Source of the DNA: Nitrospira sp.
GTDB lineage: Bacteria; Nitrospirota; Nitrospiria; Nitrospirales; Nitrospiraceae
DNA length: 47,788 nt
Direction: 5' to 3'
Assembly: GCA_024998685.1 (NCBI GenBank)
Contig: JACOEH010000010.1
Location: 1-47,788, forward strand
Shown: piece by piece, positions 1 through 47,788 of the stretch
How the letters are laid out: each line of letters begins with the position of its first letter
Position numbering within the stretch: position 1 is the first letter of the stretch
Translations under genes and position numbers: made by a program
The notes under the pieces: generated by a model
Told to the model about the DNA's origin: nothing
What the model saw: only the letters and a program-made list of their open reading frames with translations
Database searches by the model: none

Positions 1-271
1 CCGCTGTCTATATGGCCGCCTCAATGATCTGGCTCAATTGACGACACGCCCTAGAGTAGCGTCCAAGAAATACGCTCATGGTGAGCGGAGCTCCGAGCAA
101 GCGAGGCATACTTGAATCAGTATGTCGAGGGTACAAGGCGAGCCTGCCCGCCGAAGGCTTGTCACAGCAGCGAATCTGCGATTGCAGCAGAAGCGTTCAT
201 GAATCATGTAGGTGAGAGGGGCCAATCGCCTCCCACCACAAGTAGTGGGAGGCGATTGATCTGGCACGACC
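1..271. other. Gene-free stretch with a long hairpin
   Basis: I see no convincing gene here. The only clear structure is a perfect 14-bp inverted repeat at 223-236 and 245-258 with an 8-base loop, just downstream of the first outer-membrane protein gene on the minus strand. Bases about 90-140 weakly resemble the inner part of the repeat element at 38105-38230 (the words AGTATG and CTCGC are shared), so an old repeat copy is possible. Confidence 0.5.
223..258 (-). terminator. Hairpin after the outer-membrane protein gene
   Basis: A perfect 14-bp stem (CAATCGCCTCCCAC and its complement) lies 13 bases past the stop codon of the minus-strand gene ending at 272. No T-run follows on either strand, so it may act as an RNA-stabilising 3' hairpin or Rho-assisted end rather than a classical intrinsic terminator. 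The second gene copy has only a degenerate version near 1972-2006. Confidence 0.5.
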
Positions 272-1165
272 CTACGGCTTCCAGTCAAAGTGAATCGACA
301 AGCCCGCATGCACAAAGATCGTATCGATTTTGGATGAATAGGGATTCACAACAGGACCGGGCAAACCTTCTCCACCTGAGAATTGTTCCCCTAGAGTGCC
401 AGGAGGGGAATTCGCGAACCGATCCGTCGACATCCCGTTGTGATGGGCATAGAGATACTTCGCTTCCGCAAACGCCGCCACGTACTTGAAGAGATGCGCC
501 TTGATTCCTCCCAGTGCCTGAAACCCGATCGTGGTATCCCGTTGGGCGGTGTTAACGGCCAGAAGATTCCCCCCCCGCCATCCACCTGGCTTCGCCGCCA
601 TCTGATGCGCTCCTACGCCGATCCCGACATATGGATGCCACCGCCCGTTGGGATAAGTCTCGGAAATCGCCATGGGGTAGCGAATCAGGAAATTGGGGCC
701 GACGTAGGCGCCTGATATTTCAGTCGTGGTGCCGCGATTGGCGACCCCATCCACTTGGTGACTTCCCGTGGGATCATTATTAAAATTGTCCCGACAGCAG
801 CCCACGTCTGGATGCCAAACATAGCCGGTGATTTCAAACCCAAGATCGAATCCCCACAACTTGTTTCTGGTTGGAAACCAGATCCCCGCGCTGCCCCCCC
901 ATGAGTGTCCCATCGTATAGTCGACATCCTTGATCACCGTCGGCTGCGTCCCGTCCTGAAACGTGGCGTCCCGACTGAACGGAATCGCTACGCCCGCCAT
1001 GAGGGAAAAATAGGGCTCAAGCGTCCCGGAGGACATGGTCGGGAGACCCGACGAGAGGGCATAGGGATCGGCAACCCGCTGGCTGTACGGATCTTCCGCC
1101 CGGGTGAGATCCGCAGCGCCGAGGACACAGAGAAGGCAAACGATCGCCGAAATTCTCGTTTTCAT
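272..1165 (-). CDS. Outer-membrane beta-barrel protein, copy 1
   Basis: This encodes 297 residues with a clear signal peptide (MKTRISAIVCLLCVLGAAD, cleavage probably after TRA). The mature part has alternating aromatic/polar stretches, 'GIWFPTRNKLWGFDLGFEITG', 'YVGPNFLIRYPMAI' and 'HPYVGIGVGAHQM', as expected for a small OmpW/OmpA-like barrel of about eight strands. The protein ends in HFDWKP instead of the usual terminal Phe. A ribosome site GGAGGG precedes the start. It is closely similar to the next gene (2019-2879), and their upstream regions are also similar, so the pair arose by tandem duplication. The ligand or role is unknown; the barrel assignment comes from sequence pattern only. 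Confidence 0.8.
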   Translation of the reverse strand: MKTRISAIVCLLCVLGAADLTRAEDPYSQRVADPYALSSGLPTMSSGTLEPYFSLMAGVAIPFSRDATFQDGTQPTVIKDVDYTMGHSWGGSAGIWFPTRNKLWGFDLGFEITGYVWHPDVGCCRDNFNNDPTGSHQVDGVANRGTTTEISGAYVGPNFLIRYPMAISETYPNGRWHPYVGIGVGAHQMAAKPGGWRGGNLLAVNTAQRDTTIGFQALGGIKAHLFKYVAAFAEAKYLYAHHNGMSTDRFANSPPGTLGEQFSGGEGLPGPVVNPYSSKIDTIFVHAGLSIHFDWKP

Positions 1166-2018
1166 TCATCGCCCTCCAACAGATAAAGCAACCAGTTTTT
1201 TCGACGAACTTGGTTCGCGCAATCTGAGATCCGTCAGTCGATCGTTGTTGGTCAGTGAGGTGAGACGTGACGAGTGCGCCTCCGTGCGACTCGACTCGAC
1301 CCTTGGTTCAGCGGTTGCGGTCCTTGGCATAAAAGTCCACCCATCCGCCTCTCAGAGCGATCAGGAGGGGATGCTCTTCTCGCGCCGTAGGGGCGAACGG
1401 CGCCCACAGTAGCAACCCCGCGTTCAGTTTTGAAAATAGATAAAACGGATTGGAGCTATCGATAAATCCAATACCCCATCGGACGTGCGGACAGGCTGCG
1501 GCGATGGATGAATCGACTCTGTCTCCAGCCTGCACTCACCGTCAGCACCCCGCGCGCTCCTCGATGGCACGGTCACACACCAGCAAACAACTCATCGAAA
1601 GACATAACCATCGTCACACCCGCGTCACTGAGGTCCGCGACGCGACAACTAAGGGGCGTCACCTTTGCGGACGGGTGTGAGTCGGTGAACGCCAGTGTCC
1701 GAAAGGCTGAACTGTACTCTTTGCCGTACGATGAGCCTCTCAGGTTCACGCTGCGCCGAATAAGGCGCAGCACGGTTGTAAATGCCGCTGTCGGGCTTTT
1801 TTCAGCAGCCCGCTAGAGGGGAACCTCCTCCCAGTACCCGCCTCGGCTCCCCCGTTTATCCAATAGCGATAGGCCCCGTCATCCCTCGGGATCAACCGAT
1901 GCCAGGTCTTGTCCAATAGATGAAGAAAAGGATAGGAGAAGGACAATAGGAAGCGAGAACTGTTGAGGCCAATCGCCCCCCACCGTGAGCGTGGAGGGGC
2001 TCTTGATCCGGCACGAGC
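1166..2018. other. Long intergenic region: duplicated upstream sequence, ORF remnant and repeat copy
   Basis: This 853-bp stretch holds no confident gene. Bases 1166 to about 1640 match 2880 to about 3335, the region upstream of the second barrel gene. Within it, minus-strand 1308-1535 can encode a peptide with the core 'NPFYLFSKLNAGLLLWAPF', also present upstream of copy 2. About 1640-1816 carries the hairpin repeat described separately. Minus-strand 1746-1946 can encode a 66-residue peptide (HLLDKTWHRLIPRDDGAYRY in its middle) that I do not recognise and regard as a doubtful remnant. Confidence 0.6.
1640..1816. repeat. Intergenic hairpin repeat, copy A
   Basis: This shares several blocks in the same order with 16895-17090: a GTCAC(C/G)TTTGCGGACGGGTG block, a TTCACGC hairpin block with GAATAAGGC in the loop/stem, and a closing TTTTTCA-CAGC/ACC-TAG block. 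The hairpin here has arms GCTGCGCC (1750-1757) and GGCGCAGC (1764-1771) with loop GAATAA. The arms differ from those of the second copy by compensatory changes. It is a repetitive extragenic palindrome-like element of unknown function. Confidence 0.65.
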
Positions 2019-2879
2019 CTACGGCTTGACATCAAAGTGAAGCGACAAGCCCGCGTGCACGAAAATCGTGTCGATCGAGGACGAATATTGATTAACAGTC
2101 AAATTTGCTCCAAAGGGTGTGGACAACCCGAACCGATCCGTCGTTAGCCCGTCGTGATGGGCATGGACATACTTCGCCTCAGCAAACGCCGCCACGTACT
2201 TGAAGAGATGCGCCTTGACTCCTCCCATGCCCAGAAACCCGACGGTCGTATCCCGTTGGTCGGTGATGGGATTCCCAGTCCCAGTAATATCCCCATTCAC
2301 CCCTCGCGATCCACCTGGCCTCATCGCCATCTGATGCATTCCCACGCCGATCCCGACGTACGGGAACCACCGCCCGTTGGGATAGGCCTCGGAAATCGCC
2401 ATGGGGTAGCGAACCAAGAAATTGGGGCCGATGTAGAGGCCTTGGACCTCAGTCGTGGTGCCCTGAAACGATCCGTCTGGAAGAGTTACCCCATTAAAAT
2501 TTTCCTGACGCCAGCCCACGTCCGCTTGCCAAAGAAAGCCGGTGAGTTCCACGCCGAGATCGAACCCCCACAACTTGTTTCTGGTTGGAAACCAAATCCC
2601 TGCGTTGCCCCCGAGCGAAAAATTCTTTCTATAGTCAACATCCTTAACCACCGTCGGCTGGGTCCCGTCGGTAAATGTAGCGTCCGTACTAGAAGTATTC
2701 GCATAGCCCGTCAGAAAGGAAAAATAGAGTTCGGGCGTCCCGGAGGACATGGTTGGGGGATCTGGCGATAGGGCATAGGGATCGGCGACCCGTTGGCTGT
2801 ACGGATCTTCCGCCCAGGTGAGATCCGCAGAGCCGAGGACACAGAGGAGACACATCATCGCCGAAATTCTCGTTTTCAT
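2019..2879 (-). CDS. Outer-membrane beta-barrel protein, copy 2
   Basis: This is a 286-residue paralogue of the gene at 272-1165, with an almost identical signal peptide and N-terminal mature region (PYSQRVADPYALS), and the same barrel-like segments such as 'YIGPNFLVRYPMAI' and 'FPYVGIGVGMHQMAM'. The copies diverge mainly in two loops, where copy 1 carries CCRDN and glycine-rich insertions, a pattern expected when surface loops vary while strands are conserved. The start has a GGGAGGA ribosome site. Its ATG overlaps the stop of a small upstream open frame (2876-3253). Function is unknown; an outer-membrane location is inferred from the signal peptide and strand pattern. Confidence 0.8.
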   Translation of the reverse strand: MKTRISAMMCLLCVLGSADLTWAEDPYSQRVADPYALSPDPPTMSSGTPELYFSFLTGYANTSSTDATFTDGTQPTVVKDVDYRKNFSLGGNAGIWFPTRNKLWGFDLGVELTGFLWQADVGWRQENFNGVTLPDGSFQGTTTEVQGLYIGPNFLVRYPMAISEAYPNGRWFPYVGIGVGMHQMAMRPGGSRGVNGDITGTGNPITDQRDTTVGFLGMGGVKAHLFKYVAAFAEAKYVHAHHDGLTTDRFGLSTPFGANLTVNQYSSSIDTIFVHAGLSLHFDVKP

Positions 2880-3253
2880 TCATCGTCCTCCCACGGTAAA
2901 GCAACCATGTTCTTCGACGAATTTGAGTCGCGAAATCTGATATCCGTCAGTAGATCGTCGATAGTCAGTGAGGCAATACGAGATGATTGCGCCTTCATGC
3001 TACTCGAATCGACCCTCGGTCTGGCGGTTGCGGTTCTTGGCATGAGAGTCCACCCATCCGCCTCCAGAGCGATCAGGAGGGGATACTCTTCTCGCATCGT
3101 AGGGGCGAACGGCGCCCACAGTAGCAATCCCGCGTTCAGTTTTGAAAATAGATAAAACGGATTGGAGCTATCGGTAAATCCAATACTCCGTCGGACATGG
3201 CTGTAGCGATGGATGAATCGATTCTGTCTCCAGCCTGCACTCCTAGTCATCAC
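2876..3253 (-). CDS. Possible small ORF translationally coupled to barrel copy 2
   Basis: A 125-residue open frame whose TGA stop overlaps the ATG of the barrel gene. Its middle, 'FYLFSKLNAGLLLWAPFAPT', is conserved in the duplicated region upstream of copy 1, but there the frame is broken by a one-base difference near 1345-1355. Downstream of that break both copies remain open in the matching frame, with several conservative replacements (L/I, E/D, L/F). It could be a decaying gene fragment carried in the duplication, or a leader. I do not recognise the family, and a chance open frame cannot be excluded. Confidence 0.3.
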   Translation of the reverse strand: MMTRSAGWRQNRFIHRYSHVRRSIGFTDSSNPFYLFSKLNAGLLLWAPFAPTMREEYPLLIALEADGWTLMPRTATARPRVDSSSMKAQSSRIASLTIDDLLTDIRFRDSNSSKNMVALPWEDDE

Positions 3254-3415
3254 GCGGCGCTCTGATGGCCCTGCTACACACCAGCAACCAACTCATTGAA
3301 GACATGATAAAGGTCAGACCCGCGACCCTGAGCAGAGGCGATGGACATCCCATCGAGATGACACCGACGACGTTGTGACAGAGGGGAATGCCAACGGAAG
3401 AATGTACCTGGGGAA
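2880..3415. other. Duplicated upstream region of barrel copy 2
   Basis: Apart from the doubtful small frame, this 536-bp stretch has no gene. About 2880-3335 is the partner of 1166-1640 (for example TTTTGAAAATAGATAAAACG is identical in both). Bases 3336-3415, next to the sucD stop codon, hold nothing I recognise, and no convincing terminator is seen there for the long rTCA cluster. Confidence 0.6.
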
Positions 3416-4288
3416 CTACCGTCCCAATGCTTGTTTGACCGCTGCACCGATCTCAGCGGGATTCTTGACGACTGTGACCCCGGCCGCTTCCAGAGTTTTC
3501 ATCTTTTCGACTGCGGTCCCCTTGCCGCCGGAGATAATGGCGCCGGCATGGCCCATACGTCGGCCGGGAGGCGCCGTGATACCGGCAATGAAACTGATCA
3601 CCGGCTTCTTCACATTTTTCTTTATAAAGTCCGCCGCTTTTTCTTCGGCATCGCCGCCGATCTCGCCGATCATCACGATGGCCTGAGTCTCCGGGTCTTT
3701 TTCAAACAACGGCAAGACATCCACAAACCCTGTGCCATTGACCGGATCGCCACCGATCCCGACACAGGTCGTTTCTCCCAATCCCAAGATCGACAATTGA
3801 TGCACGGCTTCATACGTGAGGGTGCCGCTGCGGGAGACGACTCCGACGATCCCCTTCTTATGAATAAAACCCGGCATGATGCCGATCTTGGCTTCGTCCA
3901 CGGTAATGACGCCGGGACAATTCGGCCCGATCAACCGCACATCGCGGCCATGAAGGGCCCGTTTTACTTTCACCATGTCGTTGACGGGTATCCCCTCGGT
4001 AATGCAGATGATCAACTTCACACCGGCATCGGCCGCCTCGAGAATCGCATCGGCGCAAAACGGCGGCGGCACGAAAATGAGCGAGGTATCGCAATCGGTC
4101 TTCTTCACCGCATCGGCTACAGTGTTGAACACCGGAATGCCTTCGACTTCCTGACCGGCTTTCCCCGGGGTGACGCCTGCGACCATTTTGGTCCCATAGG
4201 CTTTGCATTGGGTCGCATGGAAGGAGCCTTCCTTGCCCGTAATCCCCTGCACCACTACCCGCGTATTTTTATTAACCAGAATGCTCAC
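3416..4288 (-). CDS. sucD: Succinyl-CoA synthetase, alpha subunit
   Basis: The alpha subunit (290 residues, normal length) binds CoA and carries the phosphohistidine of the ADP-forming succinyl-CoA ligase, which converts succinate, CoA and ATP to succinyl-CoA in the rTCA direction. The N-terminal Rossmann CoA-binding domain has '[13 protein letters not shown]' near residue 12. The ligase domain contains GPNCPG (about 121), SRSGTLTYE (about 152) and the active-site MGHAGA with His247. It is the last gene of the rTCA cluster, 10 bp after sucC. Its first 20 residues resemble those of AclA in the same operon, since both belong to the same CoA-ligase superfamily. Confidence 0.97.
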
Positions 4289-4298
4289 GGCGCTCTCC

Positions 4299-5477
4299 TT
4301 ATGCTGCCTTGCCGGTCAACTTGACGATTTTCTGCGCGGCCTCCCAGAGATCATTGGCCACTTCGAGCTTCAAGCCGGATTCAGCCAAGAGTTTGCGACC
4401 TTCATCGGCGTTGGTGCCCTGCAAGCGGACGACGAGGGGCACGGTAATCTTCACTTCCTTCGCGGCCTCGATCACACCATGCGCAATCCGTTCACACCGA
4501 ACGATGCCGCCGAAGATGTTGATGAAGATTCCCTTCACGTTCGGATCTTTCAGCAGAATGCGGAACCCCGCGGCCACCGTTTCCTTCGTCGCGCCTCCGC
4601 CGACATCCAAAAAATTTGCCGGCTCGCTGCCCGCCAGCTTGATGACATCCATCGTCGCCATGGCGAGGCCGGCGCCGTTCACCATGCAACCGATGTTCCC
4701 GTCAAGTTTCACATAATTCAGATTGTTGGCTGCCGCCTCGATCTCCAACGGCTCTTCCTCGTTCAGATCGCGCATCTCTTGCACGTCTTCGTGCTTGAAG
4801 AGACCATTGTCGTCGAAGGAAACTTTCCCATCCAACGCCACCAGCGTTTTTTCCTTCGTGATGATCAACGGATTGATTTCGACCAGCGCAGCATTCTTCT
4901 CCATGAAAAGACGATAAAGATTTTCCAGCATCTTCACGAAGGGATTGATCACCGCCGGCTCGAGGCTCTGAAGTCCCAGAGCAAACGCCACATTGCGCCC
5001 GTTATGCCCCTGAAAGCCGACGGCCGGATCGATCGCTTCCTTGATGATTTTCTCCGGGGTATGGGCCGCGACTTCCTCGATTTCCATCCCGCCTTCGGTG
5101 CTGGCGATGAATGTCGGCCAACCTGTATCTCGATCGACAAGAAGGGAGAGGTAGAGCTCTTTGGCGATGTTCGCCCCTTCTTCCATCAAAAGGCGATGGA
5201 CCTGGCGTCCCTTCGGACCGGTTTGATGCGTCACCAGAGTTTTGCCGATCAACTCCTTGGCCAGCCCGGCCACAGCAGCCTTATCTTTGGTGATCTTGAC
5301 GCCGCCGGCCTTTCCTCGTCCGCCGGCATGGATTTGAGCCTTCACGACGAAGACCGGTGTATTCAGCTCAGTGGCCCAAGCCGTCGCAGCGTCCGGAGAG
5401 GTGATCTCCTTCCCCCGAGGGACCGGCACGCCGAACTGGGCAAACAAGGATTTGGCCTGGAATTCGTGAACGTTCAT
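4299..5477 (-). CDS. sucC: Succinyl-CoA synthetase, beta subunit
   Basis: The beta subunit (392 residues) has an N-terminal ATP-grasp fold that binds nucleotide and a C-terminal CoA-ligase domain. Visible marks are the start [20 protein letters not shown], '[16 protein letters not shown]' near residue 45, ALVEINPLI in the ATP-grasp Mg-binding part, and '[16 protein letters not shown]' near residue 325. It forms a heterodimer or heterotetramer with SucD. It follows frdA after a 93-bp spacer containing an imperfect palindrome. In the rTCA cycle it takes succinate made by FrdAB to succinyl-CoA, the substrate for 2-oxoglutarate synthase. Confidence 0.97.
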
Positions 5478-5489
5478 GTCGCTCCTTCT

Positions 5490-5570
5490 GTCGCTTCAGT
5501 GCTGAGTAATGAGGACTGCGGACTGAGTGAATCGCATTTTTTCTCAGTCCTCAGCACTCAGCCCTCACTA
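5490..5570. repeat. Palindromic intergenic spacer, CAGTGCTGAG type
   Basis: The spacer between frdA and sucC forms a nested inverted repeat: AGTGCTGAG at 5498-5506 pairs with CTCAGCACT at 5550-5558, and GACTGAG at 5521-5527 with CTCAGTC at 5543-5549. The aclB-aclA spacer (14522-14614), also 93 bp, carries the same word. Confidence 0.7.
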
Positions 5571-7154
5571 CTATCCCACTTTCCTGGTGTAGGCCGGCAA
5601 GATCATCGGTGAGATGACACCACTGGCGTTGCCGTGCTTCTTCGCTTCGGCACGGAACCTCTGCAAATGATTGAGAGTGAGCGTGCCCTGCTTCATCACT
5701 TTCACACGGTCGGCCGCAGTCAACCCGGACCGCTTGCCGAACACCATGAGATCGAGCAGCGAATTGCCCATCAGGCGGTTGCGCCCATGCAGGCCACCGG
5801 AGGCTTCGCCTGCAACGAAGAGGTTTTTCACGTTCGTTTCCGCGTTCGTATCGATCTTCACACCGCCGTTTTGATAATGCAGCGTCGGATAGATCAAGAC
5901 AGGGTCCTTGCTGATGTCGATTCCGAACCGCTCGAACTGGAGCATCATCGCCGGGAAATGTTTTTCCACTGTGCCTGGCCCATGCTCCGCATCCAGCAAC
6001 GGCGTGTCCAGCCAGACGCCGACACGGCCCGACATTGTTCTGATTCCGCGGCCTTCTTCGCATTCACGGATGATCGAGGAAGACACGACGTCGCGCGTGT
6101 CGAGTTCGTTCACGAAACGTTCGCCCTTCGCATTCACCAGTTGCCCGCCCTCAGAACGGATGCCCTCCGTCACCAAGGCCCCGATCAATTGTTCGGGATA
6201 CACCGCGCCGGATGGATGGTATTGGAACGTATCGATATGGGCCAGTTTGGCGCCCATGCGATAAGCCAGACAGAGACCGTCGCCGGTCGCGCCGTAATGG
6301 TTGCTTGTCGGAAATCCCTGAATGTGCAGCCGGCCGATGCCGCCGGTCGCCAGAATGACTGACTTGGCCGCCACCACCACGTGCCGCTGATTATCGAGAT
6401 CTTTGAAGATCGCGCCGGTACAGTTTCCTTCGTCGTCGCTGAGCAATTCAACGGCGGCCGCAAATTCGAGCAATTGAATCTTTTGATTGATGACCTCATC
6501 CTTGAGAACACGCATGATTTCGAGGCCGGTATAATCGGAGCAGGTCAGGAGACGAGGCTTGGAGCTGCCGCCGCCTTTCTTCACATGGAGATTACCGTCG
6601 GCCTGACGGTCGAACAACACACCCAACTCCAAGAGCCACTTTGCAATCGACGGTCCATCCTCGACCATGACCTTGAGAAGGGCATGGTCGTTTTCCATGT
6701 GACCGCCCTTGAGGGTATCGAGAAAATGGGTGACAGGAGAATCTTCGGGAGCAACCGAGATCTGCATCCCACCCTGGGCCATCACGCTATTCGAGTCGCC
6801 AAGCCGAAGCTTCGTTGCCAAGATCACCTTGGCACCGGCGCCGTGCGCATGCAAGGCCGCCGCGCATCCGGCTCCGCCGCCGCCGATGACCAGCACATCG
6901 CAGGTGTAGTGGGCGCTGAGATCGGCATGATCCTGGATGGAGCTGTCGCCTTCGAGTAATGTCGCCAGCTCGACGACCGTCTTGTCGCCTTCGTTCGGGC
7001 CGAACTTGATCGGCCGATAGGCGCTGGCGCGAAAGTCGGGGTGATACTTGTGAATCAGCTGGTCTCGGTCTGCAGGAGAAAACTTCAGGATGGTCTGTTT
7101 GCGTCGGGCGTCTCGAGTCTTGTGTACGATCTGTTGGAGGGCGTGAATGTCCAT
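5571..7154 (-). CDS. frdA: Fumarate reductase/succinate dehydrogenase flavoprotein subunit, soluble type
   Basis: This 527-residue flavoprotein reduces fumarate to succinate in the rTCA cycle. The FAD site VIGGGGAGCAAAL lies near residue 89, after an unusual leading stretch of about 80 residues. Substrate-site motifs are HPSGA (313-317), TRDVVS with Arg354, HYQNGG (about 426) and GEASGGLHGRNR (about 449). In the flavin-anchoring segment (SNSVMAQGG, 121-129) the His of membrane SdhA/FrdA is Asn122, so FAD should be bound non-covalently. No membrane-anchor subunit gene is nearby. It follows frdB by 22 bp and is clearly co-transcribed. The enzyme family is certain; physiological direction and electron donor are inferred. 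Confidence 0.92.
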   Translation of the reverse strand: MDIHALQQIVHKTRDARRKQTILKFSPADRDQLIHKYHPDFRASAYRPIKFGPNEGDKTVVELATLLEGDSSIQDHADLSAHYTCDVLVIGGGGAGCAAALHAHGAGAKVILATKLRLGDSNSVMAQGGMQISVAPEDSPVTHFLDTLKGGHMENDHALLKVMVEDGPSIAKWLLELGVLFDRQADGNLHVKKGGGSSKPRLLTCSDYTGLEIMRVLKDEVINQKIQLLEFAAAVELLSDDEGNCTGAIFKDLDNQRHVVVAAKSVILATGGIGRLHIQGFPTSNHYGATGDGLCLAYRMGAKLAHIDTFQYHPSGAVYPEQLIGALVTEGIRSEGGQLVNAKGERFVNELDTRDVVSSSIIRECEEGRGIRTMSGRVGVWLDTPLLDAEHGPGTVEKHFPAMMLQFERFGIDISKDPVLIYPTLHYQNGGVKIDTNAETNVKNLFVAGEASGGLHGRNRLMGNSLLDLMVFGKRSGLTAADRVKVMKQGTLTLNHLQRFRAEAKKHGNASGVISPMILPAYTRKVG

Positions 7155-7176
7155 CTCGGGCGCCTCAAGAACGTCG

Positions 7177-7887
7177 CTACTTTACCGTGGCACAGTGCTC
7201 GGCCAGTTCCTTGTCGTTCATCTTCAGAATTTTGTTCCACTCGTCGTTGAACCGACCGTCTTGAATTTCCTTAATGCGCGCATCGAGGCCCTCCGGCTGT
7301 TCTGAAAAATGCGCTCCCTGCGCTCGGCTCACATACAGCGCCACGAGATTCGGCGCGATGTCCGCAATACAGACCGGCGTGCACATGCCGCACATGACGC
7401 AGTCCATGAACATTTCGGAGACGCTCTTGAAGTCGCCGAACACGGCTTTCCAGACACCTTCCCGCACGTCGATCTTCTGCGGACAAGCTTCGGTACACGC
7501 GTTGCAGTTCCGGCAGAGCGGCGCTTCGGGATAGAGATTGAACAAATCTTGCTTGGGATCTTGGAGCTTTTGAATTTCGTAGGTGGCCTTGCGCGCCGGA
7601 AACGGCGGCATCATCGTAAACGACATGCCGTCCTGAACAGCAGTCTGGCAAGCAAGGCACGTCTTGACTTTCGGATCGTCCTTCGTCCGGTAGTAGGTCG
7701 CGCAAGCACCGCAGAAACCGCCGAGACACCCGACGCCGCGAACGACATCGATGCCCGCATACCACATGGCCTTGATGACCGTGATTCCCTCCGGCACGTC
7801 CACTTTCTTGCCGGCGATCTCAATCGTGACCATCCGAGGCTTCACTACCTCGGGCTGATCGATGACGTTGGTATCTTCTTGGTTCAT
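7177..7887 (-). CDS. frdB: Fumarate reductase iron-sulfur subunit, non-canonical
   Basis: This 236-residue protein carries electrons to FrdA. An N-terminal [2Fe-2S] ferredoxin-like domain has C54-x4-C59-x2-C62 and C77 (or C80). Two complete 4Fe-4S motifs follow: C125-x2-C128-x2-C131-x3-C135 and C163-x2-C166-x2-C169-x3-C173. Classical FrdB/SdhB has a [3Fe-4S] centre next to quinone; here the third site keeps the full four-Cys spacing. Together with the absence of an anchor subunit, this argues for a soluble enzyme with a donor other than quinol. The start at 7887 has AAGGAAC in front; an upstream in-frame start exists but has no ribosome site. It lies between icd and frdA. Confidence 0.87.
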   Translation of the reverse strand: MNQEDTNVIDQPEVVKPRMVTIEIAGKKVDVPEGITVIKAMWYAGIDVVRGVGCLGGFCGACATYYRTKDDPKVKTCLACQTAVQDGMSFTMMPPFPARKATYEIQKLQDPKQDLFNLYPEAPLCRNCNACTEACPQKIDVREGVWKAVFGDFKSVSEMFMDCVMCGMCTPVCIADIAPNLVALYVSRAQGAHFSEQPEGLDARIKEIQDGRFNDEWNKILKMNDKELAEHCATVK

Positions 7888-7961
7888 TGTTCCTTCGCGA
7901 GGCGTGAAGCGTAAGGGGTACCCCCCCACCTCACGCCTGACGCCAACCCCCCTAACGCATT

Positions 7962-10214
<2,253 letters not shown>

Positions 10215-12458
10215 TTAGTTCAGCGCGTTCAACGCCGAACCGGCCTTAAACCAAGTGAGTTGCTGTGCCGTCATGCTGTGGTTCGCTTGAATCTTGACGT
10301 CGCCGCCGGTCTTGTGAACGACCACCGTCACCGGTTTGCCCGGCGCCAAATTCGCCAAGTCCACCACGCTCAACCGATCGTTCATCTCGATCTTGTCGTA
10401 ATCCTTCGGATCGGCAAACGTCAGCGGGAGGATACCCTGCTTTTTCAAATTCGTTTCATGAATGCGCGCGAAGCTCTTCGTGATGACCGCGCGCACGTTG
10501 AGGAACCGCGGCGACATGGCCGCATGTTCACGACTGCTGCCTTCGCCATAGTTCTCGTCGCCCACGACGATCGACCCGATGCCCTTCGCCTTGTAGGCAC
10601 GGGCGATCTGCGCGATGGCGAGATTCGATTCGCCGGTCAGGACGTTCGTGCCCTTGCCCGGCTCCGAGGCAAAGACGCTGTTGGCGCCGAGAAACATGTT
10701 GTCGCTGATCTTGTCCAAGTGGCCTCGGAATTTGAGCCAGGGGCCGGCCGGTGAAATGTGGTCGGTCGTCGTCTTGCCCTTGGTCTTGATCAAGAGCGGC
10801 AGCTTCTCGAAGTCCTTCCCATCCCAACGCGGGAACGGTTGCAGCAGTTGCAGCCGTTCGCTGGTCGGAGGAATATCGACGGTCAAGCTTGAGCCGTCTT
10901 CAGCCGGCGCGACGTACCCCTCTTCGCCCTTCGCAAAACCCTTGGCCGGCAATTCTTCGCCCACCGGAGCCTGGAGCTTGATCTCCTTGCCGTCCGCGCC
11001 TTTGACCGTCTGATTGACCGGATCAAAGCCAAGATCACCGGTGATGGCATAGGCGGTCACGACTTCAGGACTCGCCAAGAATGAGAGCGTTTCATTGATG
11101 CCGTCGTTACGGCCCGGGAAGTTCCGGTTGAAGGAGCTGACGATCGAATCCGCTTTGCCCTTCACGCCGTCCGCGCGCTTCCACTGGCCGATGCAGGGCC
11201 CGCACGAGTTCGACAGCACGGTGCCGCCGAGCTTCTCGAAGGTGTCCAGGAACCCGTCGCGTTTCATCGTATGATAAATGCGCTCGGAGCCGGGCGAGAT
11301 GAGGAACGACGTCTTGGCCTTCAAACCGGCCTTCAACGCTTGCTGGGCCACATGGGCCGAGCGGCTGATGTCTTCGTAGGATGAATTGGTACAGCTCCCG
11401 ATCAAGGCCGCCTTCAGCTCGACCGGATAGCCCTTTTCCCGCGCTTCCGCCTTCAGTTTCGAGACCGGTCGAGCGAGGTCGGGCGTATGAGGACCGACCA
11501 CATGCGGCTCAAGCTTGGATAGGTCGATTTCGACGATCTGGTCATAATACTTCTCGGGCGACTGATTCACTTCGGGGTCGGCAACCAGCAACGCCTTGTT
11601 TGCCTGGGCCAACTTCGCCAAATCCGCCCGATCCGTGATGTTCAGATAGTCGACCATCTTCTGATCGAAGGGAAATACCGAGGTAGTCGCTCCCAACTCC
11701 GCGCCCATATTGCAGATAGTGCCCTTACCGGTCGCGCTGATCGTTTCGGCGCCGGGGCCGAAGTATTCGACGATCTTGTTCGTCCCGCCCTTTACGGTAA
11801 GCAGGCCGCAAAGATAGAGGATCACGTCCTTCGGTGACGCCCAACCGCTCAACTTGCCGGTCAGCTTCACGCCGATCAACTTCGGATGGAGCACTTCCCA
11901 GGGGAGACCGGCCATCACTTCGCCCGCATCCGCTCCGCCGACGCCGATGGCCAACATACCTAGCCCACCGCCGTTCGGCGTGTGCGAGTCGGTCCCGATG
12001 ATCAGCCCGCCGGGGAACGCATAGTTTTCCAAGACGACCTGATGAATAATACCGGCCCCCGGCTTCCAAAAGCCGATGCCGTACTTCTTCGCCGCTGAGG
12101 CCAAGAAGTTGTACACTTCCTTGTTTTCATCCATGGCGCGGAGCAGGTCTTTCTCAGAGCCCATTTCCGCGCGAATCAAGTGGTCGCAGTGGATGGTGCT
12201 CGGCACAGCGGCTTTCTTCTTGCCGGCCTGCATAAATTGCAAGATGGCCATCTGTGCCGTCGCATCCTGCATCGCCACGCGGTCTGGGCGCAGCGCCAAC
12301 ATGGCCTTTCCACGCTCCCACTGCTGGGCATCAAAGTTGTCGGCATGCGAGACGAGAATCTTTTCCGCCAACGTCAACGGACGGCCGAATTTCTTTCTGG
12401 CTTTCTCGAAGACCTCCGGCATTTTAGCGTAGAGCTTCTTCGCGAGCTCGAGTGACAT
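10215..12458 (-). CDS. acn: Aconitate hydratase, mitochondrial-like type
   Basis: Aconitase (747 residues) interconverts citrate and isocitrate through a [4Fe-4S] cluster. Cluster ligands are visible in [10 protein letters not shown] (about residue 358) and [11 protein letters not shown] (about 424). [20 protein letters not shown] (about 155) and the C-terminal swivel-domain sequence [15 protein letters not shown] (about 635) contain substrate-binding residues. Length and motifs fit the mitochondrial-type AcnA branch. AAGGAGAG precedes the start. It is separated from aclA by a 242-bp spacer with hairpin repeats and from icd by 24 bp. In this operon it works in the citrate/isocitrate step of the rTCA cycle. 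Confidence 0.96.
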
Positions 12459-12570
12459 TGCGCTCTCCTTACAAATAGACGTGGGACCTGGAGCCAGGAG
12501 CCAAGGAGTTGCGCTCCCCAGCCACGCCCCATCACCAGCCTTGGGTTAGGGCGGCATGCTCCACCACTCG

Positions 12571-12733
12571 TATAGTGGCGGAACCTCCCGCAATTATTTC
12601 AATGACGGCGTTTCATGAACCTATTACCTCGCGGAGTTCCCCACGCTTACTTTAACGGCGGAACCTCCCGCGTTATTTTAGCGGCGACACTTCGTCCCAC
12701 CTATTTTAACGGCGGGACCTCCCGCCGTTTAGG
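12571..12733. repeat. Three copies of a short GC hairpin around the aclA stop codon
   Basis: The core GGCGG(A/G)ACCTCCCGC occurs at 12577-12591, 12657-12671 and 12711-12725. The last copy contains the final codons of aclA (coding for REVPPLK and stop); the other two lie in the spacer before acn and look like duplicated, decaying copies of that 3' end, flanked by similar TTTAAC and TTATTTTA sequence. On the transcript each can fold as a small GC hairpin. Confidence 0.65.
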
Positions 12734-14521
12734 CGCCGCATAGTTCACCAGGTAATCGAACAGCCGGATCAAGCGGCTGTCCTGGCGCTTCTGATCGACC
12801 CAATGGCCGATCAATCCGATCGTGCGAGACAGGATGAAGAAGCCGTTCAAACTATCGACCGGGAATCCCAGATCGACCAACACGGCCGCCATCGTGCCGT
12901 CCACGTTCAGAATCAAATTATCTTTCTTCGCCGCCGTCACCTGCTCCACCGCCAAGGCGAAGTCGAGACAGGGCGTTTTGATATGCAAGCTCTTCACGTA
13001 CCCGACGAGTTCCTTCACGCGTTTATCAGGATTCCGCAAGCTCTTCACTCGATGACCGATACCAGGCACAGGCCCGACGTTCTTTTTCATGTAAGCCAGG
13101 AACTCGTCTACATTCATCTTGTTGTCGACGGCATACTTAAACCAGCGTCCGGCATCCGTCACGGCGCCGCCGAAGCGAGGACCGATCATGATCAAGCCGG
13201 CCGCCACCGCTTGCGACAGACCGATGCCGGCACAGGCCGCCAGAATCGTCGCATAGGCACCGCTGACGCAGGGACCGTGGTCTGCAGAAAGCATCATGAT
13301 GCGCTTGATGATTTCCGCTTCCTGCTTCGAGATCAGGCGTTTGTCCCAGAGAAGACCGATGACATGAGGAATTTCGTAGCCCTTATTGATGAGCTCGGAG
13401 GCCGGATAGCCGTCGTAGCAAGGCTCGTCGCCTCGATCGTCGCTGATGGTGGTACGAATAAGCGGCGCGACCATCACCTCATCGGCCTTCATGGCTTCTT
13501 CGATGGTCTTGGGTAGCTTTGGAAGGGTGACAGGCTCGATGATTTCTTTCACTTGGCCGGACTTGAGCAATTCCTGATACGTATCCTTGATCACCGGACC
13601 GAGTGCGCCGAATGTCTGCGGAACGATCGCGCCGGATTTCTTGAGCGCGTCGGACTTCGATCGGGCCGAGCCTTCGCCTTTCATCCCTTCTTTGGCACCG
13701 GCATGGCCGAACTTCATCCCCTTGGGCAAACTCTCCTGACAGAATCCGGAGACGACACCGATCAGCTTGACCCGGCGCTTCTTCGCGCCATACCACTCGG
13801 CGGCCCGCTCTTCGAGATCGCCGCCCATTTCACCGACGATGACGACGGCCTTCGTCTGCGGATCATTCTCAAACATTTCGAGGTAGCTCACATAATCGGT
13901 GCCGGGGTAGGCATCACCGCCGATGCCGATGGCCGTTGTAATGCCGTCGGCGAACTGCGAACAGATCCAAATGATTTCGTTGGAAAGACCGCCCGACTTG
14001 GTGATGACGCCGAATGAACCTTCCCGATAGAGCTTTGACAGCACAAGGTTGTCGAACGCCCCGCCGATCACGCCCAACCGGCACGCGCCGGCGGAAATAA
14101 TGCCGATCGAGGACGGGCCATTGAACACCTTGCCGAGCTTACGCGCATGAGCGCCGAGCAGCTTCGCATCCTTCTCCGGCACACCTTCGGTGATCATCGA
14201 GACCACCTTAATGTGTGGGTCGTCCAGCGCTTCCATCCCGCCCTTCATGGCGCGGTCCGCACCGATATAGACAAGGCTTGTGTTGATGGTCGGATGATGC
14301 TTGGTCGCTTCCGCGATGGTCCTGTAGATCGGGATCGCGATCAGACCGCTGCCATAGGGAATCTCATTGGTCTTGCCGGCGTCAGGCGGATAGACGAACG
14401 CCTCCACGTTGAGCGGCCGTTTGATCAGATAACAGAATTCCGCCATGCGGCGGGCTGCGTTGACACCTGCAGCACCCCCTTGAATCACCACGCGGGTGTC
14501 TTTATTTGCCAGAATACTCAT
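12701..14521 (-). CDS. aclA: ATP-citrate lyase, large (alpha) subunit
   Basis: ATP-citrate lyase cleaves citrate with CoA and ATP into acetyl-CoA and oxaloacetate, the signature rTCA step. This 606-residue subunit has a CoA-binding domain (start MSILANKDTRVVIQGGAAG), a ligase domain with the phosphohistidine motif KFGHAGA (His273), and a C-terminal citrate-synthase-like domain (HGPCVSGAYATILAACAG near 412, PVPGIGHRVKSLRNPDKRV near 488). Length fits the two-subunit bacterial enzyme of green sulfur bacteria and Nitrospira. GGGAGAC precedes the start. It is the second gene of the operon, 93 bp after aclB. The stop codon lies within a GC hairpin repeated twice downstream. Confidence 0.96.
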   Translation of the reverse strand: MSILANKDTRVVIQGGAAGVNAARRMAEFCYLIKRPLNVEAFVYPPDAGKTNEIPYGSGLIAIPIYRTIAEATKHHPTINTSLVYIGADRAMKGGMEALDDPHIKVVSMITEGVPEKDAKLLGAHARKLGKVFNGPSSIGIISAGACRLGVIGGAFDNLVLSKLYREGSFGVITKSGGLSNEIIWICSQFADGITTAIGIGGDAYPGTDYVSYLEMFENDPQTKAVVIVGEMGGDLEERAAEWYGAKKRRVKLIGVVSGFCQESLPKGMKFGHAGAKEGMKGEGSARSKSDALKKSGAIVPQTFGALGPVIKDTYQELLKSGQVKEIIEPVTLPKLPKTIEEAMKADEVMVAPLIRTTISDDRGDEPCYDGYPASELINKGYEIPHVIGLLWDKRLISKQEAEIIKRIMMLSADHGPCVSGAYATILAACAGIGLSQAVAAGLIMIGPRFGGAVTDAGRWFKYAVDNKMNVDEFLAYMKKNVGPVPGIGHRVKSLRNPDKRVKELVGYVKSLHIKTPCLDFALAVEQVTAAKKDNLILNVDGTMAAVLVDLGFPVDSLNGFFILSRTIGLIGHWVDQKRQDSRLIRLFDYLVNYAAPKRREVPPLK

Positions 14522-14614
14522 CGGAGTCTCCCTCTCTTCTCAGTGCTGAGTTCTGAGTGACGAGTGCTGAGTCGAGAAGCCGTCTCACCTCTCAGCACCC
14601 AGCACATTCTTGGC
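14522..14614. repeat. Palindromic spacer between aclB and aclA
   Basis: GTGCTGAG occurs at 14543-14550 and 14564-14571 and is complementary to CTCAGCAC at 14591-14598. The word and the 93-bp spacer length match the frdA-sucC spacer at 5478-5570. It probably folds in the mRNA between the two lyase subunits. Confidence 0.65.
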
Positions 14615-15811
14615 TTATTTTTGCAGCGCTTTGTCGACGATGTCCGTCAGCGGGGTGTTGCGGTCGAAGACATGGATGTCGAAGCCCTCGTCCTTCAGCG
14701 CGCGCATTGCGTCAAGCCCTTCTCTTTCACGAGGCCCACCGCGGCGCACCCAAATCTTGACACCCTTCAGCTTCCCGTCGCCCTTTGCCTTGCGGAATCC
14801 ATTGATGATGCCGCCGAAGGTTTTCTTCACGTCGGTAAAATTGGCGATTGCCCCGCCGACGATAATATTCTTGATGCCGGGCAACGAACAGACCTTTTCC
14901 GTCAGCACTTCAACGGCCCAATCGGGGGGATCGCCGGAATACTCGGCGTAGTTCGCCAACTTGCCGCCTCGCGCCACGACGGCATCGGAGTAATAAACGC
15001 TCGCGCCGCCGCCGGCCGGAAGCATCGCGGTATCGCCGCCTGGAATTTCGATGAATTTGACGGATCCTTTGATCTTACTGTCAACCGCCATCACTTCCAC
15101 TTCATTTTTACTGTAGGCACGCCCAAACTCCGCTGCAAACTGGAAATTCCAATCCGGGTGGCGGAACTTGGCATCACCGTCCAGCAGCGTCACGGCGTCG
15201 AGCGCAATCAATTCGCCGTCGCTCTCGCGTGTGACGACGGGATTCACTTCGAGATACTGCGCATCTTCGTTGTCGAAACAGCTGAACATCTTTCCGGCAA
15301 AGTCGGCCATCTTCTTGGCGACCGACCCGGTAAATCCTGCATCTCTGGCGAGTTTTTCAAGCTGCTCCGGAGAAGGAGTTTGCCCGACATCGAGACACAA
15401 CCGCTTCACACGCTCCCAATTGGACTCCACTTCGATGCCCCCGCAATTGGCGACGAGGATCTCGGCACCTTCACGGGTGGACTTCACCGCGCAATAGTAT
15501 TCCTCTTTGTGGGGAACCATTTCGGAAACGATAACCTGAGAGATGGTAATGCTGCCGACTTGGCGGCCGACCATGTCTTTGGTTGCCGCCACGGCACCGT
15601 TCAAATCAAGGCCGACCTTCACCAAACCAAGCTTAAACCGTGAACCCAACGCCTCATGCGCTTTGGCGACCAATTTAGTCTGTTTCATCCAATCGTTGAC
15701 TTGACCAAGCTTGGAAAGTTCGTCCGCGGAGGTGACAACCACATAATGTGGAACGTGAATTCCCCACTTCTTCATCAGTCCCATCCCGGGACCTTCCAAA
15801 ACCTTTGCCAT
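14615..15811 (-). CDS. aclB: ATP-citrate lyase, small (beta) subunit
   Basis: This 398-residue subunit supplies the ATP-grasp domain of ATP-citrate lyase. The ATP-grasp region includes KLGLVKVGLDLNGAVAATKD (about 80) and YLEVNPVVTRE (about 205). A C-terminal CoA-ligase-like flavodoxin domain follows, with GGAIANFTDVKKTFGGI (about 310) and WVRRGGPREREGLDAM (about 345). I chose the start at 15811 because AAGGAG lies six to seven bases upstream and the resulting length equals that of green sulfur bacterial AclB; an upstream in-frame start at 15871 would add 20 residues and overlap the promoter. It is the first gene of the rTCA cluster. Confidence 0.95.
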   Translation of the reverse strand: MAKVLEGPGMGLMKKWGIHVPHYVVVTSADELSKLGQVNDWMKQTKLVAKAHEALGSRFKLGLVKVGLDLNGAVAATKDMVGRQVGSITISQVIVSEMVPHKEEYYCAVKSTREGAEILVANCGGIEVESNWERVKRLCLDVGQTPSPEQLEKLARDAGFTGSVAKKMADFAGKMFSCFDNEDAQYLEVNPVVTRESDGELIALDAVTLLDGDAKFRHPDWNFQFAAEFGRAYSKNEVEVMAVDSKIKGSVKFIEIPGGDTAMLPAGGGASVYYSDAVVARGGKLANYAEYSGDPPDWAVEVLTEKVCSLPGIKNIIVGGAIANFTDVKKTFGGIINGFRKAKGDGKLKGVKIWVRRGGPREREGLDAMRALKDEGFDIHVFDRNTPLTDIVDKALQK

Positions 15812-15854
15812 GACAATCTCCTTCGTAGTGAACCCTAGGCGATAGGGGAACCGG

Positions 15855-15884
15855 ATTGTAACGGAAATCAACGGGATGACTCAA
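15855..15884 (-). promoter_or_regulatory. Putative sigma70 promoter of the rTCA operon
   Basis: Reading the minus strand, TTGAGT (15884-15879) and TACAAT (15860-15855) are 18 bases apart. Transcription would begin near 15848, giving a leader of about 37 bases before aclB. No other comparable pair was seen between mutM and aclB. Confidence 0.55.
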
Positions 15885-15984
15885 GACACCAGAGGGACTA
15901 CAGTAAAGAGGATCAAAAGGCCTAGCGTGGAACTTCTCAACCTATTTTTTGCTAAGCCGAGAGAATATAAACAGTTTTCGTTTA

Positions 15985-16824
15985 TTACTTCGTAGATCGA
16001 AGTGACTGGCAGCGCGGACAAAAATATGAGCTTCGCTCACCGCGCATACGTCGAATCACTTCACCACATTGAGAGGGACAGGGCTGCCCCTCTTTTCCAT
16101 AGACCAGATGCCGCCGCTTATATTGCCCTTCTGTTCCATCAGGGGCAACAAAATCTCGGACGCTCGATCCACCGCAAGCAATCGCCTCCTCGAGAACCTC
16201 TCGCATAGTCCGATAGAGTCTTTCCACTTTTCCCACGGAAAGCCGTCCGACTCGCATGTTCGGGTGAAGGCCTGCCCTGAAGAGGATTTCATTGGCGTAG
16301 ATATTTCCGATGCCGGCAATGACTTGTTGGTGCATCAAAAGCGCCTTCAGTCGACCGCGCCGTTCTCGCAGGACCCGCACAAAATCAGGATGCGACACGA
16401 GAAGTGGATCAACCCCGAATCGGCGAGCGAGATATCGCTCAAGACCCATCTTGTCCAGCAGAGAAAGACGACCGAAGCGACGAGGGTTCCAGTACCGTAG
16501 TTCCCGTTCACCGGCACCGTTGAACAGCAGCCGGACATGCACATGCTGTGGATGTTTCGTCCGCGTAGACTGGAACAGAAGGAGTCCGGTCATCCCAAGC
16601 TCGGCCACCACATAGCGACAGACTTGATCATTCGTAAATCCCAGGACGATACTCTTGCCGACTCGCTCGACAGATTGTAGGCCGGCGCCTCGATACCAAG
16701 ACACGGTGTTGTAGCCTTCTCGGACGATATCCGCGCGACCGATCCATATCTCTCGCAGTTGTGCCCCGATGAGGCGAGTACGGATCTGTCGAGCGACGAC
16801 TTCTGCTTCCGGAAGCTCCGGCAT
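15985..16824 (-). CDS. mutM: Formamidopyrimidine-DNA glycosylase
   Basis: This 279-residue base-excision repair enzyme removes oxidised purines such as 8-oxoguanine and nicks the abasic site. It starts with MPELPEAEVV, giving the catalytic N-terminal Pro and Glu after Met removal; the conserved Lys is in VGKSIVLGF near residue 56. The helix-two-turn-helix motif is IAGIGNIYANEILFRAGLHP (about 168). The C-terminal zinc finger reads CPSQCG...YFCPRC: the first pair has C-x3-C spacing where most MutM proteins have C-x2-C. The gene stands just upstream of the rTCA operon with 173 bp between. Identification is firm. Confidence 0.95.
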   Translation of the reverse strand: MPELPEAEVVARQIRTRLIGAQLREIWIGRADIVREGYNTVSWYRGAGLQSVERVGKSIVLGFTNDQVCRYVVAELGMTGLLLFQSTRTKHPQHVHVRLLFNGAGERELRYWNPRRFGRLSLLDKMGLERYLARRFGVDPLLVSHPDFVRVLRERRGRLKALLMHQQVIAGIGNIYANEILFRAGLHPNMRVGRLSVGKVERLYRTMREVLEEAIACGGSSVRDFVAPDGTEGQYKRRHLVYGKEGQPCPSQCGEVIRRMRGERSSYFCPRCQSLRSTK

Positions 16825-16894
16825 AACTCATCCAGGTTACGATCTAGCGAGGCTCCATTACGCCATGAGGATGGAAGAAAGGCAAGGTCCGCGA

Positions 16895-17090
16895 GGCGAA
16901 CGTCACGTTTGCGGACGGGTGCGATGTTCACGCCGTGCCGAACCGAATAAGGCACGGCACGTTTGTGAACGCCCGCGAGACGGTGAGCGGGCCGTGTCCC
17001 GTGAGCGCTCAGTATCTTAGAAGCCGAGTCGTAATCTTTGTCTGAGCGATGTGAGAACGAAGCGGAAGGACTTTTTCAACACCTGTTAGG
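16895..17090. repeat. Intergenic hairpin repeat, copy B, with TIR-like end
   Basis: This shares blocks with 1640-1816. The hairpin has arms GCCGTGCC (16932-16939) and GGCACGGC (16951-16958), with outer arms GTTCAC (16926-16931) and GTGAAC (16965-16970). Compared with copy A, two base pairs have switched on both sides, keeping the stem intact. Its right part (about 17038-17089), read on the minus strand, matches the left end of the 126-bp element at 38105-38230 (GTTGAAAAAGTCC, then CGTTCTC and GCTCAGA/GTTCAGA). The last bases provide the stop codon of the phosphatase gene at 17086. Confidence 0.7.
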
Positions 17091-17496
17091 CGGCGCGCCG
17101 GAGTTGACGAACCTGTTCAATGGCAACTTGAAGATTCGGCAGCGGCATAGCACCCGGACGGCGAGCCATGACCAACTTCAAGACTTCATCGTAGGTCCGA
17201 CCTTCAATGCAGCACAGATAGGCCATGACGACTGAAACGGAGCGGCCCATGCCTGCCCGACAACAGACCAGCGTCCGACTGTTTGGCGCACGCGGCTCAA
17301 GCCATTGAACAGCTTCCATGAGCTTAAGAGGATCGACCTTGGCAAACTCTCGAAAAGGAACTCGATGATAGTCCACCCAAGGGGCCGGTGTGATCGAAAA
17401 CTCTTCCGCCACAAGCAGAAGCGTGCCGATCACCTCAGGAGGCTCTCGGGCATCGTCGATGCTTCCCACCAACAGATTTTCCGTAATCAGATGCAT
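17086..17496 (-). CDS. Dual-specificity protein phosphatase-like protein
   Basis: This 136-residue protein has the Cys-based phosphatase loop VCCRAGMGRSVSVV near residue 87: the nucleophile Cys, then x5 and Arg-Ser. The residue before the nucleophile, usually His, is Cys here. An upstream Asp that could be the general acid lies in WVDYHRVPFREF (about 40). Size and motif fit small DUSP/cyclin-dependent-like phosphatases that act on phosphoproteins or other phosphate esters; the substrate is unknown. The start has TATACT nine bases upstream and a TTGACC box, so it may be read from a leaderless mRNA. Its stop codon lies inside the repeat element that follows. Confidence 0.75.
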   Translation of the reverse strand: MHLITENLLVGSIDDAREPPEVIGTLLLVAEEFSITPAPWVDYHRVPFREFAKVDPLKLMEAVQWLEPRAPNSRTLVCCRAGMGRSVSVVMAYLCCIEGRTYDEVLKLVMARRPGAMPLPNLQVAIEQVRQLRRAA

Positions 17497-17505
17497 CGCG
17501 TTGTC

Positions 17506-17533
17506 AGTATAACGCGCCTCTGATGGTGGTCAA
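17506..17533 (-). promoter_or_regulatory. Promoter with -10 box nine bases before the phosphatase start
   Basis: On the minus strand TTGACC (17533-17528) and TATACT (17511-17506) are 16 bases apart. The start codon begins at 17496, so the expected transcription start is only a few bases upstream of it. Confidence 0.5.
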
Positions 17534-17560
17534 GCGATCTCGCCGGCTCTGCAGTGTCGG

Positions 17561-17590
17561 TTGCGATTTCATTTCCCCGCCCGCTATACT
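17561..17590 (+). promoter_or_regulatory. Promoter with -10 box eight bases before the zinc-ribbon gene
   Basis: TTGCGA (17561-17566) and TATACT (17585-17590) are 18 bases apart and the ATG begins at 17599. The promoter is divergent from that of the phosphatase gene and leaves room for little or no leader. Confidence 0.5.
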
Positions 17591-17598
17591 GCGTCAAC

Positions 17599-17958
17599 AT
17601 GGTGACCATCACTCAGCAAGAAGTAGAACGTCGCCTGAATACGGTTCCGTGCGCCGTCTGCAAACAGTCGAGCTTCGCGATCGACGAACGGTTCATGGGA
17701 GCCGACGGTGATTGGCGAGCCATTTGCAGGAAGTGTTACTACACGTTTCCGGTCTATACCGATATGGAGTTCTACCTGCGGACGCAGCCGGATGTGCCGC
17801 TCCGGTTAAAGGAGATTTCCTGCACAGCTTGCAACCATCAGGGGGTCAATCTCGATTTTCGAGCTACGCTGTCTGTCCGAGAGGCCTATTACTTCGTGAC
17901 CTGTCAAAAGTGTACGCGGCAGTTTCCTGAGAAGTCGTCGCTCGAAGCCTTCGAGTAA
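17599..17958 (+). CDS. Small protein with four CxxC motifs
   Basis: This 119-residue protein has four Cys pairs: CAVC, CRKC, CTAC and CQKC, which would make two zinc ribbons or one paired site (CxxC-x26-CxxC repeated twice). No catalytic motif is seen; a nucleic-acid or protein-binding role is only a guess. The start at 17599 is chosen because a good -10 box (TATACT) lies eight bases upstream; an in-frame ATG at 17554 lies upstream of that promoter and is unlikely. It is followed 42 bp later by a small acidic protein gene with the same promoter style. Confidence 0.7.
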   Translation: MVTITQQEVERRLNTVPCAVCKQSSFAIDERFMGADGDWRAICRKCYYTFPVYTDMEFYLRTQPDVPLRLKEISCTACNHQGVNLDFRATLSVREAYYFVTCQKCTRQFPEKSSLEAFE

Positions 17959-18000
17959 ATTTACCCGTTCTCTTTTCGGCACTGGTGTATACTAAAGCCT

Positions 18001-18183
18001 ATGAGTGACCATCCAAAACAACCTGCCCCCTCTTCGCCAGAGGACACACCCAAGGCAAGAAAAGAAATCCCTCTCATCGCTATTCAGGATGATGATGCTG
18101 TGATGGCCGAGGAAATGGCCGATCTCTTCGAAGAAGATAAGGTGTCCCACCAGCACGGCAGTTCGGAACCGGAAGCGGACTGA
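18001..18183 (+). CDS. Small acidic protein of unknown function
   Basis: This encodes 60 residues, rich in Asp, Glu, Pro and Ser, with an acidic central helix (DDDAVMAEEMADLFEEDK). There is no recognisable domain. TATACT at 17988-17993 ends seven bases before the ATG, so it could be read from its own leaderless transcript, although no good -35 box is visible. The sequence is probably a real gene because its start context repeats that of its neighbour, but the evidence is limited. Confidence 0.5.
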   Translation: MSDHPKQPAPSSPEDTPKARKEIPLIAIQDDDAVMAEEMADLFEEDKVSHQHGSSEPEAD

Positions 18184-18256
18184 GCCGCTAAAGTACTCGG
18201 GTCCTGTCCCAATTACCCCTTGATCAAAAATCTCTGGCCCCTTCGTTGGCTGAAAA

Positions 18257-19141
18257 TTAATCTGTAGTCACTGATGAGGAAAGTCCGCGCAAGATTGATT
18301 TGAGCTCTACTACCTCTATGGGACATTCAGACCAGTTGTGCTCCCAACAGACAATAACGTCGCACTGATCTGGGTCGTGACCGTGTGACCGGAAGTTTCT
18401 GGACTGATATTCGAATTCAATCCGAACACGTTGCCACATGCCGGGTTAGCCACGAATCCTTCTCTTCGCTTCACAGTCAGGGAAACCTGGTTTAACAATC
18501 TCCACAATGTAACCAAGTTCTTTACAGAGCATGCCAAACAAAAAAACAACTCCCTGCTCGTTCACAGGAGCGTATTGAAGCCCCCTAAAGTTGATGAATT
18601 CACCGTAAACGTTGGCAGAGCTTGTTTGAATAAACTCGTGCCCCGGATGTTCCTGCTGCTCCTGTATTTCATGTGGCTGAGAGTTATGAGATGGGCTATC
18701 TTGCACCCGAGACGGATGAGGAGGCACAGTATACTCTCGCACCAGTCTTAGCAGTTCTTCTTCCTTATGAGGGTCAAGCAATTCAGCGGCCGTCTTTACA
18801 GTATTGACCCAGCCTCCGAAGCGTCTCTCACATACTGACGATGAGAATTTCGCATTCTGTTCAAAGAACACACGGGTGAGCTTGGCATCAGGCAGTCGAA
18901 TCACTCTGACCACTTCAGCCAAGAGTTCATCGTTAGAGTAGCTTGGGGCGTCAGCGGTTGGGAAGGCTCGAGGTTGTAGACCAGCAGCCACCACTAGGTT
19001 GTTGTATGACCCAAAGAGGCGCTGGACTTTCCGCTCTGATAACCCGGTTCGCCGCAGAAATTCGTGTCGAGGAACTGAGCTGGCATTTAGATCTCCCGCG
19101 ATAGATTTTAGCTTTTCTACAATTGCTTCTTTCTCACTCAT
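18257..19141 (-). pseudogene. HNH-associated-repeat / PD-(D/E)xK-like protein split by an in-frame stop
   Basis: The first part (18446-19141) has two helical repeats of the type found beside homing endonucleases: 'LRRTGLSERKVQRLFGSYNN' near 30 and 'SSSVCERRFGGWVNTVKTA' near 100. It ends at a TAA (18446-18448). Without any frameshift the frame continues with PGMWQRVRIEFEYQSRNF and DVIVCWEHNWSECPIEVVELK to 18257. This second part completes a nuclease-like domain (FPDCEAK, then CDVIV and ELK, resembling PD-(D/E)xK spacing). One nonsense change therefore separates two parts of one protein. It may be a recent pseudogene, a read-through gene or a sequencing error. The native role, perhaps DNA cleavage, is inference. 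Confidence 0.65.
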
Positions 19142-19156
19142 AGGAGGAATTCCCAA

Positions 19157-19415
19157 CGATAGGGAAAGTCCCTTTTGTCAATTTCGCGCGCATTACTACA
19201 CCTGACAACGTTGCCGTCAACGCATCTTTATGGGGACTCTTCAAGTGGTTAAACCTGCGCTTTGGCCCTCTAAATCTGCAAGACCCAGCCGAACCTTGTT
19301 GCTCTCCCGCTTGGCGTCAGCCTTGCCGCCCCAATAGGTGCCACGTCCCCTTTAGGTGCCACGTCCCCTTTTCGCTCCAGCGTGTTCCGTCTTTTTGGCC
19401 TTTTCCAGCCATGAC
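19157..19415. other. Gene-poor gap with short direct repeat and a possible gene fragment
   Basis: An 18-bp unit (AGGTGCCACGTCCCCTTT) is repeated exactly in tandem at 19336-19353 and 19354-19371. On the minus strand, 19241 to about 19340 reads as a plausible coding tail (GTYWGGKADAKRESNKVRLG). An ATG at 19412, three bases past the brnA stop, opens a short frame (MAGKGQKDGTRWSEKG) that shifts out of phase at the repeat. Together these suggest a small gene after brnA, broken at the tandem repeat. Confidence 0.35.
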
Positions 19416-19700
19416 TTAGCCTGTACGAGCCAACTTGGTGCGTGTCCGGGTTGACCGCGCACTCGAAGGCTGGGAATGATGCTCAGCGTAGGCATCGAGC
19501 AATCGTCGGATCATGCGCTGGTACTGTGTGTGATGCTTGCGAGCTTCTCCTTTAAAGTAATCAACGCTTCGTTTGCTCAGGGCAATCGTCACCTTGACTC
19601 CTTCATCCCGAAAGACGAGTTCTTCGGGACGAGGTAGAAAATCAGAGATGACCTTAAGATCTCCGAGGGGTTCATCCGTATATTTTATTTTCCCGCTCAT
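19416..19700 (-). CDS. brnA: BrnA-like antitoxin
   Basis: This 94-residue protein has the ribbon-helix-helix signature of BrnA antitoxins near its middle: VTIALSKRSVDYFKGEARKH followed by a QRMIRRLLDAYAE helix. The N-terminal part should wrap the BrnT toxin and the RHH part bind the operon promoter. Its start overlaps the end of brnT by 29 bp, the usual toxin-first order. The C-terminus is a basic Ser/Arg-rich tail. Function comes from family knowledge. Confidence 0.85.
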   Translation of the reverse strand: MSGKIKYTDEPLGDLKVISDFLPRPEELVFRDEGVKVTIALSKRSVDYFKGEARKHHTQYQRMIRRLLDAYAEHHSQPSSARSTRTRTKLARTG

Positions 19701-19962
19701 AGATCCGCCTCCCTTTCCGCCAGTAACCGGCTCCGAAAATTCGAATTACGTCGTCTCGAAAAGTGAACCGTACGGTCAGGACTCCTCCCTCAATCCAACC
19801 GAAACAGTACTGCCGCTTCTCGCTTGAACTATGCGAGAAATCTTCCGCGATTATGCGGCGCGGGTCAGCAAGGGCGAACTGAGCCTTTGTGAAAGAGATG
19901 CCGTGCTTTTCCTGGTTTTCCGCGTCCTTCTTGGAATCCCATTCGAACCTCGCCTTTGCCAT
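19672..19962 (-). CDS. brnT: BrnT-like ribonuclease toxin
   Basis: This 96-residue protein fits BrnT toxins of the RelE-like fold: FEWDSKKDAENQEKHGISF at the N-terminus, ALADPRRIIAED in the middle and a terminal YWRKGRRIYE stretch (the family has R-I-I-S-AR-x-x-x-x-E-R-x-x-Y). BrnT cleaves RNA and is neutralised by BrnA. The start at 19962 is the first ATG; a GATAAT box ends eight bases upstream, so the message may be leaderless. A palindrome at 19995-20010 is a candidate BrnA operator. Confidence 0.87.
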   Translation of the reverse strand: MAKARFEWDSKKDAENQEKHGISFTKAQFALADPRRIIAEDFSHSSSEKRQYCFGWIEGGVLTVRFTFRDDVIRIFGAGYWRKGRRIYERENKIYG

Positions 19963-19970
19963 CAGCAAAC

Positions 19971-20010
19971 ATTATCACGAAGACCATCTTATGACCATAC
20001 GTTCATATGG
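19971..20010 (-). promoter_or_regulatory. brnTA promoter and candidate operator
   Basis: GATAAT on the minus strand (19976-19971) is a likely -10 box eight bases before brnT. Inverted arms CCATA and TATGG at 19995-20010 cover the -35 area, where an autoregulatory BrnA dimer could bind. The operator is inferred from position and symmetry. Confidence 0.4.
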
Positions 20011-20103
20011 GCATAATCAGACATCTACAGCTAGGCAACCCAGCTTATCGCATGATGCTGCAACTGAAAGCTGGCACTGTTCATCATGTAGCTACTGCAC
20101 TCA

Positions 20104-21282
20104 TCACGCTGAACGAATGAGCTGCACCGCCATATCCCGCTCGATTCGCCCCAATGCCGACACCTTTCCCTTTCGTTCTTTGTGAACGATCTTTCCAATT
20201 TGCACGATCGCACCACGATGCCACTGATCGAATGCTTCGTTGTGAGAAGACGCGAGGCGATCCTGCCGTCCGACTTCTTGCCGGCCCTGCTCATTACAGA
20301 GCCAGGCTCTTTTCTCCCCCTTCATGACTCGCAGTTCACTGACCACGCGATAGACGTCCGGCTTCCGGTCGACGATGGTCTTGACGTCCTTCCGTAGCAG
20401 GAGATACGAGAACTTCAGCGCGTCTTTGATGAATCCAACCTCTTCATCGATTTCCCGGATCGAAACCGGCGGTTCCCACGCTCGCTCTTCATGGCACCAA
20501 TCATCGGGCTTCACTAATGCTGGACAGTTCCCCTCGTGAAGGCATGGACTATAAATAGTGCAACGCTTCTCTTGGAGCAATCGGTCGCGAACCTGATGCA
20601 GCGCGCGAGAGGTTTCTCGTAAGGCCGGTTCTACGATCATGATCGTGCCGGCCGGTGTGAGCAGCGATAAACATTCCACCACTAAGCCAGTTTTTGCTTC
20701 GATCGGGTCCATACCATTTATATGGATCTCATTCAAGCAGTTGGAAAGAATGACAAGGTCAAACGGCCCCTTCTGCCTCACCTGCTCAGACCATTCTCTC
20801 CGCTCCAAATTTCCCACATACGTCTGTAAGTCTGCCTCTTGAATACCGGCCATTCGACAGTACCGATCCCACAACTGTCTGGCTTGCCTGAGAGCGCCCG
20901 ACGAACCATCGACAGCGGTAACTGACAACGCATTGAGCAACTTTTGCTGATGCCACCACGCAAGGGCTGCCAGGGTCCCAGTCCCTGGTCCAGATCCAAT
21001 GTCGAGAACCGAAAACCTTTCGACCGGTTCCGGAGTCGGCATCTCGTTGAGTAGTAGTTGGATTTTGGCAAGATTGACCGGCAGAAAATACTGAAGGTAC
21101 GCGGCCCTCAAGAGGTCGTCGTCTAAATATGTTCGGCTTAAATGATTCCGATCTTTGGTAAAGCGCCTGGACAATTCCGCCACGGCCCGCGCCAATCTCT
21201 CTTGTGAAAATCGTGGTGTCTCAACTGGTTCATTGATGGCATCAAGGAGTGATGGTGAAACCGTGGCGTTGAGGCGTCGCAT
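20104..21282 (-). CDS. Rsm22-family small-subunit ribosomal methyltransferase
   Basis: This 392-residue protein has a class I methyltransferase fold with SAM motif LDIGSGPGTGTLAAL (about 98), AVDGSSGALRQAR (about 123) and LVILSNCLNEI (about 180). The later Cys cluster IYSPCLHEGNCPAL followed by WCHEE is typical of Rsm22 proteins and probably binds zinc or an iron-sulfur centre. Family members act in assembly of the small ribosomal subunit. The start at 21282 has TACACT six bases upstream; a possible start at 21318 lies upstream of that promoter. It is divergent from the small gene at 21321, with overlapping -10 boxes. Confidence 0.82.
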   Translation of the reverse strand: MRRLNATVSPSLLDAINEPVETPRFSQERLARAVAELSRRFTKDRNHLSRTYLDDDLLRAAYLQYFLPVNLAKIQLLLNEMPTPEPVERFSVLDIGSGPGTGTLAALAWWHQQKLLNALSVTAVDGSSGALRQARQLWDRYCRMAGIQEADLQTYVGNLERREWSEQVRQKGPFDLVILSNCLNEIHINGMDPIEAKTGLVVECLSLLTPAGTIMIVEPALRETSRALHQVRDRLLQEKRCTIYSPCLHEGNCPALVKPDDWCHEERAWEPPVSIREIDEEVGFIKDALKFSYLLLRKDVKTIVDRKPDVYRVVSELRVMKGEKRAWLCNEQGRQEVGRQDRLASSHNEAFDQWHRGAIVQIGKIVHKERKGKVSALGRIERDMAVQLIRSA

Positions 21283-21320
21283 GAGCCTAGTGTATGCTCG
21301 GCCTATTACGGAGGACAACT

Positions 21321-21569
21321 ATGACGGATGAAATCCTGAAGGCTTATAAAGAAGTCGAATCGGCTGTGGAACGGTATATCAGGCTTCTGCACGACCATGT
21401 CGCGATGCTGCAGAACATAGAACCCCCCGGCTCCGACAAGGTCGTTCGACTGACTGCCGGCTCGAAAGCCATGACGGACAGTGCGGCAATCTATCTGTCC
21501 TACGCGAAGTATGTCGCTTACGGTATGCCGTCCAGCGAGGAAATGGTCGAAGACGAGATCCAGGGGTAG
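21321..21569 (+). CDS. Small conserved-looking helical protein
   Basis: An 82-residue protein with a strong GGAGG ribosome site eight bases before the ATG. It is predicted mostly helical: an amphipathic first helix (ILKAYKEVESAVERYIRLLH) then a central region and an acidic end (SSEEMVEDEIQG). I do not recognise the family. TATGCT at 21292-21297 can serve as its -10 box, overlapping the divergent Rsm22 promoter. A spacer with an imperfect palindrome and a strong terminator follows. Confidence 0.65.
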   Translation: MTDEILKAYKEVESAVERYIRLLHDHVAMLQNIEPPGSDKVVRLTAGSKAMTDSAAIYLSYAKYVAYGMPSSEEMVEDEIQG

Positions 21570-21574
21570 AACGC

Positions 21575-21660
21575 AGTCTATCGGTCTGTCTGATCTTTCT
21601 TGTCTGTCAGGTCTTCCCATTTCACTGACAAGATAGACGGAACAGACCGAACAGACCAGC
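21575..21660. repeat. Palindromic intergenic spacer, GGTCTGT type
   Basis: The words TCGGTCTGTCTGATC...CTTGTC on the left are roughly complementary to GACAAGATAGACGG and ACAGACCGAACAGACC on the right, forming an imperfect palindrome of about 30 bases per arm built from the iterated word GGTCTGT. It directly precedes the terminator at 21669. Confidence 0.55.
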
Positions 21661-21668
21661 GAAAACAG

Positions 21669-21711
21669 GAAGAGCCCGTCAGACGGAGAAGTCTGACGGG
21701 CTCTTCGTTTT
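21669..21711. terminator. Strong bidirectional terminator
   Basis: A perfect 16-bp stem GAAGAGCCCGTCAGAC / GTCTGACGGGCTCTTC with loop GGAGAA is followed by GTTTT on the plus strand and by a CCTGTTTT run on the minus strand. It separates the convergent small gene ending at 21569 and the oxidoreductase operon ending at 21723. Confidence 0.9.
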
Positions 21712-21722
21712 CCACGACTCAA

Positions 21723-23057
21723 TCAGATGCTGCGCATGAAGTGGGCAACCTCATCATGGCTGACGGTTCCGCCCATGACCTGTGACATCGCGACATTCGT
21801 AGATTTCTTACCAGTGAGGCCGGATTCGACTTCATCAACGATCAATTCCACCGGCATCGATTGACCGCCATACACGCGTGGCCCTCCGATAATCTTGGCT
21901 TTGGAGTAACCATACACCGCTGTTGCTACTTCTTTGGCCAGCCAACCGACGTAGTTGAATTCCGGCACGACGATCAGCTTCGCATTCTTGCACAGTTCAC
22001 GCAGTTCCTTTGTCGGGAACGGACGGAGCGATCGAACTTTGATCAACCCAACGTTAAGCCCCTTGTCCTTGCAAAGACGTACCGCTTCTCGCGATTGGGC
22101 CGCTGCGCTGCCGGAGGCGATGATGATGGCCTCAGCACCTTCGACGTTTTCCGCCGTCAGCAACCCCCCCATGTACTTATTAATGTACTTACGGGAGCGT
22201 TCGACCGCTGCCCAGACTTCTTGTTGCCACACGGCGTGAATGTTGTAAGCCATAAAGTTCGACTTCTGAACCGGAGCATCACGGGACAGACGAGCAGGAG
22301 GATTCTCCGCATCAAGCACCGGGACCGCACCCCGCCAGGCTTCTCGCGGCGGCAACTTGATGCCACGATCTTGCATGCGCACATAGCCTCGGGCGTGCGT
22401 AACGAAGAACCCATCACAGCAAACCCCGACCGGCAAGGTCACATCGTTCTTTTCACTGATTGTGAAGCCGGCCATCGTGAAATCGAACATGTCCTGCTGG
22501 TTTTCGGCATGGAACACGATCATCCCGCAGTTCAGCAGGTAGGACACTTCAATGTTGTCCGGCTGAATGGCGAGCGGCGCGTTGACCACTCTGCAGGTAA
22601 ACATGGCAACGACAGGGAGACGATGACCAGGCCAGGAAGCGATCCCCTCCAGACCGCGTAACGTACCAGGTCCGGCAGTCGCGGTATAACAACGGACGCC
22701 CGAGCGTGATCCACCGGCGATTGCCGCCATGACACCGACCTCTTCTTCGCCCCGGTAATATTCTTTCACGTAGCCTTCGCCGTAGAGCACGCCGACCAGC
22801 TGCATGGTTTCGCTCTGCGGGGTAATCGGATATGCGATGGCCAAATCCACATTCGAGCGGCGGACCGCTTCCTTCGCGGCCTCACTACCAGTGATGAATT
22901 CCTTCGTCCGCGGCGCTTCGAGGAACATGTATTCAGGGGTCACGACCTTCTGTCGCTTTGCTTCCCCATGAGGATCTTTTTTCCCATCCGACTTTGGCAC
23001 CGCGACGCTGGTGATGGGATCGCCTTGCGGATTAGTTTTGACTTCGGTTTCACTCAT
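21723..23057 (-). CDS. porA: 2-oxoacid:ferredoxin oxidoreductase, alpha subunit
   Basis: This 444-residue alpha subunit belongs to the pyruvate/2-oxoglutarate:ferredoxin oxidoreductase family. After a charged leader of about 50 residues it shows the pyrimidine-domain sequence AYPITPQSETMQ (about 75), 'EEEVGVMAAIAGGSRSGVR' (about 104), TATAGPGTLRGLEG (about 125), and a transketolase C-terminal-like domain with IIIASGSAAAQSREAV (about 315). With the beta subunit it holds TPP and carries out reductive carboxylation of acetyl-CoA or succinyl-CoA. It is the last gene of the five-gene operon. Pyruvate versus 2-oxoglutarate specificity cannot be decided from sequence alone; forA is an alternative name. 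Confidence 0.88.
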   Translation of the reverse strand: MSETEVKTNPQGDPITSVAVPKSDGKKDPHGEAKRQKVVTPEYMFLEAPRTKEFITGSEAAKEAVRRSNVDLAIAYPITPQSETMQLVGVLYGEGYVKEYYRGEEEVGVMAAIAGGSRSGVRCYTATAGPGTLRGLEGIASWPGHRLPVVAMFTCRVVNAPLAIQPDNIEVSYLLNCGMIVFHAENQQDMFDFTMAGFTISEKNDVTLPVGVCCDGFFVTHARGYVRMQDRGIKLPPREAWRGAVPVLDAENPPARLSRDAPVQKSNFMAYNIHAVWQQEVWAAVERSRKYINKYMGGLLTAENVEGAEAIIIASGSAAAQSREAVRLCKDKGLNVGLIKVRSLRPFPTKELRELCKNAKLIVVPEFNYVGWLAKEVATAVYGYSKAKIIGGPRVYGGQSMPVELIVDEVESGLTGKKSTNVAMSQVMGGTVSHDEVAHFMRSI

Positions 23058-23096
23058 AGTTGCACCTCTATAAGAATGGTGAGCTGCGCGCTCAAC

Positions 23097-23861
23097 CTAC
23101 CCTTCTCGTTTCATTTGTTCTGCCGAATGGCCGAACATCGCCGCACTACCGACTCCGCCAGGGGTCGGTGCAAACGCCATCGGATTGGTGTGGGTCTTCC
23201 CATCATGCACCTTGGATTGCGTTCCGGTAAAGCGCACGTTCTCACCGCTCTCCGGCAACTTAATACCCATTTCTTCGCGTACCCGCTTGAAGATCTGGGC
23301 AACACGTTTCAACTTTGCCGTATCTGAGTCTCGGATGGTAAGCATGGCGTCTTCATGACCCTGCTCGGCACAAATCGCCATCGTGCAACAATTCGTTCCC
23401 GCCCGGATCATCTTGAGCGTCAAATTCGCATAATGACAATGCACCCCGATGAAGATACAGGCTTCGATCTTATTGCCCCAGATTGTGAGATTGGGATGAT
23501 TGGGGTTGATGACTTCTTCCGGGTCGATCTTTGGATACTTCGGACGATAGTCCGGCATCGGAATGATCATGACTTCCGGAATTTGCGCGGCGATTTCCAG
23601 GGTTGCTTTCGCTTTTTCCACTGCATGATCGTTCCAAGCCCAGAGCAGCAACGGCCCGGGGAAGATGGTCGCGTTCGGGCTGGTCAGCATTTTTCGAGCC
23701 ATCTCTTCAATCACCACTTCCTCGTTCGGCTCGAGCAATCCGTAAAATAACCCCTCCCCTGGATCCGGCAGCGATACTCCCAACTGCGCGGCAGACGGAG
23801 GATGGAAGCCCGCGGGGCCTGGTACGATAATGCGCTCTCTAGTATCCTGTGTTGTTGCCAC
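23097..23861 (-). CDS. Accessory subunit of the five-subunit oxidoreductase
   Basis: This 254-residue protein lies between the ferredoxin-like and alpha subunit genes. It has no Cys cluster motif; scattered Cys occur in ACIFIGVHCHYANLTL and TNCCTMAICAEQGHEDAM (about 165). It has no TPP or FAD motif. The middle suggests an alpha/beta domain (TIFPGPLLLWAWNDHAVEKA near 67). By position it corresponds to the extra subunit seen in five-subunit 2-oxoacid oxidoreductases of Hydrogenobacter and Nitrospira; such proteins are sometimes labelled as carbon monoxide dehydrogenase beta-like. Its biochemical role is not clear. Confidence 0.65.
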   Translation of the reverse strand: MATTQDTRERIIVPGPAGFHPPSAAQLGVSLPDPGEGLFYGLLEPNEEVVIEEMARKMLTSPNATIFPGPLLLWAWNDHAVEKAKATLEIAAQIPEVMIIPMPDYRPKYPKIDPEEVINPNHPNLTIWGNKIEACIFIGVHCHYANLTLKMIRAGTNCCTMAICAEQGHEDAMLTIRDSDTAKLKRVAQIFKRVREEMGIKLPESGENVRFTGTQSKVHDGKTHTNPMAFAPTPGGVGSAAMFGHSAEQMKREG

Positions 23862-23882
23862 GCCCTTCCCCTTTCCTCAAGT

Positions 23883-24206
23883 CTATCCGACGACCGGACT
23901 GGCCAAAACGGCCGTCGTGCTCTTTTCGCCGTAAGTGATGTTCTCGGTCAGCGCCGCCTTGGGCAGCTGATCGATCATGATCATTTTGATCGCATTGTTT
24001 TTTGCCATGTTGTCGCAGACCCACACACATTGCGCGCAGCCCTTACAGCGATCCACCGCCACATAGGCCGAACCGTACTTGAATCCTTGGTCTTTGCCCA
24101 ATTCGTCGCTGTACTGAATAGTATTGGCTTCCGGGCAATATTGCGTACAGAGCTTACAGCTTTTCGCGGCACAGATTTCAACGCTGATATCGGCTACGAG
24201 GTACAT
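23883..24206 (-). CDS. porD: 2-oxoacid:ferredoxin oxidoreductase, ferredoxin-like subunit
   Basis: This 107-residue subunit carries two 4Fe-4S motifs: C12-x4-C17-x2-C20-x3-C24-P and C54-x2-C57-x2-C60-x3-C64. It should pass electrons between external ferredoxin and the catalytic alpha-beta core. The first motif has C-x4-C spacing instead of the common C-x2-C. Spacing to neighbours is about 20 bp, consistent with one operon. Confidence 0.85.
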   Translation of the reverse strand: MYLVADISVEICAAKSCKLCTQYCPEANTIQYSDELGKDQGFKYGSAYVAVDRCKGCAQCVWVCDNMAKNNAIKMIMIDQLPKAALTENITYGEKSTTAVLASPVVG

Positions 24207-24226
24207 GAAGACTCCTTTGTGACCAG

Positions 24227-24943
24227 TTACGCGGTGGCCACTGCCACTGGCTCTTCCACCCGCTTAACATCAGCCGCGGCCCAACCATGATCGACGGCAT
24301 AGTTCCATCCAGCCCGCATGACGGCCACGTTTTTCTCGATCAATTCCTGTTTCTTCTTGAATTTCCGCTCGACAACGCTGTCGAGCGCAGCCGTACCACC
24401 GGACACCACAAAGCCTTTTCCGAGAAACCGATCCTTCACGGCCTGATCCAATCCTGCCATGCTCGTCAGGCCTGTAATCGCGCCGATACAGCCCATCAAT
24501 GCCATGTTGGTGGCGAGGTCCATACCGGCAACCTCTAATGAGATCTTCGTCGCTGGAAAATAATAGAGCTTTGCTCGAAGCTTCTTCAGTTCAGCCGCCT
24601 GATCTCTGTGAAGATTCATCGGCCCATCGTTGTTGATCAGGGCAATCCCATCTTCTTTCAAGCCGAAATAGAACGGCATCGTATACGACTTGCCGTGAGT
24701 GATGACCTGCGGATGGAAGATGATAATGATGTGCGGAAACGTGATTTCACCGATTTCGTAAATCGGCTCATCCGACACCCGGACATAGCTTTCGACCGGC
24801 GCCATCCGCTTTTCCGATCCGTAGAACGGCACAATGGTGCTTTCGCCGCCGGCATTGATGACCGCGGTGCTGAGAATATGCGAGCCGGTGACGACACCCT
24901 GGCCTCCAACGCCTGCCATCCGAATATTGAATCGTTTTGCCAT
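24227..24943 (-). CDS. porG: 2-oxoacid:ferredoxin oxidoreductase, gamma subunit
   Basis: This 238-residue gamma subunit starts with the family signature IRMAGVGGQGVVTGSHILS followed by STIVPFYGSEKRMAPVESYV (about 35) and later AGMDLATNMALMGCIGAITG (about 138). This domain binds CoA in pyruvate:ferredoxin oxidoreductases. The C-terminal 'KFKKKQELIEKNVAVMRAGW' helix is typical. GGAGG precedes the start. It is the second gene of the operon, directly after the beta subunit. Confidence 0.88.
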   Translation of the reverse strand: MAKRFNIRMAGVGGQGVVTGSHILSTAVINAGGESTIVPFYGSEKRMAPVESYVRVSDEPIYEIGEITFPHIIIIFHPQVITHGKSYTMPFYFGLKEDGIALINNDGPMNLHRDQAAELKKLRAKLYYFPATKISLEVAGMDLATNMALMGCIGAITGLTSMAGLDQAVKDRFLGKGFVVSGGTAALDSVVERKFKKKQELIEKNVAVMRAGWNYAVDHGWAAADVKRVEEPVAVATA

Positions 24944-24963
24944 GATGACCTCCTCCTGAACGC

Positions 24964-25866
24964 CTAAGCCTTGCCTGGAATCGCGGCGGCGGGAGCAGCC
25001 GGCTTGGCAAGGAATTCCTTGTAACCATAACGCTCAGTGAGGTATTGTTTCGCTTCTTCGCTGACGTATTCCGTGAACTGATACCGATCGTTCTCCACCG
25101 TCTTTGCATCTTCCATGACCTTGTCGGTCGGAATGGCGTATTCGATGTTGCAGGACGTGTAGGCCTGAATGTAAGTCGATCCGACTTCGCGCGCAATCAA
25201 CACAGCTTTCTTGATCACACTTTCCACACGGCGCGGATTGTTCGGCACCACTGTGGCGACATAGGCGCAACCGGCCACCTTGGCCATCTGCACCATATCC
25301 ATCTTCTCAAACTTCTTGCCAAGCGGTGCCATCTTTAGCACGGCTCCGCGATTGGTCATGCCGCTTTCCTGGCCACCGGTATTCCCATAGACTTCATTGT
25401 CCAACATGATCGTCGTGAACCGCTCTTTGCGGAACCAGGAGTGGAGGACCTGCTGAAAGCCGATGTCCGCCGTGCCGCCGTCTCCGGCCATCACCACCAC
25501 ATCCTTTGGCTTGTCGCCGAAACGAAGACGGAGGCCTCGGGATAGGCCGCTCGCCACTCCGTTTTGGTCACCGTAATTGCCGTAGACAAAGGGAATCGCC
25601 GCCTGAGAGATGGCTAGACGACCGCAACCGGCCGTCCCGACAGTAATGGTGTCTTCAGGATTGGGAAACGCAATTATAGCCAGCCGAATGAAGAGCGTCA
25701 TGGCACAGCCGGCGCACATGGGATGTTCTTCCAACACTTCCTTGAAGTTTCCCATTTGTGAAACCGTGACCTTCTTCCCAAAAGGTCCATGTTCCACCAT
25801 GTCCCGATATTCCTTTGGCATAAACTTCTCAAATCCATTGGAAAATTTGACATAATCAAGACTCAT
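24964..25866 (-). CDS. porB: 2-oxoacid:ferredoxin oxidoreductase, beta subunit
   Basis: This 300-residue beta subunit binds TPP-Mg: GDGGTADIGFQ (129-139) and N157-EVYGNTGGQ form the TPP motif. Cys51, Cys54, Cys81 and Cys239 are placed as the ligands of the proximal [4Fe-4S] cluster. It is the first gene of the operon, with a GGAGGTG ribosome site and a strong promoter about 130 bp upstream. The C-terminal tail is Ala/Pro-rich. Specificity for pyruvate or 2-oxoglutarate remains open. Confidence 0.9.
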   Translation of the reverse strand: MSLDYVKFSNGFEKFMPKEYRDMVEHGPFGKKVTVSQMGNFKEVLEEHPMCAGCAMTLFIRLAIIAFPNPEDTITVGTAGCGRLAISQAAIPFVYGNYGDQNGVASGLSRGLRLRFGDKPKDVVVMAGDGGTADIGFQQVLHSWFRKERFTTIMLDNEVYGNTGGQESGMTNRGAVLKMAPLGKKFEKMDMVQMAKVAGCAYVATVVPNNPRRVESVIKKAVLIAREVGSTYIQAYTSCNIEYAIPTDKVMEDAKTVENDRYQFTEYVSEEAKQYLTERYGYKEFLAKPAAPAAAIPGKA

Positions 25867-26314
25867 CAGGCACCTCCCTTATATCGTTGGCAACGGTCAA
25901 CCGCTGCTCATATTCTTCGCACCACTCCCCATGCATCGAAGAAAAACTTGAGAGTTTAAGGAGTTTGATAACCGGAGTACTTATATACTCACAAGCCTTG
26001 GGCATCCTAGCAAAGCCGAAAAAAGACTGTCAATCTTTGCTCAACCTTTTCTTGTCTCTGTAACCACCCACTATCAGAATTTTCCATCTATGAATTTCGC
26101 CATGAATTTTCGACGTTACTCGACGATAGTATAACGCCATGAAAATCAAAGCAACTTCTAAGAGGGCCCAAGGTATCCAAAAGAAGGCCTAGATTCAGCT
26201 GACAAAATAGGCCATTCGCCCCAAACAGCCAGGGCGACAAATAAGACCTCCGAATTCTTTAACAATCACGTTTAGACATTGCCGATCTACTGCATTCCGT
26301 TTACACTGCATGTC
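25867..26314. other. AT-richer intergenic region between divergent genes
   Basis: This 448-bp region holds the promoter of the oxidoreductase operon (see next entry) and an untranslated leader of about 130 bases. Bases about 26040-26280 are AT-richer than the flanks and contain no gene that I can support. Confidence 0.6.
26004..26033 (-). promoter_or_regulatory. Sigma70-type promoter of the oxidoreductase operon
   Basis: On the minus strand a perfect -35 box TTGACA (26033-26028) and a -10 box TAGGAT (26009-26004) are separated by 18 bases. Transcription would start near 25997. Confidence 0.7.
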
Positions 26315-26563
26315 ATGCCATTGCGCGTTCTCATCCCAGGTGAAGATGATGCCGGTGTCCATGTCGGCGGAGTTCATAAACGTCCCCCGATTCCGGACGA
26401 TTCAGTCAAAGCCGAATGTCCGAAATTCATGGCACACGGCCCGTGCGGAGGAGTCCGCAAAGGTGGACTCTGCGAAGTCTATCCCGAGATGAAGTGTCCC
26501 TGGGTCTCGCTTTATGTGGAACTGGAGAAAATCGGCCAAACTGAATGGATGAAGCAATTGTAG
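26315..26563 (+). CDS. Stand-alone MTHFR C-terminal-like zinc protein
   Basis: This 82-residue protein carries the signature CPKFMAHGPCGG...GGLCEV...MKCPW, with four Cys that match the small domain placed C-terminal to or beside methylenetetrahydrofolate reductase (MTHFR_C type) in many bacteria and archaea. Known partners suggest a role in electron supply or assembly of MetF complexes. Here it stands alone, more than 3 kb from metF (29706-30593). The ATG at 26315 is chosen; a TTG at 26279 is in frame but has no support. It has no clear ribosome site, so the start is uncertain. Confidence 0.75.
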   Translation: MPLRVLIPGEDDAGVHVGGVHKRPPIPDDSVKAECPKFMAHGPCGGVRKGGLCEVYPEMKCPWVSLYVELEKIGQTEWMKQL

Positions 26564-26581
26564 CGAAGACGCTCGTTCCTT

Positions 26582-26634
26582 TGGTTTATTTCATTTGGTT
26601 GGTTATCAACCAAATGAACAAGACAAACCAGATC
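26582..26634. repeat. Palindromic intergenic spacer, TTTGGTT type
   Basis: A perfect 12-bp stem TTCATTTGGTTG (26590-26601) / CAACCAAATGAA (26607-26618) with a five-base loop lies within a larger imperfect palindrome of TGGTTT/AAACCA words. It could end transcription of the preceding gene or be one of the iterated-word palindromes common in this window. Confidence 0.7.
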
Positions 26635-26653
26635 AAGCAAAGAGGTGTGAGAG

Positions 26654-27070
26654 GTGAAGGAGAAGGGGAATCACAAACCACCGCGAACCACGCGACTGGG
26701 TTACAACGAGCGGCACGCGAAGAGTGGAATCAGCGCCCCTCTACCCGACATCGAGACCTTCCCGAATCAATACAAGGGATATGAAATTACGATTGAGATC
26801 CCTGAGTACACGGCGATTTGCCCCAAAACCAACTTGCCGGACTTCGGAACCATTACACTGCACTACATGCCCGATAAAGAATGTCTTGAGCTGAAAGCGC
26901 TCAAATTGTACATCCACGCCTACCGTAATCTCGGCATCTTCTACGAAAATGCGGTCAATAGAATCCTTCAAGACATTGTCAAAGCCTGCCGTCCTGTCTG
27001 GGCGAAAGTCACCGGTACCTTCACTGCGCGCGGCGGGTTGTCGAGTAAGATCGAAGCTCGGTATCCTTAA
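26654..27070 (+). CDS. queF: 7-cyano-7-deazaguanine reductase (NADPH), queuosine pathway
   Basis: QueF reduces preQ0 to preQ1, the precursor of queuosine in tRNA. The protein has 138 residues, the short single-domain form. Catalytic Cys56 lies in AICPKTNLPDFGTITLHY; the substrate-binding stretch is CLELKALKLYIHAYRN (about 77) and the NAVNRILQDI helix follows. The start is a GTG (26654) preceded by AGAGGTGTGAG. No other queuosine gene is in the window. Confidence 0.93.
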   Translation: MKEKGNHKPPRTTRLGYNERHAKSGISAPLPDIETFPNQYKGYEITIEIPEYTAICPKTNLPDFGTITLHYMPDKECLELKALKLYIHAYRNLGIFYENAVNRILQDIVKACRPVWAKVTGTFTARGGLSSKIEARYP

Positions 27071-27087
27071 TCCCATCAATAGGGCTC

Positions 27088-27143
27088 TGGTCATCTGTCA
27101 TTAGCAAAAGAGTGATCTTTTCATCTTGAGTGACTAATGACCA
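27088..27143. repeat. Palindromic intergenic spacer, GTCATTAG type
   Basis: TGGTCAT (27088-27094) and GTCATTAG (27097-27104) are complementary to ATGACCA (27137-27143) and CTAATGAC (27134-27141). The spacer separates queF and apaH. Confidence 0.5.
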
Positions 27144-27164
27144 TTGACGTTGACATTCCTTTTT

Positions 27165-27971
27165 ATGGCGACATTCGCAATCGGCGATGTGCAAGGATGC
27201 CACGATGCCTTGCAACGCCTCATTCAACATATTCGCTTCGACCCCACGAAAGATCGGCTGTGGTTCGTCGGCGATCTGGTCAACCGCGGGCCTGATTCCC
27301 TCGGTGTGCTTCGCTACATCCGTTCGCTCGGACCGTCCGTCCGCGTCGTGCTCGGTAACCACGACATCTTCCTTCTGGCCGTCTCGGAAGGAGTGGTAAC
27401 GCTTCGACCCAAAGACACGATCGGCGATGTATTGGAAGCCGGCGACCGGCTGGACTTGATCGATTGGCTTCGGCACCAGCCGCTGCACTATCGCGAGGGA
27501 TCATTCTTCATGATCCATGCAGGGCTACTCCCTCAATGGACCACGCAAGATGCCGCTCAATTGGCCAGCGAGGTCGAGACCGCACTGCAAGGCGACGGCT
27601 TCCGATCGTTCTTGCAATCACTCTTTCACGAGCCGGTGGTCACGTGGAGCCCCAGCCTTACAGGCACTTTACGGTTGGTCACCGTTGCGCGCGTACTGAC
27701 GAGACTTCGCACCTGCACGCCGAGCGGCAAGATGTCCGAGTTTTCCGGCCGGCCGGAAGAGACGCCGCTCGGCTACCAACCCTGGTTCAGTATTCCAGGC
27801 CGCAAGAGCACCGACACCACTTTGATTACGGGGCACTGGGCGGCGCTCAACCTACACATCGAGTCGAATCTGCTGGCGATCGATAGCGGCTGCGTGTGGG
27901 GTCGGCAGCTAACGGCAGTGAGATTGGAGGATCGGACAGTGTTTCAGGTTGATGGGTTGGCGCGGCATTGA
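27165..27971 (+). CDS. apaH: Bis(5'-nucleosyl)-tetraphosphatase, symmetrical
   Basis: ApaH hydrolyses Ap4A to two ADP and can remove Np4 caps from RNA. The 268 residues show metallophosphoesterase motifs in order: GDVQGCHD (about 6), GDLVNRGPDS (about 35), GNHD (about 65) and later GHWAALNLH (about 220). The ATG at 27165 is preferred over an in-frame TTG at 27144. Its start is close to a palindromic spacer. Family assignment is firm. Confidence 0.93.
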   Translation: MATFAIGDVQGCHDALQRLIQHIRFDPTKDRLWFVGDLVNRGPDSLGVLRYIRSLGPSVRVVLGNHDIFLLAVSEGVVTLRPKDTIGDVLEAGDRLDLIDWLRHQPLHYREGSFFMIHAGLLPQWTTQDAAQLASEVETALQGDGFRSFLQSLFHEPVVTWSPSLTGTLRLVTVARVLTRLRTCTPSGKMSEFSGRPEETPLGYQPWFSIPGRKSTDTTLITGHWAALNLHIESNLLAIDSGCVWGRQLTAVRLEDRTVFQVDGLARH

Positions 27972-27983
27972 CGCACACACAGC

Positions 27984-28760
27984 TCAGATCCCTGCAACGA
28001 GACGCGCCAAAGGAACCTGCTCCCCGATCCCGAATGTAATGGGCGTCGTGAATTCCTCCGGATCGACATAGGTCCCGAACAGTCGGTCCCAAATCGAAAA
28101 CGTCACTCCGAAATTCGCGTTGGCATGCGCTGAATGGTCGCTATGATGAACATGGTGATACCGCGGCGTCACAACAATCCATTCCAGCCAATTCGAGCGC
28201 CAGGAGACATTCATGTGCATCCAGTCATTCAAGAGCATATGAGAAGACAACACCGCCCAATACATCCACCATGGAGCATGACCGAAAACTGAAAAGGCCA
28301 TCATCCAGGGTAGATTGAACAATACCTGTTGTAGAAGCGAGGCCCGGTATCCGGCCAACCAATACATGTGCGTCAGAGAATGGTGCCACTTATGGATACG
28401 CCAAAACGGACTAAGGTGCAGAAACCGATGTACCCAATAGGCGCCGAAGTCTCCAGCCACGTAGTATAGGGCAACAGCCGCCGCGGTCGGAAGAGCCGAG
28501 ATAAATTCGGGCAACACCGGTTGAATCACGATCCGTTCGCTCACATACAAAGCGGCAGGGAGCAGCAGGTACCCGACCAGCGCCGCACCGGCGACGTCCA
28601 TCAAAATGATAGACCGATAAGGCACCTCCCTCGCCGGCATGATCCGTTCTAGCGCCGTGACGACGATGACCCTCGCCGTGAACAAAAGAGGAATGAAGAG
28701 GGCATGGTCGAAAACGAGCTGCCAGAACTCTCGGCTCAGCAACCATTCAATCCATTCCAT
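27984..28760 (-). CDS. Fatty acid hydroxylase / sterol desaturase family membrane protein
   Basis: This encodes 258 residues with several membrane segments (for example 'DVAGAALVGYLLLPAALYV'). The eight-His di-iron signature is present in three groups: HRFLHLSPFWRIHKWHHSLTH, LNDWMHMN and RYHHVHHSDH. Members hydroxylate or desaturate lipids with O2; the substrate is unknown, and hopanoid- or carotenoid-like lipids are only possibilities. Start choice is uncertain: 28760 has GAGGTGG upstream at a long distance, while 28778 is also possible. It is convergent with apaH. Confidence 0.8.
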   Translation of the reverse strand: MEWIEWLLSREFWQLVFDHALFIPLLFTARVIVVTALERIMPAREVPYRSIILMDVAGAALVGYLLLPAALYVSERIVIQPVLPEFISALPTAAAVALYYVAGDFGAYWVHRFLHLSPFWRIHKWHHSLTHMYWLAGYRASLLQQVLFNLPWMMAFSVFGHAPWWMYWAVLSSHMLLNDWMHMNVSWRSNWLEWIVVTPRYHHVHHSDHSAHANANFGVTFSIWDRLFGTYVDPEEFTTPITFGIGEQVPLARLVAGI

Positions 28761-28917
28761 CACGCCTATCCACCTCATGTAAGGCAGAAGGGCTGACTCT
28801 ATCAAACGGACTCAGCCCTGTCTTCCCTCCTTTCGAATAGGAAACAGGGTAGCAGTAACCGCGTGGAGATATGAAATCCTTGGGTACGGAAAACCCAGAA
28901 GGGACAGTATGAGAGGT

Positions 28918-29706
28918 CTAGTGATAGCTTTCTGAATCCGAAGGAAACTTGCCCTGCTCGACTTCTTCTTTGTACCGGCTCAACGCTTGGAGGGTATCGG
29001 CTTTGAGGTGCGCGTAGGTCTTCACGAATTTCGGGATGAACGAATCAAAGAGTCCAAGGAGGTCATACAGCACCAGCACTTGGCCGTCACAGTGAGGTCC
29101 CGCCCCGATTCCGATGGTAGAGATTGAAAGGATGTGAGTGATCTTTCTGCCCAACTCAGCCGGTATCGCTTCCAGTACAAGAGCGAAGGCTCCGGCGGCT
29201 TCGATAGCCTTTGCATCCTGAAGCAACCTGGAGGCTTGATCGTCGGCTTTCCCTTGGACCTTGTATCCGCCTAACGTACAGACTGATTGTGGTGTCATGC
29301 CCAGGTGCCCCATGACCGGAATCCCCACACTCGTCATGGCTTTGATTCGATCAGCCATCACGGCGCCCCCCTCCAGCTTCACCGCAGCAGCACCCGCTTG
29401 GAGCAATCGGCCCGCATTGCGCAGCGCCTCCTCTGTGCTGGTCTGATAAGACATAAACGGCATATCCGCAATAACCAAAGCTCGCTGCACCACGCCTGCG
29501 ACCAACTTGGTATGATACAGCATGTCATCCATCGTGACCGCGAGCGTATTAGGTTTTCCCTGTACGACCATACCCAATGAATCTCCGACCAGAATCACCC
29601 GGATTCCCGCTTGCTCGACAATACGTGCGAACAGCGCGTCGTAGGCCGTCACGACGGCGAGTTTTTTTCTGTCTCGTTTGAACTGCTGGAAATCGAGGAT
29701 CGTCAT
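28918..29706 (-). CDS. panB: 3-methyl-2-oxobutanoate hydroxymethyltransferase
   Basis: PanB transfers a one-carbon unit from 5,10-methylene-THF to ketoisovalerate in pantothenate synthesis. The 262 residues contain VTAYDALFARI (about 19), VGDSLGMVVQG (about 41; Asp for Mg), VKLEGGAVMADRI (about 113; Lys and Glu) and AIGIGAGPHCDGQVLV (about 200). The start ATG shares one base with the metF stop codon, so the two genes are translationally coupled. This makes sense because FolD supplies methylene-THF to both MetF and PanB. Confidence 0.95.
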   Translation of the reverse strand: MTILDFQQFKRDRKKLAVVTAYDALFARIVEQAGIRVILVGDSLGMVVQGKPNTLAVTMDDMLYHTKLVAGVVQRALVIADMPFMSYQTSTEEALRNAGRLLQAGAAAVKLEGGAVMADRIKAMTSVGIPVMGHLGMTPQSVCTLGGYKVQGKADDQASRLLQDAKAIEAAGAFALVLEAIPAELGRKITHILSISTIGIGAGPHCDGQVLVLYDLLGLFDSFIPKFVKTYAHLKADTLQALSRYKEEVEQGKFPSDSESYH

Positions 29707-30593
29707 CAGTTCAATTCAGCTTTGGTGATGATCTCGGCCAACCGATGCGTGGCTTTGATCGCCATGATATGAACACCGTCGCAGTACGGCTGCACCGCCT
29801 TGATGGTCCGTACGGCTATGTCGACTCCGACGTCCTCTGCCTTCTCACCGGCCGCTTTGAGCTCATCGATCATCTCGTTTGGGACCGAGATACCTGGAAT
29901 ATGTGCGTTCATGAATTCCGCCATCTTGTGGTTGCGCAACACGAGGATACCGGCAAGAACCTTGACCTTATAGGGCCGGACTGCCTTCATGAAATTCGCG
30001 AACTGTTCCGGATGGAACACCGCTTGTGTCTGGAAAAATTGGGCACCCGCTTTCACCTTGACTTCAAACTTGGCGAGCATAGGTCCGAGTGGGTCGGCTT
30101 CCGGTGTGACGGCGGCGGCGATGGTAAACGCCGTCGAGCCGTCCAGCTTGCGCCCAGCCAAGTCATGCCCTTTATTCAACCCTTGCACCATCTGCATCAC
30201 TTGAACTGAATCAAGATCATAGACCGGTTTGGCCTCCTTATGATCGCCGACGGTCGGGTAATCGCCTGTAAGGCACAAGATATTTCGAATCCCAAGCATA
30301 TGTGCACCCATGAGATCAGATTGCATCGCGATGCGATTGCGATCACGACAGGTCAACTGCATCACGGGATCATGCCCTAACTCATACAGCAGGCGACAGA
30401 CCGGCAGTGAGCCGGCACGAACCACTGCCGCGGTATTGTCGGTCACGTTCACACCGTGTACGCGCCCGACAAGCTGTTTGGCATTCTCGAGAACGGACGA
30501 GATGTTGGTACCCTTGGGAGGGTTATACTCTACAGTAACCGCAAACATCCCTCGGCTGAGGACATCAATTAGGCGCTGTGGCTCTCGACTCAT
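29706..30593 (-). CDS. metF: Methylenetetrahydrofolate reductase
   Basis: This 295-residue TIM-barrel protein reduces 5,10-methylene-THF to 5-methyl-THF for methionine synthesis. Family marks are FAVTVEYNPPKGT (about 18), 'LLYELGHDPVMQLTCRDRNR' (about 66), ILCLTGDYPTVGD (about 109) and AGAQFFQTQAVF (about 185; the QTQ motif binds folate). The start at 30593 gives MSREPQRL and a GAGGGG sequence upstream; a longer frame reaches 30662 but overlaps folD. It lies 10 bp after folD. The small zinc domain that often accompanies MetF is encoded separately at 26315-26563. Confidence 0.9.
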   Translation of the reverse strand: MSREPQRLIDVLSRGMFAVTVEYNPPKGTNISSVLENAKQLVGRVHGVNVTDNTAAVVRAGSLPVCRLLYELGHDPVMQLTCRDRNRIAMQSDLMGAHMLGIRNILCLTGDYPTVGDHKEAKPVYDLDSVQVMQMVQGLNKGHDLAGRKLDGSTAFTIAAAVTPEADPLGPMLAKFEVKVKAGAQFFQTQAVFHPEQFANFMKAVRPYKVKVLAGILVLRNHKMAEFMNAHIPGISVPNEMIDELKAAGEKAEDVGVDIAVRTIKAVQPYCDGVHIMAIKATHRLAEIITKAELN

Positions 30594-30603
30594 AAATGGC
30601 CCC

Positions 30604-31464
30604 TCATAGCATTCCTGCTGCCTTCTTGGCCGACTCCACGGTATTTTCCAGCAGCATCGCAATGGTCATTGGGCCGACCCCTCCGGGCACGGGGCTGATC
30701 CAACCGGCCTTTTGGCTGACTGTGTCGAAGTCTACGTCGCCGCACAGCTTGCCCTCAGAAGTCTTATTCGTCCCCACGTCGATAACGACCGCGCCTTCAC
30801 GCACCATGTCGGCCGTCACAAACTTCGCCTTGCCGATCGCGACGAGAAGCACCTCCGCTTCACGGCAAACAGCGGGAAGGTCTCTGGTTTTTGAATGACA
30901 GATTGTGACGGTGGCATTCCGTTGAAGCAGCATCAAGGCCAACGGCTTCCCGACAATATTACTCCGTCCCACCACAACCGCCCGCTTGCCTTCTATCGGC
31001 ACCCCGATCGATTCGATCATCTTGATGACACCCTTGGGAGTGCAGGCTTCGAAGACGGGGTGCCCCTCCACCAGTCGACCGAAGTTGTAAGGATGAAATC
31101 CATCCGCATCCTTCAGCGGCGAAACGGCTTCCAGGATGACTTTGCTGTCGATATGTTTGGGCAGCGGGAGCTGAACCAGAATTCCATGGATTTTAGGATC
31201 CGTATTCTTTTTGCCGATCAGCGCCAATAATTCGGCCTGTGTCGTGCTTGCCGAGAGCTTATGATCATCGACATAGATCCCCGCCAATTCACACGCCTTT
31301 TGCTTGTTTCGAACATACACATGCGAAGCCGGATCGTCACCCACCAAAATGGTCGCAAGACCCGGCTTCATCGCTTTCTTGGCAAACAGTTCCGCCGATT
31401 CCTTTGCCAGACGATCGCGAACCTGTTGCGCCAGTGCTTTTCCATCAATCAATTGTGCGGCCAC
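30604..31464 (-). CDS. folD: Bifunctional methylene-THF dehydrogenase / methenyl-THF cyclohydrolase
   Basis: FolD (286 residues) interconverts 5,10-methylene-, methenyl- and 10-formyl-THF with NADP. Visible motifs are YVRNKQKACELAGI (about 50; catalytic Tyr and Lys), QLPLPKHID (about 98), VVVGRSNIVGKPLALMLL (about 162; NADP loop) and PVPGGVGPMTIAMLLENT (about 258). The start is GTG with AGGGAGGGG in front. It is the first gene of folD-metF-panB. Confidence 0.96.
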   Translation of the reverse strand: MAAQLIDGKALAQQVRDRLAKESAELFAKKAMKPGLATILVGDDPASHVYVRNKQKACELAGIYVDDHKLSASTTQAELLALIGKKNTDPKIHGILVQLPLPKHIDSKVILEAVSPLKDADGFHPYNFGRLVEGHPVFEACTPKGVIKMIESIGVPIEGKRAVVVGRSNIVGKPLALMLLQRNATVTICHSKTRDLPAVCREAEVLLVAIGKAKFVTADMVREGAVVIDVGTNKTSEGKLCGDVDFDTVSQKAGWISPVPGGVGPMTIAMLLENTVESAKKAAGML

Positions 31465-31580
31465 GATCCCCTCCCTCTAACTATTCTGCCAGGTAAACCG
31501 CCGCAACTTAGCAGGGGAATTTTATGCAAGTCAACGCTTCGCCATATCTCTCTGCTTGCCTCCTGCCTCAAGGCTCTTTC

Positions 31581-31610
31581 TTGACACTCTCTTTGTTCGT
31601 CCGATACGAT
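31581..31610 (+). promoter_or_regulatory. Promoter overlapping the most upstream ATG of the beta-propeller gene
   Basis: TTGACA (31581-31586) and TACGAT (31605-31610) are 18 bases apart. The ATG at 31609 lies within the -10 box, so translation most likely starts further downstream. Confidence 0.5.
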
Positions 31611-31647
31611 GGTCTTCGATGAAAACCTGGATGGCCTGCCTTTGTTC

Positions 31648-32625
31648 GTGAACCTCTATCACAGCTTATTCCTGCTTACCGTGCTTATCCTGGGCTTGAC
31701 GTTCCCCGGCGAAGCCGCGCAAATCACGGGTCTGGAGTCACCCAATAGCTTCATCGGTGACCCGTCCGGGAAAGAATATTTTATTTCCAACATCAACGGT
31801 GAACCTGAAGCAAGAGACAACAACGGCTTCATCACAAAATTGAATGCCGATGGAAAGGTCACCGACCTCAAGTTCATCCAAGGTGGCGTGGCGGACGTGT
31901 TGCTGCATGCCCCCAAGGGGATGGCCTTGGTCGGACCAATTCTTTACATCGCGGATCTCGATCAACTGAAAGCCTTTGATAAGACGTCAGGCAAACTCAT
32001 CGCTACCGTTTTGTTCCCCACATCATCTCATACGCGGGTATCGTTAACCGACGTGGCTGCCGCGCCGGACGGTATGTTGTACGTTTCAGATGAGGCGGCG
32101 AACTCCATTTACCGAGTTGATCCGTCAGGCAATCATCGTGTTGACCTTTTGATCCATGATGAACGGCTCGCAGGACCCGCCGCGATCGTGATTCATCCCA
32201 AGACGAACCATCTCATCACTGTGAGCCGGCAAAAAGGGAAGATTTTTGACGTCACTCCCGATGGACAACTGACCGAACTGGAAGCGAATGGGGTTTTTAC
32301 CGGTCGCTTCGAAAACCTGAGCGGAGTGGATTTTGATCAATGGGGAACCATGTACGTATCAGACATCACAAAAGGCAAGATTTGGCGCATGACCCGAGAT
32401 CATCGATTCCAAGTCATCGCCGAGTATCTCCCCGCTCCGGCTGATATCAGTATCGACCGGGTGAACAACCTCATCTTGGTTCCTTACCACTATGTGCATG
32501 CCGCGGAGATAAATGGACTGGAAACCCCTTCGGTCGGGAAGCCAAAGGGCGAGAAGCGTACGCTGGCCGACTACGGTTTTATCCCTCCACCTCCCAAGCC
32601 CGGGGCGGAAGGAACGAAGAAATGA
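31648..32625 (+). CDS. Secreted NHL/SMP-30-like beta-propeller protein
   Basis: The mature protein consists of repeated beta-propeller blades such as DVAAAPDGMLYVSDEAANSI, AGPAAIVIHPKTNHLITVSR and SGVDFDQWGTMYVSDITKG, typical of NHL/SMP-30 folds. The signal peptide is HSLFLLTVLILGLTFPGEA. I chose the GTG at 31648 because the ATG at 31609 falls within a good promoter and would give an acidic leader unlike a signal peptide; the ATG version adds 13 residues. The C-terminus is Pro/Lys-rich. It is probably periplasmic; no catalytic residues are evident. The stop overlaps the next ATG (ATGA). Confidence 0.72.
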   Translation: MNLYHSLFLLTVLILGLTFPGEAAQITGLESPNSFIGDPSGKEYFISNINGEPEARDNNGFITKLNADGKVTDLKFIQGGVADVLLHAPKGMALVGPILYIADLDQLKAFDKTSGKLIATVLFPTSSHTRVSLTDVAAAPDGMLYVSDEAANSIYRVDPSGNHRVDLLIHDERLAGPAAIVIHPKTNHLITVSRQKGKIFDVTPDGQLTELEANGVFTGRFENLSGVDFDQWGTMYVSDITKGKIWRMTRDHRFQVIAEYLPAPADISIDRVNNLILVPYHYVHAAEINGLETPSVGKPKGEKRTLADYGFIPPPPKPGAEGTKK

Positions 32626-33323
32626 GCTCGTGCTCGTATTGTCACAATCGTCGGGGCAAACGCCCATGCCCGGCCCTCGGAGGATTGATCTGCAGTCCCT
32701 GCTGTGGTGAGCATCGCCTGACGCGGATCTCATGTCCCGCTGATTGCCCCTATCTCGACACCGGAAGCGATTACCAACAAAAAAGACTCGGCGCGCAATT
32801 TGCGCCCGTTCGACGAGACTTCTATCAGGAACTGGACCACTTAGGAGGCCACAAAGCCGTGGCGCTCTTCAATTTGATCGAAGTCATCACGTTCGGCTAC
32901 TTCGAGGGACGAAGGGATGGACAAGATATTGAAGTCGTAACGGCACTCCAGACGCTTCGTCGCACGCTCAGCCCACTTCACGTTCCCGCCGGCCCTGCAC
33001 CGGTTTTTGCCGAGCACCTCAAAAAAGAGTATGAGGCGTTTCGGAAACAGAATCCCCAACAAATTGCCGATGCCGCCGACGCGCTGGAAATTCTCGATCG
33101 CGCCGCGCAATTCATCTCTACATTTTCAGAGAATGATTTTCAGTCGAGCCGATTTCTAGGGGGACTGATCGGTTATGTGAAAATGGAGCACCCGGAGATC
33201 GCAGCACATCTCAAAAAGCAACGGGAATCGGGACACATCCTTCTACCGGGACGAGCTTTCCTGCCACCACCCGCCGCCGAAACACACACGCATGGTCCCG
33301 ACTGCGCGCACCATAGTCATTAG
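32622..33323 (+). CDS. Cys-rich zinc-binding protein of unknown function
   Basis: This 233-residue protein opens with a dense Cys cluster (CSYCHNRRGKRPC, ICSPCCGEH, SCPADCPYL), likely two zinc sites, followed by a mainly helical body (KAVALFNLIEVITFGYFEG near 85) and a metal-binding tail HTHGPDCAHHSH. It is translationally coupled to the beta-propeller gene by an ATGA overlap and followed by a UspA gene 11 bp later, so the three probably form an operon. Function is not known; the His/Cys tail suggests metal handling, but that is inference. Confidence 0.75.
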   Translation: MSSCSYCHNRRGKRPCPALGGLICSPCCGEHRLTRISCPADCPYLDTGSDYQQKRLGAQFAPVRRDFYQELDHLGGHKAVALFNLIEVITFGYFEGRRDGQDIEVVTALQTLRRTLSPLHVPAGPAPVFAEHLKKEYEAFRKQNPQQIADAADALEILDRAAQFISTFSENDFQSSRFLGGLIGYVKMEHPEIAAHLKKQRESGHILLPGRAFLPPPAAETHTHGPDCAHHSH

Positions 33324-33334
33324 AAGGATCACCC

Positions 33335-34237
33335 ATGTCTTTCCCCGACTCGCTCAACATCCCTATCCTTCGAAACATTTTTCATCCATCCGATTTCACC
33401 GAAGCGAGCGAAGGCGCGTTCGCGCATGCCTTGAAAACCGCCTTGATGGCTCAAGCCAACCTGACCATTCTTCATGTCTCCTCCGATCGGGATACGGACT
33501 GGATGGAGTTTCCCGGTGTGCGTGCGGCGCTGGAACGATGGGGGCTGCTGCCCAGAAACAGCCGGCGATCCGATGTCGCCCAATTGGGTATCCATGTTAA
33601 GAAGGTCCAAGCAGTCCATCAGGACCCCGTTGAATCGGTCATATCCTACCTAGCCGAGCACACGACGGATCTGATCGTGCTCGCTACGGATCAAAGCAAA
33701 GGTGGTCTTCCATGGCTCAACAAGTCCGTGGCGGTGCCCATTGCGCTGGAGTCGCGGCAGATGACCCTCTTCATCCCGAAAGGTGTAGCCGGATTCATTT
33801 CTCCGCACGATGGTTCCATCTCATTGACGAACATCTTGATTCCCGTCGCCTCCACGCCGTCGGGCCAGGCGGCGCTCCAAGCCGCCGTGCGGATGGCATA
33901 CCGGCTCAATCGCCCGGTCGGCGTCTTTACGGTTCTCCATGTCGGCGAGAACGGAGACATGCCCGACCTTCACTACTCCGATATACCCGGCTGGCAGTGG
34001 GAGATAGTCATGAAGCAAGGAGATGTGGTGGATGTGATCTGTGAGACCGCGGAAGAGATCAACGCTGATCTCCTCGTCATGACCACCGAGGGACGCCACG
34101 GCTTTCTCGATGCGCTGCGCGGCAGCCATAGCGAACGGGTGCTTCACAAGGCCACCTGCCCGCTGCTGGCGATTCCGGCAGGCGGATTTATTGCTTCGGT
34201 GCTGGAGGCCGAATCAGAAAGCCGACCGGCATCTTGA
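33335..34237 (+). CDS. Universal stress protein with two UspA domains
   Basis: This 300-residue protein has two tandem UspA-like domains (about 8-145 and 165-290). The first begins ILRNIFHPSDFTEASEGAFAH and contains DLIVLATDQSKGG; the second has NILIPVASTPSGQAALQAA and DLLVMTTEGRHGFLDALRGS, close to the G-x2-G-x9-G(S/T) ATP-binding pattern. Such proteins bind ATP or act as stress chaperones. AGAAGGA precedes the start. Confidence 0.85.
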   Translation: MSFPDSLNIPILRNIFHPSDFTEASEGAFAHALKTALMAQANLTILHVSSDRDTDWMEFPGVRAALERWGLLPRNSRRSDVAQLGIHVKKVQAVHQDPVESVISYLAEHTTDLIVLATDQSKGGLPWLNKSVAVPIALESRQMTLFIPKGVAGFISPHDGSISLTNILIPVASTPSGQAALQAAVRMAYRLNRPVGVFTVLHVGENGDMPDLHYSDIPGWQWEIVMKQGDVVDVICETAEEINADLLVMTTEGRHGFLDALRGSHSERVLHKATCPLLAIPAGGFIASVLEAESESRPAS

Positions 34238-34330
34238 AGACAGCCGCACCAGCAATCCCCTCAATCAGCTCTTCCCTCGTGTTCGCAATCGGTCACCACA
34301 CCGTTTCCTGATCCAGCATGTCGACGAATG

Positions 34331-34936
34331 TTACTCCGCGATCGTGACCGTCATTTCCACACGCTCACTCGGATTATCCCGCTCGTCTCGAGTCAGGTTG
34401 ACGATTTTGTCGGCCACACCGATCCCCTTCGTCACTTCGCCGAACACAGAGTACTTGCGGTCTAGAAATCGTGAATCCTCGACGACGATGAAAAACTGGG
34501 AACCGGCGGAATCCGGATCAGCCGCCCTGGCCATTGAAACAATGCCGCGTTTGTGCGGGATATCGCTGAACTCCGCCTTGACGGTATAACCGGGACCGCC
34601 TTGGCCATAGATGTCCTTCTTGAGTGTATCCTTCGTATTGGGATCTCCACCCTGAATCATGAAACCGGGAATGACGCGGTGGAAAATTGTTCCATTGTAA
34701 AACCCGGACTTTGCCAGCTTGATGAAATTCTCGACATGTTTCGGCGCGACATCCGGATAGAACTTGATTTCGATATCGCCGAATTTCGTTTTGATGATCG
34801 CCCGCGGCCCTTTTGGTGCTTCAGTCTTGAGAGGTCGTGTCGTCTCAGCAGCATCGATCGACCAGACATGTGAAACTGAAAGACCAACCGTGATGAGCAC
34901 GCCCATAAGCATTCGCCATCCTGCTTGCTTCAGCAT
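34331..34936 (-). CDS. Periplasmic cyclophilin-type peptidyl-prolyl isomerase
   Basis: This 201-residue protein has a signal peptide (MLKQAGWRMLMGVLITVGLS, cleavage near AAE) and a cyclophilin domain with FHRVIPGFMIQGGDP (about 85) and GIVSMARAADPDSAGSQFFI (about 130). It catalyses cis-trans isomerisation of prolyl bonds in exported proteins. The start at 34936 has GGAGGGGG in front; an in-frame ATG at 34957 is less likely. It follows rnc after 56 bp. Confidence 0.9.
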   Translation of the reverse strand: MLKQAGWRMLMGVLITVGLSVSHVWSIDAAETTRPLKTEAPKGPRAIIKTKFGDIEIKFYPDVAPKHVENFIKLAKSGFYNGTIFHRVIPGFMIQGGDPNTKDTLKKDIYGQGGPGYTVKAEFSDIPHKRGIVSMARAADPDSAGSQFFIVVEDSRFLDRKYSVFGEVTKGIGVADKIVNLTRDERDNPSERVEMTVTIAE

Positions 34937-34992
34937 TACCCCCTCCATGTCATTCATGTGACAACATCGATTATTTTAGCATGGACTCGGCA

Positions 34993-35700
34993 TTACCGCT
35001 CAGACTGCCCCAGCGCTCGTTGCGCCGCCTCCTGTTCCGCTTCCTTCTTGCTGTATCCTCGGCCGATCCCGAAAACCTTGTCATTCACTCGCACTTCAAC
35101 TTCAAATACCTTTTGGTGATCCGGGCCGGTTTCGCATACGATCACATACCGAGGCAACAGTTCATACCGTTTTTGGCACCATTCCTGGAAGCGCGTCTTA
35201 TAATCATCCCTTCCGGGTTTCTCTTGCAGGACATCAATTTGTCGTAGTTCATCAGTCAGCGCCTCAATGGTGAAGTTTCGACTCGCCTCCAACCCTCCAT
35301 CGAGATAGACGGCCGCGATGACGGCCTCAAACGCATCAGCCAACAGTGAGGCTTTGTCCCGCCCATTCGAGAGTTCTTCGCCTCGACCAAGTTTCAACCG
35401 GGCGCCGAGATCCAACCGTCTGGCGGCATTCGCTAACGGCGCTTCGCTCACAAGTGTGGCTTTGAGTTTTGAGAGGGCTCCTTCACTCAACTCAGGATAC
35501 CGCCCCGCAAGATAATCGCTCATGATGAGCGACAACACGGCGTCCCCCAGAAACTCAAGCCGTTCATTGTGTTTTCGACCGGAGTCTCGACGCTCATTCA
35601 CGTACGACTTATGCGTCAAAGCTTCCGTCAAGAAGCTCGGATTCGTGAATCGATAGTTCGATATGGCAGGAGAAGAATCGGCTGAAGAAGCCGGCGTCAT
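34993..35700 (-). CDS. rnc: Ribonuclease III
   Basis: RNase III cuts double-stranded RNA in rRNA processing. The 235 residues have the signature HNERLEFLGDAVLSLIMSDY (about 43; metal-binding Glu and Asp), LLADAFEAVIAAVYLDGGLE (about 120) and a C-terminal dsRNA-binding domain ending in SKKEAEQEAAQRALGQSE. It is the last gene of the ribosomal/fatty-acid cluster, 13 bp after fabF, a neighbourhood found in many bacteria. Confidence 0.95.
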   Translation of the reverse strand: MTPASSADSSPAISNYRFTNPSFLTEALTHKSYVNERRDSGRKHNERLEFLGDAVLSLIMSDYLAGRYPELSEGALSKLKATLVSEAPLANAARRLDLGARLKLGRGEELSNGRDKASLLADAFEAVIAAVYLDGGLEASRNFTIEALTDELRQIDVLQEKPGRDDYKTRFQEWCQKRYELLPRYVIVCETGPDHQKVFEVEVRVNDKVFGIGRGYSKKEAEQEAAQRALGQSER

Positions 35701-35713
35701 CGTGACACGCGTG

Positions 35714-36964
35714 CTACGCGTCCAGTCTCTTGAAGATCAGACAGGCGTTCACTCCGCCGAATCCAAAGGAGTTCGACAACGCTGTTGTCACGGCGGCAGG
35801 TCGAGCTTTATTGGCAACATAGTCCAAATCACAGGCCGGATCCGGATTATCCAGATTGATCGTGGGAGGGAGAATACCATGAAACAGCGTCAGAAGGCTG
35901 AAGACGGCTTCGATCCCGCCGGCAGCTCCGAGTAGATGTCCTGTCATGGACTTGGTCGAGCTGACCGGAATTCGAAACGCCTGCTCCCCGAACACCCGTT
36001 TGATCGCTCGGGTCTCAATGGCATCGGCCATCGTCGACGTACCATGCGCATTGATATACCCGATCTGATCGCGATTGATTCCCGCATCTTTGAGCGCGAG
36101 TTCCATGCAACGGATCGCTCCCTCGCCTTCTTCCGGCGGAGCCGTAATGTGGTAGGCATCGCTGTTCATCCCGTAACCGATGATCTCGCCGTACATTCTG
36201 ACCCCACGCCGACGGGCATGCTCCAGCTCCTCAATCACCACGACTCCAGCGCCCTCGCCCAGCACAAATCCATCCCGATCCTTGTCGAACGGGCGGCTCG
36301 CCTTCGTCGGTTCGTCATTCCGGAACGACAATGCCTTGGCCGCTGCGAATCCCGCCACACCCAGCGGCGTGACCGCCGCTTCGGCACCGCCGGCCACCAT
36401 GACATCGGCGTCACCCCGTTGAATCAGGCGGTACGCATCCCCAATGCAATGATTGCCCGTGGCGCAAGCCGTCACCGCACAAGAGTTCGGCCCCTTGGCT
36501 CCGATCCGAATCGCCACCTGTCCGGACGCCAAATTGATGATGGTCATGGGAATGAAAAACGGTGAAACACGCCCAGGCCCCCTGCCTTTGAGCACCTCGT
36601 GGTAGTGCTCGATCGATCCGAGCCCGCCGATCCCGGAACCGATGTACACGCCGACCTTCGTGGCCTCCTCCGGCTTTATTTTCAGCCCGGCATCATCCAC
36701 CGCCAACTGCGCGGCGCCCACGGCGTAGTGGATAAAGGTATCCATCTTCTTGATCTCTTTCTTTTCGATGAATTGCGCTGGATCAAAATCCTTCACCTCG
36801 CCCGCAATTTGAGCGTCATATCCCGTCGGATCAAATCTGGTGATTCGTCCGATCCCGGACTCACCGGCGCGGATCGCCTTCCACGTCTTTTCGACACCCG
36901 TACCCAGTGGTGTCACCAGCCCAAGACCGGTGACCACAACGCGCCGAGTCGCTTGATCAGACAT
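35714..36964 (-). CDS. fabF: 3-oxoacyl-[acyl-carrier-protein] synthase II
   Basis: FabF elongates acyl-ACP by condensation with malonyl-ACP. Catalytic Cys is in AVTACATGNHCIGDA (about 165), the two His in NAHGTSTMADAIET (about 305) and STKSMTGHLLGAAGG (about 340). The chosen start (MSDQATRR) has AGGA upstream; another ATG three codons earlier is possible. The protein is 416 residues, normal for the family. It lies directly after acpP. Confidence 0.95.
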   Translation of the reverse strand: MSDQATRRVVVTGLGLVTPLGTGVEKTWKAIRAGESGIGRITRFDPTGYDAQIAGEVKDFDPAQFIEKKEIKKMDTFIHYAVGAAQLAVDDAGLKIKPEEATKVGVYIGSGIGGLGSIEHYHEVLKGRGPGRVSPFFIPMTIINLASGQVAIRIGAKGPNSCAVTACATGNHCIGDAYRLIQRGDADVMVAGGAEAAVTPLGVAGFAAAKALSFRNDEPTKASRPFDKDRDGFVLGEGAGVVVIEELEHARRRGVRMYGEIIGYGMNSDAYHITAPPEEGEGAIRCMELALKDAGINRDQIGYINAHGTSTMADAIETRAIKRVFGEQAFRIPVSSTKSMTGHLLGAAGGIEAVFSLLTLFHGILPPTINLDNPDPACDLDYVANKARPAAVTTALSNSFGFGGVNACLIFKRLDA

Positions 36965-36975
36965 TCCTGTCATAC

Positions 36976-37209
36976 CTAGGACTTTTCCTTGATGTAGTCC
37001 AACGCTTTGCCGACGGTCAGAATCTTCTCCGCATCCTCATCGGGAATTTCGATTGAAAACTCTTCCTCCAACGCCATGACCAGCTCGACGGTATCGAGAG
37101 AATCAGCCCCAAGATCTTCGACAAAGGAGGCCTCCGGCGTCACTTCATCCTCTTCCACACCGAGCTGCTCAGCAATAATCTTCTTGACTCGCTCTTCAAC
37201 AGTTGCCAT
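36976..37209 (-). CDS. acpP: Acyl carrier protein
   Basis: This 77-residue acidic helical carrier holds the fatty chain on 4'-phosphopantetheine attached to the Ser of [15 protein letters not shown] (Ser36). It starts [22 protein letters not shown] precedes the start. It sits between fabG and fabF. Confidence 0.97.
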
Positions 37210-37298
37210 CGCTATGACTACCTCCTTCCCCGGTATGACACCCGCTGCACCGCCACATGGGGATCTGTGACGGCCGTATGTCTACATAATTCGACGCT

Positions 37299-38042
37299 TT
37301 ATACCATTAACATCCCGCCGTTCACATGCAAGACATGGCCGGTGATGTAGGCCGCATCCTCGGACACCAGAAACCGCACGGCTGCCGCGATATCCGTCGG
37401 CACACCCAACCGCCCCAATGGAATTTGTTTCAGTAACGTTTCCTTCACATCAGCCGGTAACCCATGGGTCATGGCCGTATCGATGAAACCTGGCGCCACT
37501 GCATTCACCGTGACGTTACGGCTGGCATATTCGCGCCCGACGGTTTTTGTAAAGCCGATGACGGCTGCCTTCGAGGCCGAGTAATTGGCCTGCCCCGCGT
37601 TCCCGATCACCCCAACGATCGAAGCGATGTTGACGATGCGACCATACCGTTGCTTGGTCATCGGCTGCAAGACCGCTTTCGTGCAGTTAAACGTACCGTT
37701 CAGATTGATCTGAAGCACCAGATTCCAATCTTCTTCTTTCATCCGCAACAACAAGCCGTCACGAGTGATGCCGGCATTGTTGACGAGGATATCCACTTTC
37801 CCCCAAGCCTCCAGGACTTGCTCGACCATCGCTTTGGTTTCATTGGCATCGGCGACGTTGACTTTGATGTTCAGAGACTTCCGCCCTAGCTTCTCGACGG
37901 ACTCGACCGTTTCCACGGAACGGCCGGGGTCGAGATCAGCCACGGCAATGTCGGCCCCCGCTTGGGCAAGGCATTCGGCAATGGCCCGACCGATGCCTTG
38001 CGCCGCACCGGTGACAATAGCTGTTCTTCCTTGTAATGACAT
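37299..38042 (-). CDS. fabG: 3-oxoacyl-[acyl-carrier-protein] reductase
   Basis: FabG (247 residues) reduces 3-oxoacyl-ACP with NADPH. It is a short-chain dehydrogenase with VTGAAQGIGRAIA (about 11), LVNNAGITRDGLL (about 87), NIASIVG (Ser near 140) and YSASKAAVIGFTK (Tyr/Lys about 153). It ends INGGMLMV-like (HVNGGMLMV). A 126-bp inverted-repeat element lies upstream between fabD and this gene. Confidence 0.95.
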   Translation of the reverse strand: MSLQGRTAIVTGAAQGIGRAIAECLAQAGADIAVADLDPGRSVETVESVEKLGRKSLNIKVNVADANETKAMVEQVLEAWGKVDILVNNAGITRDGLLLRMKEEDWNLVLQINLNGTFNCTKAVLQPMTKQRYGRIVNIASIVGVIGNAGQANYSASKAAVIGFTKTVGREYASRNVTVNAVAPGFIDTAMTHGLPADVKETLLKQIPLGRLGVPTDIAAAVRFLVSEDAAYITGHVLHVNGGMLMV

Positions 38043-38104
38043 TTCAGACCTTTCGGACGATACGTTAACAGGCCGACGAGGAATTCGTCATCTGGTTTTC
38101 TCCA

Positions 38105-38230
38105 GCAGGATGTTGAAAAAGTCCTCCAGCGTCGTTCTCGCCTCGTTCAGAGACTCAACGTACAGCACCGAGTATGTCTCGCCTCCTCACTCGCTGCGGC
38201 CTTGCTGGAAGGCCTTTTGGAACATCCTGC
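38105..38230. repeat. 126-bp element with terminal inverted repeats
   Basis: The ends GCAGGATGTT (38105-38114) and AACATCCTGC (38221-38230) are perfectly complementary, and similarity continues inward with AAAA-GTCC/GGCC and TCCAGC blocks to about 30 bases per arm. The left arm is related to 17038-17089. It lies between fabD and fabG in the middle of an operon, without an open frame of its own. Size and shape suggest a small MITE- or REP-like element. Confidence 0.7.
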
Positions 38231-38239
38231 ATTTTCATC

Positions 38240-39175
38240 CTAGCCGACCGCCTTGAGTGTCGCGTCCAACGACTTCGGATCGTTCACATTCAACAGCTTT
38301 GCCTCAGGCAGAATTCGCCTGATCAAGCCGGTCAGTACCATACCAGGGCCGATTTCCACGAACGTGGTCACTCCCATCTTTCCCATGGTCTGCACGGAAT
38401 CCTTCCACAAGACAGAAGAGGGCAGCTGGCGGACCAACGACACTTGGATCTCATGGGCCCGGCTGATCGCTTTCGCCTCCGCGTTATTCACGAGAGGTGC
38501 GCTCAGGTCCGACCACCGAACCGTGGCTAAATCCTTCGCCAATCGATCGGCTGCTTGCTGCATCAACGGAGTATGAACCGGCACACTGACCGGCAGTGGG
38601 ATGGCCTTTTTACAGCCTTGTGCTTTGGCCAATTCAATCGCTCGCTCCACCGCTACCTTTTCACCGGCAATAACCACCTGGCCCGGCGAATTGAAGTTCG
38701 CTGCCGCGACGACCCCGACGGACGACGCCATGCGGCACACATCCTTGACCGTCTCGGCGGCTAAACCCAACAGGGCGGCGACAAGTCCGGCTCCCGGAGC
38801 CACGGCCTCGGCCATGTAGCGCCCCCGTTTCTGGACCAGACCGACGGCATCACGAAAGGATACGCCGCCCGCCGCAACCAGCGCCGAATACTCACCCAAA
38901 CTATGGCCCGCCACCGCAACCGGCCTGATCCCGACCGGCTCAACTAGTTTCAACGCCGCCACACTGCTCACGAGCAAGGCCGGCTGGGTGAATTCAGTCA
39001 GGTTGAGTCGTTCAGCCGGTCCCGTGAAGCACAATTCGGCGACATCATAACCCAAGACCGAAGAAGCCTCATCATAGACGGACTTCAACGAGGAATGAGC
39101 GTCATAGAGTGCCTTCCCCATTCCGACCGACTGAGAACCCTGTCCAGGGAAAACGAACCCAATTGCTAGAGTCAT
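38240..39175 (-). CDS. fabD: Malonyl-CoA:acyl carrier protein transacylase
   Basis: FabD (311 residues) moves malonyl from CoA to ACP. It starts IGFVFPGQGSQSVGMG, has the nucleophile elbow VAGHSLGEYSALVAAG (Ser near 92), a substrate Arg in LVQKRGRYMAEA (about 117) and VPVHTPLMQQAADRL with the catalytic His (about 198). It lies between fabH and fabG; an inverted-repeat element separates it from fabG. Confidence 0.95.
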   Translation of the reverse strand: MTLAIGFVFPGQGSQSVGMGKALYDAHSSLKSVYDEASSVLGYDVAELCFTGPAERLNLTEFTQPALLVSSVAALKLVEPVGIRPVAVAGHSLGEYSALVAAGGVSFRDAVGLVQKRGRYMAEAVAPGAGLVAALLGLAAETVKDVCRMASSVGVVAAANFNSPGQVVIAGEKVAVERAIELAKAQGCKKAIPLPVSVPVHTPLMQQAADRLAKDLATVRWSDLSAPLVNNAEAKAISRAHEIQVSLVRQLPSSVLWKDSVQTMGKMGVTTFVEIGPGMVLTGLIRRILPEAKLLNVNDPKSLDATLKAVG

Positions 39176-39299
39176 GGGGCGTTAGATATCTTCGAAATCC
39201 CGAGCAAAGTCAACGGGAAAAGTTTTACAAGTCGTCCCTTCCCCTACTTCCCAGGAGGAGCTTGCATCGAATAGTCCTGGATCACGACCTGGTCGTCCT

Positions 39300-40274
39300 C
39301 TACCATCGGATGACCGCAGATGCCCAGGTCAATCCCGCTCCAAACGCCCCGAGCATCACCAACGAGCCATCCTTGATGCGTCCTTCGCGAACCGCTTCAT
39401 CCAGGGCAATCGGGATAGACGCGGCAGAAGTGTTCCCGTAACGATCGAGGTTCAGGAGCACCTTTTCCTTCGGAAGGCCCAGCCGCTCTATCACCGCCTT
39501 CAGAATTCGTACATTGGCTTGGTGCGGCACATACAGATCAAGATCCTCCACCCGGAGACCATTGGCCGAAAGAGTCGTACGAGCGATCTCTTCCAAGGTG
39601 CGTACGGCCACTTTGAATGTCTCGTTCCCCTTCATCTTGATGTACTGCAGACGCTCGGCGATCACTTTTTCGGACGGTGGAGTACGCGAGCCTCCTCCCG
39701 GTACCATGATCAGCTCGCAGAGCGTGCCGTCGGAGCGAAGGTGAGTCGAAAGGATCCCTTGTTCTCCGTCGCTTGCGCTGACGACGACCGCGCCGGCCCC
39801 ATCCCCGAACAGCACACAGGTGTTCCGGTCGGTCCAATCGGTAATGGCGGACATCACCTCCGATCCAATCACCAGGACATGGCGCATCCCGCTTTTCACA
39901 TAGGCATCCGCCACCGAGAGCGCGTAGACAAATCCGCAGCAGGCGGCCGAAAGATCGCATGCGGCGGCTTTGGTGGCACCGAGCTGATGCTGGACGAGAC
40001 AGGCCGTTGCAGGGAGAGGATAATCACCCGTACAGGTGGCGACCAAAATCATGTCGAGATCGGTTGCCGACAGACCGGCCGCAGTCAATGCCCGCTTCCC
40101 GGCCTGAACGGCGAGATCCGAGCAGGCTTCTCCGGTGGCTGCAATACGCCGTTCGCGGATGCCCGTTCGTTCTCGAATCCATTCATCGGAGGTGGCGACC
40201 ATCCGTTCGAGATCCGCATTCGTCACGACGTTGGCAGGCGCGTAGGAACCGGTTCCGGCAATACAAGCTTTCAT
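39300..40274 (-). CDS. fabH: 3-oxoacyl-[acyl-carrier-protein] synthase III
   Basis: FabH (324 residues) starts fatty acid synthesis by condensing acetyl-CoA with malonyl-ACP. The catalytic Cys is in ACDLSAACCGFVYAL (about 112), His in LYVPHQANVRI (about 245) and Asn in DRYGNTSAASIPIA (about 275). The start overlaps the plsX stop by four bases, so they are translationally coupled. A 124-bp gap to fabD has no gene. Confidence 0.96.
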   Translation of the reverse strand: MKACIAGTGSYAPANVVTNADLERMVATSDEWIRERTGIRERRIAATGEACSDLAVQAGKRALTAAGLSATDLDMILVATCTGDYPLPATACLVQHQLGATKAAACDLSAACCGFVYALSVADAYVKSGMRHVLVIGSEVMSAITDWTDRNTCVLFGDGAGAVVVSASDGEQGILSTHLRSDGTLCELIMVPGGGSRTPPSEKVIAERLQYIKMKGNETFKVAVRTLEEIARTTLSANGLRVEDLDLYVPHQANVRILKAVIERLGLPKEKVLLNLDRYGNTSAASIPIALDEAVREGRIKDGSLVMLGAFGAGLTWASAVIRW

Positions 40275-41287
40275 GTCAGCTCCGCCTGAGGACGGGAGCG
40301 ACTCTCTTCAATATCCCGTTGAATCAGCTCTCGCACGCCACCCTCTGCCATGCCCTTCGCCCGTCGAATCGCATTCTTGATAGCCTTGGCCGACGATCGG
40401 CCATGGCAGATCATCGTAATCCCATTGACCCCCAGCAGCGGAGCCCCGCCGAATTCAGCGTAGTCGATTTTCCGCTTCAGATTCATGAGAGGCCCGGAGA
40501 TCAAGGGATAGGCAAGTCGGCCAAGAAAGTGGCCTGAAATTTCCTTCAGCAACAGCCGCTTGATCATTTCGGCCACGCCTTCTGAAATCTTCAAGGCGAC
40601 GTTTCCGATAAACCCGTCACAGACGACGATATCGGCAATGCCGCTGTACACGTCACGTCCCTCGATATTTCCCACGAAATTCATCGAACTGCTTTTGAGC
40701 AGCTTAAAGGCCTCTTTGGTGACTTCGTTGCCCTTGCCGTCTTCCTCCCCGATGCTCAGAAGACCGACACGGGGATTGGGCTTACGGAGCAAATGCTTCC
40801 CATACTCGTTGCCCATCACGGCGAATTGCTCAAGATGCATGGCGGTGCAGTCGACGTTGGCCCCCACATCGAGCATGATCGCTTCCCCGCTCAACGTCGG
40901 CAGGCTGGTGGCAATCGCCGGCCGCTCGACTCCCTTCGTCAGTCCTAACACGAAGAACGACGCCACCATGCTCGCTCCCGTATTACCGGGGCTCACGACC
41001 GCGTCCGCATGGCCGTTCTTGACCAGCTCTGTCGCAACCCAAATCGATGAGTCCCGTTTCTTCCGCGCGACAGCGGCAGGCGATTCATGCATTTCGACGA
41101 CCTGAGAAGCATGCCGAATGGTGAGGCGAGAATCGCGACAGGACTGGCGCTCACATTCCTGTTTCAGGATGGTTTCGTCGCCGACGAGGATGACCTCGAC
41201 GTCTAATTCTTTCACCGCCTGAAGAGCGCCCTCGACACAAGGGGCGGGGCCATGATCGCCCCCCACCGCATCAAGTGCGATCTTCAT
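40271..41287 (-). CDS. plsX: Phosphate acyltransferase PlsX
   Basis: PlsX (338 residues from this start) makes acyl-phosphate from acyl-ACP for phospholipid synthesis. It begins MKIALDAVGGDHGP and shows VSPGNTGASMVASF (about 97), DVGANVDCTAMHLEQFAVMG (about 130) and VVCDGFIGNVALK (about 220). I chose the ATG at 41287 because it gives the family's usual N-terminus; an in-frame ATG at 41380 would add 31 non-conserved residues. It is downstream of rpmF and overlaps fabH. Confidence 0.93.
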   Translation of the reverse strand: MKIALDAVGGDHGPAPCVEGALQAVKELDVEVILVGDETILKQECERQSCRDSRLTIRHASQVVEMHESPAAVARKKRDSSIWVATELVKNGHADAVVSPGNTGASMVASFFVLGLTKGVERPAIATSLPTLSGEAIMLDVGANVDCTAMHLEQFAVMGNEYGKHLLRKPNPRVGLLSIGEEDGKGNEVTKEAFKLLKSSSMNFVGNIEGRDVYSGIADIVVCDGFIGNVALKISEGVAEMIKRLLLKEISGHFLGRLAYPLISGPLMNLKRKIDYAEFGGAPLLGVNGITMICHGRSSAKAIKNAIRRAKGMAEGGVRELIQRDIEESRSRPQAELT

Positions 41288-41402
41288 ACGAGATGGCGTA
41301 CTCACGGATGGTGTTGGAATGACCGGCTGAACACGCGTCGCCCCTGGGCTCACGTCGGACGTGCTGTGAAACTCGCGCAATGGACCGACTTGTACAATCT
41401 AC

Positions 41403-41588
41403 TTACGCCTCTTCGACTTGAATGACCGCCTTGCCCTTATAGGTGCCGCAGTTCAAACAGGTATAGTGCGGCAGCTTGAGCTCATGACATTGTGGGCACA
41501 CGGCCATTCCCGGCGGGGTCATGCGCAGCTTTTGGGTACGGCGCTTATCGCGTCTCGCCCGTGAATGTTTGTGTTTGGGATTCGGCAT
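41403..41588 (-). CDS. rpmF: Ribosomal protein L32
   Basis: This 61-residue ribosomal protein has the L32 start (MPNPKHKHSRARRDKRRTQ) and a zinc ribbon with CPQC and CLNC pairs (about 32 and 45). The neighbourhood yceD-rpmF-plsX is conserved across bacteria. AGGAGT precedes the start. Confidence 0.97.
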   Translation of the reverse strand: MPNPKHKHSRARRDKRRTQKLRMTPPGMAVCPQCHELKLPHYTCLNCGTYKGKAVIQVEEA

Positions 41589-41623
41589 GATGACTCCTTC
41601 TTCCGCTTGATTCGGGCCACCGC

Positions 41624-42217
41624 TTAGCGCTCACGGGGGTCCATCAGCTTGTCTTTGATAGTGCGCAATACCTGAAACGGGCTTCCCGTCGGCTCTTCGC
41701 CGCACCGGCAGGGGCCTTCATTCAAATCCTTCCCGCAACGGGCGCACAATCCGCGGCATTCCTCGGAACAGAGCGGGTGCATGGGAGCAGCAAGAATCAA
41801 TTGCTCCCGCAGCATCGGCGCCAATTCCAGATGGTCACCCGTAAAATAGTAGAGATCGTCGTTCTGTTCTTCCGCTTCGCCTTCCGGCGGCCCTGCCGAC
41901 TTCTTCTTCCGCGGATCGTCTCGCTTTGCGACAGCATTCGGCGATTTGGCTTCCCGCTCATAGGCCACACGCAACGAAAACGCCAGCGGGTCAGCAAAAT
42001 CTTTGAGGCACCGCACGCATTGGCGGATCGCTGTTCCTTCCACGACTCCGGTCACATAGATGGTACGTTCGATCGCTCGAAGATCCAGCCCGACCGCCAA
42101 GGTTCCACGAATAGCCACGTCCCCATCCGTCAGCCCCAACTCTTCTCCAGTCAGGTCTCCCGACAACGAAAGCCCTTCCGCCGTGATGTCCGCGATTTTT
42201 GGTGTCAATACATCCAT
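41624..42217 (-). CDS. yceD: YceD/DUF177 family protein
   Basis: This 197-residue protein belongs to the DUF177/YceD family, linked to 23S rRNA accumulation. Marks are the first Cys pair region RQCVRCLKDF (about 72) and the C-terminal zinc-like cluster CSEECRGLCARCGKDLN with C-x-C later (GPCRCGEE). I chose the start at 42217 because GGAG lies five to eight bases upstream; the frame extends to 42274 without ribosome sites. It is placed directly upstream of rpmF as usual. Confidence 0.87.
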   Translation of the reverse strand: MDVLTPKIADITAEGLSLSGDLTGEELGLTDGDVAIRGTLAVGLDLRAIERTIYVTGVVEGTAIRQCVRCLKDFADPLAFSLRVAYEREAKSPNAVAKRDDPRKKKSAGPPEGEAEEQNDDLYYFTGDHLELAPMLREQLILAAPMHPLCSEECRGLCARCGKDLNEGPCRCGEEPTGSPFQVLRTIKDKLMDPRER

Positions 42218-42279
42218 GGTCATCTCCGGCAGCGTGCCGCTGCCCCGCCTCGATGCGTCGAAATCCCCGATCACGTTCG

Positions 42280-42528
42280 TTATCGCTCCTCGGCAAAGCT
42301 GATGATGGCGATATGCCGAGCCCGCTTGACGGCCACCGTCAGTTCACGCTGATGGCGCATGCAATTCCCGGAGATACGGCGCGGGACAATCCTTCCCCGC
42401 TCCGTCAAAAAATTCCGAAGAAGCCCGGCGTCTTTAAAGTCGATCGGCGCCTTTTCCAGGCAAAATCTGCAGGGACGCCTTCGCTGGAATAACCGTCCCC
42501 CGCCACGTTCATTGTCGCTTCGGTCCAT
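42280..42528 (-). CDS. rpsR: Ribosomal protein S18
   Basis: This 82-residue protein has the S18 core: [47 protein letters not shown] and ARHIAIISF. The extra Cys pair near the N-terminus (C20, C23) plus the later Cys is the zinc-capable form. It follows ssb. No rplI gene follows, unlike in many genomes. Confidence 0.97.
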
Positions 42529-42555
42529 GACTGCCTCCTCATCATACTCGTGCGA

Positions 42556-42954
42556 TTAACCTTCTTCACCCATATCATAGCCGGAGTCGTCGTGCATCGG
42601 AGGTTCCGCACCCGTTCCCCCGTCTTGGCGCTTGGGCATGAACGTCACAGTCTGGGCGACCACTTCATGTTTGCTCCGCTTTTGTCCATCCTCCGTCTCC
42701 CATCGGCGCTGCTGCAACCGACCTTCGATGATCGCCCCGTTGCCTTTACTGAGATACTGCCCGCAATGCTCCGCCTGTCTGCCGAACACGACGATGTCGA
42801 CGAAGCAGACTTCTTCCTTCAGGTCTTCACCGTGTTTAAACCGACGGCTCACCGCCAGGCCGAAACTCGCCACCGGTGTCCCGCTCGGCGTATACCGGAG
42901 CTCAGGGTTACGGGTCAGGTTCCCCATCAGGATGACTTTGTTAAACCCGGCCAC
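42556..42954 (-). CDS. ssb: Single-stranded DNA-binding protein
   Basis: This 132-residue SSB has an OB fold starting FNKVILMGNLTRNPELRYTP (about 4), then WETEDGQKRSKHEVVAQTVT (about 83). The C-terminal tail is short and acidic (HDDSGYDMGEEG) but does not end in the usual D-D-x-P-F tip that recruits partner proteins. It overlaps the end of rpsF by 14 bp, and rpsR follows 27 bp later. A second SSB with a normal tip may exist elsewhere. Confidence 0.95.
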   Translation of the reverse strand: MAGFNKVILMGNLTRNPELRYTPSGTPVASFGLAVSRRFKHGEDLKEEVCFVDIVVFGRQAEHCGQYLSKGNGAIIEGRLQQRRWETEDGQKRSKHEVVAQTVTFMPKRQDGGTGAEPPMHDDSGYDMGEEG

Positions 42955-43288
42955 CGTCCGACTCCTGTGTTGAGGCTTCCACCGGCCGCCGCTCCATCAA
43001 GGGCTTCTCGTGATGGACCGTCAAAAACTTGATGATGTTGTCTTCCAATCGATACGCCCGTTCTAGTTCACCGACGGTGTTGTTCGGCGCCTTGAAGTAG
43101 AAATAGGCGTAGGTCCCCTTCCGCTCGCGACGCACTTCGTAGGCAAGCTTTTTCTTCCCTAAATTTTCGGCTTTGATGAATTGGGCACCGGTTTTATCGG
43201 CGACGTTTTTCATCTTGTCGATGAGCGTCTTGGTCTCCTCATCGGAGACGGACGGACGGATAATAAACAGAGACTCGTAGAGCTCCAT
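42941..43288 (-). CDS. rpsF: Ribosomal protein S6
   Basis: This 115-residue protein begins MELYESLFIIRPSVSDEE and shows GKKKLAYEVRRERKGTYAYF (about 44), typical of S6. AGGAGGATC precedes the start. It is the first gene of a long operon and its own promoter is visible upstream. Confidence 0.96.
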   Translation of the reverse strand: MELYESLFIIRPSVSDEETKTLIDKMKNVADKTGAQFIKAENLGKKKLAYEVRRERKGTYAYFYFKAPNNTVGELERAYRLEDNIIKFLTVHHEKPLMERRPVEASTQESDGGRV

Positions 43289-43367
43289 GCAGCGATCCTC
43301 CTGGACAAAGGCCCCCGAACCAGTCGGGAGCGAGGTGTAGGGCGCCTATTTGGCGTATGAACGGTGG

Positions 43368-43397
43368 ACGGTAGCACAGGGTGGAAATGGCTGTCAA
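43368..43397 (-). promoter_or_regulatory. Promoter of the rpsF operon
   Basis: On the minus strand TTGACA (43397-43392) and TACCGT (43373-43368) are 18 bases apart, with the leader ending at the rpsF ribosome site about 75 bases later. Confidence 0.6.
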
Positions 43398-43495
43398 CAA
43401 AACGGCGGCTGACAAGGAGGACGCCTGCTCGAATTTTCTACGTACTTGACAGAACATCCTTCTAATTGTAAGCATTGGTTACTTATTAAAATGAA

Positions 43496-44674
43496 ATGGA
43501 TCGCCATATTGCCTGTCTCCAGATCCCCGCTTTCAGGATCGCACTGGCCCGTGCTGCTGATAGCGCGCTGCGGAACCGACCGGTGGCCGTCGCACCACTG
43601 CATACGCCGCGCGCATTGATCAGAGAGATTTCCACCGACGCGTTTCACGAGGTCCTACAGCCGGGGATGCCGGTTGATCTTGCGCGGCTGATCTGCCCTG
43701 GTCTGCGGATGATCTCTCCGGATTCGTCACTCACGCAAGCCGCCCATCGCGAGCTGCAACACCATATCTCATCTTTTGCACCGGCTTGGGAATCAATCAG
43801 GCCTGGTTCGCTCTTCCTGGACCTTACCGGCACAACTCGACTCTTCGGTCCTCCCCTCGATATAGCGACCCGCATCAGTCGAGAGTTGAGCCATCAGCAG
43901 GGATGGCCGAGCACGATCGGATTGGCGGGAAACAAGCTGGTCTCGCAACTGGCCGCCGCCGCACTCACGAAACCATCCCAAGTGTTGTCGATCCACTCCA
44001 GCTGTGAGCAACCGTTCCTTGCTCCATTGCCGACCATGTTGCTGCCCGGCCTTCACCGAGCCCATACCTCACGGGTTTTACAGCGGCTAGAGGATTTAAA
44101 TCTCCTTACACTTGGCGCCATCGCCTCCGTGCCGTTGGCTTATCTACAAGCCGCCATCGGCCCTCCAGCCGGGTTGCTCCACGACTGGGCCATGGGGATC
44201 GATCCTTCCCCGGTACACCCGCCGATCGCACAGCCGATGATGGAACGATCCATTCCCCTCGATCCCGATGAAGTCGACGATCGGCTCTTGTTGGGACGGC
44301 TATACCGATTATTAGGGCAGCTTTGCGCTGCCCTGCGGCAACAGCAACGGATGTGCCGGCACATCTCGCTGACGGTTCGCCATAGCGACCATGTCGAGCA
44401 GACTGCTCAGGAGACGCTGCCTCACGGCACCTACTGGGAGATCGATCTCCAACCTGTGCTGACAGCCCTGTTCTACCGATGTTTCCGTCGCCGGGTGCGT
44501 CTCACACGGTCGATGCTTCAAGTCGGTCGGTTGGAATCGCCGGCTCGGCAACTTTCGCTCTTCAAGTCGGAATCCGTCGTGCTTCCCCGCTCTCACCGCC
44601 GCTCGCTGGCTCTGGATCAGGTTCGCGCAAAATTCGGCGAACAAGCCCTCTCCTGGGGAAGGACGTTACGATGA
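43496..44674 (+). CDS. imuB: ImuB-like Y-family polymerase homologue (probably non-catalytic)
   Basis: This 392-residue protein has the Y-family fold but lacks catalytic carboxylates: the N-terminal motif reads HIACLQIPAF instead of a D-x-D/FF motif, and the second reads LFLDLTGTTRLFG without the D-E pair. A helix-hairpin-like region (LLPGLHRA, LEDLNLLTLGAIASVP) follows. A beta-clamp-binding motif QLSLF is seen at 352-356. Such ImuB proteins bridge the clamp and DnaE2 in mutagenic SOS repair. It is shorter than typical ImuB (about 480), losing the C-terminal part. No imuA/lexA gene or clear LexA box is seen upstream. The stop overlaps the next ATG. Confidence 0.82.
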   Translation: MDRHIACLQIPAFRIALARAADSALRNRPVAVAPLHTPRALIREISTDAFHEVLQPGMPVDLARLICPGLRMISPDSSLTQAAHRELQHHISSFAPAWESIRPGSLFLDLTGTTRLFGPPLDIATRISRELSHQQGWPSTIGLAGNKLVSQLAAAALTKPSQVLSIHSSCEQPFLAPLPTMLLPGLHRAHTSRVLQRLEDLNLLTLGAIASVPLAYLQAAIGPPAGLLHDWAMGIDPSPVHPPIAQPMMERSIPLDPDEVDDRLLLGRLYRLLGQLCAALRQQQRMCRHISLTVRHSDHVEQTAQETLPHGTYWEIDLQPVLTALFYRCFRRRVRLTRSMLQVGRLESPARQLSLFKSESVVLPRSHRRSLALDQVRAKFGEQALSWGRTLR

Positions 44675-45625
44675 CGGCTCCCCCCTTCATACATCTCCAT
44701 GTCCATTCCGATTATTCGCCGATGCGCGGCGTGTCTTCACTGGACGAGCTTTGCACTTCAGCTCGGCAGCAAGGAGCGCAGGCCATGGCCTTGACCGATA
44801 CAAACGGATTGTACGGAGCGATCCGTCTTGTCGAGCAAGCGAAGCAACTGGGGATCAGGCCGATTCTCGATGCTGAGCTGACGACTACTGATCATCGGGC
44901 GGTTTTGCTGGCTAAAATACCGGATGGGTATGCCAACCTCTGTCGTGTGCTATCGGAACGGCATTGCAGCTCTTCGTTCGAATTTTTTGCGTCAGTCTCG
45001 CGTTATCGAGCAGGTTTGATCATCTTCACGGACGACAAAACGGCGCTCATGGCCTGGGTCAAAGACTCGCGGCAAGACCTCTAGGTCGAGTTGATGCCGG
45101 GCCCCTCAATGCACGACTCCCTCTTCTTGAGCCGCCGAATCAATCTCCCACCTGTCGCCACCAATCGCGTGTACTTCTCCCGTACGGATGGCTTCGTCAC
45201 ACATCGCCTGTTGCGTGCCACTGCCGAAAGAAGCTTGTTGTACGCCTGGACAATGGCTGGTGCCGCCCGCGCTCATGGCATCCCAGTTTCCTCATGTTCC
45301 GGATGCGCTGGAGAACACCATCCGCATTGCCGAAGCTTGTCACAGCGACTGGCGTTTCGGCGAGACAATCTTTCCGGCCTTTCGCCGGCTGACCGATGAA
45401 GAAGCGTTTTTGACGCTCAAAGACAAAACCTATGCCGGCGCACAAAACCGATACGGTTTCATCACACAAGAAGTTCGTGACCGGATTGAAAAAGAGCTGG
45501 CGATCATCCGAGAAAAACGCTTCGCTCACTATTTTCTTGTCGTGGAGGAGATCGTCACGGCATTAAAACGGACCACCTGCGGCCGCGGTTCGGTCGCAGC
45601 CTCAATCGTTTCGTACTGTCTTCAT

Positions 45626-46076
45626 CCTGAATCCGGCGTGAAAATGATGACTTCACAGTTTGAGTCTCTCGATCTGCTGGAGCGCATGCTTCCAAGCCGT
45701 CTCGCTCGGCCCACTCGCAGGCAATGCCAAGCTGGGCCGGTTCCCCACTCGACGCAACTGGGCCGGCATCAACAGGATCTTGTTGCGGAGGGTCTGCAGC
45801 GTGGCTGCCTGAAACTCCGGCGGAAGGCAGAGCCGCTTGTCGAGCGAGGCTGGTTTTGAAGCCAATTCGCGATAAGAACCGATGCAGGAGGTAGACGCCG
45901 CCGTAATGCGTCAGCGTCGTGGCGCCAAACCTGATCGCGAGCTTCCGAGGTCCTCGGGCCATCGCACGGAAAGCTACCGTTTCGGTAGCTTTCGTTCAAG
46001 CCCCCTTTCCTCAATTTTGAGGGCCACAGAATGCGTCGGAGGGAAGATCTCACGATGGAGTCACGCCGGATTCAAG
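45626..46076 (-). mobile_element. Non-autonomous IS1380-like mini-element inserted in dnaE2
   Basis: The ends are 16-bp inverted repeats with one mismatch: CCTGAATCCGGCGTGA (45626-45641) and the complement of CTTGAATCCGGCGTGA (46061-46076). They are flanked by a 5-bp target duplication TTCAT (45621-45625 and 46077-46081). The 451-bp interior holds minus-strand remnants of a transposase: an N-terminal piece (TTLTHYGGVYLLHRFLSRIG) and, in another frame, the C-terminal piece (TLRNKILLMPAQLRRVGNRP), joined by a deletion near 45845. The pieces resemble IS1380-family transposases. An 11-bp perfect hairpin (45969-45979 / 45983-45993) precedes the transposase start. Removal with one TTCAT copy restores the dnaE2 frame. 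Confidence 0.85.
45653..45962 (-). pseudogene. IS1380-like transposase remnant with internal deletion
   Basis: From 45962 the minus strand reads MARGPRKLAIRFGATTLTHY and continues to about KTSLARQ. Near 45845 the reading must change frame to reach LCLPPEFQAATLQTLRNK and end at KHALQQIERLKL (45653). A full-length transposase would need roughly 300 more residues between these pieces. Transposition therefore must have been driven by an intact relative in trans. Confidence 0.7.
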
Positions 46077-47788
46077 TTCATATCACCCATGTCGATCCGA
46101 TCACGCATCACCTCTTCTTCGAACGGTTTCTCAATCCTGGCCGGAAAGACCCACCGGACATCGATATCGATTTTGCATGGGACGAGCGCAACGACATTTT
46201 GAAATGGGTGTTCGAGCAGTACGGCGAGCGCCAGGCCGCGATGGTGGCGAATCAGAACAACCTCGGCTTCCGGGCGGCCATTCGTGAAGTCGCCAAGGTA
46301 TACGGCATGCCGGCTGAAGAAATCGGCAGAATATCTTCACGGGTTGTGCGTCAAAAAGATCTTCTGGGATTTTCTGCTCCACCGACCAATGAACAATGGC
46401 TCTATCGGCTGTCACACATCCTACAATTGCACGCCCCTTGGCCTGAGATCCTTGCCCAGGCGCTGAAGGCACAGAACCACTTCCGCCATCTTTCCATGCA
46501 TTGCGGTGGAGTCGTCATCGTGCCGGAGGAAATCCGGCGCTATGTGCCGGTGGAATACACAGCCAAACGCTTACCAGTCATCCAGTGGGAAAAGGACCAG
46601 GCAGAGGACGCGGGGCTCGTGAAGATCGATATCTTGGGCAACCGGTCGCTCGCTGTGATCCGAGATGCGCTCGCGGCCATCGTCAAACATACGGGGCCGA
46701 ATGATCGACTACGCCACCTGGGATCCGCTCAACGATGCCGCCACGCAAGATGCGATCCGACGCGGTGACACAATCGGTTGCTTCTACATCGAATCACCCG
46801 CCACCCGCCTTTTGTTGAGAAAGCTGTGGATCGGTATGCCCCCACACCGTCGCGCGGAGGCCGATGTCTTCGACTATCTCGTCATAGTCTCGTCACTCGT
46901 CCGGCCCGCGACCAATCCCTTCGTCGAAAACTTTATTCGAAGAGCGCAAGAAGACTCATGCGCGATCTGGCATGACAAGCTGCGGGGTATCTTGGACGAA
47001 ACTCATGGCATCATGACCTACCAGGAAGACGTCTCGAAGGTGGCGATGGCTCTGGCCGACTTTTCCATCGATGATGCCGACCAGCTCCGAAAAGTGTTGA
47101 GCAAGAAACACAAGGCCAACCAGTTACAGGATTACCGCGTCCAATTCTTTCGCGGTGCAGAGCAAAACAGAGTACCGCTCGGGACAATCAAGCAGATCTG
47201 GGAAATGATCATGAGCTTTGCCGGTTACAGTTTTTGCAAACCTCACTCGGCGAGCTATGCCCAGGTGTCATTCAAGTCCACCTATCTCCGCACTCACTAT
47301 CCGGCGGAATTCATCGCCGCCGTCATCAGCAATCAGGGCGGATTTTATTCGACCTTCGCATACATCTCTGAAGCCCGACGCATGGGATTGGCCATCCTTC
47401 TGCCAGACATTAACGAGAGCGATTGGGCCTATTGTGGTGAAGGTGAGCGGCTGCGGATGGGCTTGATGCAGGTGAAGACGATTCCGAAAAAACTCGGCGA
47501 GAAAATCGTCGAAGAACGCACACAAAATGGTCCGTATCAGTCATTCCAAGACTTTCTTCGGCGTGTGAAGCCGGAGTCGTCCCATGCCAGAGCATTGGTT
47601 CGCGCCGGCTGCTGTGATTTCATCGCCGGGGAGCTGACAAGGCCGGCCTTGATGTGGCGGATGTATGCGGGAAGCGATTTCGCCTCAAGTCCCTTACCGA
47701 TTCCGGACGACTATTCAGCCGCTCAGAAACGAGCCCATGAGATCGAATCGTTCGGCTTTCTGGCCAGCCGCCATCCTCTGACCCTCTA

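Follow-up and report, generated by a model that had tools for sequence, protein, structure and literature searches.

The window analysed here, 47,788 nucleotides of Nitrospira sp. contig JACOEH010000010.1, raises the question of what interrupts its dnaE2 gene at positions 45626–46076, and whether the intruding sequence was already in its present, shortened form when it arrived. The 451-bp sequence is an internally deleted element of the IS1380 family with clean marks of insertion, and we regard it as almost certainly a non-autonomous derivative of an IS of roughly 1.44 kb which entered dnaE2 by transposition. The preliminary description of this locus had read it as IS1380-type, internally deleted and inserted by transposition, and to that extent it stands; its further claim, that the deleted form itself had moved in trans, is not sustained, the deletion junction being single-copy.

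Terminal repeats and target site

The element is bounded by two terminal inverted repeats, identical at 15 of 16 bp when compared on opposite strands: CCTGAATCCGGCGTGA (45626–45641, forward strand), which adjoins the C-terminus of the transposase, and CTTGAATCCGGCGTGA (46061–46076, reverse strand), which lies upstream of the transposase start. Directly outside them on the forward strand are two copies of TTCAT (45621–45625 and 46077–46081), the second abutting the right end of the element. The window holds four exact 14-mer inverted pairs spaced 200–1500 bp apart, and only that of the element has an identical 5-mer at its flanks. Among 100 first-order Markov resamples of the window, 34 such pairs arose and none showed a duplication, defined in this control as an identical 5-mer within 0–5 bases outside both arms.

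Fused at a single TTCAT, the flanks read the dnaE2 codons YCLHITHVDP in continuous frame, and the fusion aligns gap-free to 22 of 22 related Nitrospira dnaE2 loci (L044–L065, the best matches besides the window itself), that is, to an uninterrupted empty site in every one. The inverted ends, the 5-bp duplication and the join YCLH-ITHVDP continuous with the polymerase frame had all been remarked upon in the preliminary description; the coordinates of ends and duplication prove exact to the base, and its proposal to look for empty sites in relatives is answered by these 22 loci. Scanning 45600–46100 for promoters and terminators gave no match. An Rfam snoRNA match within 45500–46200 fell below threshold (20.8 bits against 45 required) and was taken as chance.

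The dnaE2 pseudogene

The host gene was identified as dnaE2 through PF07733 matches on both flanks of the element. It occupies 44671–47788 on the forward strand, running on to about 48,212, and is a pseudogene with four lesions relative to its homologs. Upstream lies an imuB-like gene for a Y-family polymerase (43496–44674, forward strand; PF00817 and PF11799) with an uninterrupted frame of 392 amino acids. The element together with its duplication adds 456 bp, a multiple of three, yet introduces three stop codons into the dnaE2 frame. The other lesions are a TAG at 45082–45084, where the ten relatives displayed have TAC or TAT, and two that emerge on alignment with 21 relatives (all but L054): a loss of 26 bp after 45220 and the gain of a single base at about 46693. 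These three rule out the insertion as the sole cause of the loss of dnaE2. The final part of the gene remains in a single frame as far as the stop codon near 48,212.

Compared with locus L048, the window copy has 83, 45 and 222 changes at the three codon positions over 896 codons and the L044 locus 94, 39 and 206 over 947; since the two patterns are close, decay of the window copy was probably recent. The genome carries a second imuB-dnaE2 pair on contig C7 (L112), which is uninterrupted and specifies a DnaE2-like protein of 1010 amino acids. A further DnaE homolog, in an open frame of 1165 amino acids on contig C46, is probably the replicative DnaE1.

Transposase remnants and full-length relatives

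Two pieces of a transposase gene remain within the element, both on the reverse strand, and no intact transposase frame is present. The C-terminal fragment (45653–45839) lies in an open reading frame of 70 amino acids matching PF13701 [5e-5, 22.1 bits] and NF033539 [IS1380; 0.002, 16.7 bits], both below the curated cut-offs. The N-terminal fragment (45840–45962, start codon at 45962) matched no family in the profile search and aligns nonetheless to full-length relatives. The preliminary description had reported transposase end fragments joined by a deletion; these are real but short, and weak if taken alone.

The identity of the element is settled through its relatives. Following the suggestion that full-length relatives with the same ends be sought, we found four (L103, L105, L029 and L035), each measuring 1444 bp between its ends. 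Their transposases are of 444 amino acids (L103) and 433 amino acids (L029, L105 and L035). The two which were scanned against profiles, those of L103 and L029, proved to be IS1380 transposases, with 273.9 and 290.3 bits against NF033539 (cut-off 180), and also passed PF13701; those of L105 and L035 share 78 and 77 % identity with the L103 protein in one joint alignment. Window positions 45626–45839 align to positions 1–215 of these relatives and the remainder to about 1208–1444, the right arm being recognisable by BLAST from about position 1224 of L103. Roughly 990 bp, about two thirds of the IS, are therefore missing at a junction lying within 45823–45856; the exact breakpoint is uncertain because the direct parent is absent from the assembly.

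The nearest full-length relative shares only 72 % identity with the element across its 451 aligned bases. Matches to the element occur in 6 of 395 genomes of the phylum at E ≤ 1e-8 and in 4 of 59 genomes of the relatives set at E ≤ 0.001, the genome under study being counted in both. Seven relatives retain both ends, of which four have exact 5-bp duplications (in L035, L027, L105 and L034; the sequences are ATTAA, TTGAT, TTGAA and TATAA), one has a duplication that is off by a single base and two are without a match. The approximately 16-bp inverted repeats, the 5-bp duplication and the ends of the transposase are features which the element shares with the IS1380 family at large (NF033539, PF13701; for example IS1247, ISPme1 and ISEcp1). 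It differs from them in having no working transposase and in the size of its deletion. For IS1247 an inverted repeat of 16/13, a 5-bp direct repeat and a length of 1672 bp are given (PMC3281130).

Further copies in the same genome

A search of the genome for the 16-bp ends, as had been recommended, revealed five further occurrences, each at the end of a contig. Left ends are found on C39, C27 and C17 and right ends on C43 and C100. The portions of the element that they contain measure 48–82 bp, four of them being 100 % identical and that on C17 99 %. The longest run shared with another copy up to the contig end is 55 bases for C39, C27 and C17, and 53 bases for C43 and C100. A second set of IS1380-like ends, CCTGAATCCTGCGTGA, occurs at the ends of five other contigs (C21, C36, C59, C90 and C99), again with longest shared runs of 53–55 bases. 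Runs of such length would presumably remain at the border of an unresolved repeat if the assembler had used k = 55. Another sequence, CCTGAATCCTGCGGCG, lies near the starts of C13, C24 and C91 and also at C58:51037; it may be the other end of the CCTGAATCCTGCGTGA set, or a third set.

The contig-end copies are probably longer than 451 bp, that is, full-length, for the assembler resolved the 451-bp copy and not these. Three left ends imply at least three further insertions of this family in the genome; there would be four if every duplication is exact, because both right ends show TTGAA, which is seen at one left end only. C39 and C43, a left and a right end that both show TTGAA, were considered as the two sides of one insertion. 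When their flanks were joined and compared with 79 genomes of the genus (own genome included, at most nine candidates scored per genome), 58 genomes matched and no listed match spanned both halves. Similarly, the stretch of G023 which matches C43 had no match to the C39 flank.

The parent IS itself is not in the assembly: a search of the genome with the transposase at E ≤ 1e-20 gave no match, and PF13701 had only three matches, on C35 and C49. A search of the contig collection yielded 17 relatives, at most 76 % identical to the first protein of the query.

Short derivatives in other Nitrospira

Shortened forms recur in the family. Genome G012 contains a 192-bp mini-element (L034 1371–1562, G012:C3:753648–753839) that retains both ends and the start-codon hairpin seen in the window element and is flanked by a TATAA duplication, as well as a 784-bp derivative (L027) with both ends and an exact 5-bp duplication. 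A search of six genomes for the 192-bp form gave one complete copy and nine partial matches. None of these derivatives shows that the deleted form in the window has transposed. Degenerate remnants of the element in G012 and G017 (L030 and L028) adjoin what is seemingly the same gene, and are perhaps an old shared insertion.

MITEs and other non-autonomous IS derivatives are short, retain both ends, are flanked by a target-site duplication and lack an intact transposase, and the window element agrees with them in all of these respects. MITEs are expected in many copies. Here, in contrast, one copy with this junction is seen in the assembly, that of the window, the contig-end copies being assembled at their ends only. 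The suggestion that the element is “essentially a MITE” is accordingly not sustained, the junction occurring once in the assembly and no second copy being found in the genomes, IMG/VR or plasmids searched. A many-copy MITE finds no support, given the single-copy junction, the absence of an exact junction from IMG/VR and the absence of a match to the element in plasmids. The element is of a known kind and an ordinary case of it; that it is a MITE moved in trans is one possibility.

Origin of the deleted form

As to mechanism, the DDE transposase of an IS of about 1.44 kb would have recognised the two 16-bp termini and brought about insertion at the AT-rich 5-bp target TTCAT in dnaE2, thereby yielding the 5-bp duplication. 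At that time the element may already have been deleted, or it may have been full-length and lost its middle afterwards. Whichever the order, the loss has left nothing of the transposase gene but its two ends, and movement would now be possible only with transposase from elsewhere. The odds between these two histories are close to even.

That a full-length copy entered dnaE2 and was deleted there, the mini form never having transposed, we consider about an even bet. Tolerating three mismatches still gives a single occurrence of the junction in the genome, and no second copy was found among 58 and 394 other genomes (overlapping sets). The exact junction is likewise absent from IMG/VR and the plasmid collection gave no match to the element, own-genome records possibly having been left out of both searches, and even the 192-bp derivative of G012 is complete only once in the six genomes searched. 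Nothing speaks directly against this history, although a donor mini copy could have been lost or left unassembled, and the ends and duplication fit either order. A somewhat less than even chance is given to the mini form having arisen elsewhere and been carried into dnaE2 in trans, in MITE-like fashion, by a full-length IS. The derivatives of 192 and 784 bp in G012, each retaining its two ends and flanked by an exact 5-bp duplication, argue for such movement, and the additional insertions with the same ends make a source of transposase within the genome likely; if full-length, those copies would presumably be able to move the element. Against it stand the single-copy junction, the lack of any donor copy seen and a full-length source that is not assembled.

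It might be objected that a short-read assembler had misjoined two IS ends and unrelated flanks, the more so as contigs of this genome do stop at IS1380 ends, roughly one 55-mer beyond the point at which the copies last differ. We hold this to be very improbable, for both flanks are dnaE2 and join without a gap in 22 of 22 relatives, an identical 5-bp duplication lies on either side and the junction sequence is unique in the genome. Insertion of an IS1380-family element by transposition remains the preferred explanation, whether the deletion preceded or followed it.

A hairpin before the transposase start codon

On the reverse strand at 45969–45993 the element contains a perfect 11-bp hairpin with a 3-nt loop; 6 nt separate it from the transposase start codon. 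Scoring covered 16 elements (the window, L103, L105, L029, L115 to L125 and L127) over the interval −60 to +6 relative to the start, with 200 mononucleotide shuffles each; for L119, L121, L122 and L124 the start was the first matched codon or a guessed one. In 12 of the 16, no more than 4 % of shuffles equalled the best hairpin, and its end fell between −6 and +6 (window, L103, L105, L029, L116–L118, L120, L123–L125 and L127), the test failing in L115, L119, L121 and L122. Among 23 IS1380-like loci of the genus that are more distant, with the start set at the first ATG in the longest frame, not one passed both tests: in L097 the hairpin lay at 0.025 of shuffles and ended at −24, while those of L095 and L096 did end at the start, with shuffle fractions of 0.08 and 0.085.

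Covariation was assessed on 12 loop-aligned hairpins, namely eleven of the twelve above (without L123) and the 192-bp derivative. Pairing is present in 106 of 132 stem cells (layers 2–12), whereas 2000 column shuffles averaged 78 and reached 91 at most. The count overstates the case in that the hairpins were chosen for pairing, the register was set by hand and the rows are related. The hairpin is kept in the two shortest derivatives, the window element and L034. Stems resembling it are present in L033 and L030; the best stem of L027 in the stretch examined is another.

Inverted repeats over the translation start region are known from IS10 and IS50, where they may hold back translation from read-through transcripts. 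Such a repeat is common to those elements and this IS1380 subgroup, whereas that of the subgroup is known from pairing and covariation alone. It is conceivable, if rather doubtful, that the compensated hairpin acts as a brake on translation of read-through transposase message or as a site bound by transposase, and that short derivatives have kept it because it is still important. By analogy with IS10 and IS50, the likeliest role would be that of a translation brake on read-through transcripts. Literature searches for transposase mRNA with hairpins and read-through, and for IS1380 combined with MITE and nonautonomous, returned no match, whereas those for IS1380 with miniature inverted-repeat transposable elements or with stem-loops did list papers; we do not claim that either these hairpins or IS1380 MITEs are unpublished.

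Significance

In Nitrospira, the locus stands as a clean and documented case of an IS derivative that is non-autonomous. It lies in one of two imuB-dnaE2 mutasome loci of this organism, of which one has decayed and the other is uninterrupted. Multicopy IS1380 elements are able to fragment a short-read assembly, and the hairpin at the start codon offers a testable regulatory feature of the IS1380 subgroup.
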